NCBI RefSeq assembly: GCF_029893105.1
Contig: NZ_JARXWG010000005.1
Location: 1-64,000, forward strand
DNA from: Parabacteroides sp. PF5-9
GTDB taxonomy: Bacteria > Bacteroidota > Bacteroidia > Bacteroidales > Tannerellaceae
Direction of reading: 5' to 3'
Length of the DNA: 64,000 bases
Of this stretch, positions 1 through 64,000 are shown in pieces; positions within the stretch are counted from its first letter, which is position 1, and each line of letters starts with the position of its first letter. Both the position numbers and the translations under genes were made by a program. The notes beneath the pieces were generated by a model that worked only from the letters and a program-made list of their open reading frames with translations, searched no databases and had not been told where the DNA came from.

Positions 1-20
1 CTATGTTTGTAAACTCTTTT

Positions 21-47
21 AAGGACCATGAGTGTTTTGGTCTTTTT
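21..47. terminator. possible hairpin terminator at the left edge
   Basis: AAGGACCA (21-28) pairs with TGGTCTTT (38-45) across an 8-nt loop and is followed by a few T residues. It would end a transcript entering from the left. The stem includes one G-T pair, so support is weak. The rest of 1-339 holds no gene I can defend. Confidence 0.3.
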
Positions 48-339
48 CGAAACTTAGAAACAGTCAAACTTGACAACCAATTTTAGGACGGGACATAATA
101 TGTCAAATAAACCGACAGCGACGTGACGGTTTATTGTTTGATATTCTCTTGTTTTTAATGCGAATTCAATATAAAAATTTATCTTCAGATTGTGGAAGAT
201 GGGAACAGTTTGTGTGATCTTTATATTGGGTAATGTTTGAAGACTTTCCGAAGGCCAAATCCCTGTGGCGTTCGCCTTCACTATCTTCACATATTCTTCG
301 GATTGAATACTTTTTCTTATAACTCAAGCTGTCTTAAGA

Positions 340-1245
340 TTAAGACGATTTTCGGTATTCCATTGGAGACATTCCAATATGTTTTTTAAAGAATTTCCCA
401 AAAGTCGATTGATCAGAGAAGTTCAATAGGTCGGCCACCTGCTGGACAGTAATCTGAGGGGTTTTCAATAAGATTTTTGCTTCAACAACCAAGGCGTCAT
501 CGATCCATTTATTGGCTGATTTCCCTGTTAATTCTTTTAATACCAGTGACAAATATTGGGGAGTTATAAATAATTTATCTGCATAAAACGTAACGACATG
601 ATGCTCCTTCACATGTTCGAAAAGTAATTGCAAGAACATATTGAGAATTTCCTCTTTGCGTGAAAGGGTCGTTCGATGCATAACGTCTTTCTTTTCGACC
701 ATAATATTGGCAATTTCCAATAAAAAACCGACAAAAGCATTTTGCATCACCTCTTTATGGAATGAATGCGTGCGCAATCTGATTTTTTCTCTTAACGCAT
801 TGAAACAGTCGGCAATATGCAAAGAGTCGTTTTGATTGAATGTTGTACACGGATTCTTGCGTAATTGCATATAATTCATCATAGAAGGGCTCCGTTTGGC
901 CGGATTACAATCTTCTAAAAATGATTTGTCAACAGCTAATAATATCCCTTTAAAGTCAGAACTTGTTTTAGCCACTTGAAAAATATGTGTCGGCATAATA
1001 ATCAAAAAACTATTCGCCCCTAGTGTATAGGGGACATAATCCAGGCTGACCTCTGTTGTGCCTTGTTGAACCAGAATCATAAACAACGCATTCAAGCGGA
1101 TGGGAGAGGTATACCCTTCATGACAAAGTTCTTGGTTTGAAACTCCTGCATCAAGATCTGTAATCGTAAACACGTCTTGAAAATTATCACTTCCTATAAT
1201 GTGATCATTCAACTCTGCCATTTCTATAATCGGGAGCTTCTCCAT
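340..1245 (-). CDS. AraC-family transcriptional regulator
   Basis: This is a 301-residue regulator with an N-terminal effector-binding part (about 1-190, cupin-like in AraC families) and a C-terminal AraC DNA-binding domain (about 215-301). The latter holds the two helix-turn-helix units, including YADKLFITPQYLSLVLKEL and a terminal QSTFGKFFKKHIGMSP signature. The reading frame is open up to 1413. I start at 1245 because MEKLPIIEMAEL begins the family-like sequence, and the 56 residues before it are basic and unlike the family. It is transcribed away from the TetR/RND efflux operon, so it may help regulate that operon; this is inferred from position only. The short AraC protein at 35907 is clearly related. 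Confidence 0.88.
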   Translation of the reverse strand: MEKLPIIEMAELNDHIIGSDNFQDVFTITDLDAGVSNQELCHEGYTSPIRLNALFMILVQQGTTEVSLDYVPYTLGANSFLIIMPTHIFQVAKTSSDFKGILLAVDKSFLEDCNPAKRSPSMMNYMQLRKNPCTTFNQNDSLHIADCFNALREKIRLRTHSFHKEVMQNAFVGFLLEIANIMVEKKDVMHRTTLSRKEEILNMFLQLLFEHVKEHHVVTFYADKLFITPQYLSLVLKELTGKSANKWIDDALVVEAKILLKTPQITVQQVADLLNFSDQSTFGKFFKKHIGMSPMEYRKSS

Positions 1246-1604
1246 TTTGCCTAATTTATTGATTTGATTATATATAGTTATAGAAAAGAGACCATAACAG
1301 TTTCGTTTTCGACCAACAAATATAGATTTATTTCTTTTAAAAGCAAAAGAAAGTCCTTTTTGTCTTTCTTTTTTGACCAATCCTGTAACAGAATAAACCT
1401 TTTCGGTTTCCAATTATTGACAGAACTTTGCCACAGGAATAAAAAAGTCAATAAAACTGTTTTTTCAATTCAGGTATTTAGTCGATAATAATCCGCTATT
1501 CGTCGATAATTCTAAGTAGATAAACGGTTTCTCTTTGTACACAGGATAGAAGAGCGATACCTTTACGGTATTAATTTTAAAGATATAAATTATGGAGTTA
1601 TAAA
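1246..1604. other. divergent intergenic region between AraC and TetR genes
   Basis: This 359-base AT-rich region separates the two divergent regulators. It contains a direct repeat GTCGATAAT at 1481-1489 and 1502-1510, spaced 21 bp start to start (two helical turns), a plausible operator. A TAnnTTTG-like sequence, TACCTTTA, lies near 1559 ahead of the TetR gene. No protein gene is supported here. Confidence 0.45.
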
Positions 1605-2222
1605 ATGACAATTGTTAAAACCCAGATCATAATAATGGCTTTGGATCTATTTTCACAGTATGGTATCAAAAGTGTGAGTATGGATGATATCGCTCGAAAC
1701 ATGGGCATTTCCAAACGTACATTATATAGTTTTTTTGATGATAAAGAGACCTTGTTAGTAGAAAGTTTACTCTACCTCAATCAACAACTCAAGCAATATT
1801 TCAAAGAATTGAAGAAAGGGACATATACTGCGGTTGATATTATTATTTTATTTCACCAAAAAGCAATGGAGCGCCCCAGATGGTACAGTCGAAAATTCTA
1901 CGAAGATCTGAAACGCTATCCCAAAGCGGTAGAGATGAAAAATGGAGAGAAAGAAGAATTCACAGAGGTTTGTATCTCACTGTTTGACAAAGGAGTAAAA
2001 GAAGGAGTATTTCAAAAAGAGGTCAATTTTGAAATTATGGCATTATTAGCCAAAGAACAATTTAAAATGCTCCACCCTTCAAAGTCATTTTCAAAACATT
2101 CCAATACGGATGTATATAATACGGTGTTATTCACTTTTCTTAGGGGAATATGCACAGATAAAGGACGGGTAATTCTGGATAGCTGGATTAGAAAAAAACA
2201 ATTGAACATCATTCAGAATTAA
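1605..2222 (+). CDS. TetR/AcrR-family regulator of the RND efflux operon
   Basis: The 205-residue protein has the typical TetR layout: an N-terminal helix-turn-helix (about residues 10-55, with LFSQYGIKSVSMDDIARNMG and SKRTLYSFFDDKETL) and a divergent helical ligand-binding domain. It lies 41 bp upstream of the tolC-like gene on the same strand. This is the usual place for a local repressor of a tripartite pump, so control of the genes at 2264-8815 is a reasonable inference. The ligand cannot be read from the sequence. Confidence 0.92.
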   Translation: MTIVKTQIIIMALDLFSQYGIKSVSMDDIARNMGISKRTLYSFFDDKETLLVESLLYLNQQLKQYFKELKKGTYTAVDIIILFHQKAMERPRWYSRKFYEDLKRYPKAVEMKNGEKEEFTEVCISLFDKGVKEGVFQKEVNFEIMALLAKEQFKMLHPSKSFSKHSNTDVYNTVLFTFLRGICTDKGRVILDSWIRKKQLNIIQN

Positions 2223-2263
2223 GGTAAAAAAGTAGATAGGTTAGAAATTTAATTTGTATTTAA

Positions 2264-3658
2264 ATGAAACGATTAGTGTGTAACAAAAAGATGATGTGGG
2301 TAGTATTATTCATACTGCCGTCTTTAGCTTTAACAACGCTCAACGCACAACAACCGATCGTGCTCGACTTGGAAAAAGCACTAGAGATTGCGTTGAGTGA
2401 AAATCCGACAGTGAAGGTCGCCGATCAGGAAATCGAGAAGAAAAAATATGCCAAAAAAGGGGCATATGCCGCTCTGTTTCCTCAAATAAGTTTTAGCGCC
2501 GATTATACACGCACGCTGAAAAAGCAGGTGATGTATATGGATTTTGACATGAGTAGTATACCTGGTATGGGTGGAGAAGAAGGAGGAGATGCTGGAGCTT
2601 CTGCCGGCAGCAACGATGGTTTCGAAGTAGGGCGTGACAACAACTGGAGCATGGGATTCTCAGCGAGTATGCCCCTGATCAATGCGTCATTATGGAAAAG
2701 CCTTGCGTTATCCGGATTAGATGTTGAGTTGGCTATAGAACAGGCTCGCTCTTCTAAAATCGATATGGTCAATCAGGTCAAGAAAGCATTCTTCGGAGTG
2801 TTGTTGGCCAATGATTCTTACGAAGTTTTTAAAGTAAGTTTCGATAATGCCATGAAGAATTACCTGGACATTAAACAGAAATATGAGCAAGGGACAGTCG
2901 CCGAATACGATCTGATTCGCGCTGATGTGACTGTTAAAAATACCGAACCGAATGTCTTACAGGCTGAGAATGCATTAGCACTGGCGAAATGGCAGTTAAA
3001 GGCACTACTGGGGATGGATCTTGATCTGTCGATTGCCTGTGAGGGTCAATTAACCGATTTTGAGTCGAATTTGCTGGGCGACTATCTATCTACTGATACC
3101 TCTTTGGGAGAGAATACCACTCTTAAACAGATGGATATTCAGGTCAATCAGTTAAAACAGACATTGACCATGCGGAAATTCGACTATTTACCGACATTAT
3201 CACTGACTTCGATGTATCAATGGAGTGCGATGAATAACGACTTTAAATTTAAAGATTACAGATGGAATCCATACTCTATTTTAGGAGTATCGCTTAGTAT
3301 TCCTCTGTTTTCGGGAGGAAGCCGTTTGAATAATGTGCGACAATCTAAAGTCTCTATGCTCCAACTCAATCTGCAAAGGGAAGATACGGAGAGAAATCTG
3401 CAGTTGGCTGTTAAGCAATATATGGATAACATGTCTACTTGTATCAAACGATTTGATGCCTCACAAAAAGGGGTCAAACAGGCTGAACGTGGCTATACCA
3501 TTGCTCAAAAACGGTATGAGACAGGAGCAGGTACTCTTCTGGAGTTAAACGATGCTGAATTGGCGATGACTCAGGCAAAGCTAAACTTTAATCAGGCCAT
3601 TTATGACTATATGGTGGCCAAATCTGATTTGGAAAAAACACTTGGTAAACAAAACTAA
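2264..3658 (+). CDS. TolC-family outer membrane efflux protein
   Basis: A 464-residue outer membrane channel of the OEP/TolC family. A signal peptide covers about residues 1-29 (hydrophobic stretch ending LNAQQ). Two repeated coiled-coil/beta halves follow; the C-terminal half ends in the typical QKRYETGAGTLLELNDAEL segment. Residues about 100-118 are an unusual Gly/Glu/Ala-rich loop (GGEEGGDAGASAGS) in the first half, probably surface exposed. It is the first structural gene of a tripartite efflux operon, and its stop lies 2 bases before the longest open frame of the adaptor. Confidence 0.93.
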   Translation: MKRLVCNKKMMWVVLFILPSLALTTLNAQQPIVLDLEKALEIALSENPTVKVADQEIEKKKYAKKGAYAALFPQISFSADYTRTLKKQVMYMDFDMSSIPGMGGEEGGDAGASAGSNDGFEVGRDNNWSMGFSASMPLINASLWKSLALSGLDVELAIEQARSSKIDMVNQVKKAFFGVLLANDSYEVFKVSFDNAMKNYLDIKQKYEQGTVAEYDLIRADVTVKNTEPNVLQAENALALAKWQLKALLGMDLDLSIACEGQLTDFESNLLGDYLSTDTSLGENTTLKQMDIQVNQLKQTLTMRKFDYLPTLSLTSMYQWSAMNNDFKFKDYRWNPYSILGVSLSIPLFSGGSRLNNVRQSKVSMLQLNLQREDTERNLQLAVKQYMDNMSTCIKRFDASQKGVKQAERGYTIAQKRYETGAGTLLELNDAELAMTQAKLNFNQAIYDYMVAKSDLEKTLGKQN

Positions 3659-3690
3659 AAATGAGAACAACAATAAAATCTGATGATAAA

Positions 3691-4710
3691 ATGAAAACGA
3701 ACAATTTGTTGAAATTGATTCCAACTGCTACAATACTTGCTTTATTGATCTCTTGTTCGGGAGGTGAAAGTAAAAATGTGGAGACAAAGGATGAAAAGGT
3801 AAAAGTAAAACTGGAAACCGTACATTTGCAAAATGTAGATCAGATTGCCGATTTTACAGCAACTGTAGAGGCCAACATTACAAACAACATAGCCCCTCAA
3901 TCACCCGTGCGTATTCAAAAATTGCATGTGGAAGTCGGTGATCATGTACGTGCCGGACAACTACTGGCCACCATGGATGCCACCAATCTGAAACAGACGC
4001 AATTGCAACTGGAGAATCTGGAGACGGAATTCAAACGCATCGATGAGCTGTATAAAGTAGGAGGAGCGTCTAAATCGGCATGGGATGCACAGAAAACGCA
4101 ATTGGAAGTCAACCGTGCCATACTCAAAAATCTGGAAGAGAACAATAAACTAACCAGTCCGATTAACGGCATTGTTACCGCTCGCAATTACGACAATGGG
4201 GATATGTACGGTGCCTCACCTGTTTATGTGGTCGAAGAGATTCGCCCGGTTAAACTGATGTTACATGTTTCGGAGCAGTATTTTGTCTATGTAAAAAAAG
4301 GGATGGATGTTCAAATCAAACTGGACGTATACGGAGATGAAGTTTTCCAAGGAAAAATACATCTGATACACCCAACAATCGATCCTAACACGCGTACTTT
4401 CCCTATTGAGGTGAGAATTAACAATAATGACGAACGTGTTCGTCCCGGAATGTTTGCACGCATTCAATTGACCTTTGGCGCATTGGATCATGTAGTTGTT
4501 CCCGACCAAGCGATTGTTAAGCAGACCGGATCAGGTGACCGCTACATTTATGTGTATAAAAACGGCGTTGTCTCCTATCAGAAAGTGGAATTAGGACGTC
4601 GCATGGGCAATCGCTATGAAGTATTATCCGGTGTTTCCGACGGAGACCGGGTAGCTATAACAGGGTTAAGCCGTTTAACAAACGGACAAGAAGTAGAGGT
4701 TGAAAACTAA
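3691..4710 (+). CDS. RND efflux periplasmic adaptor (membrane fusion) lipoprotein
   Basis: This is the MFP/HlyD-type adaptor that bridges the pump at 4726 and the channel at 2264. The signal peptide ends in a lipobox, LLISC, so the mature protein is a lipoprotein. Barrel-sandwich halves flank a coiled coil (HVEVGDHVRAGQLLATMDA ... LTSPINGIVTARNYDNGD), followed by beta-barrel and membrane-proximal domains. The frame is open from an ATG at 3661, but the ATG at 3691 gives a normal-length signal peptide, so I prefer 3691. The spacing to the pump gene is 15 bases. Confidence 0.92.
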   Translation: MKTNNLLKLIPTATILALLISCSGGESKNVETKDEKVKVKLETVHLQNVDQIADFTATVEANITNNIAPQSPVRIQKLHVEVGDHVRAGQLLATMDATNLKQTQLQLENLETEFKRIDELYKVGGASKSAWDAQKTQLEVNRAILKNLEENNKLTSPINGIVTARNYDNGDMYGASPVYVVEEIRPVKLMLHVSEQYFVYVKKGMDVQIKLDVYGDEVFQGKIHLIHPTIDPNTRTFPIEVRINNNDERVRPGMFARIQLTFGALDHVVVPDQAIVKQTGSGDRYIYVYKNGVVSYQKVELGRRMGNRYEVLSGVSDGDRVAITGLSRLTNGQEVEVEN

Positions 4711-4725
4711 GTAAAGTAGGAAAAT

Positions 4726-7700
4726 ATGAGTTTATATGGAACAGCGGTAAAAAAGCCGGTTACTACAGCTCTTGTGTTTGTGGCTGTCGTAATTATGGGA
4801 CTTTTTTCTTTAACACGATTGTCTGTTGACTTGCTGCCGGAAATCGAAACCAACATGATTATGGTGATGACGGCTTACAGTGGAGCAAGTGCCTCAGATA
4901 TAGAAATGAACGTAACAAAGCCGTTAGAGAACACACTTAATAGTGTGAGCAACTTAAAAAATATCACCTCTCAATCCAAGGAGAACATGTCTATTGTGAC
5001 ATTGGAATTTGAGTATGGTACAGATATCGACGTAGCCACCAATGACATCAGGGATAAGTTGGACATGGTGGAATCGGCTCTTCCGGATGCGGTAAATAAT
5101 CCGATTATATTCAAATTCGGTACAGACGATATTCCGATCCTGATCCTGTCGGTGACAGCGGAAGAGAGCACGAACGCTTTATACAAAATCCTGGACGAGA
5201 AGATTGCGAACCCGTTAGCACGTGTCAGCGGGGTTGGAGCGGTGTCTATTTCCGGTACTCCGATCCGTGAGTTACAGATCTATTGTGATCCTTACAAATT
5301 GGAAGCTTACGGTCTGACTATCGAAACAATCTCTTCAGTTATCGGACAAGAAAACAGAAATACCCCGGCCGGTAGCATCGATATCGGTTCCAACACCTAT
5401 TCATTGCGCGTACAAGGTGAATTTACCGATGCCAAACAGATGGAGAGCCTCGTGGTCGGAACATCGAACGGACGGACGATCTATCTGCGTGACGTTGCCC
5501 GTATTCAGGACACCGTGGAAGAACGCGCTCAGGAAGCCTACAACAATGGTGAACGCGGAGGGATGATCATTGTTCAGAAACAATCGGGTGCCAACTCTGT
5601 AGAAATTGCGAATAAGGTGAACGCCATGCTTCCGGAGTTGCAGGCCAGCTTACCTTCCGACGTCAAACTGGGTATTATTGTGGATACCTCCACGAATATT
5701 TCTAATACGATCCAGAGTTTGGTCGAAACAATCATGGTGACATTCATCATCGTTATGCTTGTCGTATTTGTCTTCCTGGGACGTTGGAGAGCTACATTTA
5801 TTATTATCCTGACTATTCCGATCTCATTGATCGCCGCTTTTGCTTATTTGCTGGCATCGGGTAATACATTAAATATTATTTCACTCAGTTCACTCTCCAT
5901 TGCTATCGGTATGGTAGTGGATGATGCTATTGTAGTTTTAGAAAACATTACCACCCATATTGAACGAGGCAGCAAACCGAAACAAGCAGCAGTACATGCA
6001 ACCAATGAGGTGGCAATCTCGGTTATTGCTTCTACATTGACCATGTTGGCGGTGTTCTTACCATTAACCATGGTAACCGGTATGGCTGGTATCTTATTTG
6101 AACAGTTAGGATGGATCGTTAGTATCATTATGATTATCTCTACTATAGCGGCATTGACACTGATACCTATGCTTTGTTCACAAATGCTTCGGTTAGATCC
6201 GAAGAAAGGGAAATTGTATACCCTGTTCTTCACTCCGATAGAAAAAGCATTGAACAAATTGGATATCTACTATGCCCGATTCTTAAGTTGGGCAGTGCGT
6301 CACAGGAAAACAGTTATCGTAGGTGCTTTTCTGATATTTATTGGAGCCATGTTTTTACTCCCGTTAGTAAAAACTGAATTCTTCCCGACTCAGGATAATG
6401 CCCGTATCGCAGTCAATGTTGAGTTGCCTATTGGAACACGACAGGAGATCACACGTGAACTGGCGATCCGGATAGACAATGAACTACGAGCAAAATATCC
6501 TGAGATTGAAGTGTCAAACTTCAGCGAAGGACAAGCCGGAGAAGATAATACCTTCGGACAGTTAAGTGCTAGTGGTACACATATCATTGAATTCAACATC
6601 AGTCTCTATAGTGTTGGTTCCCGCCTGGAGAAAAGTGGTTCTAACAGGGGATTGATTGAGATTTGTGATCTGATCCGTCAGGATCTGGCAGAATATAGTG
6701 AAATTAAAAAATACGAAGTACTTGCCGGTGGTGGTATGTCGATGGGAGGTGAAACGAGTGTAGATATTGAAATTTACGGTTTCGACTTTGAAGCGACTGA
6801 TATGGTAGCTAACCAGATTGCCGAACGTATGCGTAATTACAAAGGGACTTCGCAGGTAAACATTAGCCGTGAAGATTATATTCCGGAATACCAGGTTGAC
6901 TTCGACCGTGAAAAACTGGCATTGAACGGATTGAATGTAACGACCGCTTCGATGTATCTGCGCAACCGGATCAATGGGTCATTGGCATCACAGTATCGTG
7001 AGGATGGGGATGAATATGATATCCGTGTCCGTTATGCACCCGAATTCCGCCAATCATTGGAAAGTATAGAAAATATCATTATGTACAATAACCTGGGGCA
7101 AGGTGTTCGCATCCGCGACGTTGGTACGGTTGTTGAGCGTATGACCCCTCCGACTATCGAACGCAAAAACCGTGAACGTGTAATCACTGTTTCTGCAATG
7201 GTAGGACCTACCGCTACATTGAGTGACGTGGTGGCTGCGGCAAATAGTGAAATGCGCAGTATGGATATTCCGTCAGGTATCGGCTGGCAGCTGGGTGGTA
7301 CATATGAAGATCAACAGGATACCTTCCAGGAATTAGGTGTATTGATGCTTCTAATCATCATCCTGGTTTTCATTGTAATGGCGGCACAATTCGAGTCACT
7401 TGTCGACCCATTTGTTATTATGTTCTCCATCCCATTTGCGTTTGTGGGTGTGATTCTCGGATTGACTATTACCCAAACACCTCTTGGAGTAATGGCACTC
7501 ATCGGAGTTATCATGTTGCTGGGTATTGTGGTAAAGAACGGTATTGTGTTGATCGACTATACGATCCTCTGCCGTGAACGTGGAATGAGTATCCTTACAG
7601 CGGCTGTAGCAGCAGGAAAGTCACGTCTTCGTCCGGTGCTTATGACTACATTAACAACGGTCTTGGGGATGATCCCTATGGCTATAGGTACTGGTGAAGG

Positions 7701-7866
7701 TGCTGAAATGTGGCGCCCTATGGGGATGACAGTTGCTTGGGGATTAGCTGTATCTACATTGATTACGCTGATTATCGTACCGGTTGTATATAGTGTATTT
7801 GCCGGTAATGGGGTAAAACGCAGACGCAGAAAATTTGCCAAACTCCGTCATTTGGAAGAACTTTAA
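4726..7866 (+). CDS. HAE1-type RND efflux pump, inner membrane subunit
   Basis: The 1046-residue proton-driven transporter of the AcrB family has the usual length and 12 membrane segments in two repeats (TM1 about 12-32). TM4 has the paired acidic residues of the proton relay (GMVVDDAIVVLEN, about 395-408). TM10 has the partner lysine (GIVVKNGIVLID, about 930), matching AcrB D407/D408/K940. It works with the adaptor and channel encoded just upstream. The family exports hydrophobic drugs, bile acids or fatty acids; the substrate here cannot be inferred. Confidence 0.95.
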   Translation: MSLYGTAVKKPVTTALVFVAVVIMGLFSLTRLSVDLLPEIETNMIMVMTAYSGASASDIEMNVTKPLENTLNSVSNLKNITSQSKENMSIVTLEFEYGTDIDVATNDIRDKLDMVESALPDAVNNPIIFKFGTDDIPILILSVTAEESTNALYKILDEKIANPLARVSGVGAVSISGTPIRELQIYCDPYKLEAYGLTIETISSVIGQENRNTPAGSIDIGSNTYSLRVQGEFTDAKQMESLVVGTSNGRTIYLRDVARIQDTVEERAQEAYNNGERGGMIIVQKQSGANSVEIANKVNAMLPELQASLPSDVKLGIIVDTSTNISNTIQSLVETIMVTFIIVMLVVFVFLGRWRATFIIILTIPISLIAAFAYLLASGNTLNIISLSSLSIAIGMVVDDAIVVLENITTHIERGSKPKQAAVHATNEVAISVIASTLTMLAVFLPLTMVTGMAGILFEQLGWIVSIIMIISTIAALTLIPMLCSQMLRLDPKKGKLYTLFFTPIEKALNKLDIYYARFLSWAVRHRKTVIVGAFLIFIGAMFLLPLVKTEFFPTQDNARIAVNVELPIGTRQEITRELAIRIDNELRAKYPEIEVSNFSEGQAGEDNTFGQLSASGTHIIEFNISLYSVGSRLEKSGSNRGLIEICDLIRQDLAEYSEIKKYEVLAGGGMSMGGETSVDIEIYGFDFEATDMVANQIAERMRNYKGTSQVNISREDYIPEYQVDFDREKLALNGLNVTTASMYLRNRINGSLASQYREDGDEYDIRVRYAPEFRQSLESIENIIMYNNLGQGVRIRDVGTVVERMTPPTIERKNRERVITVSAMVGPTATLSDVVAAANSEMRSMDIPSGIGWQLGGTYEDQQDTFQELGVLMLLIIILVFIVMAAQFESLVDPFVIMFSIPFAFVGVILGLTITQTPLGVMALIGVIMLLGIVVKNGIVLIDYTILCRERGMSILTAAVAAGKSRLRPVLMTTLTTVLGMIPMAIGTGEGAEMWRPMGMTVAWGLAVSTLITLIIVPVVYSVFAGNGVKRRRRKFAKLRHLEEL

Positions 7867-7867
7867 A

Positions 7868-7948
7868 ATTAATGATGGATGGTGAATGATTAATAACACA
7901 TTTACCATTCATCATTAATAATTAATCATTAATAATTAATCATTAATA
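7868..7948. repeat. inverted repeat plus 14-bp tandem repeats before the PII-like gene
   Basis: An 18-bp imperfect inverted repeat pairs 7868-7885 with 7902-7919 (two mismatches). It runs into three tandem copies of a 14-bp unit, ATTAATCATTAATA, at 7907-7920 (one base different), 7921-7934 and 7935-7948. The array ends 9 bases before the start codon at 7958, so copy-number changes would alter the translation leader between the pump gene and the PII-like gene. Confidence 0.7.
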
Positions 7949-7957
7949 ATTAGAAGA

Positions 7958-8251
7958 ATGAAAGCTGTATTTATATCCTTTAATCAAGCATATTACGAGA
8001 TGATTCTAACCATTATGGATCGCAATAATATCCGCGGATTCACTCATTGGGAAACAGTACAAGGACGTGGCAGTAAAACCGGCGAGCCCCATTTCGGCAG
8101 TCATGCATGGCCAACACTTAATTCAGCGATCATGGCGATCGTGGATGATCAAAAGGTAGCTGGTTTTCTGGATTTACTCCATAAATTGGATAAACAGACA
8201 GAAGCACAGGGATTACGCGCTTTTGTATGGAACATCGAACAAACGATTTAA
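7958..8251 (+). CDS. PII-like small regulatory protein linked to the RND pump
   Basis: A 97-residue soluble protein. Its length and alternating pattern (MKAVFISFNQAYYEMILTI ... GRGSKTGEPHFG ... AFVWNIEQTI) fit the GlnB/CutA-like ferredoxin fold of PII-type proteins that accompany efflux pumps. I see no T-loop uridylylation tyrosine pattern, so nitrogen signalling is not implied. It lies 91 bp after the pump gene and 3 bp before the next gene. A second PII-like gene follows the second RND pump at 35397, which supports a pump-linked role, perhaps metabolite or metal sensing (inference). Confidence 0.7.
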   Translation: MKAVFISFNQAYYEMILTIMDRNNIRGFTHWETVQGRGSKTGEPHFGSHAWPTLNSAIMAIVDDQKVAGFLDLLHKLDKQTEAQGLRAFVWNIEQTI

Positions 8252-8254
8252 GCC

Positions 8255-8815
8255 ATGATCCCAAATGTAATCAGGTTCACATTAATCAGGAAGAAAGTAA
8301 GAGGATTGTTTTTAATCGCAATCCTCTCTCTTCTGTGTGGGGTCTTGGAAATATACCTGTCGCATATACTTGGCTTTGGACAGGGGAAATTTATCTTACT
8401 TCTTTTGGGATTAGTTTCTTTTTTGGTCGTCGCTTTCTGCCTGGGTAGTCTTTACCAATTGCGGAAAGAGAAATTTACAGGAATGTATATCTCTGATGAA
8501 GGGGTCAACGATATTTCTACGGGCAATAATATTGGAACAGTTTTATGGAAAGATGTTGAAAGTATCAAAATCATGTCCGATCTGGGAAAGCCGGATTGGA
8601 AATATATGGTATTGATAGTCTCTAATCCCAACGAGTATATCCAGCGGGAAATCAGCCGTAGCAAACGTAGGACACTGGACTTGAAACTACAGTATTACGG
8701 TTCTCCGATCTGTTTTTCCAACAGGGCTTTGAATTGTACCTTTGAACAGTTAAAAGACGCTATATTCTGCAAATACAATCAGTATAAAGAGACTCACTCA
8801 GAGAAAGAACAGTAA
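8255..8815 (+). CDS. STM3941-like two-TM membrane protein
   Basis: A 186-residue protein with a basic N-terminus and two hydrophobic helices (about 18-37 and 45-65), followed by a soluble PH-like domain of about 110 residues (TGMYISDEGVNDISTG ... WKDVESIKI). This resembles proteins annotated as the STM3941 family, whose function is not known. It starts 3 bases after the PII-like stop and is the last gene of the operon. The assignment rests on recalled family pattern. Confidence 0.65.
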   Translation: MIPNVIRFTLIRKKVRGLFLIAILSLLCGVLEIYLSHILGFGQGKFILLLLGLVSFLVVAFCLGSLYQLRKEKFTGMYISDEGVNDISTGNNIGTVLWKDVESIKIMSDLGKPDWKYMVLIVSNPNEYIQREISRSKRRTLDLKLQYYGSPICFSNRALNCTFEQLKDAIFCKYNQYKETHSEKEQ

Positions 8816-8861
8816 CATACAGAAAGAGGGTACCCATTGTGGATACCCTCTTTCTGTATGT
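8815..8861. terminator. bidirectional rho-independent terminator
   Basis: A perfect 18-bp stem (8815-8832 with 8844-8861) closes an 11-nt loop between the convergent genes ending at 8815 (+) and 8875 (-). It serves the RND operon on the plus strand and the ABC exporter operon on the minus strand. Confidence 0.88.
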
Positions 8862-8874
8862 TTCGGAAGAAGTA

Positions 8875-10182
8875 TTATTTATATCTTATCCATTTAATCA
8901 TCTCTTTCAGACTCGGTTTCTTGCCATACATCAGGATTCCTACCCGATATATTTTTGCCGAAAGCCAGACGATTGCGATAAAAGAAGGATACAGAATAGC
9001 CACCGACAACAACTTCTCCCATAACGGTATTTCGAAAGGAATACGGATCATCATCACAATAGGTGATGTAAATGGGATCATTGAACACCAGAATGCCAAA
9101 GGCCCATCCGGATTGTCCATACTATAGATACCGGCATATAACGCAAATGCCATAAAAAGCGTAATGGGTACTAGAAATTGTTGTGTATCTTCCTGACTGT
9201 CTACAGATGAACCGATAGCAGCAAATATAGAAGCGTACATCATATACCCGCCGACAAAAAAGACAACAAAATAAATCCCGATCTCCGTAAAATTGATCGT
9301 AGAGATCATTTCAAGCCATTCTGCTCCCTGTGTCAATCCGGCAGTCTGCATCTCCTGCTGCATAGCAAGCATATCTGTGGCATTGAAACTAACCTCTCCT
9401 GCCATAACCAAACTGGCTATAAGAAACAGAATCATGGTCAGTATTCCCCACAAAAAAATCTGTGTTAACCCAACAAATCCAATACCTATAATCTTACCCA
9501 TCATCAAATCAAACGGACGTACAGAAGAGATCATAACCTCTACGATCCGATTGGTTTTCTCTTCCATGACGCCTTGCATGACCATCGAACCATAGATCAT
9601 AATAAACATATACACGATCATCGTAAAAATGATACCAACAATGGAAGCGACCATTGCCGAAGAGGCTTTCTCGCTGCCGTCATCACTCCACTTCATCGTC
9701 TGGATCTGAAAATCCACTTTGCTCTCATGAATGATCTGTTGCAGATTGGGGATATTGAATGTCGCAAGTTTATCTTGTTCCATTTGCCTACGGATTGTTT
9801 GATCGACCAACCGACTTAACTCACCAGGCACCTGTTTCTCCGAATAAAGAAATGCCGCTTTGGGCTGCAGAAGCAAATCATCGGTAATATTCAGAATAGC
9901 AAATATCTCCTTATCCGGATTTTTACGATAGCTTTCCAGCGACTCTTCACTCTGAATAAAACGGAAGCTTTCCGTATCTTCAAACAAAGGGGCATATTTA
10001 CCTGTAGCATCTACAATAGCAACCGTTCGCACTTGCCCATCTTTTATTGTCGACAGCCATAGGGGTACAAAGATCAAAGCGACCACCAAAAAAGGCATAA
10101 ATATTGTCAGTAGAATAAAGGACTTCTTATTGACTCTGCGTAAATATTCCCGTTTAACAATTAACCCGATTTTGTTCATCAT
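8875..10182 (-). CDS. ABC-2 type exporter permease (NatB-like)
   Basis: A 435-residue membrane protein of the ABC-2 permease group. It has one N-terminal membrane helix (about 20-43), a periplasmic domain of roughly 130 residues, then five or more helices from about residue 180 onward. The N-terminal KREYLRRVNKKSF segment is typical. The start codon overlaps the stop of the ATPase gene by 4 bases, so the two are translationally coupled. Relatives of NatAB export sodium or drugs; the substrate is unknown here. Confidence 0.9.
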   Translation of the reverse strand: MMNKIGLIVKREYLRRVNKKSFILLTIFMPFLVVALIFVPLWLSTIKDGQVRTVAIVDATGKYAPLFEDTESFRFIQSEESLESYRKNPDKEIFAILNITDDLLLQPKAAFLYSEKQVPGELSRLVDQTIRRQMEQDKLATFNIPNLQQIIHESKVDFQIQTMKWSDDGSEKASSAMVASIVGIIFTMIVYMFIMIYGSMVMQGVMEEKTNRIVEVMISSVRPFDLMMGKIIGIGFVGLTQIFLWGILTMILFLIASLVMAGEVSFNATDMLAMQQEMQTAGLTQGAEWLEMISTINFTEIGIYFVVFFVGGYMMYASIFAAIGSSVDSQEDTQQFLVPITLFMAFALYAGIYSMDNPDGPLAFWCSMIPFTSPIVMMIRIPFEIPLWEKLLSVAILYPSFIAIVWLSAKIYRVGILMYGKKPSLKEMIKWIRYK

Positions 10183-11093
10183 TGTATGGTGTTAGTGGCA
10201 GATACCGTTTGAATAAAAATGTCATTCATCGAAGGAACCTCTTCTTCAAAAGAAAAGATTTCACAACCTGAAGCCAATATTGTTAATAATTCGGAATTAC
10301 TGATCTCAGCTCTTTTATGAATATACAATTCCGTTATATCTCCTTGCTGTTTCTCCGATAAAACGGTACAACAATCTGGCAACACCGTATATCCCGAACC
10401 TATTTTCAATAAAAAATTATTCGTTTTAAACCGGTTACGCACTTCTGTCACATTACCCGACAAAACAACTTTCGAATGATTGATCAATGCGATCTCATCA
10501 CAAATCTCTTCCACAGAGGCCATATTATGGGTTGAAAAAATGATGGTATGCCCCGCTTCTTTCAATTCCAATATCTCCTGCTTCAGGCGCTCCGCATTAA
10601 TCGGATCGAAACCACTAAAAGGTTCATCAAAAATCAACAGAGCCGGCTCATGAATAATCGTGATAATAAATTGTACTTTCTGCTGCATTCCTTTGGATAG
10701 CTCTTCCAGTTTTTTATTCCACCAGGGCATGATCTCGAATTTCTCAAACCAACGGATAAGCCTTTCCCGAGCCGTTTGGTAAGAAAGTCCTTTGAGTTGA
10801 GCCAAATAAATGGCTTGTTCTCCGACTTTCATCTTTTTATAGAGTCCACGTTCTTCAGGTAAATACCCTATCTGATAAATATCATCCGGTCGGGATTCAT
10901 GACCATTAAACCTGACCGTACCACTATCTGGCGCTGTAATCCTGTTTATAATACGGATCAAAGTCGTTTTTCCGGCACCGTTCGGTCCTAATAAACCAAA
11001 TATTTTTCCTTGAGGAACCTTGATACTTACATGATCCAAAGCCAGATGAGCCGCATATTGCTTGACTATATCCTCCGTTTCTAAAAAAAACAT
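10179..11093 (-). CDS. ABC transporter ATP-binding protein (NatA-like)
   Basis: A 304-residue ATPase with Walker A GPNGAGKTT (about 35-43), signature LSKGMQQKV, Walker B LLIFDEPFSGFDP and H-loop FSTHNM. The C-terminal 80 residues are the DUF4162-type extension seen in NatA-like exporters. It powers the permease encoded immediately downstream (4-base overlap). It starts 11 bases after the dnaG stop on the same strand, so it may be cotranscribed with dnaG. Confidence 0.93.
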   Translation of the reverse strand: MFFLETEDIVKQYAAHLALDHVSIKVPQGKIFGLLGPNGAGKTTLIRIINRITAPDSGTVRFNGHESRPDDIYQIGYLPEERGLYKKMKVGEQAIYLAQLKGLSYQTARERLIRWFEKFEIMPWWNKKLEELSKGMQQKVQFIITIIHEPALLIFDEPFSGFDPINAERLKQEILELKEAGHTIIFSTHNMASVEEICDEIALINHSKVVLSGNVTEVRNRFKTNNFLLKIGSGYTVLPDCCTVLSEKQQGDITELYIHKRAEISNSELLTILASGCEIFSFEEEVPSMNDIFIQTVSATNTIQ

Positions 11094-11104
11094 TCTAATT
11101 TGAA

Positions 11105-13180
11105 TTACATTTTTATGACAATACGTTCTCCTAATTCCTTACAAAGAACATTTTTTATTTCATTCAACTGGGTCAGCCGCATCATCTGCGCGATCACCTT
11201 CTCCTGATCACCGTTGGCGTGAGCCTCTTTGATCTGCGCGTGAGTCTCTTTGATCTGATGAGAAATATAAGCGTCTTTCAACGCATAGATATCTTTAAGT
11301 ACGATCTGTTCCAATTTGTCCTCCTCCTGCTCTATCTCCCGAAAACGCGTATGATATTTACTCAATTGGTATTTCTCACTGATCAGATTGGCCGCCAAAC
11401 GGCTAACGCTCGGATCGGGATGCGCCAGAAAATAACGACTGGCTTTAAATTCCTCTTCTTTACATTTTAAGGCGGCCTCATCCAATATGGCTTTAAACAG
11501 TGGAGTCTGGAAACTCAGATCATCCCGTTCCAAATCAAAAAGGATATAATCAGCCACACGCCAGACGATCTTTTCTTTCGTCTCTTCATCGATATAATCA
11601 TACAATACCTTCTCTCCATACCGGATTACATAACGCAATAACGCAATTTCATAAGACTCGAACGGAGACTGTTTGAGCATCGTAGTTGCTTGAACACTAT
11701 CTGAAGAAATAGGCGAAGACTCTCCATCTGCCAGATAATCCTCTGGGGGTGGAGGAAGCAAATCGTCCGGAGGAGAAGGTGTTGTCCCGACCTCTCCCTG
11801 GTTTAAATTATTCGTTCCCGAAGAGGCCGTCTGCGATCCGTTCGGGGATACCGGTGAAGAAACTCGTTTTTCATTATTCCTAAGCTGTATCTTATTGACC
11901 TCATTCAATAATAATCGTTCATCCACCTCCAACATTCTGCTACATTCACGGATATAGACAGAACGGGCTATATTATCAGGAATAATCGCTACGGATTGGA
12001 TAATATCATTGATCAGAGTCGACCGTTTTATCGGATCTCCAGCCGCCTCATCCAGTAACAATTTCGTTTTAAAACGGATAAAGTCCACTTCATTCTTCCG
12101 AATGAACTCATTAAAAGCTGTGGCATTATGTTTACGGGCAAATGAGTCGGGATCTTCTCCGTCGGGCAAAAGAACAACCTTAATATTCATTCCCTCTTCC
12201 AACAACATATCAATCCCGCGAATGGCCGCTTTTATCCCGGCAGCATCCCCGTCGTAGAGTACGGTTATATTATTTGTAAACCGTTTGATCAGACGAATCT
12301 GTCCATGTGTCAAAGCAGTTCCCGATGAAGCGACAACATTCTCTACACCGGCCTGATGCATGGATATCACATCCGTATACCCCTCGACCAGGTAACAGCG
12401 GTCGGCCTTTACGATCGGTTGTTTGGCAAAATAGATCCCATAAAGTTCATTGCTCTTATGATAGATCTCACTTTCCGGGGAATTGACATATTTTGCAGTC
12501 TTGTCATCCTTCTTCAACGTTCGTCCGCCAAAAGCGATCACCTTTCCACTGATCGTATGAATGGGGAAAAGGACACGTCCGCGAAAGCGATCATTCACAT
12601 TCCCGTTTTCATAGGCAATGATCAGGCCGGTTCGCTCCAGAAAATCCTTTTTATACCCCTCTTTCGTCGCTGATTTATAAAGCGCATCACGCTGATCCAA
12701 GCTATACCCTAATTGAAATTTTCGGATAATATCATCCCGAAAACCACGTTCGATAAAATAGCGGTAACCGATATCTTTTCCTTCACTGCTTTCGAAAAGC
12801 TGCGTTGAAAAATAGTGCTGTGCCCACGTGTTCACAATCAACATACTTTCGCGATCTCCTCTGGCCTGTTTCTCCTTATCCGACAACTCGCGTTCCTGAA
12901 TCTCGATATTGTATTTCTTAGCCAGAAAACGTAACGCATCAAAATAGGTCAACTGTTCATGTTTCATGATAAAGTGAACAGCCGTTCCTCCTTCACCACA
13001 GGCAAAACATTTACAGATATTTTTAGCCGGCGACACATAAAACGAAGGAGTCTTATCGGTATGAAAAGGGCAAAGACCAACATAGTTGACCCCTCGCTTA
13101 CGAAGAGTCACAAAATCGGAAACCACATCATAAATATTTGCAGTATCCAGTATACGATCTATAGTGAGTTGATCGATCAC
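11105..13180 (-). CDS. dnaG: DNA primase DnaG
   Basis: This 691-residue enzyme makes RNA primers at the replication fork. The N-terminal CHC2 zinc finger uses C37, H40, C58 and C61. The TOPRIM domain lies at about 255-345 (CYLVEGYTDVISMHQAG ... VLYDGDAAG). Residues about 430-490 are a Pro/Ser/Gly-rich linker (PPDDLLPPPPEDYL) before the DnaB-binding C-terminal region. The linker is longer and less ordered than in enterobacterial DnaG but usual for Bacteroidales. It is divergent from the peptidyl-prolyl isomerase gene. Confidence 0.96.
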   Translation of the reverse strand: MIDQLTIDRILDTANIYDVVSDFVTLRKRGVNYVGLCPFHTDKTPSFYVSPAKNICKCFACGEGGTAVHFIMKHEQLTYFDALRFLAKKYNIEIQERELSDKEKQARGDRESMLIVNTWAQHYFSTQLFESSEGKDIGYRYFIERGFRDDIIRKFQLGYSLDQRDALYKSATKEGYKKDFLERTGLIIAYENGNVNDRFRGRVLFPIHTISGKVIAFGGRTLKKDDKTAKYVNSPESEIYHKSNELYGIYFAKQPIVKADRCYLVEGYTDVISMHQAGVENVVASSGTALTHGQIRLIKRFTNNITVLYDGDAAGIKAAIRGIDMLLEEGMNIKVVLLPDGEDPDSFARKHNATAFNEFIRKNEVDFIRFKTKLLLDEAAGDPIKRSTLINDIIQSVAIIPDNIARSVYIRECSRMLEVDERLLLNEVNKIQLRNNEKRVSSPVSPNGSQTASSGTNNLNQGEVGTTPSPPDDLLPPPPEDYLADGESSPISSDSVQATTMLKQSPFESYEIALLRYVIRYGEKVLYDYIDEETKEKIVWRVADYILFDLERDDLSFQTPLFKAILDEAALKCKEEEFKASRYFLAHPDPSVSRLAANLISEKYQLSKYHTRFREIEQEEDKLEQIVLKDIYALKDAYISHQIKETHAQIKEAHANGDQEKVIAQMMRLTQLNEIKNVLCKELGERIVIKM

Positions 13181-13321
13181 GGTTCTGTTTTAGCCTTACA
13201 AAGGTACGATTATTTCCGCTTAGACGTAAACATCCCAGACACAATATTAAAGAAGTAGACGACTTGATTTTTTGAATATGCTATTTACCTGTTCATCAGA
13301 ATTAAGAGATTGAATTTTTAT

Positions 13322-13329
13322 TACCTTTG
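13322..13329 (+). promoter_or_regulatory. -7 promoter element of the PPIase gene
   Basis: TACCTTTG matches the Bacteroidetes -7 consensus TAnnTTTG and lies 21 bases before the ATG at 13351. I could not place a convincing -33 TTTG at the right distance. Confidence 0.45.
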
Positions 13330-13350
13330 TCAGACATAAAACATAATCAT

Positions 13351-14025
13351 ATGAGACGTATACTACTTACATGGATGCTGATTGGTGTGTGTGGATTAAT
13401 TGTAAGTCCGCTGACAGCTCAGGAAAAAGAAACAGTTGTGTTGATGGATACCAGTATGGGAAAAATCAAAGTGAAGTTATTCAATGATACTCCCCTGCAC
13501 CGGGATAATTTCATCAAACAGGTGAACGACAAAGTGTATGACGGGCTTTTATTTCACCGGGTAATCCGTCATTTCATGATACAGGGAGGTGATCCGAACT
13601 CCAAAGATGCTCCTACTGATGCCAAACTGGGTGATGGCGACTTGGGATATACCATTCCGGCCGAAATTGTTTATCCGAAATACTTCCATAAACGGGGTAT
13701 GCTCTGTGCCGCCCGCACCTCCGATGAAGAAAATCCGGAAAAGGCATCCTCAGCTTCTCAGTTCTATATTGTCACAGGCAAACATCTGACGGAAATGGAA
13801 CTGGATAAGTTGGAGAAAAATGAAAATAAAACCTTTACTCCCGAACAACGTCAGGGATATATGCTGGAAGGTGGGACGCCTCATCTGGACGGACAATATA
13901 CGATCTTCGGAGAAGTGATCAGCGGTATGAAAGTGGTTGATAAAATCCAAGTAGTAGACATAAACGTAGAGAGCCGCCCTTTAAAAGATGTCGTTATCAA
14001 ATCGGCTAAAGTGGTCGAGAAATAA
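13351..14025 (+). CDS. secreted cyclophilin-type peptidyl-prolyl isomerase
   Basis: A 224-residue protein with a signal peptide (about 1-24, ending PLTAQ) and a cyclophilin domain filling the rest. The core motifs LFHRVIRHFMIQGGDP and ASSASQFYIVTG match the active site family, which catalyses proline cis-trans isomerisation during folding of exported proteins. An in-frame TTG lies at 13327, but it falls inside the -7 promoter box, so the ATG at 13351, which also starts the signal peptide, is correct. It is probably periplasmic. Confidence 0.93.
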   Translation: MRRILLTWMLIGVCGLIVSPLTAQEKETVVLMDTSMGKIKVKLFNDTPLHRDNFIKQVNDKVYDGLLFHRVIRHFMIQGGDPNSKDAPTDAKLGDGDLGYTIPAEIVYPKYFHKRGMLCAARTSDEENPEKASSASQFYIVTGKHLTEMELDKLEKNENKTFTPEQRQGYMLEGGTPHLDGQYTIFGEVISGMKVVDKIQVVDINVESRPLKDVVIKSAKVVEK

Positions 14026-14031
14026 CAATTG

Positions 14032-14700
14032 TTAGCTTTTAAAACAACCCCACAATGGTTCATCCGGTAACGGAGCAATTAGTTCGATCGGTTGCTTGGA
14101 TACCGGATGTACAAATGCAACCTGGCGAGCATGTAGACTGATCCCGCCGTTTTTATTTGAACGGTCGTACCCATATTTCAGATCACCTCGGATGGGTGAG
14201 CCCATTTTGGCCAGTTGAACCCTGATCTGATGATGGCGGCCGGTTTTCAAATCGATCTCAAGTAAATAGTAATTCTCCGACTGTGCCAATAGTTTATAAT
14301 GAAGGATCGCTTTTTTCGAATGTGGCTTTTCGGTATCATACGCATAACTTTTATTCTGTTTCTCATTACGCACCAGCCAGTTTTCGAGTACCCCCTCTTC
14401 CTTCGGAGGTCTGTTCTTAACAATTGCCCAGTATGTTTTTTTCACCTCACCTGTACGGAAAAGTTCATTCATACGCGACAAAGCCTTACTCGTTTTGGCA
14501 AACAACACAATCCCGCTTACCGGACGATCCAAACGATGCACCACACCCACAAAGACATTGCCCGGCTTATTGTATTTCGCCTTCAACCATTCTTTTAGCT
14601 GCTCAGAGAGAGGGATGTCGCCCGTTTTGTCTCCCTGAACAATTTCATTACACGTCTTGCTAACGCCTATCAGATGATTATCCTCGTAAAGTATTTCCAC
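14032..14700 (-). CDS. RluA-family RNA pseudouridine synthase
   Basis: A 222-residue enzyme converting uridine to pseudouridine in rRNA or tRNA. It has the family signature HRLDRPVSGIVLFAKT, in which the Asp is catalytic, and the later LKTGRHHQIRVQLA motif. It has no N-terminal S4 domain, so it belongs to the short RluA/TruC-like group. The target base cannot be deduced. It converges with the PPIase gene, with only 6 bases between the stops. Confidence 0.92.
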   Translation of the reverse strand: MEILYEDNHLIGVSKTCNEIVQGDKTGDIPLSEQLKEWLKAKYNKPGNVFVGVVHRLDRPVSGIVLFAKTSKALSRMNELFRTGEVKKTYWAIVKNRPPKEEGVLENWLVRNEKQNKSYAYDTEKPHSKKAILHYKLLAQSENYYLLEIDLKTGRHHQIRVQLAKMGSPIRGDLKYGYDRSNKNGGISLHARQVAFVHPVSKQPIELIAPLPDEPLWGCFKS

Positions 14701-14720
14701 CGGAAAAAAGATTAAAAATT

Positions 14721-14767
14721 AAAATGAAGAATCAAGCCTGTTTATACAACCCTTAATTCTTCATTTT
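14721..14767 (-). terminator. probable terminator of the fabG operon
   Basis: A 12-bp perfect stem, AAAATGAAGAAT (14721-14732) with its complement at 14756-14767, closes a 23-nt loop. On the minus strand it is followed by a T-rich tract. It lies directly after the fabG stop at 14791 and before the rluA-type gene. The long loop lowers confidence. Confidence 0.45.
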
Positions 14768-14790
14768 TCTATTTTTTATGTTTCATTCTA

Positions 14791-15537
14791 TTAGGTGTTC
14801 ATCCCACCGCATACAGGTATCACTTGTCCTGTGACATACGAAGACAAGTCGGAAGCAAGGAATGTCGCCACATTAGCCACATCCTCCGGTGTTCCGCCAC
14901 GACGAAGCGGAATTTGTTTCGCCCATTCGGCCTTAACCTCTTCAGACAATACCGCTGTCATTTCAGTAATAATAAAACCCGGAGCAATGGCATTGGCACG
15001 AATACCTCTCGAACCCAATTCTTTGGCTACACTCTTAGCCAAACCAATCATACCCGCTTTAGAAGCCGAGTAATTACTCTGCCCGGCATTCCCTGAAACA
15101 CCTACAACAGAAGCCATATTGATGATACTTCCGTTTTTCTGTTTCATCATAATAGGAGTAACCGCATGAACAAAGTTAAATGCCGATTTTAAATTGACAT
15201 TGATCACCATATCCCATTGCTGTTCCGTCATACGCATCATCAGACCGTCTCGTGTAATACCGGCATTATTCACCAGAATATCGATATGTCCGAAGTCTTT
15301 ATGAATTTCAGCTATGACAGCATGAGCATCCTCAAAATTGGCCGCGTTAGAAGCATACCCTTTTCCTTTTACACCAAAAGCTTCAATCTCTTGCTGAGTC
15401 GCCAACCCATTTTCGTCGATCGCTAAATCAGTGAATGCCACATCAGCTCCTTCTGAAGCGAACTTCAATGCGATAGCCTTACCTATCCCGCGTGCAGCAC
15501 CGGTTACTACGGCAACCTTCCCTTCTAATAGTTTCAT
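14791..15537 (-). CDS. fabG: 3-oxoacyl-ACP reductase FabG
   Basis: A 248-residue short-chain dehydrogenase that reduces 3-oxoacyl-ACP with NADPH in fatty acid elongation. It has the cofactor motif TGAARGIG (12-19), the NNAG motif (90-93) and the catalytic S143, Y156 and K160 (YSASK). It is the third gene of a TetR/FabH-like/FabG cluster; the gap to the upstream gene is 58 bp. Length and motifs are fully canonical. Confidence 0.95.
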   Translation of the reverse strand: MKLLEGKVAVVTGAARGIGKAIALKFASEGADVAFTDLAIDENGLATQQEIEAFGVKGKGYASNAANFEDAHAVIAEIHKDFGHIDILVNNAGITRDGLMMRMTEQQWDMVINVNLKSAFNFVHAVTPIMMKQKNGSIINMASVVGVSGNAGQSNYSASKAGMIGLAKSVAKELGSRGIRANAIAPGFIITEMTAVLSEEVKAEWAKQIPLRRGGTPEDVANVATFLASDLSSYVTGQVIPVCGGMNT

Positions 15538-15595
15538 AATATATTTAGTTAGTTATTTATTACAAGAAAACAGAAAAAAACACTCAACCCCTCGC

Positions 15596-16540
15596 TTAAC
15601 ATTTTATTAAACAAGCACCTGCCGAATACCCTCCTCCAAAGACTGTTATAGCGACTAAGTCATCCTTTTTAAAGAGACGACTATTTTGTGCATATACCAA
15701 TGCCGAACTCACCGAGCCGGTATTTCCCAACTCCTCAATGTTATGCAGGAATTTCTCTTCCGGCAAGTTCAACTGTTTGGCGATATTAGTCATAATACGC
15801 ATATTCGCCTGATGCCCGATAAAATAGGCCAGATCGTCAAATGAATATCCGTTCTTTTCCAACAAATACAATACATTCTTAGGCATATAGGTACACGCCT
15901 GGATAAAAACATCACGTCCTTCCGGCATCATAATTCCTCCGTCACGCGGACGTAGCTGAACCCCTTGCGGTCCTTTACCCAAATGACCTAATCCTTCTGT
16001 ATATATATCCAGAACACGAGGCTCTTTGCCGGTGATTGGCTCCTTAGAGATAAAAAACGCTGTTGCCGCATCCCCCCATAAGTGTCCGGCTTTCGGATCT
16101 GTCTCATTATAGTATGCCGAGTTTTTATCTGCTGACAACACCAATGCTTTCGACGCCTTGCCCATCGCAAAATAACCCTCTATGATTTCCAAGGCATTGA
16201 CGAAAGACGAACACGCCGATGAGACATAAAAAGCTTTTGCTTTGGATAATTTAAACTCTTGTTGAGCAACATGAGCCGCCGTTGCAACGGTATCATATGG
16301 AGAATAAGACGCTGAAATAATCAGATCGACCTCCGTTATATCATAGGGCAACCGGGGTAAAGCATCATGAACGGCAGCTAAACTCATTGTCGTTATATTC
16401 TCTTCCGGTTTGGCTTTCGATCGGGTGACTATACCCGTGCGTTGTTCAATCCACTCATTCGTTAACCCGTTTAACTCTAAAAAATGATCGTTATGTACCC
16501 GTTCTTCAGGTACATAAACACCTGTAGCATTTATAAACAT
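15596..16540 (-). CDS. FabH-like 3-oxoacyl-ACP synthase III
   Basis: A 314-residue thiolase-fold condensing enzyme. The Cys-His-Asn triad is present: C110 in FYVSSACSSF, His in IGHQANMRI, and Asn in ELGNTGSVS. FabH proteins start fatty acid synthesis by joining acyl-CoA to malonyl-ACP. This copy sits between a TetR regulator and fabG, not in a full fab operon, so it may be an accessory KAS III with a different primer. The C-terminal glycine loop FGGGYSAGA is intact. Confidence 0.9.
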   Translation of the reverse strand: MFINATGVYVPEERVHNDHFLELNGLTNEWIEQRTGIVTRSKAKPEENITTMSLAAVHDALPRLPYDITEVDLIISASYSPYDTVATAAHVAQQEFKLSKAKAFYVSSACSSFVNALEIIEGYFAMGKASKALVLSADKNSAYYNETDPKAGHLWGDAATAFFISKEPITGKEPRVLDIYTEGLGHLGKGPQGVQLRPRDGGIMMPEGRDVFIQACTYMPKNVLYLLEKNGYSFDDLAYFIGHQANMRIMTNIAKQLNLPEEKFLHNIEELGNTGSVSSALVYAQNSRLFKKDDLVAITVFGGGYSAGACLIKC

Positions 16541-16548
16541 CCCTGTTT

Positions 16549-17142
16549 TTACTTAATCTTTATTCCGTTGAATATCAAATTTATTACATTCTCCCGGCGT
16601 CTTACCCGCTGACTGATATTATCACCCATTACACCTCGTATGTACGGCACTTCCAATCCTTTCAAACAATGATGAAGAACCAAAGCGGTTACATGGGTAT
16701 CGGGCATTCTGAAAACCCCTTCTTCTACCCCTGCATCCAGAATGCCTTCTATAATCTCTATTTCGCGTATATCAAAACTCTTACGAACCTTCTCCACACG
16801 CCAAATATCCCTGAAAAAATTAGCCCTCAATGTACCGTTACGAAAAACCAACGCTTTCACAGCATCCAGTCTCGTATAAATAAAGGTGATTAATTTATCG
16901 TCTGCCGGCAGATCCTTTTCAGCCACATCCAAAAGCATCTTATGCAATTTATCCAACTCCGACTCCACCACAGCCAGATAAACCTCATTTTTACTCTTAA
17001 AATAGGTGTAAAGTGTACGCCTTCCTTTTCGTGAAGCTTGTGCTATATCATTCATGGTGGTGTTGTCCACACCCATGCGAGCAAACAATTGTCTGGCCAC
17101 ATCCACTAACATATCCCGTGTTTTTGACACACTCACCGGCAT
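16549..17142 (-). CDS. TetR/AcrR-family regulator of the fabH-fabG cluster
   Basis: A 197-residue protein with an N-terminal TetR helix-turn-helix (about 10-52; MGVDNTTMNDIAQASRKGRR and TYFKSKNEVY) and a helical effector domain. It lies 8 bases upstream of the FabH-like gene and is presumably cotranscribed with it, which suggests control of lipid synthesis genes, like FadR/FabR-type TetR proteins (inference). Inverted repeats GCACA-N13-TGTGC (17150-17172) and CCAAGT-N12-ACTTGG (17201-17224) upstream are candidate operators. Confidence 0.9.
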   Translation of the reverse strand: MPVSVSKTRDMLVDVARQLFARMGVDNTTMNDIAQASRKGRRTLYTYFKSKNEVYLAVVESELDKLHKMLLDVAEKDLPADDKLITFIYTRLDAVKALVFRNGTLRANFFRDIWRVEKVRKSFDIREIEIIEGILDAGVEEGVFRMPDTHVTALVLHHCLKGLEVPYIRGVMGDNISQRVRRRENVINLIFNGIKIK

Positions 17143-17230
17143 AATAATTGCACATTTTGATTAAAACTGTGCGCAAAGTACTTAAAAAAGATTGTATCTA
17201 CCAAGTATATCAAAAAAAACTTGGCAGAAA

Positions 17231-17261
17231 TTTGATATCATAGAAAAAAAGCCTACCTTTG
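17231..17261 (+). promoter_or_regulatory. promoter of tRNA-fMet
   Basis: TTTG at 17231-17234, a 19-bp spacer and TACCTTTG at 17254-17261 match the Bacteroidetes primary sigma consensus TTTG-N19-TAnnTTTG exactly. The tRNA begins 32 bases downstream of the -7 box. Confidence 0.85.
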
Positions 17262-17292
17262 CAGTCGCAATCAGAAATGATCGCAACTATAT

Positions 17293-17364
<72 letters not shown>

Positions 17365-17374
17365 CAAATTCGGA

Positions 17375-17403
17375 AGAATCGCTTTTCAGCGATTCTTTTT
17401 TTT
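17375..17403 (+). terminator. terminator of tRNA-fMet
   Basis: A perfect 9-bp stem, AGAATCGCT (17375-17383) with AGCGATTCT (17388-17396), and a 4-nt loop are followed by a run of T residues. It begins 10 bases after the tRNA. Confidence 0.88.
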
Positions 17404-17946
17404 GTTTCTACATACCCAATCAATCCGGGATCACCCCGGATCTTAAACTATTTTTTTCGATAGACAAGGAGAATATACAGATGACAATTTGTTATTTGAA
17501 CATTTTGTCATTTTATCCCTTCCGAGAATCATCTATTTGAGGTTCACCTCGATCACACGCGGAAATAACGCCAGGATTCGGAGTTTATTTTTGCATTATA
17601 CATTGAGTTTCATGGTTGCAGTCCTATTTTTATCGATCTGAAATAATGACTATTCCAGAAAAGAAACAGCCGGTTTTGAGTCCGTTTTTTGCCCATTTCA
17701 GTCCCCTTTTAAAATTTATGCTAATGATTTTTTTAACGGTTAAGAGCATCCTCCAAAATCATCTGCATGATCTGTTGCATTCATGCAAATAAATTCCCGA
17801 AAAAACCAACATAAATAGTCAAAAACAACCCGATTTTCACCGAAAATACTTAAAAAAACCATCTATTTGCCTAAAAACGACCAAAGCACGAGTTAGCAAA
17901 AAATGCATTTTCCCCAACTTATGTTATCAACCAACCCTTTTCAACA
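17404..17946. other. 543-bp region without a recognisable gene
   Basis: This AT-rich stretch between the tRNA-fMet terminator and the converging kinase gene has only short open frames without family features. I see no repeat or RNA fold that stands out. Confidence 0.5.
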
Positions 17947-20064
17947 TCATATTGTAAATCTAAAAATACTCCCCTCCCCTCTTACACTCTCCACAGCAAG
18001 CGTACCGCCATGCTTCTCGATCAGTTCTTTACAGACGATCAGCCCCAGGCCGTTTCCCTGTTCTCCGGAAGTCCCTTTCTGTGATTGACGGCGGTTGATC
18101 TGGAACATTTGATGGAGTTGGTCGGAAGAGATGCCGATACCGGTATCACGGATGATAAAAGTGTGATTTTTGCCGGTTTGTTCTACGTATAAGGAGACGA
18201 GTCCGCCTTTGTGAGTAAACTTTACGCCATTTGTCAATAGGTTACGGACGATGGTCGCCACCATGTTCCGGTCGGCAGTCAGGATCGTGTTGACGGGTAT
18301 CTCTATATGCAGGAGAACGCCTTTGTTTTTAGCCATATTGTTTAACAGGGATATATCGGTGGCTAATTCCGTTGCCAGATCAAAAGCCGTAGGCGAATAA
18401 GGCATACGTCCGGTCTGTACCTGCGCCCAATTGAGCAGGTTATACAATAGTTCAACCTGACTGTCTGCCGACTTGAGTAACTCATTGTAGTAGGTCGAGA
18501 GCGACTCCGTGTCCCACTCTTTGGCATAATCGATCAACATTTGTAACGCTTCACGCTGGGCGATGGCGGGGTTTTTCAAGTCATGGGAGATAATACTGAA
18601 GAACTGGTCTTTGGTGGCGTTCATTTCGGCCAGTACCCGGTTGCGTTTGGTTCGAAGAGCCAGGACATACCAAAGGAGTATCAGGATAATAAAGCAAACG
18701 ATAAATCCGGATAACAGAATAAAGCGGTGCAGGTTCTGTTGCTTGATCACATGCTGCTGCCGTTCGATTTCCAACTCTTTTTCGGCTGTTTGATATTGAA
18801 TGTGGAAGTTGTTGAGTTGGTGCTGTGTCTCTTCCTTTTGCAGTTGTTTGAATAGTTCGGTCGATTTTTCTAAGTAATTGAGTGCAAGAACAGGATTCTG
18901 CGGTTTATGCAACGTATAAAGTCTATCGTAAGCAAGCATAACATCTTCCGACCGGTTGTTTTTCTCATTTTCAGCGACAGCACGCAACAGGTATTTTTCG
19001 GCATGAGCCTGACTGATACCGCTTTCGAGGTATATATCGCCCAGATGCAACAGACAGAGACTGACAAATTCGCTGAATGCATATTCCTCTGATGCCGTTA
19101 AAGCAATATTCAGCCGTTCAATGGCTTCACCCCATTCCCGTTTTTTCTTATGGATCAACGCCATGGCTATCCAGCAATCGATTTTGAACGAAATCCGATC
19201 CACCTGTTCGCATAACAAGTAGGACTCCTCGATACAGTCCCGGGCTTCCTCAATCCGATCCAGATCGATATAGAGGTTACACAATGCGTTCAACGACCAG
19301 ATAATCATTCGGGTATTCTCCAGTTCGCGGTTAATTACCAACCCTTTTTTGATACAGTCGATTGCCGACTCATTATTCTGATTATGTGTATGAAGGCTAC
19401 CCATACACAATAAGCTGTTGGCAACCATTGCCTGATCGCCGATAATTGTGGCGATAGCCAAACTCTCTTTCAGGCAGTCGAGTGCTTTGTCGAATTGCCC
19501 GGTAGAGGCGTAGTTTACATACAGGTTTTGCAATTTATGGATGATACGTGTGGAATCATTTATCTGGCGATAGAGGCTAAGACTCTTTTCGTTGTGAAAA
19601 ATCGCTTCCACATAATTGCCCCGGTCGGAGTAGTAGAGTGCCATTGCGCCATAAATAATCGCATCGATCAAATGCGGAGTCTCTTTTTCTGTCAGAGGAT
19701 TGATCTTATCGATATGCCCAAGTGCATGAATACGATCGGCAAGCTGGTTGGCCATTTCTACATGTGATCGGCCTTCGCTTTGGGAGAATACGGAGAACAG
19801 GCTATCTACATCCTGCCCCAATGTCAGGGTAGAAAAACTAAAAGAGAACAGTATGCCGATCAGGATTTTAATTCCTTTATTCTTTAAAAGCTTCTTTATC
19901 CTCTTTTTGTTTATCGACGATTTATCCAACCGTTTTTCGACATTTCGAACCCCTTCTTCTTCCGACAGCCAGTTGTCACTTTGCTCGATCAATAAGTCGC
20001 AGTAACGTTTTGTTTTTTCAGCTAAGGAGATAATCTCTTTTTTGTCCGGTTTCTTTGTCGCCAT
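17947..20064 (-). CDS. TPR sensor histidine kinase with an N-terminal extension
   Basis: A 705-residue kinase. Residues 1-62 are a charged Lys/Glu-rich stretch, followed by a hydrophobic signal/anchor segment (about 65-83), an extracytoplasmic TPR domain (about 90-430) and a membrane helix (about 445-470). The cytoplasmic kinase has H-box ISHDLKNP (His about 493), N-box NLLTNGVKFT, G1 DTGIGIS and G2 GNGLGL. It pairs with the response regulator at 22242. Its paralogue at 20270 starts directly with the signal peptide, so the 62-residue extension is peculiar to this copy; no internal ATG offers a shorter start. It has its own promoter and operator at 20084-20156. Confidence 0.93.
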   Translation of the reverse strand: MATKKPDKKEIISLAEKTKRYCDLLIEQSDNWLSEEEGVRNVEKRLDKSSINKKRIKKLLKNKGIKILIGILFSFSFSTLTLGQDVDSLFSVFSQSEGRSHVEMANQLADRIHALGHIDKINPLTEKETPHLIDAIIYGAMALYYSDRGNYVEAIFHNEKSLSLYRQINDSTRIIHKLQNLYVNYASTGQFDKALDCLKESLAIATIIGDQAMVANSLLCMGSLHTHNQNNESAIDCIKKGLVINRELENTRMIIWSLNALCNLYIDLDRIEEARDCIEESYLLCEQVDRISFKIDCWIAMALIHKKKREWGEAIERLNIALTASEEYAFSEFVSLCLLHLGDIYLESGISQAHAEKYLLRAVAENEKNNRSEDVMLAYDRLYTLHKPQNPVLALNYLEKSTELFKQLQKEETQHQLNNFHIQYQTAEKELEIERQQHVIKQQNLHRFILLSGFIVCFIILILLWYVLALRTKRNRVLAEMNATKDQFFSIISHDLKNPAIAQREALQMLIDYAKEWDTESLSTYYNELLKSADSQVELLYNLLNWAQVQTGRMPYSPTAFDLATELATDISLLNNMAKNKGVLLHIEIPVNTILTADRNMVATIVRNLLTNGVKFTHKGGLVSLYVEQTGKNHTFIIRDTGIGISSDQLHQMFQINRRQSQKGTSGEQGNGLGLIVCKELIEKHGGTLAVESVRGEGSIFRFTI

Positions 20065-20083
20065 AATCTATAGAATTTATATC

Positions 20084-20156
20084 GACAAAGTTCGATACCG
20101 TCGAGAACCGCAACAATGAGTAAAAATACTCAATCTGTCTAAGTAATATTACTTAG
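20084..20156 (-). promoter_or_regulatory. operator and promoter of the second histidine kinase gene
   Basis: On the minus strand, in order: the 18-bp perfect palindrome CTAAGTAATATTACTTAG (20139-20156), a 7-bp spacer, GAGTATTTTTACTC (20118-20131), an abutting ATTG (-33), 20 bp, then GAACTTTG (one mismatch to the -7 TAnnTTTG). The start codon is at 20064. The same arrangement lies before the secreted-protein operon at 23003-23067, so both are probably bound by one regulator, most simply the LuxR-type response regulator encoded at 22242. Confidence 0.65.
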
Positions 20157-20269
20157 TACAAACTGTTCAAAAAGGTTATAAAACGCGAGTTCGACATAAA
20201 AACAGGCTTTGAATGGAAGAAGATGGAAAGAGGTTCTCTTCAAATTTTGCCCTATTTGAAACTTGTTCA

Positions 20270-22213
20270 TTATATAGTGAACCAAAAGCGGCTTCCTTTT
20301 CCCTCTTCACTTTCCACATGAAGGGTGCTTCCGTGTTTTTCGATCAGCTCTTTGCAGACGAGAAGACCGATTCCGCTACCGTGTTCACCGGCTGTTCCGG
20401 TTTTTGAGCGTTGACTGTCGAGAAGGAAGAGAGTTTTCATCTGTTCTCGGCTCATGCCTGTGCCTGTATCGGTAACAGAAATCCGACAATGACTATTCTC
20501 TTCCGGTTGTATCTCCAAGGTGATACATCCGTCTTTACCTGTGAATTTCACGGCATTGGTCAAGAGGTTACGCACAACGGTCGTCAGCATATTCCGGTCA
20601 CCCGTCACCATAGCGGTATCGGGCATTTGAACACCCAAGGTAATTCCTTTCCGGTCTGCCATATTCCTAATCAGGGCAATATCCAAATGCAACTCGGCAG
20701 TCAGATCGAAAAGTGCCGGTTTGTAAGGCATCCGTCCGGTTTGCACCTGTGCCCAGTTCAGGAGATTATAAAGCAACTCGACCTGTCCGTCTGCTGATTT
20801 AAGAAGTTCTTCATAGTAAAGAGAGAGGGACTCTGTGTCCCATTTCCCCGAGTGAGCGATCAGTTGCTGTAGTGCATCACGCTGTGCGATCACAGGATTC
20901 TTCAGGTCGTGTGAGATGATACTGAAAAATTTGTCTTTGGTGGTGTTAATTTCGGCCAACACCCTGTTGCGTTTGTTTCGCAGATTGACAATAACCATGA
21001 GCAATGCCACCAATATTCCAGCGATAACCAATCCGCCGATAAATACATATTGCCGGGTTTTATGCTTCTCTATTTCGGCCTGTTGGCGCAGGATTTCAAC
21101 ATCTTTTTGCTGTGTGTCATATTTGACTTGAAACTCATTGATTTGTTGTTGGGTAGACTCCTGAAACAGCGAGTCGTTCAAGGCGATAAATTGCTCCAGT
21201 GTCGAAAGGGCAAGCTGTGGCTGATCCGTCTGTTTGTATAATTGATGGAGTGTATTCAATGCTTCGCGTTTACTTCTTCTGATCGTATACGCTTCGGCCA
21301 GCGCAATACAACGGGTCAAGACATCAATACCCTCTTTATACCTTTCCTCTTTCAGATAGAGCCGCCCCAGCGACATCAGCGAAACAACCTCCATCCGTTG
21401 ATTTCCTTTTTTTTCAAAAAACTGAAGTCCTAGGCGGAAACTCGCTTCTGCTTGTTCCAAACTATCGAGTGCAAAATAGATATCTCCTTTGATATTCAGG
21501 TGTACGGCAATACGATCTCCCTTTACACCCTCATTCAACGTTTCATCCATGGCCAACGCTTCTTCAATGAGTGGTAAGGCCTCTTTGGCTTCACCCAATA
21601 AGAGTGTCTCTTTGGCAAGTGAGGCCAATCGGTTAGCGTAATAGAGCGGACGTGCCAGCACACGTTCCATATCTATGGCTTCCTGAAAAAAGCGAATAGC
21701 CGCTTCATGTTGTCCCCACTGGCTATGCACGATACCCAAACTATTCAACGTCACACTAAGCCCCTCTTTATCGTCTATCTCTTTTTCATATACATAACAT
21801 TTCATCAATAGTTGAACCGATTTCTCATACTCCCCCAAATAATGGTAGTTGATTGCCGCATCACCATACATGATATCGGCCGACAAAAATTCACCCACCT
21901 GTTCATAAAGTTTTGCCGCCTCCAAATAAAACAATGTGCTTTTGTTGTAATCCGAATGTTGGTGTTTGGCGTAATATCCCATGACTTCAGATATAATGGC
22001 CTGCTGGTGTTTCGTCGACAGGTTATTGTCTATTTGAAAAAGCGTATCCACATAATCTAGTTCGTACACCGTCCGGGCAATCTCATTGGCAAGTACAATC
22101 TGCTTATTTCGACTGGATTGGGTGTAAAGCGAAAACAAGCTGTCTACATCTTGTGCACACAACACAACGGAAAAAAGAAATAACAGTGCGAGAAGTAATT
22201 TTATTTTATTCAT
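20270..22213 (-). CDS. TPR sensor histidine kinase
   Basis: A 647-residue kinase with a signal peptide (about 1-20, VVLCAQ) and a periplasmic TPR domain (about 25-375). A membrane helix (about 390-412) precedes a HisKA/HATPase unit with ISHDLKNP (His about 436), NLLTNAVKFT, DTGTGMS and GSGIGL. It starts 28 bases after the response regulator stop and is likely cotranscribed with it. It is clearly homologous to the next gene (shared QDVDSLFS after the signal, NLLNWAQVQTGRMPY in the DHp region), so this is a tandem duplication. Confidence 0.93.
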   Translation of the reverse strand: MNKIKLLLALLFLFSVVLCAQDVDSLFSLYTQSSRNKQIVLANEIARTVYELDYVDTLFQIDNNLSTKHQQAIISEVMGYYAKHQHSDYNKSTLFYLEAAKLYEQVGEFLSADIMYGDAAINYHYLGEYEKSVQLLMKCYVYEKEIDDKEGLSVTLNSLGIVHSQWGQHEAAIRFFQEAIDMERVLARPLYYANRLASLAKETLLLGEAKEALPLIEEALAMDETLNEGVKGDRIAVHLNIKGDIYFALDSLEQAEASFRLGLQFFEKKGNQRMEVVSLMSLGRLYLKEERYKEGIDVLTRCIALAEAYTIRRSKREALNTLHQLYKQTDQPQLALSTLEQFIALNDSLFQESTQQQINEFQVKYDTQQKDVEILRQQAEIEKHKTRQYVFIGGLVIAGILVALLMVIVNLRNKRNRVLAEINTTKDKFFSIISHDLKNPVIAQRDALQQLIAHSGKWDTESLSLYYEELLKSADGQVELLYNLLNWAQVQTGRMPYKPALFDLTAELHLDIALIRNMADRKGITLGVQMPDTAMVTGDRNMLTTVVRNLLTNAVKFTGKDGCITLEIQPEENSHCRISVTDTGTGMSREQMKTLFLLDSQRSKTGTAGEHGSGIGLLVCKELIEKHGSTLHVESEEGKGSRFWFTI

Positions 22214-22241
22214 AACTGATCAGATTTAGAACTTTTGCAGA

Positions 22242-22889
22242 TTACTCCAAGCTGACTATTCCATGTTTCAGTGCATATTGCACCATCTCCATCGTGTTGT
22301 TGATACCAAGTTTGCGGAAAATATTGTTCTTATGGTTATCTACCGTGCGCGAACTGATACAGAGTCGGTCGGCAATCTGTTTACTTAACAATCCATCACG
22401 ACAGAGGAGTATAATCTCCTTTTCTCGTTCGGTAAACTCCGGTGTGACTTCGGCGGTTCGTTTTTTGGAGACATAGATCTTGTAGATAATGGCGGAAATA
22501 TCATTCCCGAAATAGTCAAAACCGTTCATAATCGCGCGGATGGCCTGTGCGATCTCATCCGCTCCTCCCTGCCGTTTGCTGATAAACCCTTCGATGCCAA
22601 TATCCAACATCTCCTGTATGACATCGGCCGTGTTTTCGGCGGAGATCGCCAATACTTTTATAAGGGGATACTCCTTTCTGATCCTTCGGGCAATTTCTAT
22701 TCCGGTCATATCGGGCAGGGCTATATCCAGGAGGATAATATCCGGCGTTACGGTTTCAAGCAGACGGAACAAGGCTGAACCGCAATCTGCTTCACCGGCG
22801 ATGCAAATATCGGTATGCCCATTCATGATCGCACTTTTTATCCCCAGACGAAACAGGGCGTGGTCATCAACTAAAATTGTGTTTATCAT
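22242..22889 (-). CDS. NarL/LuxR-family response regulator
   Basis: A 215-residue two-component regulator. The receiver domain (1-125) has the acidic pair near DDH and the phosphoacceptor D55 in ILLDIALPD. The LuxR/GerE helix-turn-helix (about 148-210) has LTEREKEIILLCRDG and SSRTVDNHKNNIFRKLG. It is followed by the two TPR kinases and is divergent from the secreted-protein operon. A plausible role is to bind the paired operator at 23003 and at 20118-20156; NarL-type proteins often bind TAC-containing heptamers, and TACTTAG and TACTC occur there. Confidence 0.94.
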   Translation of the reverse strand: MINTILVDDHALFRLGIKSAIMNGHTDICIAGEADCGSALFRLLETVTPDIILLDIALPDMTGIEIARRIRKEYPLIKVLAISAENTADVIQEMLDIGIEGFISKRQGGADEIAQAIRAIMNGFDYFGNDISAIIYKIYVSKKRTAEVTPEFTEREKEIILLCRDGLLSKQIADRLCISSRTVDNHKNNIFRKLGINNTMEMVQYALKHGIVSLE

Positions 22890-23002
22890 AAAAGTAAAAG
22901 AACAAGATTTATTTTGAAAATCAAAGCGTAAGATACTGTCTATCTTTCACAAATCAAAATCTGAAAAAGATTTTCTATCTCTTTCCCTCGTTCTATTAAG
23001 CA

Positions 23003-23067
23003 AAATTACTTAGTCCAATTTGAGTAAAATTACTCATTGACAGGTTTTTCCCCGGCACATACTTTTG
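23003..23067 (+). promoter_or_regulatory. operator and promoter of the secreted-protein operon
   Basis: TTACTTAG at about 23006-23013 is followed after 8 bp by GAGTAAAATTACTC (23022-23035), then ATTG (TTG 23037-23039), exactly 20 bp, and TACTTTTG (23060-23067), a perfect -7 TAnnTTTG. The order and spacing copy the element before the kinase gene at 20064. The transcript would start near 23075, giving a leader of about 60 nt before the lipoprotein start. Confidence 0.7.
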
Positions 23068-23139
23068 TGGAGTGAACTTTTCATTGGTGCAATCCAAAAA
23101 AGAAGAGTAACAAACAAACAACTACTAAATATGACAATT

Positions 23140-24801
23140 ATGAAAACAAAGTACATCTTAGGAATGATCCTTTCCGCGGCAGTCTGGTTGACCGGATGCG
23201 AGTATGACGACAATGAATTATGGGATACAGTAAACGGTCAGGCCGTGCGCATCGCTGCATTGGAGCAATGGCAAAAGACGGTGAACAGCAACATCTCCAC
23301 TTTACAGGGGATTGTTTCGGCACTTGAGTATAACGACTATGTAACGAAAGTGACTCCATTTGACACTCCGGCACCGGGCGGCTACACAATCGCATTCGCC
23401 AATAACTCGCCAATCACCATCTATAACGGCACTGACGGAAAAAACGGCACTGACGGAAAGGATGGTGCAGACGGAAAAGACGGCTCGACACCCGTTGTGG
23501 GAGTGAAGGAATATCCCGCCAAAAGCGGAGTCTACTATTGGACGGTAAACGGTGAATGGCTTTCCATCGACGAAAAGTCCCCAGACAAGAAGATACCCGT
23601 GACGGGTGAAAAAGGTAGAGACGGAGCGACACCGAAGCTGGCTATCGGCACCGATAACTACTGGTATATCTCAGCCGACGGCACAGCCTCCGGTAAGGCC
23701 CCGGGTGCAGGTTGGGCAAATACAGGCGTGAAAGCCACCGGAGACAGAGGGGCGGATGGCGCCAAAAGCGATAACATTTTCGCCTATAACGGCGTAGACA
23801 ATACCCACCCGGATTATGTGCTATTCAAACTCGCCAACGGAGAGATTATCTCCTTACCCAAATACAGAACCCTTGGTATCAGTTTCAGTCAGCCGGAAAT
23901 CTTTATACCAAACAAAGAACAAGTGATCTCATTCATTGGAACAGGCACGACAGAATCGACCAACATCTGGGCGATAGATATTCCGGAGGGATGGAGTATA
24001 TCAGTCAATCTGTTGGCTAAAACAATCACTATCACACCTCCAAAGACAATTGGCCCGGCTAATTCGGGAGGCACGTCAACGATACTGGTTGCCGACGGTG
24101 ACCGGGTAACGGCCATGTACAGATTGACACTCAATTCCGTATCCAACAACGAGAAAGGCTCCACCTATTATGAAAACGGCAAAGCGACGGGTATGATCTA
24201 TATCCCTACCGGGGAGCCCCGCGATGGCACAGGCCGCATAATAAGCCTACAAGAATCAACGGCAGCGTGGGCAGAGAGTGGATATGACAATGATCAGACG
24301 GGATGCGACTCTTACACAAACGGTCGATTGAATATGGCGGCAATGGCCACCTATATCCGCGACAACGATAAATCGTGGAGTAATTTCCCCGCATTCGAAT
24401 GGATACATACGATGAACGGTGGCACAGCCAACTATACGTCTGACGCTACGGGTCTTTGGTATTTCCCAGCCCCAGCGGATTTACAATATTTATTATGTGC
24501 GGCAGCCGAAAAGCCGTTGCAGACCTGGTCCTGGCCTGACAGTGATAATCCAAAGAAATATTTAGCTCCGTTTACATTTGACTTGACGACATTTAATGGT
24601 TGGCTGACGGCTAATGGCGGGACAGCACTCTCCATTAGTGAGGCAAAAGCCTACCGGTTGTCCAAAGAGCAAGAAGTTGGTGGTGATGATGGTAAGTACT
24701 ACTATATGTGGTGTATCAGTTTCTATGAAGGAGAAACAGCGAACACTGCCTATAAGGAATATAGTAAATACTCTCTCACCCGGGCTATCCTGGCATTTTA
24801 A
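23140..24801 (+). CDS. DUF4988-type lipoprotein with collagen-like repeats
   Basis: A 553-residue lipoprotein: the signal peptide ends in a WLTGC lipobox. It then has a short coiled segment (VNGQAVRIAALEQWQKTV), typical of DUF4988 / PL29 N-terminal domains, and Gly-x-x collagen-like stretches (DGKNGTDGKDGADGKDG; GEKGRDGATP; GDRGADGAKS) alternating with small beta modules. A C-terminal domain (about 350-553; GLWYFPAPADLQYLL) resembles DUF1566/FISUMP folds. It is probably surface exposed. In-frame ATGs exist at 23131 and 23140; 23140 gives the more regular signal peptide. It is the first gene of the operon driven from 23037-23067. Confidence 0.85.
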   Translation: MKTKYILGMILSAAVWLTGCEYDDNELWDTVNGQAVRIAALEQWQKTVNSNISTLQGIVSALEYNDYVTKVTPFDTPAPGGYTIAFANNSPITIYNGTDGKNGTDGKDGADGKDGSTPVVGVKEYPAKSGVYYWTVNGEWLSIDEKSPDKKIPVTGEKGRDGATPKLAIGTDNYWYISADGTASGKAPGAGWANTGVKATGDRGADGAKSDNIFAYNGVDNTHPDYVLFKLANGEIISLPKYRTLGISFSQPEIFIPNKEQVISFIGTGTTESTNIWAIDIPEGWSISVNLLAKTITITPPKTIGPANSGGTSTILVADGDRVTAMYRLTLNSVSNNEKGSTYYENGKATGMIYIPTGEPRDGTGRIISLQESTAAWAESGYDNDQTGCDSYTNGRLNMAAMATYIRDNDKSWSNFPAFEWIHTMNGGTANYTSDATGLWYFPAPADLQYLLCAAAEKPLQTWSWPDSDNPKKYLAPFTFDLTTFNGWLTANGGTALSISEAKAYRLSKEQEVGGDDGKYYYMWCISFYEGETANTAYKEYSKYSLTRAILAF

Positions 24802-24903
24802 CCCACTGATCGATGCGTCTCCTCCGCGTGGGGGAGATGTATCGGTGTCATTATTTCAACGCGAAATTCTTTTTGAAATATCCTCAACAAAAACAACTCA
24901 AAA

Positions 24904-26616
24904 ATGAAGACAAAAGTATTTTTTATAACATTGTTGCTTAGCCTGTTTAGTATAAACAGCGGTTATGCGCAACTGGGTAACGCTTTGAAGAAAGCGAAAG
25001 AGAAAGCAAAGGAGGTCGTAAAGGATACGACAAAAGAGACGGTTCTGCCCGAAAGTAAGACAGAACAGGCTCAGGAAAAAGCAACAACTCCAGACGCTGA
25101 TTCCAGACAGAAAGCCAGTTCGGGAAATAAACTCAAACCTTCTGCTGCCGCTATTGCTGCCGATCCAAAAGCCAGCGACGAAACGATTGAAAGTGGCTTT
25201 ACCAGATCTCATAGCGAGATACGTGCTCATTACGAACAACTGTCGGACAAGGTCTATTATAAACCCTACTACGCTGACGAATGCAACTATTTTTATGCGC
25301 TCGGAGAAGAACAGCAACAAGTATTTCAGACGGAATTGAGTTATGTCGAGCAGACTTATCAGGCTGCCCGCAAATTTGCACACATAAAGATCATACAGCC
25401 AATAAACTATCGGAATTACGTGAAAGTAAAAATACCGGCTTACCGCGAAAATCCCGCGCGTGAAGGGTACGCTGTCATAGGGCAACATGCTGTATATGCT
25501 TACTTTGCCCAATTCGCAGCCGATCCCGAAGGTTTTTACCCGTACCTGAACTTTGTTTCCGCACGCGTGGCTCATACGGCACTCAGCTTCTTTAAGGTGG
25601 CCGAGTGGATGAACAGAAATGGCGAACAATGTGAGTGTGCGATCACGCTCGAAGACGGCAGTAAAGCCCAATTAGTAGAAAGTTTTCAGGGGTGGAAACT
25701 TAAAATGAACGATGAATTTTTCCGCTTAAACAAGATACTTAACGAACAAACCCCCTTTAATACCATTGGAAAAGCGGCGGTCGGTGTCTTGCAGCAAATG
25801 AAAAAAGCGGAAAGCGATAGCAATTTACCGATACTGCGTATGTATTTCCACCGGTATGAAACCATCATAGACGATTTGATGAATCATCCCCAAAAAGTAG
25901 AAGAAGAGTCATATTTTATGCTTGTACGCGAATACAACGCATACAAGGAAAAATACGAAGGATGGGCTGCTACCACAAAATCAGCCAATAATTATAATCC
26001 GACAAGCGCACAAACGCAATCAAACAGTAACTCCAACGAAACCAAAGCGGCGGTCGACGACAAGGAAGGGGTTGTTATTAACGGTATCAAATGGGCGATC
26101 TCTAATATCGCCGCTCCCGGCACCTTTGCCGCCAAACCCGAAGATGCAGGTTTGATGTACCAATGGAACCGGAAAAAAGGCTGGCATGCAACCACACCAA
26201 AGAATTTCGAAGGCGATTGGATTAATAAAGAACAAACCGGCAAGGTATGGGAAAAAGCGAACGACCCCAGCCCGGAAGGATGGCGTATACCAACCTTAGC
26301 CGAAATGCAAAAGTTGTTGGATGAAACCAAAGTGACTCAAGAATGGATAACTGTAAACGGAGTACCGGGAAAGAAATATACGGATAAAGCTTCCGGCAAG
26401 TCTATTTTTCTTCCGGCTGCAGGTAGTCGCCACCAGGGTAATGGTAATCTCAACAAGCTGGCCGGTGACAACGCTTCCGGAGCCTACTGGAGTAGCGAGG
26501 CTACTGTTCAACGAAATGCCCACTGTCTGACCTTCGCCAAGACATTTTCAAAAGCAGATAATTACTCGGCTGCAAATGGCAATTACGGTTATTGCCTCCG
26601 TTGTGTGAAAAAATAA
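24904..26616 (+). CDS. secreted protein with C-terminal FISUMP domain
   Basis: A 570-residue exported protein. The signal peptide (about 1-22, SGYAQ) is followed by a Lys/Glu-rich amphipathic helix (LGNALKKAKEKAKEVV), a Glu/Ala-rich linker and a largely helical middle domain (about 85-355) that I do not recognise. A C-terminal Fibrobacter-succinogenes-major-paralogous-type domain (about 380-570) has VINGIKWAISNIAAPG, PEGWRIPTLAEMQKLLDE and the closing GYCLRCVKK. The function of the domain is unknown; it is found in many Bacteroidetes surface proteins. It lies 102 bp after the lipoprotein gene with no visible terminator between. Confidence 0.88.
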   Translation: MKTKVFFITLLLSLFSINSGYAQLGNALKKAKEKAKEVVKDTTKETVLPESKTEQAQEKATTPDADSRQKASSGNKLKPSAAAIAADPKASDETIESGFTRSHSEIRAHYEQLSDKVYYKPYYADECNYFYALGEEQQQVFQTELSYVEQTYQAARKFAHIKIIQPINYRNYVKVKIPAYRENPAREGYAVIGQHAVYAYFAQFAADPEGFYPYLNFVSARVAHTALSFFKVAEWMNRNGEQCECAITLEDGSKAQLVESFQGWKLKMNDEFFRLNKILNEQTPFNTIGKAAVGVLQQMKKAESDSNLPILRMYFHRYETIIDDLMNHPQKVEEESYFMLVREYNAYKEKYEGWAATTKSANNYNPTSAQTQSNSNSNETKAAVDDKEGVVINGIKWAISNIAAPGTFAAKPEDAGLMYQWNRKKGWHATTPKNFEGDWINKEQTGKVWEKANDPSPEGWRIPTLAEMQKLLDETKVTQEWITVNGVPGKKYTDKASGKSIFLPAAGSRHQGNGNLNKLAGDNASGAYWSSEATVQRNAHCLTFAKTFSKADNYSAANGNYGYCLRCVKK

Positions 26617-26640
26617 AATGAACAAAAAAACAATGATATT

Positions 26641-27642
26641 ATGAACAAAATATGCTTTTTTAGAACCTTAATGGCGATAGTCATTATGTTCACAACAGGT
26701 ACAGACGCACAAGCGCAAGGGTTGAAAGGCCTTGTAAATAAAGTTAAAGATAAAACAGGACAGACGGCTACCAAAGAGGGCGGAGGTGCAGTAGCCGGTA
26801 AAGCGGTCATGCTTAAACAACCCTGGTCGGTAGGCGAGAATGGGACAGGGAGTGTACAGGCGACATTTGCAGATGGTGTCCTGACGATCTCAGGAACAGG
26901 GCGAATGAAAAATTTCGATGTCACCATGCATTCCGACAACCGTCCGTGGGGCGCACATGCCAAGGATATAACGACCGTAATCGTGGAGGAAGGGGTTACC
27001 CGTGTCTCATCACCTGCTTTCTATAGGTGTGAAAACATCACATCGGTCTCTCTGCCCAGCACATTAACAAGCATTGGCGGAAGCGCGTTCTATGGGTGTA
27101 AATCTTTGCCTACGATTACGCTACCCAAGAGTTTGACTGATTTCGAAACGGGACAGATACAAACCGACCAGGGAACAAAGGAGCGAGCTGGTCTGTTCGA
27201 GCAGTGCACAACGCTTAGCGAAATTAAGGTAGAGGCCGGAAATGCGAAGTACAAAGCCATAGACGGCATACTGTATGAATTCTTTAGTAACAAATGGCGA
27301 TTGAAAGCTTATCCGGCAGGACGTTCGGCCACTAAATTTACCATTCCCGACAATACACCGGTTATACAGACAGGCGCTTTTGCATCATGTCAGGCAATCA
27401 AAGAAGTCATATTACCTGCCAGTTGCGGAACCATCGATGAGGTTGCTTTCAAAGACTGCGTGAATCTGCAATCACTCACCATGAATCAGTCGTCGGGAGT
27501 CGTCTCTTTGAGCCGGCATGCCTTTCAAGGTGTAGAGATGACGAAAGTTAAGTTCATCGTTCCCTCCAAACTCCTCAACGACTACAAAACCCGCCCCGAC
27601 TATGAGTGGAGGGATTGGGCCGATCAATTTACAGGGAAATAA
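26641..27642 (+). CDS. secreted BspA-like leucine-rich-repeat protein
   Basis: A 333-residue exported protein. The signal peptide (about 1-26, TDAQAQ) is followed by an amphipathic helix, GLKGLVNKVKDKTGQ, like that of the upstream protein. Then come a small beta segment (GTLTISGTGRM-like, residues 60-80) and LRR_5/BspA-type repeats (ITSVSLPSTLTSIGGSAFYG; AIKEVILPASCGTIDEVAF). Such proteins bind host or microbial surface ligands in known cases. It is 24 bp after the FISUMP gene and 2 bp before the next gene, so it is in the same operon. Confidence 0.88.
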   Translation: MNKICFFRTLMAIVIMFTTGTDAQAQGLKGLVNKVKDKTGQTATKEGGGAVAGKAVMLKQPWSVGENGTGSVQATFADGVLTISGTGRMKNFDVTMHSDNRPWGAHAKDITTVIVEEGVTRVSSPAFYRCENITSVSLPSTLTSIGGSAFYGCKSLPTITLPKSLTDFETGQIQTDQGTKERAGLFEQCTTLSEIKVEAGNAKYKAIDGILYEFFSNKWRLKAYPAGRSATKFTIPDNTPVIQTGAFASCQAIKEVILPASCGTIDEVAFKDCVNLQSLTMNQSSGVVSLSRHAFQGVEMTKVKFIVPSKLLNDYKTRPDYEWRDWADQFTGK

Positions 27643-27644
27643 TC

Positions 27645-28103
27645 ATGGATATAGGTATACTCAACTCAATCAGCTCCCGGCGGGAAGCACTCTGCGCGCA
27701 TTACAACCTGCCGGAAGATGCTGAGCGAAAAGTAGCGGAACTATTTGCCCGGATCGAACGGTTCGGGCAGACCTGCTGCGATCAGGCGGACTTTGAAAAG
27801 CAATTCCTTATTTCTGAACTGAACCAGATATATACGAATTTTTTTACGGAATTTGCGCCTTATGTAAAAACACCGGAAGGAACAATAACAGTGGAAGAGC
27901 AACAGCAACAAGCGGCTAACGAATTAGCAGAGTCGGTTGTGAAAAGCCAGGCGAAACGAACTGTCAAAAGCGCTTTTGTGCAGATGCTTCCCCGACCTCT
28001 TTACGACTGGTATATCTATGGCATATACAATATTCCGATACTGGGTCGCATCCTGGGAGCGAAGAATAATATTGAACAGATTAAGCGTTTAAAAAAGAAG
28101 TAG
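27645..28103 (+). CDS. unrecognised 152-residue protein, last gene of the secreted-protein operon
   Basis: The frame is open from 27606, but the ATG at 27645, 2 bases after the upstream stop, gives a sensible start (MDIGILNSISSRREAL). There is no signal peptide. The first 85 residues look helical and acidic, followed by Gln/Ala-rich sequence (EEQQQQAANELAESVV) and a short C-terminal hydrophobic patch (LYDWYIYGIYNIPILGRIL). I do not recognise the family. Its position suggests a cytoplasmic or membrane-associated partner of the secreted proteins. Its stop codon lies inside the shared terminator hairpin. Confidence 0.75.
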   Translation: MDIGILNSISSRREALCAHYNLPEDAERKVAELFARIERFGQTCCDQADFEKQFLISELNQIYTNFFTEFAPYVKTPEGTITVEEQQQQAANELAESVVKSQAKRTVKSAFVQMLPRPLYDWYIYGIYNIPILGRILGAKNNIEQIKRLKKK

Positions 28104-28125
28104 TCATAGTTTGACTACTTCTTTT
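28093..28125. terminator. bidirectional terminator overlapping both stop codons
   Basis: A perfect 14-bp stem, AAAAGAAGTAGTCA (28093-28106) with its complement at 28112-28125, closes a 5-nt loop. The plus-strand stop TAG (28101-28103) and the minus-strand stop TGA (28104-28106) are adjacent and both lie in the 5' arm. A and T runs flank the stem on both sides, so it can work in both directions. Confidence 0.88.
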
Positions 28126-28484
28126 AGGGTTTCCGGGATGACGAATTCAGCGCATTTTATCGATTCGAGCTTTTTACGTCCCAAATCAGTTAACGTAAAA
28201 TACATCTGACGTTTATCGTCTTTCCCGACAATACGCTTGATAAGCTTTTTCTTTTCAACCGACTTTATAACCTTCGATGTGTTCGAGTTGCTTAGTCCCA
28301 GAACTCCTGCCAGTTCGTTTGAAGAATATCTCTGATCGTTGAGCGAGCATAATAACATCCCTTCGTTCAGGCCCAGGTCGTATGATTGTTGGAAGTTTAA
28401 TTCAAATTCATAAATGGCCCTGTACACATCCCTGATCTGACAAAGGGTATTGACTTGTGAATTGTTCATATTGTCTGCCATCAT
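28104..28484 (-). CDS. MarR-family transcriptional regulator
   Basis: A 126-residue winged-helix protein: LNDQRYSSNELAGVLGLSNS and NTSKVIKSVEKKKLIKRIVG form the HTH and recognition helix, and DDKRQMYFTLTDLGRKKL the wing. It is the last gene of the leftward redox cluster, 20 bp after the thioredoxin gene. A 16-bp palindrome AGTATAA-GT-TTATACT (28485-28500) abuts its start codon and is a good autoregulatory site. It could control the efflux/redox locus in response to an electrophile or oxidant (inference). Confidence 0.88.
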   Translation of the reverse strand: MMADNMNNSQVNTLCQIRDVYRAIYEFELNFQQSYDLGLNEGMLLCSLNDQRYSSNELAGVLGLSNSNTSKVIKSVEKKKLIKRIVGKDDKRQMYFTLTDLGRKKLESIKCAEFVIPETLKEVVKL

Positions 28485-28500
28485 AGTATAAGTTTATACT
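28485..28500. promoter_or_regulatory. palindrome at the MarR start, probable autoregulatory operator
   Basis: AGTATAA (28485-28491), GT, TTATACT (28494-28500) form a perfect inverted repeat of MarR-site size. It directly abuts the start codon of the marR-type gene and lies in the 20-bp gap after the thioredoxin stop. Confidence 0.5.
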
Positions 28501-28504
28501 TTTA

Positions 28505-28975
28505 TTACTCTTTTAATAAGACGTTATCGATCGCCTCTTTCAACTGCTGCTTAGGTAATGCGCCTGCAGCCATCTGAGGCTGTCCGTTCATCGGAATAAA
28601 CAACAACGACGGAATACTTCTTATCCCAAAGACAGTAGCGAGTTCGGATTCTGTTTCCGTATTGACTTTATAAATATAGATACGATCGCCATATTCTGCG
28701 GCCAGTTCTTCCAATATCGGAGCTATCGCTTTACATGGGCCACACCAGTCTGCATAAAAATCGATCAATGCCGGTTTGTCCCCTAAATACTGCCACTCGG
28801 AATTGGTCTCAAAATTAGCAACTTTTGATAAGAAATCTGCTTTTGTTAATTGTAATGTTTTCATTTTATTCTCTTTTTTAGTTATTTCTTTCATTTGATT
28901 TTTTGCTTCTGTCTTGTTTGTACAAGAGATTAACCATAGCGCTATTAGCGGGATGAATAAGACGATCTGTTTCAT
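28505..28975 (-). CDS. thioredoxin-fold lipoprotein
   Basis: A 156-residue protein with a lipoprotein signal (lipobox LISC, Cys18), a Lys/Glu-rich linker and a thioredoxin domain with the classic W-C-G-P-C active site (77-81) and the cis-proline segment GIRSIPSLL. The membrane-anchored, exported form suggests a periplasmic disulfide or persulfide reductant. An internal Met at residue 38 would give a cytosolic thioredoxin of normal length, so dual starts are possible. Between rhodanese and MarR genes in one operon. Confidence 0.9.
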   Translation of the reverse strand: MKQIVLFIPLIALWLISCTNKTEAKNQMKEITKKENKMKTLQLTKADFLSKVANFETNSEWQYLGDKPALIDFYADWCGPCKAIAPILEELAAEYGDRIYIYKVNTETESELATVFGIRSIPSLLFIPMNGQPQMAAGALPKQQLKEAIDNVLLKE

Positions 28976-28981
28976 TTTTCT

Positions 28982-29284
28982 TTATTTAAAATTAGACCAG
29001 CTTCCGCCATTGTATACCTCCAGAAATCCATTTGATCTTAAAAGAGCAACCGCACCACGACTGCGCATACCACTGACACATACAGCAATAATCGGTCTGT
29101 CTTTCTCCAATTTGGATAGATTCGTATTCAAACGATCCAAAGGGATATTCAGGGAATTTACTACTGCTCCTTGCTGATACTCTTCTTCTGTGCGAACATC
29201 CAGAAGTATCGCTCCGTTCTCTAATAATGTTTTGTAATCGGCCTTCTCCTCTAATCCGAACAGCCTACTGATAAATCCTGCCAT
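28982..29284 (-). CDS. single-domain rhodanese-like sulfurtransferase
   Basis: A 100-residue rhodanese domain with the catalytic loop CVSGMRS (Cys69) and LLDVRTEEEY near the N-terminus. The family moves sulfane sulfur from donors such as thiosulfate or persulfides to thiols. It lies 6 bases upstream of the thioredoxin gene and 12 bases downstream of the DUF6132 gene, so it is tightly cotranscribed. No signal peptide is seen. Confidence 0.92.
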   Translation of the reverse strand: MAGFISRLFGLEEKADYKTLLENGAILLDVRTEEEYQQGAVVNSLNIPLDRLNTNLSKLEKDRPIIAVCVSGMRSRGAVALLRSNGFLEVYNGGSWSNFK

Positions 29285-29296
29285 AATGTTTTTTTA

Positions 29297-29500
29297 TTAT
29301 TGTTCTTTTACTTTATCTCTTTTAAATATTCCGCCTAATAAACCGCCCATCACGACTCCATACAATGTACTCATGGTAGGCGACGAAGTTATGGGGCAAG
29401 TTCCGGTATTGCATCCGATGTACCTCCAATAGAGATATCCACCTACAGCCCCCAATAGAGCCCCTAAAAGATACGTCCAATTGTTTTTTATACGATTCAC
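29297..29500 (-). CDS. small membrane protein, DUF6132-like
   Basis: A 67-residue protein with two hydrophobic Gly-rich helices (about 8-25 and 46-60) separated by a conserved-looking CNTGTCPITSSP loop. This pattern fits the DUF6132 family of Bacteroidetes, found with rhodanese genes. The two cysteines would face the periplasm and might carry or sense sulfur (inference). First gene of the leftward redox operon; the divergent operator region lies just upstream. Confidence 0.75.
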   Translation of the reverse strand: MNRIKNNWTYLLGALLGAVGGYLYWRYIGCNTGTCPITSSPTMSTLYGVVMGGLLGGIFKRDKVKEQ

Positions 29501-29542
29501 ACTTCCTTATTTTGAGGTTTCAGCTGCAAAGATATTAATTTA

Positions 29543-29718
29543 TTTCTAACGGAAACCATTTCTTTGAGAAATAATTTTACAAAAGTGCATATTTGCTGAA
29601 AACAAACCAATTATAACACATATTCCAACTAAAACAATACTTATTAAATATATTTTCCTCAGGAAACTTGTTTCTTTGGAATATATTGTTTTCCTTTGCA
29701 TCATATTTCCAATGGAAA
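29543..29718. promoter_or_regulatory. cluster of TTTCY-N3-RGAAA palindromes in the divergent promoter region
   Basis: Four 13-bp sites fit one inverted-repeat pattern: TTTCTAACGGAAA (29543-29555), TTTCTTTGAGAAA (29559-29571), TTTCCTCAGGAAA (29654-29666) and TTTCCAATGGAAA (29706-29718). A degenerate fifth, TTTCTTTGGAATA, lies at 29671-29683. Two sit on the side of the DUF6132 operon and three on the side of the efflux operon. They are probable operators of one regulator controlling both directions. Confidence 0.65.
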
Positions 29719-29760
29719 CTAAATGGAATATCTAATAAATTAAGAATAGAATAGAGCAAA

Positions 29761-31074
29761 ATGAAAAGGACAACTATTATTACATTAAGCGCAATATGGC
29801 TTAATCTCTCGGTTCAGGCGCAAAACAATCAATACATTACGGCAGATCAGGCGGTAAGTATGGCGATCGAGAATAACAGCCATATAAAGATGTCGGATAT
29901 GGATCGGAAAATCGCCAACGCCGACTTTCATCAGACAGATGCGATTTTTCTGCCCCAGATTACATTGGGATATACGGCATTGACAACGAATAATCCGTTG
30001 AATGCTTTTGGTTTCCTATTACAGCAAGAATCGGTTACGACGATGGATTTTGATCCTGCAAAATTGAACCATCCGGGTGCTACACAAAACTACGGCACTC
30101 AGGCCGAGGCAAAACTACCTCTTTTGAATCTGGATATGATTTACGCCCGTAAGGGAGCCCGGGCGCAGGAAGAGATGTACAAATACAAAGCTGAACGAAC
30201 AAAAGAGTACATCGAGTTCGAAGTGCGAAAAGCATATACGGGATTGCAAATGGCTTATCAGGCACGGGAGATCCTCCGGAAATCGTTCGAAGATGTGAAG
30301 CAGATACACCGTTCAGTGACGAATTTTCACGATCAAGGTTTGATACAGAAATCGGATGTATTGAACGCTCAGGTTCAAGTCAACACCATTGAAAGCGCTT
30401 TGGCCAGAGCTGAAAGCAATATACATAACGCCTCTAATGGACTTCGTCTGTTGATGGGGTTGGCTATAAGTGATGAAGTATATACGGCTGATTCATTAAT
30501 ACAGAAAAAGGAAATATATCCCGAAACGACTCTTTCGCTGTTCCGCTCAGATATTATGGCGCTACAGAAAGCCGTAGATGCAACAGATATGATGGTGAAA
30601 TCTTCCCGGATGACCTTTCTTCCACGCATTAATGCCTTTGGTTCGTACAACTTGAATGACTCCAAAGCTTTTAAGTTCAGAAACGATTCGTACCTGGCCG
30701 GCATCAACCTGAGTTGGGATATCTTCTCGGGCAACCGCAACCGGAGTAAAATGAAGTCGGCACAATACCAAAAAGGTCGAATGCAGGAAGAACTGAATCT
30801 GCATATTAAAAAAGAACAACTCGAATTGGACAAGGCCAGACGCGATTTGAACGACTCGCAAACAGAAATCGACAAACAACAGATAAGCGTTGAACAGGCG
30901 GAAGAAGCTTTGCGTATTCTGGCTGATCGCCACAACGAAGGTTTGGCAAGCACCACCGATCTATTGATGGCGCAAGCTCAGTTCTCTCAACAGAAACTTT
31001 TGCTTTCACAAGCCATTATGTCCTATAACGTTATAGAGGCATACCTCCATTTTTTATCGACAACTAAGAACTAA
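29761..31074 (+). CDS. TolC-family outer membrane efflux protein
   Basis: A 437-residue outer membrane channel with a signal peptide (about 1-20, SVQAQ) and the two OEP repeats. The typical ITADQAVSMAIENNSHIKM segment opens the first repeat, and RHNEGLASTTDLLMAQAQF closes the second. First gene of the second tripartite RND operon, divergent from the redox operon and sharing its operator region. It is not closely similar to the channel at 2264. Confidence 0.93.
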   Translation: MKRTTIITLSAIWLNLSVQAQNNQYITADQAVSMAIENNSHIKMSDMDRKIANADFHQTDAIFLPQITLGYTALTTNNPLNAFGFLLQQESVTTMDFDPAKLNHPGATQNYGTQAEAKLPLLNLDMIYARKGARAQEEMYKYKAERTKEYIEFEVRKAYTGLQMAYQAREILRKSFEDVKQIHRSVTNFHDQGLIQKSDVLNAQVQVNTIESALARAESNIHNASNGLRLLMGLAISDEVYTADSLIQKKEIYPETTLSLFRSDIMALQKAVDATDMMVKSSRMTFLPRINAFGSYNLNDSKAFKFRNDSYLAGINLSWDIFSGNRNRSKMKSAQYQKGRMQEELNLHIKKEQLELDKARRDLNDSQTEIDKQQISVEQAEEALRILADRHNEGLASTTDLLMAQAQFSQQKLLLSQAIMSYNVIEAYLHFLSTTKN

Positions 31075-31090
31075 ATAAAAATAGACAGAT

Positions 31091-32173
31091 ATGAAGATTT
31101 CAAGAAACGCAGTTTTAGGTATTGTAGCAATATCCTTGTTTTATGCCTGTTCATCGGCCGATGAACAAAAAGAGAAAGGCCAGGCGGTCGTAAATGTAGA
31201 AGCCTACTATCCGACACAGTCGACAAACAACGGTTTCTACCTGAGTGGCGAGATCACTGCCCGGCAAACAGCTGCCATCAGCACACGCATGATGGGCTAC
31301 ATTAATAAGATACACATCAAACCCGGTGATAAAGTTTCAGCAGGACAGTTATTGGTTTCGATCAGTAGCGATGAGGTACAAGCCAAAAAGGCACAGGTAC
31401 AGGCCATGATTACCGAAGCCGAAGCCGCGGCTAAAAATGCCGAACGCGACTACGAACGCTTCCAAACATTACGCGCGCAAAACAGCGTATCGGACAAAGA
31501 ATTGGAAAACGTAACCTTACAACATACGTCTATGCAGGCCAAGGTTCAGATGATGCATCAACAGATGAATGAAGTAAATGCAATGTTGGCCTATACAGAT
31601 ATCCGTGCACCATTTTCAGGAACAATTACCCAAAAACTGATGGACGAAGGTAGTATGGCCAATCCGGGAATGCCTATCCTGATGATGGAGCAAAGTGGCG
31701 AACTACAGATCGTAGCGTCGGTACCTGAAAATTACATCCCATACGTGAAAGTCGGAGATGCGGCTCAGATAGAAATCAAGTCGTTAGGTACAACTATTTC
31801 CGGAAAGGTGTCGGAACTTAGCCCTTCCGCCTACCGCACAGGAGGACAGTATGCCATAAAGCTGGCTATCGACACCAAAGACAAGGCAAATATCCATTCG
31901 GGCATGTATGTGAATATACTTATCCCCAATAAGGTTAAAGAGGATACTGCTTCAAAGATACTGATCGATAAAAAATCTCTTGTATACCGCGATCAGCTTA
32001 CGGGAGTCTATGTCGTAGACGACCGTAGTGAAGCGAACTTGCGCTGGGTTCGGCTGGGCAAAACAAATGGGAATCAGATAGAAGTACTTTCGGGTTTAAA
32101 TGCCAATGACAAGGTAGTATTAAGCGCTGATAGTAAGTTGTATAACGGAGTAAAAGTATCAGCATCTAAATAA
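31091..32173 (+). CDS. RND efflux periplasmic adaptor lipoprotein
   Basis: A 360-residue MFP subunit with lipobox FYACS (Cys about 20), biotinyl-lipoyl-like halves (INKIHIKPGDKVSAGQLLVS ... IRAPFSGTITQKLMDEG) flanking an alpha-hairpin, and beta-barrel and C-terminal domains. It joins the channel at 29761 to the pump at 32182. The gaps are 16 and 8 bases, so the three genes are one transcript. Confidence 0.93.
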   Translation: MKISRNAVLGIVAISLFYACSSADEQKEKGQAVVNVEAYYPTQSTNNGFYLSGEITARQTAAISTRMMGYINKIHIKPGDKVSAGQLLVSISSDEVQAKKAQVQAMITEAEAAAKNAERDYERFQTLRAQNSVSDKELENVTLQHTSMQAKVQMMHQQMNEVNAMLAYTDIRAPFSGTITQKLMDEGSMANPGMPILMMEQSGELQIVASVPENYIPYVKVGDAAQIEIKSLGTTISGKVSELSPSAYRTGGQYAIKLAIDTKDKANIHSGMYVNILIPNKVKEDTASKILIDKKSLVYRDQLTGVYVVDDRSEANLRWVRLGKTNGNQIEVLSGLNANDKVVLSADSKLYNGVKVSASK

Positions 32174-32181
32174 AAGGAGTT

Positions 32182-35100
32182 ATGGAAAACGGAATTTCAG
32201 GAAAAATAGCCAAGGCATTCCTTCAATCGAAACTGAGTGTTTTGCTCTTTATCGCTTTTATGCTCTTGGGGCTGTTCAGTATATATCTGATCCCGCGTGA
32301 GGAAGAACCGCAGATCGATGTTCCGATGGCGGATATTATGGTGGGTTACCCCGGTGCGACACCACAGGAGGTAGAATCGAGAATCATGCAACCGCTTGAA
32401 AAGGTGGTCTCTAATATCAAAGGGGTCGAACATATCTATTCGACTTCCATGAGCGATATGGGAATGTTTACCGTACAATTTTATGTAGGCGAAGACGTGG
32501 AACGCTCGTTGGTAAAACTTTACAACGAGATCATGAAGAACATGGATCGTATGCCGGAAGGAGCCACTATGCCGCTGGTAAAATCGCGGGCCATAGACGA
32601 TGTCCCTGCATTGGCATATACGCTCTGGAGTGAAGAGATGGGCGATTACCAATTGCGCCAGGTAGCCGAAGTGGTGGGTGATGAGATAAAGAAGATACCC
32701 GACGTCGCTCAGGTCAATATTGTCGGTGGACAGAGCCGCGAAGTAAAAGTCATGCTCGACAAGGACAAAATGGCACAAAGTAGACTCGATTTTGGGGCGA
32801 TCACCCAGGCTTTGCAGGCAAACAACGCGCAGATGCAGAGCGGTAATATCATAACCGGTGACCAGGTTTACTCGGTACAGACCGGTAACTTCTTTGCCGA
32901 CGTGGAAGAGGTAAAACATCTGATCGTAGGAACGAACGACAATCAGCCCGTATATCTTTATCAAATCGCCGAAGTAGAAGACGGCCCCGAATTGCCTAAA
33001 CAATATGTTTCGTTTGGTTATGGTGCCGCAGCGAAAGAGAAAAAGGATATTATGCCCGATGATTACTCGGCAGTAACTATTTCGATAGCCAAGAAGAAAG
33101 GAGCCGACGCTATGCAGTTGGCGGAAATAGTAAGCGACAAAGTAGAACATTTAAAGAAAGAGGTGATCACCAATGATGTATATGTGGAAGTAACCCGTAA
33201 TTATGGAGAAACGGCTTCCGATAAAGTATTCGAACTATTGTCGCATCTTTCGATCGCAATCGTCATCGTCACCCTGTTTGTGATGCTGGCGATGGGTTGG
33301 CGCGGCGGATTGGTCGTATTCCTTTCCGTACCGGTGACCTTCGCTCTGACGTTGTTTGCCTATTACTTCCTGGGATATACCCTCAACCGTATAACCTTGT
33401 TTGCGTTGGTATTTGTAACAGGCATTGTGACCGACGACTCCATTGTGATTGCCGAGAATATGCACCGCCATTTCAAGATGAAGAAACTGCCACCATTGCA
33501 AGCAGCCCTGTATGCGATTAATGAGGTGGGTAATCCGACTATCCTGGCAACACTTACCGTGATTGCCGCTGTACTGCCTATGGCTTTTGTTTCTGGAATG
33601 ATGGGACCTTATATGAGCCCGATGCCTATTGGTGCATCTATCGCGATGACTTTCTCGTTAATTATTGCATTGACACTCACTCCTTATTTCGGTTATCTAT
33701 TTCTTCGCCATAAAGAGAAAAAGGGAGAGAGAAAAGGAGAGATACAGGAAGAGAAAGATTCCGACCTGCGTGAAACAAAGATGTACCGGCTGTACGCCAA
33801 GACCATTACTCCATTTTTGGAAAACAGAAAATACCGTTGGGGCTTTATGATTGGGTTGACCGTGATTCTATTTGCGACCTTCTCATTGTTCTACACCAAA
33901 GCGGTTCCCGTGAAGATGCTTCCTTTCGACAATAAGAACGAGTTTCAGGTAGTTATCGATATGCCCGAAGGTACGACTTTGGAACGCACGGCAGCTGTCA
34001 CTAAAGAATTGGCGGTGTATCTGAGCCGGAACGCGATGGTAACGAATTACCAGACCTATGTAGGCACTTCGGCTCCGATCAGTTTCAATGGATTAGTTCG
34101 CCATTACGATATGCGTAAGGGGGATAATGTAGCCGATATACAGGTCAATCTGATAGGCAAAGGAGAGCGTAGCGAACAGAGTCACGATATAGCCTCTTCC
34201 GTGCGTGCCGATTTACAAGCTATCGCGAAGAGATACAACGCCAACGTAAAGGTGGTAGAAGTGCCTCCCGGTCCTCCGGTGATGTCGACTATCGTCGCCG
34301 AAATCTACGGCCCGGATTATGAACAACAGATCGATGTTGCCCGTCAGGTAAAGGATATTCTGGCGACAACCGACAACGTAGCTGATGTCGATTGGTCGGT
34401 AGAGGATACACAAATCGAATACAAATTCGAAGTCGATAAAGACAAGGCCATGCGGTTGGGGATCCCCAACGCACAAATCGCTCAGAACCTGCGTGCCGCA
34501 TTGTCGGGTATGTCCGTGGGGGTATTGCACCTCCCTGCTTCCGTCCAACAGGTTGGGATTGTACTTCAATTGCCCGAAATAGAAAAAGCAAGCCTCGAAG
34601 AGGTATTAAATCTGAAAGTCGTCAATCAACAGGGAATGGCTATTCCAATCAGCGATCTGGTAACAGTAACCCAGGGCGAAAAGGCAAAAAGTATCCAGCG
34701 TAAAGATCAGAAACGGGTGGTCTTTGTGTTGACCGAAGTGGCCGGAGACTTAGAAAGTCCGATCTATCCGATCACCACCGTATCAGATAGGTTGTCCGAG
34801 ATAAAGCTACCCGAAGGATATACGCTGTCGGAAGAATACAGCGAACAACCCCGATACGAAGATAATTTCGCCCTGAAATGGGATGGTGAATGGCAGATTA
34901 CTTACGAAGTCTTCCGCGACCTGGGTTTAGCTTTTATGCTGGTATTAATAATTATATACACCTTGATTGTAGGCTGGTTCCAGAACTTTATCACACCGCT
35001 GGTTCAGTTGGCCGCCATACCGCTCTCCCTGATCGGGATTATTCTTGGACATTGGATCTTTGGTGCTTATTTCAGTGCCCCTTCGATGATCGGGTTTATT

Positions 35101-35394
35101 GCCCTGGCCGGCATTATGGTACGCAACTCCGTGTTGTTGATCGACTTCATCGACATCCGTCTCAAAGATGGTGTCCCATTGAAACAGGCGGTGATCGAAT
35201 CGGGAGCCGTGCGTACAACCCCTATTATATTGACCGCCGGAGGTGTGGTATTGGGAGCGATTGTTATGTTATTCGATCCGATCTTCCAAGGCCTGGCTAT
35301 CTCTCTGTTGGGTGGAACGATCACTTCTACTGTACTGACATTAATTGTCGTACCTCTATTATATTTCAAGATGTTAAAGAAAAAAGTGAACTAA
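32182..35394 (+). CDS. RND efflux pump, inner membrane subunit
   Basis: A 1070-residue AcrB-fold transporter. TM4 has the acidic pair (FVTGIVTDDSIVIAENM, about 410-425). At the place of the AcrB TM10 lysine there is arginine (GIMVRNSVLLIDF), a variant typical of this subgroup rather than damage. A charged cytoplasmic insert (about 513-535, KEKKGERKGEIQEEKDSD) follows TM6. Sequence type is nearer to Bacteroidetes pumps linked with rhodanese and DUF2892 genes than to classical multidrug pumps. The substrate is unknown; the context suggests sulfur or redox-active compounds (inference). Confidence 0.94.
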   Translation: MENGISGKIAKAFLQSKLSVLLFIAFMLLGLFSIYLIPREEEPQIDVPMADIMVGYPGATPQEVESRIMQPLEKVVSNIKGVEHIYSTSMSDMGMFTVQFYVGEDVERSLVKLYNEIMKNMDRMPEGATMPLVKSRAIDDVPALAYTLWSEEMGDYQLRQVAEVVGDEIKKIPDVAQVNIVGGQSREVKVMLDKDKMAQSRLDFGAITQALQANNAQMQSGNIITGDQVYSVQTGNFFADVEEVKHLIVGTNDNQPVYLYQIAEVEDGPELPKQYVSFGYGAAAKEKKDIMPDDYSAVTISIAKKKGADAMQLAEIVSDKVEHLKKEVITNDVYVEVTRNYGETASDKVFELLSHLSIAIVIVTLFVMLAMGWRGGLVVFLSVPVTFALTLFAYYFLGYTLNRITLFALVFVTGIVTDDSIVIAENMHRHFKMKKLPPLQAALYAINEVGNPTILATLTVIAAVLPMAFVSGMMGPYMSPMPIGASIAMTFSLIIALTLTPYFGYLFLRHKEKKGERKGEIQEEKDSDLRETKMYRLYAKTITPFLENRKYRWGFMIGLTVILFATFSLFYTKAVPVKMLPFDNKNEFQVVIDMPEGTTLERTAAVTKELAVYLSRNAMVTNYQTYVGTSAPISFNGLVRHYDMRKGDNVADIQVNLIGKGERSEQSHDIASSVRADLQAIAKRYNANVKVVEVPPGPPVMSTIVAEIYGPDYEQQIDVARQVKDILATTDNVADVDWSVEDTQIEYKFEVDKDKAMRLGIPNAQIAQNLRAALSGMSVGVLHLPASVQQVGIVLQLPEIEKASLEEVLNLKVVNQQGMAIPISDLVTVTQGEKAKSIQRKDQKRVVFVLTEVAGDLESPIYPITTVSDRLSEIKLPEGYTLSEEYSEQPRYEDNFALKWDGEWQITYEVFRDLGLAFMLVLIIIYTLIVGWFQNFITPLVQLAAIPLSLIGIILGHWIFGAYFSAPSMIGFIALAGIMVRNSVLLIDFIDIRLKDGVPLKQAVIESGAVRTTPIILTAGGVVLGAIVMLFDPIFQGLAISLLGGTITSTVLTLIVVPLLYFKMLKKKVN

Positions 35395-35396
35395 TT

Positions 35397-35708
35397 ATGA
35401 AACTACTGATCGTATTAAGTATCAAAGAACACCAGGAGCGGGTTGCCAGCCTGCTCCAGGATGCCGGAGTGAAACGTTTTAGCGTAACCGACATCGTTGG
35501 TTATAAACGGAAAAAGGAAAATCTGGGCTGGTTTGCCATCAATTCCAATGCGGCGAAGACAAACTCCATTATGCTCTTCAGCTTTCTTGAAAAAGAGATC
35601 GCCGATAAAGCCCTTGCGGAGATCGATAGCTGCAATCTGGAAACGGAGAACCCTTTCCCGGTACATGCCTTTATTCTTGATGTTGAAAACTTCTCTAAAT
35701 TATTCTGA
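35397..35708 (+). CDS. PII-like small protein linked to the RND pump
   Basis: A 103-residue protein that starts 2 bases after the pump stop. MKLLIVLSIKEHQERVASLL, VTDIVGYKRKKEN and VHAFILDVENF show the beta-alpha-beta pattern of the PII/CutA fold. It is the counterpart of the protein at 7958, although direct identity between the two is low. Its place right after the pump gene and before DUF2892 suggests it senses a ligand relevant to transport and acts on the pump or its adaptor (inference). Confidence 0.72.
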   Translation: MKLLIVLSIKEHQERVASLLQDAGVKRFSVTDIVGYKRKKENLGWFAINSNAAKTNSIMLFSFLEKEIADKALAEIDSCNLETENPFPVHAFILDVENFSKLF

Positions 35709-35710
35709 TT

Positions 35711-35896
35711 ATGAAACGTGAATATATTATCCGCATAGTTGCCGGTACCATGGTATTGGCCGGTATTTCCCTGGCTTATTTTGTCTCCATCGGGTGGCTG
35801 TTACTGCCTGCCTTTGTGGGGGTGAACCTTATACAATCGTCGTTTACCGGGTTTTGCCCCTTGGAGATGATACTCGATAAATTGAATATTAAATAG
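35711..35896 (+). CDS. DUF2892 / YgaP-type inner membrane protein
   Basis: A 61-residue protein with two membrane helices (about 7-27 and 30-45) and the closing GFCPLEMILDKLNIK, where the CP pair is typical of DUF2892. In many bacteria this domain is fused or adjacent to rhodanese, as in YgaP, and here a rhodanese gene lies in the divergent operon. That links the efflux operon to sulfur handling. It starts 2 bases after the PII-like stop. Confidence 0.85.
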   Translation: MKREYIIRIVAGTMVLAGISLAYFVSIGWLLLPAFVGVNLIQSSFTGFCPLEMILDKLNIK

Positions 35897-35906
35897 TAAT
35901 CCAATT

Positions 35907-36437
35907 ATGAATAATAGCCGGTTAGCAATTCGTGAAGCAAATAATTTCAGTATGAATAGTACGGACTTCTGTGTGTATTTCCGCTATTTATACTCCCATT
36001 TGCAAAATAATTTATCTCAGGATGAAATACTTGAGTTTTTCAAACAGATTTCTGTTGATATGGAGAATTTTATTCTGTCCAAATATCAACAAGAAAAAAA
36101 ATATCGCAAGTCGAGGCAAGATGAGCTTTTCGAAAAGTTCATCGCCGCCTTGCGGTTGCACTGTTCCACCGAACATAGTCTCAAATTTTATGCCGATAAA
36201 CTTTTTGTCTCCCCTCAATATTTATCGAAAGTGGTAAAAGATGTAAGTGGCAAAACGGCAAGTGTATGGATCGCAGAATTTGTCTTATTGGAAGCAAAAG
36301 CACTATTGACACACACCAATCTAACCATTCAGGAAGTCGGTTTTAATATGGGATTTGCCGATCAATCTTCATTTGGCAAGTTCTTCAAGAAAAATGTAGG
36401 GATGTCACCCAAGAAATTTATTCAACAATTGGCTTAA
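35907..36437 (+). CDS. short AraC-family regulator lacking the effector domain
   Basis: A 176-residue protein with a complete AraC DNA-binding domain at the C-terminus (about 92-176; LKFYADKLFVSPQYLSKVVKDV and FADQSSFGKFFKKNVGMSP). The N-terminus holds only the last helices of the effector domain that precede the HTH in the 301-residue regulator at 340-1245. The missing part cannot lie upstream, since DUF2892 ends 10 bases before. It may be a natural short activator or a remnant of a longer gene. It is the last gene of the operon and could regulate it. Confidence 0.82.
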   Translation: MNNSRLAIREANNFSMNSTDFCVYFRYLYSHLQNNLSQDEILEFFKQISVDMENFILSKYQQEKKYRKSRQDELFEKFIAALRLHCSTEHSLKFYADKLFVSPQYLSKVVKDVSGKTASVWIAEFVLLEAKALLTHTNLTIQEVGFNMGFADQSSFGKFFKKNVGMSPKKFIQQLA

Positions 36438-36549
36438 CCCCTCCTCTTTTCTCCACTTTCAAGAATCACTGGATATGGTCTGTAAAAAAAATGAATTGAA
36501 TCTTGTCCCCCAATCTTGCGGATCATCTGTTTTTTTATCCGGAAACATT

Positions 36550-36640
36550 GATCGTCTACCAATTGGTAGACGATCGAGCCACAGTTGGTAGACGAAAGTG
36601 ATCCAACTGGTAGACGATCGGGACACAGTTGGTAGACGAT
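36550..36640. repeat. 22-bp-period repeat array with a 26-bp palindrome
   Basis: Four direct copies of TTGGTAGACGA start at 36563, 36585, 36607 (CTGG variant) and 36629, exactly 22 bp apart. The first copy is also the right arm of a perfect 26-bp palindrome at 36550-36575 (arm GATCGTCTACCAA). The regular two-turn spacing puts all copies on one DNA face, as in operator or iteron arrays. The surrounding 36438-36846 has no supported gene. Confidence 0.85.
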
Positions 36641-36846
36641 TAATTCCTTCAAAAAAAATATTAGACTATCTGGGCAAAAAAAGAACAAGATCCAATTGAA
36701 TTTTCAACTCTCTGAGAGAAGAAACAAGGTTGAAAATAAGACAACTGTGTAGGCAGTGGAATTAAAATCAGGCAGAATCGGATAAACATATTCCACCTCT
36801 TTGAGGTTTAATAGAGATAGTTCAAAGCAAATTATATGAAATACAC

Positions 36847-36854
36847 TATCTTTG
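36847..36854 (+). promoter_or_regulatory. -7 promoter element of the small Cys protein gene
   Basis: TATCTTTG fits TAnnTTTG and lies 39 bases before the ATG at 36894. No clear -33 TTTG is seen 19-21 bp upstream. Confidence 0.45.
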
Positions 36855-36893
36855 TTTGAACAATTGTATGAAAAAAGTAAAAAGTGTTCTATT

Positions 36894-37073
36894 ATGACGC
36901 ACCATAATTGCGAAAACTGCTCCATAAGAGCGAAGTATGACCAAGCTCCCAAGTCGCTGATCGGTCGTTTCTGGCGTTGGCACATCAACTTCTGTCCGGG
37001 ATGGAAAGGATATATCCATTCATTGGATGATGAGAAAAGGCAAGCCTTGAAAAATAAATATCAGCTGAAATAA
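36894..37073 (+). CDS. small Cys-containing protein of unknown function
   Basis: A 59-residue protein. The pattern MTHHNCENCSIRAKYD (CxxC near the N-terminus) and RFWRWHINFCPGWKGYI with a third Cys suggests a small metal-binding or redox protein that occurs in other Bacteroidetes; function unknown. The frame is open from 36852, but that start falls inside the TATCTTTG promoter box (36847-36854), so 36894 is preferred. Confidence 0.65.
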   Translation: MTHHNCENCSIRAKYDQAPKSLIGRFWRWHINFCPGWKGYIHSLDDEKRQALKNKYQLK

Positions 37074-37122
37074 ATATTGAAGAATTAATCTGGCTTTCGG
37101 CCGAAAAAGAAACAATTGGAAT

Positions 37123-37602
37123 ATGGTGGAGAAACCCCTGGTAGATAAACAGTACTTACTCGAAAAATTCCCCGGCAAAAGCGGTTGGACATATGCAGAA
37201 ATTCCTGAACTCCAGATTGGCAATCGATCCTTTGGGATGTTGAAAGTAAAAGGTTCGATTGATGGTTTTGAGGTTGCCAACTTCCATTTAATGCCTAAGG
37301 GCAACGGCAATTTGATGATCACGGTTAAAACCGAAATTCGAAAAGCGATCAACAAGCAAGCAGGTGATTGGGTACACATTGTTTTATATTCGAATGATGA
37401 ACCGCTTGTTACCCTCGAAGACTTTCTATTATGTCTGCGCGATGAGCCGGAAGCCCTACGGTTTTATCAGTCGCTCAACGAAAACGAACAACAAGACTAC
37501 GTCAAGTGGATCTTCTCCGCCAAGGCTGAGCAAACGAAAGTAGAACGAATCGCCAAAACACTTGACAGGCTTGCGAAGAATCAGAAGTATCACAAAGAAT
37601 AA
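37123..37602 (+). CDS. DUF1905 / YdeI-type protein
   Basis: A 159-residue protein. Residues about 12-92 match the DUF1905 beta-barrel pattern (GKSGWTYAEIP, SFGMLKVKGSIDGFEV, FHLMPKGNGNLMITVKTEIR). The C-terminal part (about 105-159) matches the YdeI/OmpD-associated helical motif, including LDRLAKNQKYH. Biochemical function is not established. It lies 49 bp after the small Cys protein on the same strand. Confidence 0.8.
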   Translation: MVEKPLVDKQYLLEKFPGKSGWTYAEIPELQIGNRSFGMLKVKGSIDGFEVANFHLMPKGNGNLMITVKTEIRKAINKQAGDWVHIVLYSNDEPLVTLEDFLLCLRDEPEALRFYQSLNENEQQDYVKWIFSAKAEQTKVERIAKTLDRLAKNQKYHKE

Positions 37603-37704
37603 GGATAAAGGAGATAAAAATGAGAACACCTACCGATCACAAAATTTCAATAGTTCAATCTACTGAATAACACTATATTTCTAAAAAAATACTATCTTTA
37701 GCGC

Positions 37705-38106
37705 ATGAAAAAATTTCTTTTCATACTCGGACTGTTTTTTACAGCATTTCTACTTACACCCAAAGAAGTTGTGAGTAGTGATGATATGCTTGTTTTGCAA
37801 GAACACGAGGCTGTTATGAAAGAAAAAAATGCGGCAGATATGCAGCATCGACTGGAAACGATTACTAAAGATTTACGGAACAGTAGCGGCCTGACTCCTC
37901 GTCGAAATTTTCAGACATCTTCTCAGACAATCAATGTTCGTTTTTTGAAAAATACCGAACGAATCATTCAATATATCCGTTTAAAAAACCAAAACTGTCT
38001 TCAAAAAGTCTCAGAATACGTTAGTTTTAATGAAACGACCAACCACTCTGCACTTCTTACCCGAATGCGGTATCACGTCTTCGCTTTGCGAAAAATAATT
38101 ATTTGA
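37705..38106 (+). CDS. exported protein of unknown function
   Basis: A 133-residue protein with a signal peptide (about 1-20; FILGLFFTAFLLTP) and a mature part with no recognisable domain. The mature part is basic, with ETITKDLRNSSGLTPRRNFQTS and MRYHVFALRKIII near the end. A near-consensus -7 element TATCTTTA lies just upstream of the ATG. Its neighbours give no functional hint. Confidence 0.6.
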   Translation: MKKFLFILGLFFTAFLLTPKEVVSSDDMLVLQEHEAVMKEKNAADMQHRLETITKDLRNSSGLTPRRNFQTSSQTINVRFLKNTERIIQYIRLKNQNCLQKVSEYVSFNETTNHSALLTRMRYHVFALRKIII

Positions 38107-38213
38107 AATTTAAGTAAATATCAGATTTGGTGAGGGAAATAAGTTTCTTTCACCCATACGTTTGCGTCTAAGCGTAACAAAAAGTCTATTTATTTATTAA
38201 AATCATAATTATC

Positions 38214-38420
38214 ATGGCAAAAAATAAAGCGGGAAAAACGCGTATCTATCTATATGTACTTTTAACAATTGCAGGTTGTATCTTAGCTTGCAGTTCTATC
38301 ATCACAAACGACTATCTGAAATTACTGGTAGTGATGCTTACGTTATGTGGTGGACTTTTCGGTATTATGAAGGGGTTAAGCAACCCTTCAGATACAGAGA
38401 AATCAATAACTAAGGAATAA
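38214..38420 (+). CDS. small two-helix membrane protein
   Basis: A 68-residue protein with a basic N-terminus (MAKNKAGKTR) and two hydrophobic helices (about 12-30 and 36-55). No family is recognised. It is followed 22 bases later by another small protein of the same layout, so the two probably form a pair. A 5' hairpin (GGTGAGGGAAA with TTTCTTTCACC, near 38135-38160) lies in the leader. Confidence 0.6.
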   Translation: MAKNKAGKTRIYLYVLLTIAGCILACSSIITNDYLKLLVVMLTLCGGLFGIMKGLSNPSDTEKSITKE

Positions 38421-38442
38421 ATAACTTCAAATAGAAAATATA

Positions 38443-38637
38443 ATGCGCATGAATAAAGATTTGGCAGAAGCTCTTATGATGCTTTCTGCAATCTGCTTGG
38501 TATTGGTCGGCACTTCAGCTTTTGATAGTGGAACGACAAAAAACATACTAATGGGCGGATTAGGTATTTTAGCTGTTTTAATGGGAATCATTCGCTTCTT
38601 CTCAAAAAAAGGGGGAGAAGAAACGACCGAAAATTAA
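38443..38637 (+). CDS. small two-helix membrane protein
   Basis: A 64-residue protein with two hydrophobic helices (about 8-26 and 34-52) and a charged tail (KKGGEETTEN). Same size and topology as the product of the gene 22 bases upstream, and both end their second helix with a glycine-rich GGL(F/G)G(I/L) segment, so they may be paralogues. The function is unknown. It is followed by a terminator. Confidence 0.6.
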   Translation: MRMNKDLAEALMMLSAICLVLVGTSAFDSGTTKNILMGGLGILAVLMGIIRFFSKKGGEETTEN

Positions 38638-38660
38638 CCAGCCAGTCTGTTCTGATAGAA

Positions 38661-38692
38661 AAGAGAAGTTTTCCAGACTTCTCTTTTTCTAT
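38661..38692 (+). terminator. terminator after the small membrane protein genes
   Basis: AAGAGAAGT (38661-38669) pairs with ACTTCTCTT (38677-38685) across a 7-nt loop and is followed by a T-rich tract. It lies 24 bases after the stop at 38637. The remaining 38693-38993 contains no supported gene. Confidence 0.8.
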
Positions 38693-38993
38693 TTTAATGC
38701 GTTTGCACAAGCACTCTTAAACCTTCTCCTAAAGTCAGCACTCTCTTTTCTCCTTCTGCATTATAGACGCATCAAAAAGAACTATTAGAGAGCAACTATA
38801 TATTATCGCAGGGTATATGACCCCAATTTTTACACAAAACTCAATTCTTTGGATTTTTAAAATTATCGTCATCAACAATTCTAACAACCCAACACCTCCT
38901 TGATTTACAGGCATTTTATCCATTTCTCCGATACACAAAAGTCTCTTTCGCCCCACCCTCATCATCTTTTTATCCATTTTTTTCTCGATATCG

Positions 38994-39024
38994 TTTGGAG
39001 TTAACCAAAAAAGCCATATCTTTG
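38994..39024 (+). promoter_or_regulatory. promoter of tRNA-Val
   Basis: TTTG (38994-38997), 19 bp, TATCTTTG (39017-39024): a perfect Bacteroidetes promoter with the same spacing as that of tRNA-fMet. The tRNA begins 42 bases downstream of the -7 box. Confidence 0.85.
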
Positions 39025-39065
39025 CAACGCTTTTCAGGGGAAAAGTCATTCAAAAACAAATTTAC

Positions 39066-39140
39066 GGGCGTTTAGCTCAGCTGGTTCAGAGCATCTGCCT
39101 TACAAGCAGAGGGTCGGCGGTTCGAATCCGTCAACGCCCA
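39066..39140 (+). tRNA. tRNA-Val (TAC)
   Basis: The 75-nt cloverleaf has acceptor stem GGGCGTT/AACGCCC, D arm AGCTCAGCTGGTT, anticodon arm TCTGCCTTACAAGCAGA with anticodon TAC, T arm GGCGGTTCGAATCCGTC and discriminator A. CCA is not encoded. An integrase gene follows 291 bp downstream, so the 3' end may have served as an attachment site, but I found no repeated 3' end inside the window. Confidence 0.94.
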
Positions 39141-39185
39141 CGGAACGGCGAAATCCTAAAAAGACAGGAGAAGCCAACAAAAGAC

Positions 39186-39223
39186 AAAAAGTCTGTTAGT
39201 CAGTAGATTAGCAGACTTTTTTT
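39186..39223 (+). terminator. terminator of tRNA-Val
   Basis: AAAAAGTCTG (39186-39195) pairs with CAGACTTTTT (39212-39221) around a 16-nt loop and is followed by further T residues. Confidence 0.75.
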
Positions 39224-39431
39224 ATTCTACCCTCGGACAAGAAAAGACAATTTAGGACAGCAGTCGAGTGAGTAAAAAGTGACCGAATTCACATACTCAT
39301 TTTTCAGTCACTTTTTCGTTAATTATCGGCTGGAATATAATGACTTACAATGACCTAACTTGGCTTATTTGAGAGCTTCATTCTTTAAGTTTCAGTGAGT
39401 AATTTTGTCGAATTATTAAAAAGAATGAGCA

Positions 39432-40493
39432 ATGAAAAGTACGTATCGAATCCTTTTTCTTATCAGAAAGAAGAATGCAAACAAAGATGGCCTGACTAAT
39501 ATTATGGTCAGAATATCCATTAGCGGAGAAAAAGCAGAATTCAGTTCTAAAGAATTTGTAAAGCCTGAAATGTGGAATTCATTGGGCAAAGTCATGGGAA
39601 GAACAAAGGAAGCCCAACAAATCAATGATTCACTGGATAAAATAAAGATTGCTCTAGATAAGCAATACAAAGAAATCCTTGAAAAAGACGGTTATGTTAC
39701 ACCAGATAAACTCCGAGATACCTATTTGGGTAAAATTATACGCAAACACTCAGTCTTATCTTTATATGATATTAAGGTGGAGCAAAAGCGAAATCTTGTA
39801 GGCAAAACAATTCGTGATACTACTCTTGCTAAATATCTGGCAACCAGAAAACGCGTCGGTGATTTTATGGTATATAAATACAAGAAAGAAGATATGCCAA
39901 TCCGCGATGTAGATTTTCAGTTCGTAACTGATTATGAAGTTTATTTAAAGTCGGTCTGTGGATGCGGGCATAACTCAACGGTCAAGCATTTACGTTATCT
40001 GAAACAAGTTGTTACCAATGCACTCAAAAACAGATATATCACTGTTGATCCTTTCGATGATTATACATTGGGATACAAACCTGTAAAAAAGGAGTTTTTG
40101 ATTGAACCTGAAATCAAGAAACTGATGAATAAGAAATTCGAATCGAAACGATTAGAAGAAGTACGAGATGTTTTTTTATTCCAAATTTTCACAGGATTAG
40201 CTTATATAGATGCTGCCAATCTAACAGAAGATAATATCATAGAAGATGGCTTCGGTCAGAAGTGGATACAACTAACCCGCCAAAAATCTTCCGTTCAGGC
40301 AAATATTCCTCTGTTGGATGTTCCTTTATCTATCCTCAAAAAACACAGAGGATTAGAGGATGGCAAACTTCTACCAATTCATACCAACCAGAAAATGAAC
40401 GAATATTTGAAAGAAATCGCTTCTTTATGCGGCATAAACAAAAGGCTTACAACACATTGCGGAAGACACAGAGTTGTATCTTTTGCGCTATAA
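39432..40493 (+). pseudogene. IntDOT-like tyrosine recombinase, C-terminally truncated
   Basis: The 353-residue frame has the Bacteroidetes integrase N-terminal and core-binding domains (1-200) and the first part of the catalytic domain. Box I reads FTGLAYIDAANL, with Ala where most tyrosine recombinases have Arg; IntDOT-type integrases also lack this Arg. The catalytic Lys region (TRQKSS) and the HxxR box (THCGRH) are present. The protein then ends within a few residues, about 50-60 residues short of the family, so the second His/Trp and the nucleophilic Tyr are missing. It is therefore probably inactive. The loss point coincides with a sequence like a CTnDOT att core (40476-40486). Confidence 0.65.
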
Positions 40494-40756
40494 ATAAGCA
40501 AGTTACAGAAAATAATTTCTTGATAGGTAACGATTTAGAAACGAGCGAACTTCATTGATTCGCTTAGTTCTTGCATAAAATAAAGAGCGACTTAACTTGG
40601 TGTAAAGATACGGAATAATCTCCATATTGCCAACATTTTCAATATATATTCTTAATCCCTTTCTCTGCTATTTCTTCCGTTCAGCCATTCAACATATTGG
40701 CACAATGTACGTGTAAATATGTGATTTTGAAATTTCTACTATTCTCAAAGAATCAC

Positions 40757-40764
40757 TATCTTTG
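40757..40764 (+). promoter_or_regulatory. -7 promoter element for the structured RNA
   Basis: TATCTTTG matches TAnnTTTG and lies about 20 bases before the first hairpin of the structured RNA. No good -33 box is seen (TTTC at about 40733). Confidence 0.5.
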
Positions 40765-40784
40765 TATCAGAAATATAGAATTTT

Positions 40785-40980
40785 AACGGGTTAAATCCGT
40801 TTAGATATAACATAACGTTCGCTGAACGTCTCAATGTAGAAAACTGGTAATTTTCATTTGAAAGAGACTAATAGCGCAATGTTCATGCTATACGAAAGTA
40901 TGGCGTGGGCTTGCCTGTTTCTTTCAAAGGGTATACCAGTACCTCTACATTGGAACTGTGTGAGTTCCACGCTTTTTTTT
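40785..40980 (+). ncRNA. highly structured RNA with intrinsic terminator, upstream of the DHFR-family gene
   Basis: Two small hairpins come first: AACGG/CCGTT (40785-40801) and ACGTTC/GAACGT (40815-40829). A long nested rod follows: P1 40832-40840 with 40944-40952; P2 ACTGGTA (40843-40849) with TACCAGT (40934-40940); P3 TTTGAAAGA (40857-40865) with TCTTTCAAA (40920-40928); and P4 ATGCTATAC (40885-40893), GAAA tetraloop, GTATGGCGT (40898-40906). A terminator hairpin GGAACT/AGTTCC (40952-40968) and eight T residues follow. It could be a leader attenuator/riboswitch for the gene at 41034 or an independent RNA (6S-like rod shape). I cannot assign a known family. Confidence 0.65.
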
Positions 40981-41033
40981 GCGTGTTACAGCGAATTAAG
41001 TTAAGGACTTAATAATACGTAAATATTAGTAAC

Positions 41034-41582
41034 ATGAAAAAGATTATTCTTTACATTGCTGCATCACTCGACCAACGCATTGCAGAACCGGGCGGTGAAT
41101 TGGACTGGCTTACCGGATTCTCAAATCCCGAAAAGGCAGATTACGGCTACAAAGAACTATCAGCTTCGGTAGACACGGTTATTATGGGTGGTCGGACTTA
41201 CCGTGAAATTCTGAATATGGATGTAATCTGGCCGTATTCAGAGCAAACGGCTTATGTTGTTTCCCACCATGAATGGGAAGCAAAGGGAAATATACGTTTC
41301 ATTACAGAGAATATTATTGAAACAATTTCTGAACTTCGCAATCAGGACGGGAAAGATATTTGGTTGGTCGGAGGTGGCAAATTGGTTTCAATGTTGCTTG
41401 CTGCGGATTTAATTGATGAAATGCAAATTTGCTACGTCCCTTTAATTTTAGGAAATGGTATACTCTTATTTCCCGGACAAGATAAGGGATCAAAATGGAA
41501 AATAACAGGTACTAATGTTTACAATTCAGGTATGCTAAAAGTTGATTATCAAAAAATATTACAGTATCATTTAAAATATTAG
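41034..41582 (+). CDS. dihydrofolate reductase-family protein (RibD C-terminal type)
   Basis: A 182-residue protein with the DHFR/RibD-C fold: MKKIILYIAASLDQRIAEPG at the start, VIMGGRTYREIL in the cofactor-binding core, and DIWLVGGGKLVSMLLAADLIDE near the end. Such short ICE-borne homologues reduce pteridine-like substrates or have unknown roles; trimethoprim resistance is possible but not shown by sequence alone. It lies 53 bases downstream of the terminator of the structured RNA. Confidence 0.88.
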   Translation: MKKIILYIAASLDQRIAEPGGELDWLTGFSNPEKADYGYKELSASVDTVIMGGRTYREILNMDVIWPYSEQTAYVVSHHEWEAKGNIRFITENIIETISELRNQDGKDIWLVGGGKLVSMLLAADLIDEMQICYVPLILGNGILLFPGQDKGSKWKITGTNVYNSGMLKVDYQKILQYHLKY

Positions 41583-41755
41583 TATCTTCATACAAGATAC
41601 TAATAAATTAAAGTACATATTAATGCGTATTATGTAACCTTTTTGGCAATAAAATTGTTTATAAAATATATAAGAATACATAAAGGCGAGTTTCCACTAA
41701 AAATTAGGGAATTGTTCACTCGCCAAAACATTAAGTAATATTAAAAAACATCATT

Positions 41756-42169
41756 ATGGAATCAACTAAACAGCAAGCAAACACCATGTTCTTAGAAAAC
41801 GTAAGCCGCTACAGTTTTGACGAGACTTTTGAAAAATTGTCAGAAAAAATCCTGTCCATAGGTAATTGGAAAATACAGCATATTCATGATATGCAGGAAA
41901 CGCTTCGTAAAAATGGGAAAGAAGTACTGCCTATAAAAGTTATAGAATTGTGCAGCCCTAAATATTCCGGAAGGATATTGGAGCGCGATGCGGAACGTCT
42001 CTATTCATCGTTACTTCCATGTCGCATATCTATATATCAAACTTCTGACGGTGTAACTCATATTTCGCGTATGAACTCGGCTGCAATGGCTGCACAAATT
42101 GGTGGGCTGGTAGAAGAAGTAATGAGTGAAGCCTTCGCAGAAATTGAAAAAACGATAACTGAAATATAA
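41756..42169 (+). CDS. DUF302-domain protein
   Basis: A 137-residue protein without a signal peptide. The middle and C-terminal part (VIELCSPKYSGRILERDAER, LLPCRISIYQTSDGVTHISRMN) matches the DUF302 pattern. These proteins often travel with metal or redox stress genes; biochemical function is unknown. Its leader (41685-41724) folds into a hairpin with GGCGAGT/ACTCGCC ends. It precedes the Fur-family regulator by 77 bases. Confidence 0.82.
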   Translation: MESTKQQANTMFLENVSRYSFDETFEKLSEKILSIGNWKIQHIHDMQETLRKNGKEVLPIKVIELCSPKYSGRILERDAERLYSSLLPCRISIYQTSDGVTHISRMNSAAMAAQIGGLVEEVMSEAFAEIEKTITEI

Positions 42170-42246
42170 TCGTAAATTTAAGGGTAGGTAAAAACGAATA
42201 ATTTCATGGCAAATTTGTAATTTTACAGCATGAAAAATTTGGCTGA

Positions 42247-42669
42247 ATGTCTGAAAATATAGAATCGTTATTACAAGCAAGAGGTATAAAACCTACTGCC
42301 ATGCGTATGCTTATTTTAAAGAATATGCTTGATTTTTCGCGGGCATTCAGTTTAGCTGATTTGGAAGCAGTGATGGAAACTGCTGATAAATCAACCATTT
42401 TTCGTACCATTACCCTTTTTCACGAAAAACAGTTAATTCACAGTATTGATGACGGGTCAGGAGCGGTGAAATATTCCGTCTGTAACAGTAATTGCTATTG
42501 TAGTATCGACGATACACATGCTCATTTTTACTGTTTACATTGCCACAAAACCTTTTGTTTGGAAAAAGTTGCCGTTCCTGATATAAACATTCCCGATAAG
42601 TTAATTCCAGTAAGTATAAATCTCGTAATTAAGGGCTTCTGTGAAAATTGCACTAAGTTTGCAACTTAG
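42247..42669 (+). CDS. Fur-family metal-dependent repressor
   Basis: A 140-residue Fur/Zur-type regulator with a winged helix (about 10-75; TAMRMLILKNML, LADLEAVMETADKSTIFRTI) and a dimerisation domain rich in metal ligands: HAHFYCLHCHKTFC and a C-terminal CENC pair, which form the structural zinc site. It probably represses the metal efflux genes downstream and is relieved by metal, or responds to zinc. A 19-bp inverted repeat at 42658-42676 overlaps its stop codon and the promoter of the next gene and is the likely operator. Confidence 0.92.
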   Translation: MSENIESLLQARGIKPTAMRMLILKNMLDFSRAFSLADLEAVMETADKSTIFRTITLFHEKQLIHSIDDGSGAVKYSVCNSNCYCSIDDTHAHFYCLHCHKTFCLEKVAVPDINIPDKLIPVSINLVIKGFCENCTKFAT

Positions 42670-42676
42670 TTGCAAA
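42658..42676. promoter_or_regulatory. Fur-type operator between the regulator and the metal efflux genes
   Basis: TTTGCAAC (42658-42665), TTA, GTTGCAAA (42669-42676) form a perfect 19-bp inverted repeat, the size of a Fur-family box. It covers the expected -33 position of the promoter whose -7 box TATCTTTG is at 42687-42694. Confidence 0.6.
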
Positions 42677-42686
42677 ATATAATCGC

Positions 42687-42694
42687 TATCTTTG
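42687..42694 (+). promoter_or_regulatory. -7 promoter element ahead of the Cys-rich protein and czc genes
   Basis: TATCTTTG fits TAnnTTTG and ends only 4 bases before the ATG at 42699, so the transcript would start at or inside the start codon. Either the mRNA is leaderless or a downstream start is used. Confidence 0.5.
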
Positions 42695-42698
42695 CAGC

Positions 42699-43016
42699 AT
42701 GAAAATATTCGCTCTCATATTTGCATTATTCATTTTTTCACTTTCGGTTAACGCCTTTGGTGAGATCGGATGTTTGTGCGATAAATATGAGATTACGGCG
42801 AATATGGACGGAAACTCGCAAAGCAGTGATGATGGTTGTGCAGAGGGTTGCTCCCCTTTTCATGCGTGCCACACCTGTTCGGGGTTTACAATATCTCCGG
42901 TTTCTCATATTGCGAAACCTGTATTGAATAACAGGCTTTCGACACCAATTTTCCACGCTCAACAATTCATTTCCGCTTTCTGCGTAAACATCTGGCAGCC
43001 GCCAAAAATCGGTTAA
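42699..43016 (+). CDS. Cys-rich exported protein, DUF6660-like
   Basis: A 105-residue protein with a signal peptide (about 1-19, SLSVNAFG). The mature part has six or seven cysteines and two histidines in a short span (GCLCDKYE, DGCAEGCSPFHACHTC), then a non-Cys tail with PVSHIAKPVL. The pattern suits a periplasmic metal-binding protein and resembles DUF6660 proteins placed before czc/cus efflux genes in Bacteroidetes. Its promoter carries the Fur-type operator. Confidence 0.75.
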   Translation: MKIFALIFALFIFSLSVNAFGEIGCLCDKYEITANMDGNSQSSDDGCAEGCSPFHACHTCSGFTISPVSHIAKPVLNNRLSTPIFHAQQFISAFCVNIWQPPKIG

Positions 43017-43122
43017 TTTAACACCTTACTTAAGGGACAGACTTTACGTTGAACACATTTATTGCTGTTCAGCGAGGTAATTTTTGTATTCAATAAAGTT
43101 GTCAACAATTAAACCGAATAAT

Positions 43123-46100
43123 ATGTTCGATAAAATCATAAAGTTCTCAATAGAGAACAAACTCATAATTGGTGTCCTAACACTGGCACTGGTTATTTGG
43201 GGAATCATATCCGTGGTACGGCTACCAGTGGATGCTACTCCCGACATTACCAACAATCAGGTACAAATCATCACGCAAGCCCCTACATTGGGTGCACAAG
43301 AGGTGGAGCAGTTTATTACTACGCCCATCGAACTGGCTATGGCTAACATACCCGATGTGATTGAAAAAAGGAGCATTAGCCGTAGCGGTATTTCCGTTAT
43401 TACCATCGTATTTAAAGATGACGCCGACATCTATTGGGCACGGCAACAGATAAGCCAGCAATTGAAAGAAGCGGAATCACAGATTCCGCAAGGGTTGGGT
43501 GAACCGACTTTAGCCCCTATTTCCACGGGGTTAGGCGAGATATACCATTATGTGATCCACACAAAAGAGGGATATGAAGACAAGTACAGCAGTACCGACC
43601 TGCGTACCATACAGGATTGGATTGTAAAACGTCAACTCGCCGGAACTGAAGGTTTAGCCGAAGTAAGTGGCTGGGGCGGTTATGTGAAACAATACGAAAT
43701 AGCATTAGATAATGATAAGCTGGCTTCAATGAATGTCAGCATTGCTGAAATTTACGAAGCCTTAGAAAAGAACAATGAAAATACAGGTGGCAGCTATATA
43801 GAACAAGGCAGTAACTACAACTTTATCCGTGGTATTGGTTTGGTAAAAACCTTATCTGATATTGAACGGATTGTTATTAAAAATACTAATGGTACACCCA
43901 TATTGATCAGGGATGTAGCCGAAGTTCGTTTTGGAACGGCTACCCGCTACGGAGCCGTTACCCGTAACGGTGAAGGCGAAGTGGTTGCAGGCATCACATT
44001 GATGTTGAAAGGCGAAAATTTCTCGCAAGTGATAGCTAATGTCAAAGAGCGGATGGAGCAAATCCAAAAGAGCCTTCCCGAAGGCGTAATCATTGAACCC
44101 TTTATTGACCGTACAGAACTCGTAGGTCGGGCTATGGGTACTGTTGAAAGGAACTTGCTCGAAGGAGGGTTAATTGTTATTTTTGTTCTGGTCTTATTAT
44201 TGGGAAATTTCAGAGCAGGACTGATTGTCGCCTCTGTCATTCCTCTTTCCATGCTCTTTGCCGTTAGTATGATGAATATGTTCGGCGTGAGTGGTAACCT
44301 GATGAGCTTGGGGGCTATTGATTTCGGGTTGATTGTGGACGGGGCTGTTATCATAGTCGAGGCCATTGTCCACCGCATTACAGGACAGAGCCTATTATTT
44401 AAAGACAAACCCCTGCTTACCCAGGCCGAGATGAACAAGGAGGTCTACACTGCCGCTTCAAAAATCCGAAACACTGCGATGTTCGGGGAAATAATCATCC
44501 TTATTGTTTACCTTCCCATCTTATCGTTAGTAGGCATCGAGGGCAAGATGTTCAAACCGATGGCTCAAACGGTATCGTTTGCCATACTCGGTGCATTCAT
44601 CCTGTCGCTGACCTATGTGCCGATGATGAGCGCACTGTTTTTAAGTAAGAAAACCTTTCATAAAGAAAATTTTTCCGACCGCATCATCAATACCCTCAAA
44701 CGTTGGTATCGTCCTGCGTTGGATTTTAGCCTGCGTTGGAAAAAAACGGTTATTCTGTCAATGGTCGTTCTGTTTATCTTCAGCCTCGGCGTATTCAACC
44801 GTTTAGGCGGCGAATTTATCCCCACATTGGAAGAAGGAGACTTGACTGTTGAAATCAGCATGGTACAGGGCACATCGCTTACACAGGTAATCGAAACCTT
44901 CGGCATGGCTGAAAAAATATTGAAAGACAAATTTCCCGAAGTAAAGCAAGCTGTTACCCGTATCGGTAGCGCAGAAATCCCTACTGACCCGATGCCTATC
45001 GAACGAGGCGATATGATGTTATCCATGATACCAAAGAAAGAATGGACAACAGCCAAAAGCCGCGAAGAAATGATGGAGGCAATGGAAGAAGCATTGGAAG
45101 TAATTCCGGGTATATATGTGGAAATAACACAACCGATGCAAATGCGTTTCAACGAATTGATAACAGGTATTCGTCAGGATGTAGCCATTAAAATTTATGG
45201 CGAAGATTTAGAAGTTCTTACCGCACAGGCGGAGAAAGTGGCTGGCTATATTAAAAACGTGGAGGGAGTTAGCGAACCATTTGTGGAGAAAGTAACAGGA
45301 TTACCGCAAATACAAGTGGAATATAATCGCGACAGGATAGCGGCTTACGGGCTTACCATAAGCGATGTAAACACTGTACTAAGAACCGCTTTTGCCGGAG
45401 AGGTGGCAGGCGTGGTTTTTGAAGGCGACAGACGTTTTGAAATGGTTGTCCGCTTGAAAGACGATTTACGGAGCGATTTGGCTAACCTTGAAAACTTATT
45501 TGTAATGCTACCGTCAGGCAACCGCATTCCGCTTAACCAAGTAGCCGAAATATCCTATAAAACCGCCCCTGCACAAATCAGTCACGAAGAGGGACAGCGC
45601 AGAATATACGTCGGATTTAACGTTCGCGGTCGTGACGTGGAAAGCACAGTAGAAGAAATTCAACAAATATTAGATAATAAGTTGAAACTTCCGGCTGGTT
45701 ATTATTACACCTATGGAGGGCAGTTTCAAAATCTAAATGAAGCTAAAGACCGACTGATGATAGCCGTTCCTGCCGCGTTGTTGCTTATTTTTGTATTGCT
45801 GTTCTTTACGTTCCGTAATGTAAAATTAGCCCTGCTTATTTTTACTGCCATCCCTCTTTCAGCTATCGGTGGAATATTTGCCCTGTGGTTGCGGGATATG
45901 CCGTTCAGCATATCTGCGGGCGTTGGATTTATTGCCCTGTTTGGGGTTTCCGTACTCAACGGCATTGTGCTGATCGGACAATTCAAGCAATTGAAGGAAG
46001 AAGGCATGGATGATATTTACGAACGGGTACGAACAGGAACCGACATTCGATTGCGTCCTGTAATCATGACAGCATTGGTGGCTTCGCTCGGTTTCTTGCC

Positions 46101-47466
46101 TATGGCTCTTTCTACGAGTGCGGGAAGCGAAGTGCAAAAACCACTGGCAACGGTAGTTATCGGTGGATTGATAACGGCAACCATACTTACCTTATTGGTA
46201 TTGCCTGCACTCTACATTATATTCAACTCGAAAATCAACTTAAAGCATAGGATAATGAAAATAGGAAAATCAACAACATTGCCAATAGTCGGTCTGCTAA
46301 TTGCATTTTCTCTGTTTTCTGCCGAAAACGCCAACGCTCAAAGCAACCGTAAGTCTTTGCAGGAATGTATTGATATAGCCTTGAGGGGAAACCTGCAAAT
46401 CCGTTCGGCAGATTTAGGAATAGAACAGGCGGAAGCCTTGCAGGGAACGGCATTCAACCCTGAAAAAACAAGCATTGAATACGCCCAAGACCCCATAATG
46501 CCCGGTTTGATTGATAAAAAAATCGGCATCACGCAAACATTCGAGTTCCCGACTGTATATATAAGTCAAGGGAAGATGCTGAAACAGGAGACCCTGTTGG
46601 CCGAAAGATCGAAAAGTATTACGCAGAATGAAATCGTGCGGGAAGTGTCTGAAACTTATTACAACATGCTTCACGCATTACAAACGGTCAATCTTTTACA
46701 GCAGCAGGACAGCATTTATGCCGATTTTTTGCAGAAGGCAACTGTTCGTTATAATACGGGCGAAAGCAGCCAACTGGAAAAAATGAATGCAGAAAACAGG
46801 TATCAGGAAAACCGCTTGCAGCTAAATCAAGCTATTTCAACGTTGGCAAGCCGTCAATTGGAAATGCAAACGCTGCTCAATACCGGAGAATCTATTTTGC
46901 CGCTGGAAAACGAGTTGCAAAAACTTCCCGACTTGGTTTCGTTGGATGTAGAATCGGTATCTGTTAATCCGTTGATGGGTTACTTCGATCAACAACTGAA
47001 CGTCAGTATGGCACAGGCAAGTGTAGAAAAGAATAAACTGCTACCCGATATTTTTGGTGGATACAACTTTACGGATGCTAAAGTTCCGAGCTTTCAGATA
47101 GGAATCAGCGTACCCTTATTTTTCGGGGCACAACGCTCGAAAATCAAAGCAGCCAACATAAGGAGCACACAAATCGGCATGGAAAAACAACAAGCCCTGC
47201 AATCTCTGCAAAATGCTTATTCCGTGCAATACAACGAATATCTCAAAGCCAAAGAAAGTTTGACGTATTATGAAACCGCAGGCGTGGCACAGGCCAATGA
47301 TATTGTGCGGGTCGCTAATGCATCCTATCAACTCGGAGAAATAGGCTACATGGAGTACATTCAAAACCTGCAAACAGCTATCGGTATCAAATTACAGTAT
47401 GCCGGAGCAATGAACCGTTTCAACCAGTCAATTATTTTGTTAAACTATTTAAAAGGGAATCAGTAA
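43123..47466 (+). CDS. CzcA/CusA-family heavy-metal RND pump fused to a TolC-like channel
   Basis: A 1447-residue fusion. Residues 1 to about 1040 are a complete HME-type RND pump with the heavy-metal TM4 signature GAIDFGLIVDGAVIIVE instead of the DD pair of drug pumps. After the last membrane helix the frame continues through an internal Met (residue 1045, codon at 46255) into a signal-peptide-like segment (LPIVGLLIAFSLFSAENANA). A CzcC/TolC outer membrane domain follows (about 1078-1447; KSLQECIDIALRGNLQIRS). Either the product is cleaved at the internal signal, or the ATG at 46255 also starts a separate channel. The frame opens at 43084; I use the ATG at 43123, where family homology begins. 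Confidence 0.93.
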   Translation: MFDKIIKFSIENKLIIGVLTLALVIWGIISVVRLPVDATPDITNNQVQIITQAPTLGAQEVEQFITTPIELAMANIPDVIEKRSISRSGISVITIVFKDDADIYWARQQISQQLKEAESQIPQGLGEPTLAPISTGLGEIYHYVIHTKEGYEDKYSSTDLRTIQDWIVKRQLAGTEGLAEVSGWGGYVKQYEIALDNDKLASMNVSIAEIYEALEKNNENTGGSYIEQGSNYNFIRGIGLVKTLSDIERIVIKNTNGTPILIRDVAEVRFGTATRYGAVTRNGEGEVVAGITLMLKGENFSQVIANVKERMEQIQKSLPEGVIIEPFIDRTELVGRAMGTVERNLLEGGLIVIFVLVLLLGNFRAGLIVASVIPLSMLFAVSMMNMFGVSGNLMSLGAIDFGLIVDGAVIIVEAIVHRITGQSLLFKDKPLLTQAEMNKEVYTAASKIRNTAMFGEIIILIVYLPILSLVGIEGKMFKPMAQTVSFAILGAFILSLTYVPMMSALFLSKKTFHKENFSDRIINTLKRWYRPALDFSLRWKKTVILSMVVLFIFSLGVFNRLGGEFIPTLEEGDLTVEISMVQGTSLTQVIETFGMAEKILKDKFPEVKQAVTRIGSAEIPTDPMPIERGDMMLSMIPKKEWTTAKSREEMMEAMEEALEVIPGIYVEITQPMQMRFNELITGIRQDVAIKIYGEDLEVLTAQAEKVAGYIKNVEGVSEPFVEKVTGLPQIQVEYNRDRIAAYGLTISDVNTVLRTAFAGEVAGVVFEGDRRFEMVVRLKDDLRSDLANLENLFVMLPSGNRIPLNQVAEISYKTAPAQISHEEGQRRIYVGFNVRGRDVESTVEEIQQILDNKLKLPAGYYYTYGGQFQNLNEAKDRLMIAVPAALLLIFVLLFFTFRNVKLALLIFTAIPLSAIGGIFALWLRDMPFSISAGVGFIALFGVSVLNGIVLIGQFKQLKEEGMDDIYERVRTGTDIRLRPVIMTALVASLGFLPMALSTSAGSEVQKPLATVVIGGLITATILTLLVLPALYIIFNSKINLKHRIMKIGKSTTLPIVGLLIAFSLFSAENANAQSNRKSLQECIDIALRGNLQIRSADLGIEQAEALQGTAFNPEKTSIEYAQDPIMPGLIDKKIGITQTFEFPTVYISQGKMLKQETLLAERSKSITQNEIVREVSETYYNMLHALQTVNLLQQQDSIYADFLQKATVRYNTGESSQLEKMNAENRYQENRLQLNQAISTLASRQLEMQTLLNTGESILPLENELQKLPDLVSLDVESVSVNPLMGYFDQQLNVSMAQASVEKNKLLPDIFGGYNFTDAKVPSFQIGISVPLFFGAQRSKIKAANIRSTQIGMEKQQALQSLQNAYSVQYNEYLKAKESLTYYETAGVAQANDIVRVANASYQLGEIGYMEYIQNLQTAIGIKLQYAGAMNRFNQSIILLNYLKGNQ

Positions 47467-47467
47467 A

Positions 47468-48691
47468 ATGAAAACAACAATAAAATCAATCACAGCACTC
47501 CTTTTGCTGGCAGGTGCAATCGGATTTTCTTCGTGTACTGAAAGTGGAAAAAAGCAGGAAGAAACCGCGACAGAAGAGAGCCATTCGGAAGCCATTGAAG
47601 TGTCCGAAGAACAGATGAAAGCCGTTGGTATAGAGTTAGGGACGGTAGAAATGAAAAACCTCAACAGTGTGGTTAAAGCAAGCGGGCAAATGGCTTTGCT
47701 CCCTCAAAATAAAGCTGATGTTACATCACTGGCGGCAGGAATTATCAAGCAGATTATGGTTATTGAAGGAACTGCTGTGAAAAAAGGACAGACCGTTGCC
47801 CTATTGGAAAACCTCGAAATTGTGAAACTGCAAGAGGCTTATCTCGCCCAAAAGCAAGAACTGGCTTTCAGCTATCAGGAATACGAACGCCAGCAGGAAT
47901 TGAGTAACCAAAATGCAGGAACGGGCAAAGTGTTTCAACAGGCTACATCCAAGTATGAAACGGATAAGGCTCGGCTTGCAGGACTTGAAACCCAGCTACG
48001 CCAACTGAATATAAACCCGGCAATGGCAGCAGCGGGAAATTTTGTTACGCAAATTCCCATCTTAGCCCCCATTAACGGAGTGGTTGGCGAGATTCACATC
48101 AAAACGGGAAGCTATGCCGATATGCAAACTCCGCTGATGGAAATTACAGATAATTCGCAGATACAATGCAATATACAGGTATTTGAGAAAGATTTCCCCA
48201 AAGTAAAAACAGGGCAGCAGGTAGAGATCGTCCTCACCAATATGGAGAATAAACCTATTTCGGGAAAAGTTCACAGTATCAACCAGTCGTTCGAGAACGA
48301 CAGCAAATCCATTACCGTACACGTAAAAGTGAACAATCCTGACGGTGCGAAATTGCTTCCCGGCATGTACGTTTCGGCTCTGATTAACGTTGGCAATCAA
48401 CTTGTAAGAGCTGTACCTGCCAATGCTATCGCCCATGCAGAAGGCAAACAGTTCATCTTTTTGTTTACTGGTATAGAAGAAGGATGCAATGACCCCGATT
48501 GCAAAGAAGAATGTGATGAGGACGGTAAAGTTTTCCAATTCAATAAAGTGGAAGTAATAACCGGTACATCGGAATTAGGTTTTGTGGAAATCACACCCTT
48601 AGAAACGATTCCCGAAAATGCGGAAATTATTTCAAAAGGAGCATTTTACATTATGTCTAAAATAAGTGGCGGGGAAGAGGAAGAAGAATAA
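47468..48691 (+). CDS. CzcB/CusB-family metal efflux adaptor lipoprotein
   Basis: A 407-residue MFP subunit that starts 1 base after the pump-channel stop. It has lipobox FSSC (Cys about 22), a Glu/Ser/His-rich linker (EETATEESHSEAIEV), and lipoyl halves around a hairpin (IKQIMVIEGTAVKKGQTVAL ... ILAPINGVVGEIHIKTGSY). In the C-terminal domain (about 337-352) there is an acidic Cys-rich insert, EGCNDPDCKEECDEDGK, probably a metal-binding loop that hands ions to the pump. It completes a two-gene tripartite system. Confidence 0.93.
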   Translation: MKTTIKSITALLLLAGAIGFSSCTESGKKQEETATEESHSEAIEVSEEQMKAVGIELGTVEMKNLNSVVKASGQMALLPQNKADVTSLAAGIIKQIMVIEGTAVKKGQTVALLENLEIVKLQEAYLAQKQELAFSYQEYERQQELSNQNAGTGKVFQQATSKYETDKARLAGLETQLRQLNINPAMAAAGNFVTQIPILAPINGVVGEIHIKTGSYADMQTPLMEITDNSQIQCNIQVFEKDFPKVKTGQQVEIVLTNMENKPISGKVHSINQSFENDSKSITVHVKVNNPDGAKLLPGMYVSALINVGNQLVRAVPANAIAHAEGKQFIFLFTGIEEGCNDPDCKEECDEDGKVFQFNKVEVITGTSELGFVEITPLETIPENAEIISKGAFYIMSKISGGEEEEE

Positions 48692-48745
48692 TTAAAAAAA
48701 TGGGAAAGCATTTAAGATATATTACTTAGTAAAATAATCATAATT

Positions 48746-50689
48746 ATGAGTAATTGTAGTGGTGGTAGTTGTTCAATAAACACTACCGGAAAAGAAGAAA
48801 ATTTCTCTCAAAAGAAGGCGTATATAAGAGCATCCATTTCATTTATCATGCTCATAGCAGGCATAATCTTTTCTGCCACAGACCTATCTTTTTTTTCTAA
48901 CAACTGGATAAGGCTGGCATGGTATATCATTGCTTACATTCCGGTCGGAATACCGGTAATAATGGAAGCATGGGAAAGTATTCGTCAGAAAGATGTATTC
49001 AGCGAATATACATTAATGAGTATCGCAACTATCGGGGCATTCTTCATCGGAGAATACCCCGAAGGAGTTGCTGTGATGCTGTTCTATGCTGTGGGAGAAT
49101 TGTTTCAGGACAGTGCGGTAAACCGTGCAAAAAGAAGTATCAGCGCATTACTTGATGTGCGTCCTGAAACGGCAACAGTTATCAAGACAAATAGAACAGA
49201 AACAGTTTCGCCGGAGGATGTAAATGTGGGTGATATTGTTGAAGTCAAAGTTGGCGAAAGAGTTCCTCTTGATGGGATTTTACTGAATGAATCGGCATCT
49301 TTTAATACTTCGGCATTGACTGGCGAAAGCGTTCCCAGAACGATACGGAAAGATGAAGAAGTATTCGCTGGTATGATATTAACCGACAATGTTTCAAGAA
49401 TTGAAGTAACAAAACCATTCGGCATGAGTGCTTTGGCTCGCATTCTCGACCTCGTTCAGAATGCGACAGAGAAAAAGGCTCCTGCCGAACAGTTTATTCG
49501 CAAGTTTGCCCGGATATACACCCCGATAGTGGTCGTATTGGCAGCACTGATTGTATTGCTGCCATTGGCATATTCAGCTATCAATCCCGCATTTGATTAT
49601 GTTTTCTATGACTGGATTTATCGGGGACTTGTATTTTTAGTAATATCTTGTCCATGTGCATTGGTAATAAGTATTCCGCTTGGCTATTTTGGAGGTATAG
49701 GAGCCGCTTCAAGAAACGGTATATTATTCAAAGGAAGTAACTATCTGGAAGCTATTACAAAAGTTAATACAGTAGTAATGGACAAAACAGGAACACTGAC
49801 ACAGGGTGTTTTCAAAGTACAAAAGATTGTTCCTGCAAACCATTTACTTGAAACAGATTTAGTAAACATAGTTGCTTCAGTGGAAACTCAAAGTACACAT
49901 CCGATTGCTAAAGCGATTGTTGAATATGCAAAGCAGCAGAATATCGAAATTATTAAGCCGGAAATTGTAAATGAAATAGCGGGACACGGATTACAGGCAT
50001 CAATCGACAAGAAAATAGTATTGGTAGGTAATCCCAAATTATTGACTAAAAACAGTATTGAATTTCCTGCGGAGATTACTACAATACCCGAAACGATTGT
50101 TACCTGTGCTATTGACGGGTTATATGCAGGTTATATCCTTGTAGCGGATGCACCTAAAGAAGATGCATTCATAGCTGTAAACGCTTTAAGGGAATTAGGC
50201 ATCAAAAATATCGTGATGCTTTCCGGTGATAAACAGGCTATCGTATCAAAACTGGCGACAGAACTAAACATCGGTCAGGCTTATGGTGATTTGCTTCCCG
50301 AAGGAAAAGTCGAGTATGTAGAGCAATTAAAATCTGATCCGTCGAACAACATCGCATTTATTGGAGACGGAATTAATGATGCTCCTGTTCTTGCCATGAG
50401 CGATGTGGGGATAGCAATGGGGGGATTGGGTAGCGATGTTGCCATAGAAACAGCAGATGTTATTATACAAACAGATCAACCCAGCCGGATAGCAACAGCA
50501 ATCAGGATAGGAAAAGCAACCCGCCGGATTGTCATTCAAAATATAAGTCTGGCTTTCGGTGTAAAACTTATTGTGTTGATTTTGGGTGCAGGAGGTATCG
50601 CTACTTTATGGGAAGCGGTATTTGCAGATGTGGGTGTGTCATTATTGGCAATACTGAATGCAATAAGAATTTTGCGGATGAAATTTTAA
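48746..50689 (+). CDS. P1B-type heavy-metal ATPase (Zn/Cd/Pb type)
   Basis: A 647-residue metal-exporting ATPase. No HMA domain, but a short N-terminal CSGGSC motif (4-9) could bind metal. Actuator TGES is at 192-195, the ion-binding CPC at 302-304, the phosphorylation site DKTGT at 346-350, then THP and GDGINDAP. The last helices have NISLAFGVKLIVLI and ADVGVSLLAILNA, the Lys and Asp pattern of the zinc/cadmium/lead subclass. It pumps metal from the cytoplasm to the periplasm, from which the Czc system expels it. It is last in the metal cargo, 54 bp after the adaptor gene. Confidence 0.94.
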   Translation: MSNCSGGSCSINTTGKEENFSQKKAYIRASISFIMLIAGIIFSATDLSFFSNNWIRLAWYIIAYIPVGIPVIMEAWESIRQKDVFSEYTLMSIATIGAFFIGEYPEGVAVMLFYAVGELFQDSAVNRAKRSISALLDVRPETATVIKTNRTETVSPEDVNVGDIVEVKVGERVPLDGILLNESASFNTSALTGESVPRTIRKDEEVFAGMILTDNVSRIEVTKPFGMSALARILDLVQNATEKKAPAEQFIRKFARIYTPIVVVLAALIVLLPLAYSAINPAFDYVFYDWIYRGLVFLVISCPCALVISIPLGYFGGIGAASRNGILFKGSNYLEAITKVNTVVMDKTGTLTQGVFKVQKIVPANHLLETDLVNIVASVETQSTHPIAKAIVEYAKQQNIEIIKPEIVNEIAGHGLQASIDKKIVLVGNPKLLTKNSIEFPAEITTIPETIVTCAIDGLYAGYILVADAPKEDAFIAVNALRELGIKNIVMLSGDKQAIVSKLATELNIGQAYGDLLPEGKVEYVEQLKSDPSNNIAFIGDGINDAPVLAMSDVGIAMGGLGSDVAIETADVIIQTDQPSRIATAIRIGKATRRIVIQNISLAFGVKLIVLILGAGGIATLWEAVFADVGVSLLAILNAIRILRMKF

Positions 50690-50846
50690 TTCTGCCCGCT
50701 TTGGATTTTTTCTGTATAAACATGTGAATAAATATGTTAGTATTATAATTAATACCCAAAGTAGTTCAATGAGTAATAGAACCCTGTTTTTATCATAATG
50801 ATTACAGGCTTAAGTCCTGCCTTTGGTATAAATAAAGCACGGAATT

Positions 50847-51674
50847 ATGATTCAATTTACTTCCAGTCTTAAAAAAGAGGTCGATATGAAAGTTGAGCAA
50901 ATCGAATGCTCAGAAATCAGTATGATAACGAAGTCTTTGGAGGCTTGCCGTATACTTACCGAAGCATTCACCCAGCTAAAATCATTTATTCTATCATACA
51001 ATTTTAAAAATGAGGATGAGGAAATATTTTTTTTCAAAGAAGCAAAACCAAGATTATGCTCCCGCCTTATATATTATCGTAAAGTTTTCAATATTGAAAT
51101 GAACCGACCTGCGGGTATAGAGATGCAGCGGGAATATCTGAGTGAAATATTGGATGGTATAAACAAATATAATACTAAACGGCTTGATTTTATCCGTTAT
51201 TACCGTTCCTGTTCTTCTCATTTAGATGCTGCTTACTTCCTACGGAGTCAACCTCATATGGAGCAATACCTCGAAACATTCAATTACGAATTTGATCCTA
51301 ATTTTTCCACAAATTGCGATTTCAAAGTAGCGAAGATTTTGGCAAATGATATGCTTTCTGCCTATCTTATGCACGAAGTTGAGCTATTGAATGACAACGG
51401 AATGAAAATCGGTTCTTTTGGGTTTCCTGCCACCAAACTAACATGGAAAGGCTCAAAAGCAGAATTGCAGGAACAAATCATTTCATGGGATAGCGCAGGA
51501 ACATTTGGTGATGTTCCACTCACGCAGCTTCACTGCTACATCCAAAATGTATTCAATATTCAGTTAGACAGCAATCTTTCACGAACCTTTGGAGATTTGA
51601 AAATACGGTTATCCCCAACACCGTATCTTGATAAATTAAAAGATGCCCTGTTGCGGCGTATGGGTAGAAAATAA
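50847..51674 (+). CDS. rteC: RteC-like regulator of ICE excision
   Basis: A 275-residue protein resembling RteC of CTnDOT, which activates the excision genes downstream. Recognisable parts are the N-terminal helical segment, MEQYLETFNYEFDPNFSTNCDFKVAKILANDM (read in two parts), and the C-terminal region VPLTQLHCYIQNVFNIQ that serves DNA binding in the family. An alternative start is the ATG at 50886, preceded by a GAGG-like element. No rteA/rteB two-component genes are found in the window, so its activation must differ from CTnDOT or depend on another element. Confidence 0.85.
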   Translation: MIQFTSSLKKEVDMKVEQIECSEISMITKSLEACRILTEAFTQLKSFILSYNFKNEDEEIFFFKEAKPRLCSRLIYYRKVFNIEMNRPAGIEMQREYLSEILDGINKYNTKRLDFIRYYRSCSSHLDAAYFLRSQPHMEQYLETFNYEFDPNFSTNCDFKVAKILANDMLSAYLMHEVELLNDNGMKIGSFGFPATKLTWKGSKAELQEQIISWDSAGTFGDVPLTQLHCYIQNVFNIQLDSNLSRTFGDLKIRLSPTPYLDKLKDALLRRMGRK

Positions 51675-51683
51675 CAATACCGG

Positions 51684-51790
51684 GGTCGGTATGTATCGTA
51701 AAACATCCGATTTTGATGCTGATTCAGGTCAAAATCGGGTGTTTTGGCTTATAATTCACTCTATACCGACCTTTTCTGTATTTTTTATTT
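51684..51790 (+). ncRNA. long hairpin RNA downstream of rteC
   Basis: An outer 9-bp stem, GGTCGGTAT (51684-51692) with ATACCGACC (51763-51771), encloses an inner 17-bp stem (51700-51716 with 51729-51745, one G-T pair) with a 12-nt loop. T-rich sequence follows at 51772-51790. It could be the rteC terminator or a small regulatory RNA comparable in role to RteR of CTnDOT; sequence alone does not decide. Confidence 0.6.
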
Positions 51791-51927
51791 CAACTTTTCG
51801 GAGAAAATATGTCTATAATCAACTGCAAACAAGCGGCTTGTAAAAATATTCAAAAAAAGTTACACCGACCTCCTTATCAACGATCAAGAAACGTTCGAAC
51901 TTTGCAACGAATCAATAAGTTACGAGT

Positions 51928-52239
51928 ATGAAAGTAGTAGTCATAGAATCGGAAGTATATAAAAAGTTGGTGCGAAAAATCGAATGGATTTATTCCTATA
52001 CAAAAAAGAGAGAGAATGAAAATGCAACCTTACAATCAAACCCTTCAGAGGTTTGGCTAAACGACCAAGATGCAGCCGCTATACTGCGGGTAAGTAAACG
52101 TACTATGCAACGGCTACGCAGTAACGGAGAAATAACCTACTCTATCAGGGGCGGCAAAGCATGGTACACGCTGGCAGAAGTTAAACGTCTGTTGTTGGGA
52201 CGTGTGATAATAAACAGGAAGGAGGCAAGCCATGAGTGA
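51928..52239 (+). CDS. helix-turn-helix protein, excisionase-like
   Basis: A 103-residue protein with a C-terminal HTH_17/MerR-like domain (about 48-98): EVWLNDQDAAAILRVSKRTM, QRLRSNGEITYSI and RGGKAWYTLAEVKRLLL. This is the type of small DNA-binding protein that occupies the xis2c/xis2d position after rteC in CTnDOT elements, where it promotes excision. The gene overlaps the next one by 8 bases. Confidence 0.82.
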   Translation: MKVVVIESEVYKKLVRKIEWIYSYTKKRENENATLQSNPSEVWLNDQDAAAILRVSKRTMQRLRSNGEITYSIRGGKAWYTLAEVKRLLLGRVIINRKEASHE

Positions 52240-52564
52240 GGAAAACGGAGAATTAAAAGGTTTCATGCAGGAATGGTTCGAGCAATTCATGGGACGTTTT
52301 GACCGACTGGATAAGTTTATGGATATAATGAGCGGACGGCATAACGTACTGAACGGCGAGCGACTTTTGGATAATCAGGATTTGTGCCAACTGCTGAACG
52401 TGAGCAAACGGACACTGCAACGCTACCGCTCTGCGGGCGAATTAACCTACATAACCATTCATCACAAGATATTTTATACAGAGAAAAATGTAGAAAAATT
52501 CATCCGTGACCATTTTTCCAAAGGTGATAATAACAGCGAAACAGAACTTGAACCATCCGGTTAG
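52232..52564 (+). CDS. helix-turn-helix protein, excisionase-like
   Basis: A 110-residue paralogue of the protein encoded just upstream: LLDNQDLCQLLNVSKRTLQR and YRSAGELTYITIHHKIFYTE align with it. The N-terminal 45 residues are acidic and helical (WFEQFMGRFDRLDKFMDIM). The two genes overlap by 8 bases, so they are translationally coupled and may form a heteromer at the att site. The product probably acts with RteC control in excision. Confidence 0.82.
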   Translation: MSEENGELKGFMQEWFEQFMGRFDRLDKFMDIMSGRHNVLNGERLLDNQDLCQLLNVSKRTLQRYRSAGELTYITIHHKIFYTEKNVEKFIRDHFSKGDNNSETELEPSG

Positions 52565-52644
52565 CTTTTCTGATTTATCCATTATTAAGACCCCGTACTG
52601 TCGTGAGATAGAGTGGGGTTTGTTATTTATGGCTGACAAACAAT

Positions 52645-52668
52645 AAAAAAAGCGGATTGCTCCGCTTT
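52645..52668 (-). terminator. terminator of ardA
   Basis: AAAGCGGA (52649-52656) pairs with TCCGCTTT (52661-52668) across a 4-nt loop; on the minus strand it is followed by a T run. It lies 19 bases after the ardA stop and may also block readthrough from the plus-strand excision genes. Confidence 0.8.
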
Positions 52669-52687
52669 GAAACCGTTTCCGGTCAGG

Positions 52688-53215
52688 TTATGAGTGCCGG
52701 AATACATAACCGTCATCAAACCAGTAGTCGGTCATAAATAAGTCCCGGGCGAACTTTTCATAGTCGAAATAAGTTTTCGCAAATTCCGGCAGGTCGTAGC
52801 ATTCTTCAACGATTTCATACGCATAATCTTCTTCATCGTTGTATGCGCCCTGAAAGTCATCGTCGAAAGAGGAAATAAGGTCGTTTATATCTTTGGAACT
52901 AAGATCGTAGCTTTCGTGGTTCAGCCAAACCTCGAATGCTGCCTTTTTATCTTCGTCCATATCGTCTATGGCTTCGATAATTTCAAATATGTTATCGGAC
53001 AGCCAGCTTTCACCTATTAACCCGGAGGGTATATATTCCCAATCCTGAAACATCAGTTCCGGGTCTTCCTCGTCTTTGTGTAACTCGCGGCAAGCCTCGT
53101 AAAACTCTTCTTTATCGGAATAATCCGAAAGGTCTAACCACTTACCGAAAATTGAACCTTCATTATACTTAGCGTAAGTTCCTACATAAATCCGTGCTTC
53201 TGATATATTTTCCAT
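52688..53215 (-). CDS. ardA: ArdA-type antirestriction protein
   Basis: A 175-residue, strongly acidic protein (many D/E clusters such as DDMDEDKKA and SFDDDFQGAYNDEEDYAYE) of ArdA length. MENISEARIYVGTYAKYNEG is the typical opening and EFAKTYFDYEKFARDLF a typical late segment. ArdA mimics DNA and inhibits type I restriction enzymes, protecting the element on entry into a new host. It is encoded opposite to the excision genes and upstream of topB's 3' end. Confidence 0.92.
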   Translation of the reverse strand: MENISEARIYVGTYAKYNEGSIFGKWLDLSDYSDKEEFYEACRELHKDEEDPELMFQDWEYIPSGLIGESWLSDNIFEIIEAIDDMDEDKKAAFEVWLNHESYDLSSKDINDLISSFDDDFQGAYNDEEDYAYEIVEECYDLPEFAKTYFDYEKFARDLFMTDYWFDDGYVFRHS

Positions 53216-53780
53216 AACCTTAATTTTTAATCGGCATCTGCCGGGTTGATTTTTTATTCAGGTGCATTTCCGGTGTAGGAATTAGGGCTGTCAAGTATTC
53301 ACGGATAAAATACTACCCTGAACTTATACGGTGTGGAGATTTTTTCGGGAACCTGCAAGGCTTGTGCTTTACTGCCCGTTAAGATTCCGTAAACACCTTT
53401 GCGCCATGATAGAAAATAACCCATCGGGGCAGTTGCCGTATGCATTAAGGTGGAAAAATTGAAATGCCGGATTTTTAATGCTTACGCCTATGAATGATGG
53501 TTCTTATTTAATAATGTGGTTTTCTGCCGTAACCGATAAGGAAGATAAAAGGTGCTGCCGTTTAATCCGGACGAAAGAAAGAACCGTTAAGTGTAAGATT
53601 GGGAATATCCGGTTCATAAGGGGAAACGATGTCGCTTTATATATAAATGCGAGCCTTTGATATGGACGAAAAAAAGGCATCCGAAGCCTTGCCCCGGATG
53701 CCCACCACTAAAAGATCAATGTTAAACGACTATTCCGAATCGTAAAACAAAGTCTTTCAGTGGCAAAGATAATGAAGATT
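53216..53780. other. 565-bp region with at most one doubtful small gene
   Basis: Between ardA and the topB stop I see no confident gene. A 60-codon plus-strand frame at 53478-53660 (MLTPMNDGSYLIMWFSAV at the start) has plausible composition but no family and no clear promoter, so I do not call it. The upstream part contains the leader of ardA. Confidence 0.4.
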
Positions 53781-55889
53781 TTACTTAGAACGTCGTTTTT
53801 TGCTGCCTCCTTTATTCTGTGGGAACTCAAAGACTGTTTTATAGTCCGCATTGAATTTGACTGCTGCCTCAAATGTGCTTCCGGTTTTACTGCTTACGAA
53901 ACCTTTAATAAAGGCGGTCTTGCCGTTCATTAAAAGGTCTGTCAGTTGCCCGTCCGTCAGTTCCTTTTTAGCAATGGAACGCCACACGGTAAGCCCGCAA
54001 TTTTCATTCTGGCATTTGGCAACTATATTATAGATAACCACATTCCCGCTCTTGCATTTCGGACAGGGACAGGTATTTCGGTTATCCGTGCGTTCAATAG
54101 CAGTAGATAATAATTCTGCTGTTATCTGCGAAGCATAAACCTCTATTGCCTTATGGAATGTCGATGCCTCCATTTCACCCGATGCGATCTTATTCAGGGC
54201 TTGTTCCCATTGCCCGGTCATAGCAACGTCCGCAATCTTTTTGTCTTTCACTGCCAGATATACCACCAGCCCTTTGTTTGTCGGGACAAGGGATTTTTTC
54301 TCGCGTACAATATATTCACGCGAAAATAGGGTTTCGATAATAGCAGCGCGGGTCGCGGGCGTTCCGATACCGCAGTCTTTAATAGCCTCTCGTTCTTCCT
54401 CGTTCTCTATCTCCTTTGCGCAGCTCTCCATCGCCGCAAGCAATGAACTTTCCGTGTGAAGCGGCCGGGGTTTAGTTTGCTTCTCCTGAATCTCGCAATC
54501 ACGAATAGACAGGCTATCCCCTTCAATGAGGGTGGGAAGAACTGCCGTATCATCCTCATCGTTTGGCTCGTCCTTAGAATTAAATACTGCCCTCCAACCG
54601 GGGACGAGCGTAACGTTTCCTTTGCAGGAAAAGTGTACGCCGCCCGCGTCAAGCGATACGGTGGTGTTCTCTTTGATGCAACGTTCGCCGAAGGCTTCAA
54701 GCATACGCCCGGCAACCATATCGTAGATAAGCTGTTCGTCTTTGGATAATCCCGTAGCGGGATCTTCCGTAATAATCAGCGCATGGTGGTCGGTTACTTT
54801 CGTATCATCAACCGAACGGGTATTGAGCGTAGTGTCGAATCTGCTGTCAATATACCCTCCGAAATCGGGATGCGAACGAAGCATGGCGATCAGGTGAGGT
54901 ATTACCTCCAGTACATCTTCCGAAATATAGCGGCTGCCTGTGCGGGGATATGAGATTTTCTTTGCTTCGTATAACGCTTGTACAATTGTCAGGGTCTTAT
55001 CCGCTGAAAATCCGTGCTTGCTGTTGGCTTCTTTTTGGAGAGTGGTAAGGTCATACAGTAAGGGCGGTTCCTGTTTAACCTCTTTACGTTCCACCCCCGT
55101 AACCTTAACCACTCCGACAGCTTTGACCTGTGCTGTAACTTCTTCGGCAATGGTTCGGGTAACGAACTTATCCACCGAAAGGGCGGGAAATGCCACAGCA
55201 TCTTTCGCCGTATGCAGTTTCAATCGGAAATAGGTTTGCGGCTTGAAATCCTTGTTTTCAAGGTATCGGCTACAAATAATCGCCAGTGTCGGAGTCTGTA
55301 CTCTGCCCAGCGACCAAACACCATAACCTGCCGAGATTGAAAGTGCCTGACTTGCGTTCAATCCCACTAACCAGTCAGCGGTACTGCGGGCTTTCGCCGA
55401 AGCATAGAGGTTGTCGTAATCGCTTCCCGGACGTAAGGTTTGGAAACCATCGCGGATGGCGCGGTCGGTAAGTGAGCTTATCCACAAACGGCGAAACGGA
55501 AGTGAACTGCCTATATATTCAAATATATAGCGGAATATAAGTTCTCCTTCTCGTCCGGCATCGGTGGCTACAATTATTTCATCCCCGCTATTAAACAACT
55601 CTTTGATTACTTTAAGCTGTTTCATTACACCGGGGTCGTTCTTATACTCTTTGCCCTCTTTTACCTGACGGGGCAACAGCTTAAATTCTTTTGGGAGTAT
55701 CGGCAGGTTCTCACGCTTAAAGCCCTCGATGCCGTAATGCTCCGGCATGGCAAGCCCGACCAAATGTCCAAAAGCCCACGTAACAGCATACCCGTTACCC
55801 TCTATATAGCCATCTTTTTTATTGTTTGCACCGATTATGGCTGCTATACTCTTAGCCACAGACGGTTTTTCTGCAATTATAATTTTCAT
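53781..55889 (-). CDS. topB: topoisomerase III (TopB), ICE-borne
   Basis: A 702-residue type IA topoisomerase. The TOPRIM domain opens with MKIIIAEKPSVAKSIA and has DAGREGE at 110-116; the active-site Tyr is Y314 in ISYPRTGSR. The C-terminal region (about 610-645) has a four-Cys zinc motif (CPCPKCKSG ... CQNENCG). CTnDOT carries a homologue (exc) in the same relative position that has topoisomerase activity but is not strictly needed for excision. It may unlink DNA during transfer. Confidence 0.95.
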   Translation of the reverse strand: MKIIIAEKPSVAKSIAAIIGANNKKDGYIEGNGYAVTWAFGHLVGLAMPEHYGIEGFKRENLPILPKEFKLLPRQVKEGKEYKNDPGVMKQLKVIKELFNSGDEIIVATDAGREGELIFRYIFEYIGSSLPFRRLWISSLTDRAIRDGFQTLRPGSDYDNLYASAKARSTADWLVGLNASQALSISAGYGVWSLGRVQTPTLAIICSRYLENKDFKPQTYFRLKLHTAKDAVAFPALSVDKFVTRTIAEEVTAQVKAVGVVKVTGVERKEVKQEPPLLYDLTTLQKEANSKHGFSADKTLTIVQALYEAKKISYPRTGSRYISEDVLEVIPHLIAMLRSHPDFGGYIDSRFDTTLNTRSVDDTKVTDHHALIITEDPATGLSKDEQLIYDMVAGRMLEAFGERCIKENTTVSLDAGGVHFSCKGNVTLVPGWRAVFNSKDEPNDEDDTAVLPTLIEGDSLSIRDCEIQEKQTKPRPLHTESSLLAAMESCAKEIENEEEREAIKDCGIGTPATRAAIIETLFSREYIVREKKSLVPTNKGLVVYLAVKDKKIADVAMTGQWEQALNKIASGEMEASTFHKAIEVYASQITAELLSTAIERTDNRNTCPCPKCKSGNVVIYNIVAKCQNENCGLTVWRSIAKKELTDGQLTDLLMNGKTAFIKGFVSSKTGSTFEAAVKFNADYKTVFEFPQNKGGSKKRRSK

Positions 55890-55924
55890 TTTAACATTGA
55901 TTTTTTAGTGGTTGAAAAAATAGA

Positions 55925-57490
55925 TTACATCTTGCGCCCCTTGCCTTTCTTCGGAGCATCAGGAGATTTCTTTTGTTCCTGTTTCTGCTCCTTCTTCTCC
56001 GCTTGCTTTTCGGTAGGCTGCGACTGACCTTTCTTTAGGGGTTCGGTCGAATGCTTGGTCGCTTCGTTGGTCTTACCCTCGTTATTGACTGCGACCTGCG
56101 TTTTACTCTCGGCGGCAGGTTTAATGTTCTGTGTATTTTGTGCCGCCTGCTTTGCCTCGATAGCCCGTACCTGATCGGGGTGCTTGGTGGTGTGGCGAAC
56201 CTTACCCCTGTTTTCGTCAATCCATACCCACGCATTGTACTTTTGTCCTTTCTGGTCGGTGGCTTCCACCTTTTGCGATCCCGAAGCATCCTGCTGTTGT
56301 TTGGGTTTCTGTGCTTCCATGTCCTTGATAAAGACAGGCTCTTTGTTGCATAGCTTGTCGAAATCCTCACGGGAAAGTTGTACACCGCCCTGTTTGGAAT
56401 AAACCCATATTTCACCGAGTTTGCGGGCTTTAGGCATTTTCTGTTCCTGACCTTCTGCCTGCCCCTCTCCCTGCTTTGCTCGCCGCTCTTGGTTGAACTG
56501 CTGGCGTTGCTCATCGCTGAACTTAAAGTCGAAATTCTTGCTTGCAGCGTTGTACTGCACGAAGCGGTCAATCTTCTGCGGTTGTTCACCCTGCTTCGTT
56601 TTCTTATCCATACCCTCAATCCAAACGGCTTTACCCTCTTTCAATCCTTGCTGTTGTTCTTCGGAAAGAGGGGTATTTTTCAAGGTCTGCGGAATATAAA
56701 TATCCTTCAACGTCATAGCCTCAAAGCGATTGGTAAGTTTGTCAAGGGAGATAAGCGAAGGCACTTTTTCGCCTCCGGCTACGGGTTCGAGATCGAACAC
56801 ACGCCCGCCGTGCCCTGTCTTTTGGAACTGCTCTTTATCCTGATCGGTAAAGACAACTCCCATAAAAGGTTTTTCAAAATCGGGCTGCTCCTGCTTAGGA
56901 TGGGTCGCGATTTTGATACTACCGTCCGGCTGCTGTTCCAACGATAAGCGGGCTTGCATGGGAAACTCCTGTCCGTCAACGGCAGGTTTTATATCGACCA
57001 GACTGGGCGACTTATGCCCGTAAACCATTGCCTTGAGAGCATCTTGCAAGCTCTCACCGGAAACGCCTAACTTTTCGACCTCTTTCCAGTTGAGCTTATT
57101 CAGGTCTAATGGTTGATACTTGCCTGTAAACTCTACCTCTATGCGTATCTTACCGTCAAATTTGACACGGTACGGGTCGAGTGCCTTGTCTTTGTGGTCA
57201 ATACGGATTAGTTTGTCGAGGAAAGCCGCAACCTTATCTACGGCTGATGCGGTAACAGCATAAACGCCCGTATGCGATGGGTGGCTGAACTGTGCCGAGA
57301 ACTTCTTGAAGAAATTCTCCAATGCATTGCCGTTGGTGTCAATCTTCATAAACTGGTCGGCATTCTCTTTCTTGGGATCGACTGTTTTTAGTTTGCCGTC
57401 CTGTTCTCCTGCGATGACTTTGAGTTTGCCATCTTCGCCCTGTGTCAGAAAGACTTTAGGCTCTTCATTTTTTACTTTTTTTTCGTCCAT
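55925..57490 (-). CDS. DUF4099/DUF3945 protein of the mobile element
   Basis: A 521-residue protein. The N-terminal part (about 1-130) resembles DUF4099 (KFSAQFSHPSHTGVYAVTAS), followed by DUF3945-type repeats (LKDIYIPQTLKNTPLSEEQQ; LREDFDKLCNKEPVFIKDM-like). The C-terminal 150 residues are Lys/Gln/Glu-rich and disordered, with a basic end (KKGKGRKM). Function is unknown; such proteins accompany topB in Bacteroidetes ICEs. The frame is open to 57514, but the ATG at 57490 (MDEKKVKNEEP) fits better. Confidence 0.85.
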   Translation of the reverse strand: MDEKKVKNEEPKVFLTQGEDGKLKVIAGEQDGKLKTVDPKKENADQFMKIDTNGNALENFFKKFSAQFSHPSHTGVYAVTASAVDKVAAFLDKLIRIDHKDKALDPYRVKFDGKIRIEVEFTGKYQPLDLNKLNWKEVEKLGVSGESLQDALKAMVYGHKSPSLVDIKPAVDGQEFPMQARLSLEQQPDGSIKIATHPKQEQPDFEKPFMGVVFTDQDKEQFQKTGHGGRVFDLEPVAGGEKVPSLISLDKLTNRFEAMTLKDIYIPQTLKNTPLSEEQQQGLKEGKAVWIEGMDKKTKQGEQPQKIDRFVQYNAASKNFDFKFSDEQRQQFNQERRAKQGEGQAEGQEQKMPKARKLGEIWVYSKQGGVQLSREDFDKLCNKEPVFIKDMEAQKPKQQQDASGSQKVEATDQKGQKYNAWVWIDENRGKVRHTTKHPDQVRAIEAKQAAQNTQNIKPAAESKTQVAVNNEGKTNEATKHSTEPLKKGQSQPTEKQAEKKEQKQEQKKSPDAPKKGKGRKM

Positions 57491-57622
57491 AATAAATATG
57501 TTTTTATTCTGCATTAATATTAATGCAGAACGAAAGTAAGCCTAAGTAATGGATTGACTGCAAGGTTTTAACGCAGTGGAGGCTTGTGTCCGGGGTTGTC
57601 TAATGTATTTTGTTATAAGAAG

Positions 57623-57650
57623 AAAAAGCCATCCAAAACGGATGGCTTTT
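57623..57650 (-). terminator. terminator of the mobABC operon
   Basis: AAAAGCCATCC (57624-57634) pairs perfectly with GGATGGCTTTT (57640-57650) across a 5-nt loop. On the minus strand a T run follows. It lies 8 bases after the mobC stop at 57659. Confidence 0.85.
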
Positions 57651-57658
57651 GTGCTTTT

Positions 57659-59668
57659 TTATTCTTCCTTTGGTAACAAATGGCAAAGGTCGGGATCGTC
57701 CTTAATGCGTTGCAATTCATCGGCAACAATCTGTTTGGTTTCGGCTTTGATGCGGTCGTAATTCTCCTTAATCATTTCCTTCATACGATCAACTCCGTTT
57801 TCATCTACAAAGTTGGTGATAATGGGTATTTTACGGTACGCTTTCGTTTCAGCGGCTACACGCTCGTTATCGACTACGATTTCGCAATGAAAAATCTTCT
57901 GTTCAATACGTTCATCGAAGTTATCCGCTACCGCACCCACAAACATACCTTGCGTAAGATTGGATATTTTGGAAGGTGGTATCAGGCTATCCATTTGTGT
58001 AGAAATGGAAGTCGATTTATCGTTCCGGTTTATCGTCATGGACTGGCGTTTCTGTAACACTTTCCCGAAACGGTCGGACAGCGTTTTTGCCGTATCGCCG
58101 ACTACCTGACCGGAAAAGATATTCCCTACGGTGTTCATCACGACAGCGGCTTCCTTATCTCCGTAATCGCGCTTTAGCTGCGAAAAGTCCTGAAAGCCCA
58201 ACAATACGGCAACCTTGTTGCTCCGGGCGGTGGCTATCAGGTTATCCAACCCCTTAAAATAGATAGTCGGCAACTCATCAATGATAACCGAAGATTTGAG
58301 TTGCCCCTTTTTATTAATCAGCTTCACGATACGGGAATTATACAATCCCAATGCCGCCCCGTATATATTCTGACGGTCGGGATTATTTCCCACGACCAAC
58401 ATTTTCGGGTCGTCCGGATTATTAATATCCAGCGTAAATTCATCACCTGACATTACCCAATATAATTGCGGACTAATCATACGGGAGAGCGGAATTTTTG
58501 CACTCGCAATCTGCCCCTGCAACTGGTCGGCAGCACCAGATTTCCACGCATCCATAAAGGGGGAAAGGTAGTTTTCCAAGTCGGGATAAGAGGTCAGAAT
58601 CGGGAAAATATCTTCATAACTTTTATTCAAAAACTCTATGGCATGGGGAAAGGTACAATACTTCCCGTCCTTATAAATCCGCAGATACCAGATGAGAGCA
58701 GCGAAAAGGATAATCGGGGATTCCACGAAGAAGTCGCCCTGTTTCTGTACCCACGTCCGGTTCAAATTAAGCATTATCGTATATGCCGATTCATAGGCAT
58801 CCGAAATATCATCCATGAAAGAGGGGTTAATCGGATTGCAACGGTGCGAACGGGAAGGATCGTCAAAGTTAATCACATAGAAAGTCGGTACTTTCTCATA
58901 GCCTTCGCGGTTGTTTAACAGGTGGTTATAGGCAATAGTCGAGAGGTCGGGAAACTTGAAATCGTAAATATAACCCGTATAGCCCTTCTCGATTTGCTGT
59001 TTGATGAACTGGTTTACAACGGCATAGGATTTACCTGAACCCGGCGTACCCAAAACGATAGCTGCCCTGAACGGATTTACAACGTTTATCCAACCTTTCC
59101 ACTGCTTCTTTTTATACCAGAATTTCGTAGGCAGGTTTACCGAATAGTCGTTTACCATCAGCTTAGTTTCCTGCATAAACGATTCGTTTTCCGTGTTGAA
59201 AACATCGTCAAACATATTGTTTTTGAGTAAGCGGCTTATCCATGTACCCGCCATCAATAATAATATGTAGCCTACCGAAATGCTGAAAATGTAAAACCCG
59301 GCATTGGCTACTTTGGGTAACGGCAATGCCAATAGCCACCAGTTCAGAAAGAACAGGACGAAACCAATACCGAGGCATACATAGATTTTCGTCCATGTAA
59401 TCTTTTCCTCTTTCACGCCCTTTGTTCCCAGACAGGACAAAGCGAGAAATACCACTGCGAATACTTTAGTTATCAGAATTGAGCTAAACAGTCCTGCCGT
59501 CCGTTGGAAATTCATCAGGATTTTATCGACTACCCCGATATTGATTCCCCACTCGTGCATTGCCTCGTAACAGAACCAATACACATTTATCACTACAAAT
59601 AGTATAGAGAGCGCACGCATAAAGTCCATTACTTTAGCCAAGCCCCTCAAATCATCTTCATTTTGCAT
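57659..59668 (-). CDS. mobC: MobC, VirD4/TraG-type coupling protein
   Basis: A 669-residue coupling ATPase that links the relaxosome to the transfer channel. Four membrane helices lie within residues 1-150, then Walker A GTPGSGKS at 207-214 and Walker B VIIDELPTIY. The C-terminal part contacts substrates. Its place after mobB and mobA and its length match mobC of CTnDOT-family elements. The start is 34 bases downstream of the mobB stop. Confidence 0.93.
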   Translation of the reverse strand: MQNEDDLRGLAKVMDFMRALSILFVVINVYWFCYEAMHEWGINIGVVDKILMNFQRTAGLFSSILITKVFAVVFLALSCLGTKGVKEEKITWTKIYVCLGIGFVLFFLNWWLLALPLPKVANAGFYIFSISVGYILLLMAGTWISRLLKNNMFDDVFNTENESFMQETKLMVNDYSVNLPTKFWYKKKQWKGWINVVNPFRAAIVLGTPGSGKSYAVVNQFIKQQIEKGYTGYIYDFKFPDLSTIAYNHLLNNREGYEKVPTFYVINFDDPSRSHRCNPINPSFMDDISDAYESAYTIMLNLNRTWVQKQGDFFVESPIILFAALIWYLRIYKDGKYCTFPHAIEFLNKSYEDIFPILTSYPDLENYLSPFMDAWKSGAADQLQGQIASAKIPLSRMISPQLYWVMSGDEFTLDINNPDDPKMLVVGNNPDRQNIYGAALGLYNSRIVKLINKKGQLKSSVIIDELPTIYFKGLDNLIATARSNKVAVLLGFQDFSQLKRDYGDKEAAVVMNTVGNIFSGQVVGDTAKTLSDRFGKVLQKRQSMTINRNDKSTSISTQMDSLIPPSKISNLTQGMFVGAVADNFDERIEQKIFHCEIVVDNERVAAETKAYRKIPIITNFVDENGVDRMKEMIKENYDRIKAETKQIVADELQRIKDDPDLCHLLPKEE

Positions 59669-59702
59669 AATTGTAAAAATTAAATTGTTATTACTTCAAA
59701 TT

Positions 59703-60971
59703 TTATAGCTGCCTGCCGTATCTGCGCTTCTTCTTTTTCTTGCGCTTGATAGTCGGCTGGTTGTTGTCCTGCCCCTGTGTTTCGGGGGTAAGGACAGATA
59801 ACAAGCTACCCGCCGCATCATCAACCGTAGAATGCCCGGCTTGCGGTTGCTTGTCGGTAGTGGATTTATCAGTCTGGCGTAGGTTATCGGACTGTTTCGG
59901 CTGTTGGGTTTGCAGATCCTCGCGGAGCGAATCATCTGCGAACCGTTCGTTAAGAACATTCGCTGAAAACTCTTTACCCAGACGCGAGCCGTTCAATACC
60001 GCCCGTTCGTTATGGTTGATAAACGTAGCCCCGAATATGCGCCCTTCATCATTCCGGCGAAGAACCAAGTCAATACCTTTCTTCTGCAATGCCGCTCGGA
60101 ACTCGCTTTCGGTGCGGGTACTATTCAAGGCTTCGGAAACCACCGCGCGGGTACAAGCTGTAACGCCGTCCGCTTTGATTGTTTCTTTCGATGTGCCAAA
60201 CTTATTTTCCAAAGCCTCAATACCGAGAGCTTTACCGAACAGGGAGGATTTCAAAGGCTTACGGACACGGTTGCCCTCGCTATCCAATGCCGAGTAAACC
60301 AATCCCCGGTAAGGTTTACCTTTATTCTCCCCTTTGATTTCCTCCACGCCTACATTATATAATGAGAGCAGGGCGCGATACTCGCCGAGCGTTTGGAAGC
60401 GGTACATTTCGGAAAGCGGCTTGATAACGTTTGCCACCTGTTTTTTTAAGTTCCCCTGGCTAACGTTTACCGGAGCAAGCTGCCACGCCTCACCCTGCTT
60501 CTGACCTTTGGCGGGAATCAGATTGTATTTCCGTTCCAAATCTTCTATAATAGCTGCACTGCGCCGTTTCTCCATTTTGTCGGAAACGGGCCTGCCGTCA
60601 GGCTGCACCCGTGAACCGACAATGTGAATATGCTGTCGGTCGATGTCCTCATGCTTAAAAATTATATAAGGCTGATTGCCATAGCCGAGGCGTTCCATGT
60701 ATTCACGTCCGATGTCCGATAGTTGCTGATCGGTCAGCTTATCGTCGGGATGTGGATTCAGTGAAATATGGATTGCGGGATTTTTGGTAGTGATGTGTGC
60801 AGGCATCATACGTTCAAAATCAGTCATACTTGCCCCGATACTGAACACTCCGTCGGCAGGTTCCAGTATTAAATTTGTACCTAAAACCTTACCCAAACCT
60901 TCGTCCACTTTCTCCTGATTGTAGGAAAGTGCGCCGTACAGATTGCTTCCGTGAGAGATTTTCGCCACCAT
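59703..60971 (-). CDS. mobB: MobB relaxase
   Basis: A 422-residue relaxase that nicks oriT and stays bound to the transferred strand. The N-terminal nuclease domain has a candidate catalytic Tyr (LSYNQE, residue 17) and histidines AIHISLNPHP (68, 74) and HEDIDRQHIHIVGS (107, 114, 116), the metal-binding triad type. The C-terminal third is Gln/Lys-rich, ending in a basic tract (KRKKKKKRR). It starts 3 bases after the mobA stop. Confidence 0.93.
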   Translation of the reverse strand: MVAKISHGSNLYGALSYNQEKVDEGLGKVLGTNLILEPADGVFSIGASMTDFERMMPAHITTKNPAIHISLNPHPDDKLTDQQLSDIGREYMERLGYGNQPYIIFKHEDIDRQHIHIVGSRVQPDGRPVSDKMEKRRSAAIIEDLERKYNLIPAKGQKQGEAWQLAPVNVSQGNLKKQVANVIKPLSEMYRFQTLGEYRALLSLYNVGVEEIKGENKGKPYRGLVYSALDSEGNRVRKPLKSSLFGKALGIEALENKFGTSKETIKADGVTACTRAVVSEALNSTRTESEFRAALQKKGIDLVLRRNDEGRIFGATFINHNERAVLNGSRLGKEFSANVLNERFADDSLREDLQTQQPKQSDNLRQTDKSTTDKQPQAGHSTVDDAAGSLLSVLTPETQGQDNNQPTIKRKKKKKRRYGRQL

Positions 60972-60974
60972 TTT

Positions 60975-61406
60975 TTACAGGTATTTCACCTTAAACTGCT
61001 CGCATAGCTTCATCACTTCGCGCCCGATCCCCGCCAGTTCTACGGTCGCTTTTTCCAATTTATAGAGCAATACGAGAGCTTTTTTCTCCCCGAAATTGCT
61101 GTGCAATTCCTTTACAATCTGGTTGTAATTCACGCCAACGCTGCGGAATTGGCTATGCAATGCGGTCAGCTTTGCAGTAAATTCGACAGCCGATGCGTCC
61201 GTTTTTACTACCCGGAACTCATCGCCAAAGATGCGCGCTGAGATAAAAGCAGACAGCGATTGTACGCCTGACTGCTCGAACATGGCAAGAAATCCGGCAT
61301 GCTGGGTGTCCGTCAGGTTCACCGTCAGCCGATGTTTTGCCGGGTCGTTCTTCGGGGGTCTGCCCCCCTTTCCCCGTTTGCGGGGTTCTCTTTTTTCTTC
61401 GTTCAT
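60975..61406 (-). CDS. mobA: MobA relaxosome accessory protein
   Basis: A 143-residue protein with a basic N-terminus (EPRKRGKGGRPPKND), a ribbon-helix-helix-like segment (HRLTVNLTDTQHAGFLAMFE) and a helical C-terminus containing VNYNQIVKELHSNF, as in MobC/relaxosome proteins of the Bacteroides type. It binds oriT and aids the relaxase. Naming follows CTnDOT, where mobA is the first gene of the mob operon. Leader and oriT lie upstream. Confidence 0.9.
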   Translation of the reverse strand: MNEEKREPRKRGKGGRPPKNDPAKHRLTVNLTDTQHAGFLAMFEQSGVQSLSAFISARIFGDEFRVVKTDASAVEFTAKLTALHSQFRSVGVNYNQIVKELHSNFGEKKALVLLYKLEKATVELAGIGREVMKLCEQFKVKYL

Positions 61407-62160
61407 AACATTAATCTTTTAGTGGTTATATGAACGCTACGGACGGCTCATGCCGGCTTAATTTTTCCCGACTTCGGAGAGGAAAATCCCCTCTGGAAGA
61501 GCAAGAGGTTGATGCTGCAAAAAACGAAGTTTGCTGCAATCAACACATCTTGCTATTTGCCAAAATGCAAATACGTTTTGCCCGCAAGGGGCATCTTTCC
61601 ATCCCGAATTTTTCGGGATATAAGACTGCCCCCTGACCGGGCAATTTATGAGTGCCGAGTCTATCTTAAAAATCGGCATGAATACCCCGTAACGTTTCAT
61701 GCTGCAAAGTTATGTTGAATAAATAATACGCTGTATATCAGCAAGTATAGACAATGCCGGACACAAGCTACCACCCCTCGAAAATATAGTGCAAGTGTGA
61801 AAAAGAAGGCGTTTATTTGCCCCCGGATTTGAATAATTGAGTAGTTGAAACTTTGATTTTTCAGTGTCGTGTTTAATCATGAAAATGTATAAAAACAGAC
61901 ACATGAATAAGAATAGAAATGAACGCACGAATGACAGGTCATACATATTCTTAAACAGCAAAATTCAATCCTGCATAAATGATTATGAATGCAAGCATAT
62001 AAATGCTCAAACGCATAAACGCATGAGTGCTTAAACGCTTAAACATTCAATCATGCAAAACTGAATATGTGATTTATTGAGTGTGAAGACAGATACACAG
62101 GCATACGTGCATTTGCAATAACATAAAATCAACTGATTGTATAATTAAAAATTCAAGAAC
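61407..62160. other. probable oriT and divergent mob/tra leader region
   Basis: This 754-base gap separates the divergent mobA and traA genes. In CTnDOT-type elements the transfer origin lies next to mobA. Visible structure: an inverted repeat AGAGG/CCTCT (61478-61494) near mobA, GCTG/CAGC around 61732-61743, and octamer repeats at 61985-62056. The nick site cannot be read directly. No protein gene is supported. Confidence 0.55.
61985..62056 (+). repeat. degenerate tandem octamer repeats upstream of traA
   Basis: Nine consecutive 8-bp units share a pattern near AAACGCAT: ATGAATGC, AAGCATAT, AAATGCTC, AAACGCAT, AAACGCAT, GAGTGCTT, AAACGCTT, AAACATTC, AATCATGC. The array ends 104 bases before the traA start. 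An 8-bp period is not a multiple of 3 and does not match one helical turn, so the array is neither a protein repeat nor a simple one-face operator. Confidence 0.7.
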
Positions 62161-62913
62161 ATGAAACAGCCTATTTATGTGGCATTCTCGACCCAAAAGG
62201 GCGGAGCCGGAAAGACAACCCTTACTGTGCTGATAGCTTCCTATCTGCACTATGTGAAAGGAAAGAATGTAGCGGTAATCGACTGCGACTACCCGCAGCA
62301 CTCCATTTTTGAAATGCGCGAGCGCGATTTTAAGATGGTGGATGAGGACGAATTTTATAAGGGTATGGCGTATGAGCAAGTTACCCGGTTAGAGGGCAAG
62401 AAGTTTTACCCTATCGTGGAAAGTAACCCGCAGGAAGCTTTGAACGATGCGGACGAACTATGCGAAAAAGAAGAGTATGATTATATCTTTTTTGATCTGC
62501 CCGGAACGCTCAACAATAAGGACTTAATCATAGCCCTTGCCAACATGGATTATATCATTGCCCCTATTGCTGCCGACCGGGTGGTAATGGAAAGTACCCT
62601 TAACTATATGATCTCCGTAAGGGATAATATAGTGAGTACAGGAAAATCCAATATCAAAGCCATGTACCTGCTTTGGAATATGGTCGATGGCAGGGAAAAA
62701 TCCGACCTGTACGAAGTTTACGAGGGAGTAATTAAAGAACTGGAATTTACCACCTTGAAAACCTTTATCCCGAACAGCCTGCGTTTCCGCCGGGAACAAT
62801 CGGAAAGCCGCCGACCGTTGTTCCGTTCAACTCTTTTCCCTGTGGATAAAAGCCTTATCAAAGGCAGTAACATCGAAGAACTGTCGGACGAATTACTGGA
62901 AATCCTAAAGTAA
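62161..62913 (+). CDS. traA: TraA, ParA-like ATPase
   Basis: A 250-residue P-loop ATPase of the ParA/MinD group with the deviant Walker A KGGAGKTT (13-20), Walker A' region VIDCDYPQHS and Walker B YIFFDLPGT. In Bacteroidetes ICEs traA is the first gene of the transfer operon; the role is unclear, perhaps positioning or partition of the element. It is 7 bases upstream of traB. Confidence 0.92.
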   Translation: MKQPIYVAFSTQKGGAGKTTLTVLIASYLHYVKGKNVAVIDCDYPQHSIFEMRERDFKMVDEDEFYKGMAYEQVTRLEGKKFYPIVESNPQEALNDADELCEKEEYDYIFFDLPGTLNNKDLIIALANMDYIIAPIAADRVVMESTLNYMISVRDNIVSTGKSNIKAMYLLWNMVDGREKSDLYEVYEGVIKELEFTTLKTFIPNSLRFRREQSESRRPLFRSTLFPVDKSLIKGSNIEELSDELLEILK

Positions 62914-62920
62914 TGCGGCT

Positions 62921-63391
62921 ATGGCTAAAAGGATAGATACAAACGGGATAAACCCGGATTTAGTGATTAATAGTGCGAAGCCGAGTTATCGGGAAAAAGA
63001 CCTGAAACCTTACGACCCGTCAGCATCGGCTTCTACTCCCGAACCGGAAACAGTAGAGGAAATACCACAGGAGGAAATAATACCTCCTGTGGCTGAACCC
63101 GAAACGGTGAAAGGAAAAGAACGCGAGGAAAATAAACGGAAGCGCAAGGCACAACCGGAGGACTACGAGGCTCTTTTTATCCGAACAGCTCCCACTACCA
63201 CCCGTAGCGGAAAAGCAGTCTATATCCGAAAGGAGTTCCACGACCGTATTATGCGGATTGTGCAGAATATCGGATATAACGAAGTGTCGCTGTTCAGCTA
63301 CATAGATAATGTACTGGAGCATCATTTTAACACCTATCAGGATGACATTACGGAATTGTACCGTAAACGCCGTCCCGAAGATATATTTTAA
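62921..63391 (+). CDS. traB: TraB, DUF3408-domain protein
   Basis: A 156-residue protein with a Pro/Glu-rich N-terminal half (PEPETVEEIPQEEIIPP) and a C-terminal DUF3408-like domain (about 85-150; YIRKEFHDRIMRIVQNIG, SLFSYIDNVLEHHF) that resembles ribbon-helix-helix partner proteins. It probably works with the ParA-like TraA as its DNA-binding partner (inference). It lies 3 bases before the next gene. Confidence 0.88.
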   Translation: MAKRIDTNGINPDLVINSAKPSYREKDLKPYDPSASASTPEPETVEEIPQEEIIPPVAEPETVKGKEREENKRKRKAQPEDYEALFIRTAPTTTRSGKAVYIRKEFHDRIMRIVQNIGYNEVSLFSYIDNVLEHHFNTYQDDITELYRKRRPEDIF

Positions 63392-63394
63392 GCT

Positions 63395-64000
63395 ATGGAA
63401 CGATATATCATTTCAGCCATCGTATTGTATGCATTGGTTGTCGCCGTTTACCTGCTCCGGGAACGGATGCAGAAACGAAAGAAAAATGCAGCGAAAAATC
63501 CCGGTTTCAATCCGTTTCTCTCCATCCCGAAAGAGGATATAATCGGCAAAAGTAAATTTGACCTTAGACAATCCCGGACAGAAGCTACCACGCTGATTCA
63601 TAACGAAAAACTGATTGAAAATGAGCCTATATTTGCTGATGAAAACAAAAAAGATACTCCGGTAACACTCCCTTTGGTTGAATCGGAAACAGTCTTGTCG
63701 GGTGAAAATATGACGGACGAAAATTCAAATGAAATCAATTTAGTAATTGAGAACACACCCCCCGAATTTGAGCCGGAAGATAACACGGAAGATATAGACG
63801 AAGAAGAAACAGAGGACGAAGATAACGAAGGGGTTGCCGGGGTTTCAATGGCTCTTGGACTTGGCTTTGACGATCTGGCGGGAATGGTGCGGACGGTAGA
63901 AACTGCCGATGCCGCAACATCCGAAGAAAAAGAAGAAGCCGGGCGGGTACTGGTTGAGATACGAAAGACCGAAATGTTCGATCAGGTCGCGGGTGATGAA
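63395..64000 (+). CDS. conjugal transfer protein, DUF4122-like, cut by the window edge
   Basis: The frame starts at ATG 63395, 3 bases after the traB stop, and stays open for 202 codons to the window end. It has one N-terminal membrane helix (about 4-22; ISAIVLYALVVAVYLL), a basic cytoplasmic boundary (RERMQKRKKNAAKN) and a long acidic linker (EDNTEDIDEEETEDEDNEG). A following domain has GVSMALGLGFDDLAGMV and ETADAATSEEKEEAGRVL. This fits the DUF4122 proteins called TraC or TraD in Bacteroidetes transfer operons. Confidence 0.8.
   Translation, partial: MERYIISAIVLYALVVAVYLLRERMQKRKKNAAKNPGFNPFLSIPKEDIIGKSKFDLRQSRTEATTLIHNEKLIENEPIFADENKKDTPVTLPLVESETVLSGENMTDENSNEINLVIENTPPEFEPEDNTEDIDEEETEDEDNEGVAGVSMALGLGFDDLAGMVRTVETADAATSEEKEEAGRVLVEIRKTEMFDQVAGDE

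Follow-up and report, generated by a model that had tools for sequence, protein, structure and literature searches.

Two-component systems (TCS) can have small feedback proteins such as MgrB and Sda, which are made under the control of the system. At class II promoters the activator, for example CRP, is positioned near -41.5 and overlaps the upstream promoter element. To our knowledge, few activator geometries have been described on the -33/-7 promoters of Bacteroidota. The Bacteroidota sigma factor uses TAnnTTTG, according to a passage of PMC7366714. The nearest described TCS is FimS/FimR of Porphyromonas gingivalis, whose response regulator FimR acts positively and binds to the mfa1 promoter, as reported in passages of PMC1974823 and PMC11053733. 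The locus described here lies in a 64,000-nucleotide stretch of Parabacteroides sp. PF5-9 (the window) and probably represents a FimS/FimR-like TCS with a two-dimer, class II-type operator that would control surface genes and a feedback microprotein.

The locus and its two operator-promoter modules

The genes and promoter elements of the locus are listed in Table 1. A TPR sensor region combined with HisKA and HATPase domains, encoded by a gene adjoining that of a LuxR-type regulator, is the arrangement of the FimS/FimR type, and FimS is the best NCBIfam model for both kinases (308.6 and 323.1 bits, against an equivalog cut-off of 600). The regulator scores 81.2 bits with Response_reg (Pfam cut-off 30.2) and 60.8 bits with GerE (cut-off 23.5), which places it among the NarL/FixJ regulators by domain content. 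The surface operon is on the plus strand and divergent from the regulator and kinase genes on the minus strand. Gene order and short gaps suggest that the genes from 23131 to 28103 are co-transcribed; the 165-residue product of this group has no Pfam match.

The preliminary description had placed one operator-promoter module at 20156 to 20084 (minus strand) and another at 23003 to 23067 (plus strand), and both were found there, the kinase B module sitting in the gap between the kinase A and kinase B genes. The 18-bp perfect palindrome CTAAGTAATATTACTTAG before kinase B (20139-20156) was also correct, as were, in the two modules, the ATTG that abuts the operator half, the spacer of 20 bp and the -7 boxes GAACTTTG and TACTTTTG. 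In both modules TTACTTAG forms the right-hand half of another palindrome, and each module therefore consists of two palindromes of the TRAGTANNNNTACTYA type in tandem. This second palindrome is perfect before kinase B; before the operon it reads TAAGCAAAATTACTTA, with one mismatch to the pattern. The palindromes are 23 bp apart, centre to centre, in the kinase B module and 24 bp apart in the operon module. The operon box TACTTTTG fits the TAnnTTTG of Bacteroidota primary-sigma promoters at -7, and the kinase B box GAACTTTG is one base off it.

Table 1. Genes and putative promoter elements of the locus (window coordinates)
Feature	Position	Strand	Description
Kinase B	17947..20064	-	Microprotein domain, membrane segment, TPR sensor, HisKA, HATPase
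Microprotein domain	19885..20064	-	First 60 residues of kinase B; occurs on its own in three Parabacteroides genomes
-7 box, kinase B module	20086..20093	-	GAACTTTG; 31 bp from proximal palindrome centre
Proximal palindrome, kinase B module	20117..20132	-	TGAGTATTTTTACTCA; abuts TTG (ATTG = 20117-20114)
Distal palindrome, kinase B / microprotein module	20139..20156	-	CTAAGTAATATTACTTAG; 18 bp, perfect
Kinase A	20270..22213	-	TPR histidine kinase; best NCBIfam model FimS, below cut-off
Response regulator	22242..22889	-	Receiver + LuxR/GerE; recognition helix SSRTVDNHK; proposed binder of both modules
Distal palindrome, operon module	22997..23012	+	TAAGCAAAATTACTTA; imperfect
Proximal palindrome, operon module	23021..23036	+	TGAGTAAAATTACTCA; abuts TTG (ATTG = 23036-23039)
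-7 box, operon module	23060..23067	+	TACTTTTG
DUF4988 lipoprotein	23131..24801	+	First gene of surface operon
Rest of proposed operon	24904..28103	+	Weak Fib_succ_major protein, BspA-type LRR protein, 165-aa protein

The module is rare in this genome. The pattern TTACTTAG-N5..10-GAGTA-N4-TACTC occurs at two places in the window, compared with 0 of 100 shuffles, and at two places in the whole 3.69-Mb genome, both being the modules of this locus. Without mismatch, TRAGTANNNNTACTYA occurs at three places genome-wide (20117, 20140 and 23021), all in this locus. Allowing up to one mismatch gives 32 places, fewer than the 81 of the reversed control, so the looser matches are background. A sequence-only model of the module found no third module in this genome, and the proposed regulon consists of two units.

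Conservation, geometry and sign of control

The sequence-only model was built from seven aligned modules, in which 31 of 73 columns are invariant, and was run on 123 genomes of the family. At E <= 2.2e-13 it recovered 11 modules in five genomes: two in the window genome, one in a genome of another genus (G023), four in PF5-6 (G073), two in PM6-13 (G074) and two in PFB2-10 (G075). Seven of these had built the model and four were new (two in PF5-6 and two in PFB2-10). Recurrence at related loci had been set as a check on the module in the preliminary description; the module does recur in four related genomes, and it is upstream of related genes even where these have moved away from the regulator. 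In PFB2-10 the two modules, which precede a lipoprotein and the microprotein, are both at a distance from the regulator, one on contig 6 at 12.5 kb (regulator locus at 166.7 kb) and the other on contig 21, and no module is present beside the regulator; the promoter has therefore been kept with its genes. PF5-6 carries, on another contig, a 73%-identical copy of the DUF4988 gene of the window, with module. In PM6-13 and PFB2-10 a different lipoprotein-like protein follows the module; the two are 87% identical to each other and 25-28% identical to the protein of the window over 157-197 residues. A PF5-6 module next to the regulator (L076:8674-8746) is not followed by a convincing gene. Across the five near genomes, a spacing of 23 bp goes with GAnCTTTG in the five microprotein promoters, and one of 24 bp goes with TAnnTTTG in the other six modules.

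Weaker modules at E <= 0.1 were found in MAGs of the genus g15, with 12 matches in G078, eight in G081 and seven in G080, overlapping matches on both strands being counted apart. Two weaker modules precede TPR-kinase-like genes (L133 and L144), so predicted control of a kinase recurs in g15. At the same threshold a match is present in 36 of the 123 genomes, many near chance level, and many of the related genomes are incomplete MAGs. At greater distance, 26 regulator loci at 41-50% identity (L170-L195, drawn from regulators found in 393 genomes of the order) had two tandem palindromes in their 1.5-kb flanks compared with 3.5 in shuffles, and the microprotein was not found near these regulators. 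The tandem-palindrome architecture seems to be limited to the closer clade.

Relatives of the regulator at 22242 keep the geometry of the module and use eight other palindrome sequences in their predicted operators. In 35 modules of eight palindrome types, the -7 box lies 31 bp from the centre of the proximal palindrome in 24 cases, 30 bp in six and 32 bp in one; of the remaining four, one has 27 bp and three (in G014, L012 and G101) had no -7 box that we could find. A distance of 30-32 bp in 31 of 35 modules compares with 0.27 expected from shuffles of the same stretches, and just one of the 35 has a second candidate -7 box. Among 47 intervals between neighbouring palindromes (37 regions, nine palindrome types), 38 measure 23-24 bp centre to centre, five measure 33-34 bp, which is one helical turn longer, and the other four measure 22, 14, 43 and 35 bp. 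Many of the modules had been picked up by a model or detector with a preference for 23-24 bp. Those with 33-34 bp were either matched by the model with an insertion (three in G080 and contig 79 of G098) or recognised by eye (G101).

In the window the proximal centre is 31 bp from the -7 box; if transcription begins about 7 bases beyond this box, the centre would lie near -42. In the proposed mechanism, kinase A and the LuxR-type regulator at 22242 would be the core of a self-contained system. The phosphorylated regulator would place two dimers on the two palindromes, whose spacing of 23-24 bp is roughly two helical turns, so that the dimers would be on about the same face of the DNA. The proximal dimer, in the class II position, would overlap the -33 element and recruit RNA polymerase to the -7 box. 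Two units would respond, namely the surface-protein operon and the gene with the constant microprotein part of about 60 residues, which is fused here to the second TPR kinase and would act as the feedback arm. We infer that the regulator binds at the modules and that transcripts start after the -7 boxes. One result on FimR speaks against a simple phosphorylation switch: according to a passage of PMC1974823, the phosphorylated and unphosphorylated forms bound alike.

The ATTG abuts the proximal palindrome in 25 of the 35 modules, and a place that abuts or overlaps the -33 element would also suit a repressor, with dimers that block polymerase until the signal relieves the block. In the other ten modules ATTG is absent beside the palindrome, which counts against our best explanation. 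Repression is nevertheless unlikely, because a second palindrome is retained further upstream at a spacing of 23-24 bp or one that is longer by a helical turn, because a weak or absent -33 element, as in these ten modules, is found in activator-dependent promoters, and because FimR activates, according to the passage of PMC1974823. The place of the module on the promoter fits activation, and activation by the regulator is favoured.

The microprotein

In the preliminary description the feedback target was a kinase. A module is indeed placed to drive kinase B in the window; the constant target is its N-terminal part of about 60 residues, ahead of the first membrane segment. The module would drive this segment alone in PF5-6, PM6-13 and PFB2-10, where it forms ORFs of 65, 57 and 60 residues, and the single kinase B match in each genome at E <= 1e-60 is kinase A at the regulator locus. 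Kinase B is therefore not the conserved target, since three relatives have the microprotein alone and no second kinase. The proposal that the regulator at 22242 activates the surface genes and one of its own kinases is partly supported, in that the module is conserved, its sequence tends to track the recognition helix (see below) and its place on the promoter fits activation; it needs correction as to the kinase as the conserved target.

A profile search found the microprotein in 14 of the 123 family genomes (13 after dropping one weak match), in one further genome (G362) among 393 of the order, and in L005, L007, L008, L009 and L011, which are loci with regulator homologues. It adjoins the regulator divergently in nine loci (G078, G081, G098, twice in G106, G362, L007, L008 and L009). 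Of 21 microprotein loci, 14 have a tandem palindrome at most 260 bases upstream, compared with 0.52 expected from shuffles; among the misses, two in G080 carry the 33-bp form, which is outside the scan, and the pair in L007 is imperfect. Five copies compared over 49 codons gave pN values of 0.06-0.21 and pS values of 0.59-1.02. As pN is far below pS, the microprotein is under strong purifying selection, both stand-alone and fused.

No convincing match was found in the curated families of Pfam and NCBIfam, where each hit appeared in one of nine members (best E 0.018). The putative microprotein family is thus absent from the libraries searched. AlphaFold predicted one helix, residues 8-62, with mean pLDDT 83 and pTM 0.43, and the protein is probably cytosolic. 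Mimicry of the kinase DHp dimerisation domain was suggested by weak second hits and was not supported when profiles were compared (hhalign probability 0.2%).

Fusion of the microprotein to kinase B is seen in the window, G023 and G080, the last of which also holds a truncated copy of 44 residues. The microprotein might accordingly have no function of its own and be just the N-terminus of kinase B, the stand-alone ORFs being decaying remnants. This is quite unlikely, because the stand-alone copies in three Parabacteroides genomes have pN 0.10-0.21 against pS 0.59-0.72, the regulator has a diverged stand-alone copy next to it in G078, G081, G106 (twice), G362, L007, L008 and L009, and in G098 the fusion partner of the microprotein is an unrelated protein of secreted type, which has a signal-peptide-like stretch. 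For a microprotein with a function of its own, we infer feedback on the kinase or the regulator, with damping slightly favoured.

Putative regulator-operator coupling and relation to known systems

The regulator was counted at E <= 1e-40 in 15 of the 123 genomes, the microprotein in 13 and the module (E <= 1e-6) in eight. The microprotein occurs with the regulator in 10 of its 13 genomes (p 5e-9) and the module in six of eight (p 3e-5), and all eight module genomes have the microprotein. G023, G080 and G014 have module or microprotein and no regulator at E <= 1e-40. In G023 and G014, which are 54% and 70% complete, none was found at 1e-20 either. G080 has just a receiver-domain fragment and distant homologues; its nearby regulator copy is a receiver domain with no HTH in any frame examined.

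A family-blind tandem-palindrome detector found 34 pairs in 43 stretches, compared with 3.6 in shuffles. By reading, 22 of these were judged to be operator pairs adjacent to the regulator or to its targets, including four at the same site, covered by two overlapping loci; the other 12 were judged to be other sequence. Operators were assigned to 19 of 28 aligned regulators, by eye outside the GAGT group, and nine had no assignable operator. Core GAGT is found with helix SxRT[VI]xNHK, ACGT with xxRTV[DE][TK]HK, AGTT with SVFTVNSHK and CCCT with S[IF]HTVNTHK; the cores CCCC, CGGA, CGGT, CACC and AGGT belong to single lineages each. Helix and operator distances correlate across 14 lineages (r 0.28, p 0.018), also given the receiver domain (r 0.21, p 0.043), and are not significantly correlated with 12 lineages (p 0.17). 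In the 14-lineage set a correlation with operator distance is also seen for the receiver domain (r 0.21, p 0.044) and is absent for the remainder of the HTH (r -0.03). All eight lineages with R or K at the third position of the helix have G as the third core base, compared with one of the six other lineages (p 0.003, post hoc). The variable helix positions agree with the base-contacting residues of NarL. The predicted operator sequence tends to change with the recognition helix of the neighbouring regulator, which is support, not proof, for the regulator as the binder. On the receiver-domain tree of the 28 regulators the GAGT and ACGT types each need two changes; as well-supported branches force only one change, repeated origin of an operator type is suggested rather than shown.

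That another factor, such as a different response regulator or the TetR-type protein at 16549, binds the modules and the regulator at 22242 is a mere neighbour would fit the lack of a module beside the PFB2-10 regulator and the three genomes with module or microprotein that lack a full regulator at E <= 1e-40, but is very unlikely, given the co-occurrence of module and microprotein with the regulator across genomes and the operators of same geometry and other sequence beside its relatives, which change with their recognition helices.

A wider reading can be put forward tentatively: the locus may belong to a circuit class of gut Bacteroidales in which the two-dimer geometry is fixed, the operator has been rewritten repeatedly with the helix (nine types), and the system has its own activated feedback microprotein, which would form a new family and be open to capture by a second kinase as a domain. 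If this is true, rewriting of the operator with the helix would insulate parallel systems. One scaffold and one promoter geometry with nine operator sequences would be a natural series for studying helix-DNA specificity of LuxR-type regulators, and the module would add a concrete activator geometry on -33/-7 promoters. A conserved small protein would gain a testable role in signalling, and the two-unit regulon proposed for this genome is small enough for complete testing. A search of titles and abstract openings, with few subscription journals, turned up no paper that we recognised as dealing with this operator or microprotein.

The locus resembles FimS/FimR in its TPR sensor kinase and in a response regulator predicted to act at promoters of surface structures, and the module before the lipoprotein operon is, by gene context, consistent with FimR-like control of surface genes. 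However, its kinases (309 and 323 bits) miss the FimS cut-off of 600, and the system is therefore not filed as FimS/FimR. The targets here are DUF4988 and LRR-type proteins, whereas those of FimS/FimR are fimbriae, and the source passages on FimS/FimR describe no palindromic FimR operator, second kinase or microprotein. The regulator shares receiver and GerE domains with the NarL/FixJ regulators, with VraR, EvgA, NarL, DevR and RcsB as solved relatives. Unlike VraR, NarL and RcsB, it is associated with a fixed tandem of perfect-type palindromes locked to a Bacteroidota -7 box, in at least nine operator sequence versions among its relatives. As in class II promoters, the predicted activator site would overlap the upstream element and keep a constant distance to the -7/-10 box; unlike in those of CRP, the sigma factor is that of Bacteroidota with TAnnTTTG and there are two dimer sites. 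The microprotein, like MgrB and Sda, is under the predicted control of the system that it accompanies, and unlike them it has no convincing match in Pfam or NCBIfam and is also found fused to a kinase.

Modules in Parabacteroides sp. PF5-6

In PF5-6, a gene for a protein with fibronectin-III and thiol-activated-cytolysin-like domains, putatively driven by a module (the proposed operator-promoter of two palindromes and a -7 box), is divergent from a stand-alone gene for the microprotein, the ~60-residue N-terminal segment of the window's kinase B, and the central palindrome is common to both. Another module is intact and adjoins the regulator, a relative of the window's LuxR-type response regulator, and no convincing gene was found downstream of it. 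A copy of the window's DUF4988 gene, accompanied by a module, lies on a different contig.

Palindrome number and spacing in related genomes

Two microprotein genes of G106 are each preceded by an array of four AGTT-type palindromes in 23-24 bp steps, and each adjoins a separate regulator. Three modules of G080, a genus g15 MAG, have palindromes spaced at 33 bp, the spacing seen elsewhere plus one helical turn (L128, L129 and L130); their promoters are divergent and both palindromes serve the two directions in common.

Fused and shortened proteins

The microprotein of G098 is fused in frame to a signal-peptide-like stretch and then an unrelated protein. G080 has a full fused copy and also a 44-residue copy, which keeps only the first ~34 of the conserved residues and still has a module upstream. 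On contig 153 of G080 (L166), a regulator homologue ends after the receiver domain, with a module nearby.

Coordinates of features in loci from related genomes
Locus	Genome	Feature
L076:11723-13726	PF5-6	Fibronectin-III and thiol-activated-cytolysin-like domain protein
L076:8674-8746	PF5-6	Module adjoining regulator
L081:4697-4790	G106	Palindrome array
L082:2210-2300	G106	Palindrome array
L079:9967-11124	G098	Microprotein fusion
L128:4826-4969	G080	44-residue microprotein copy
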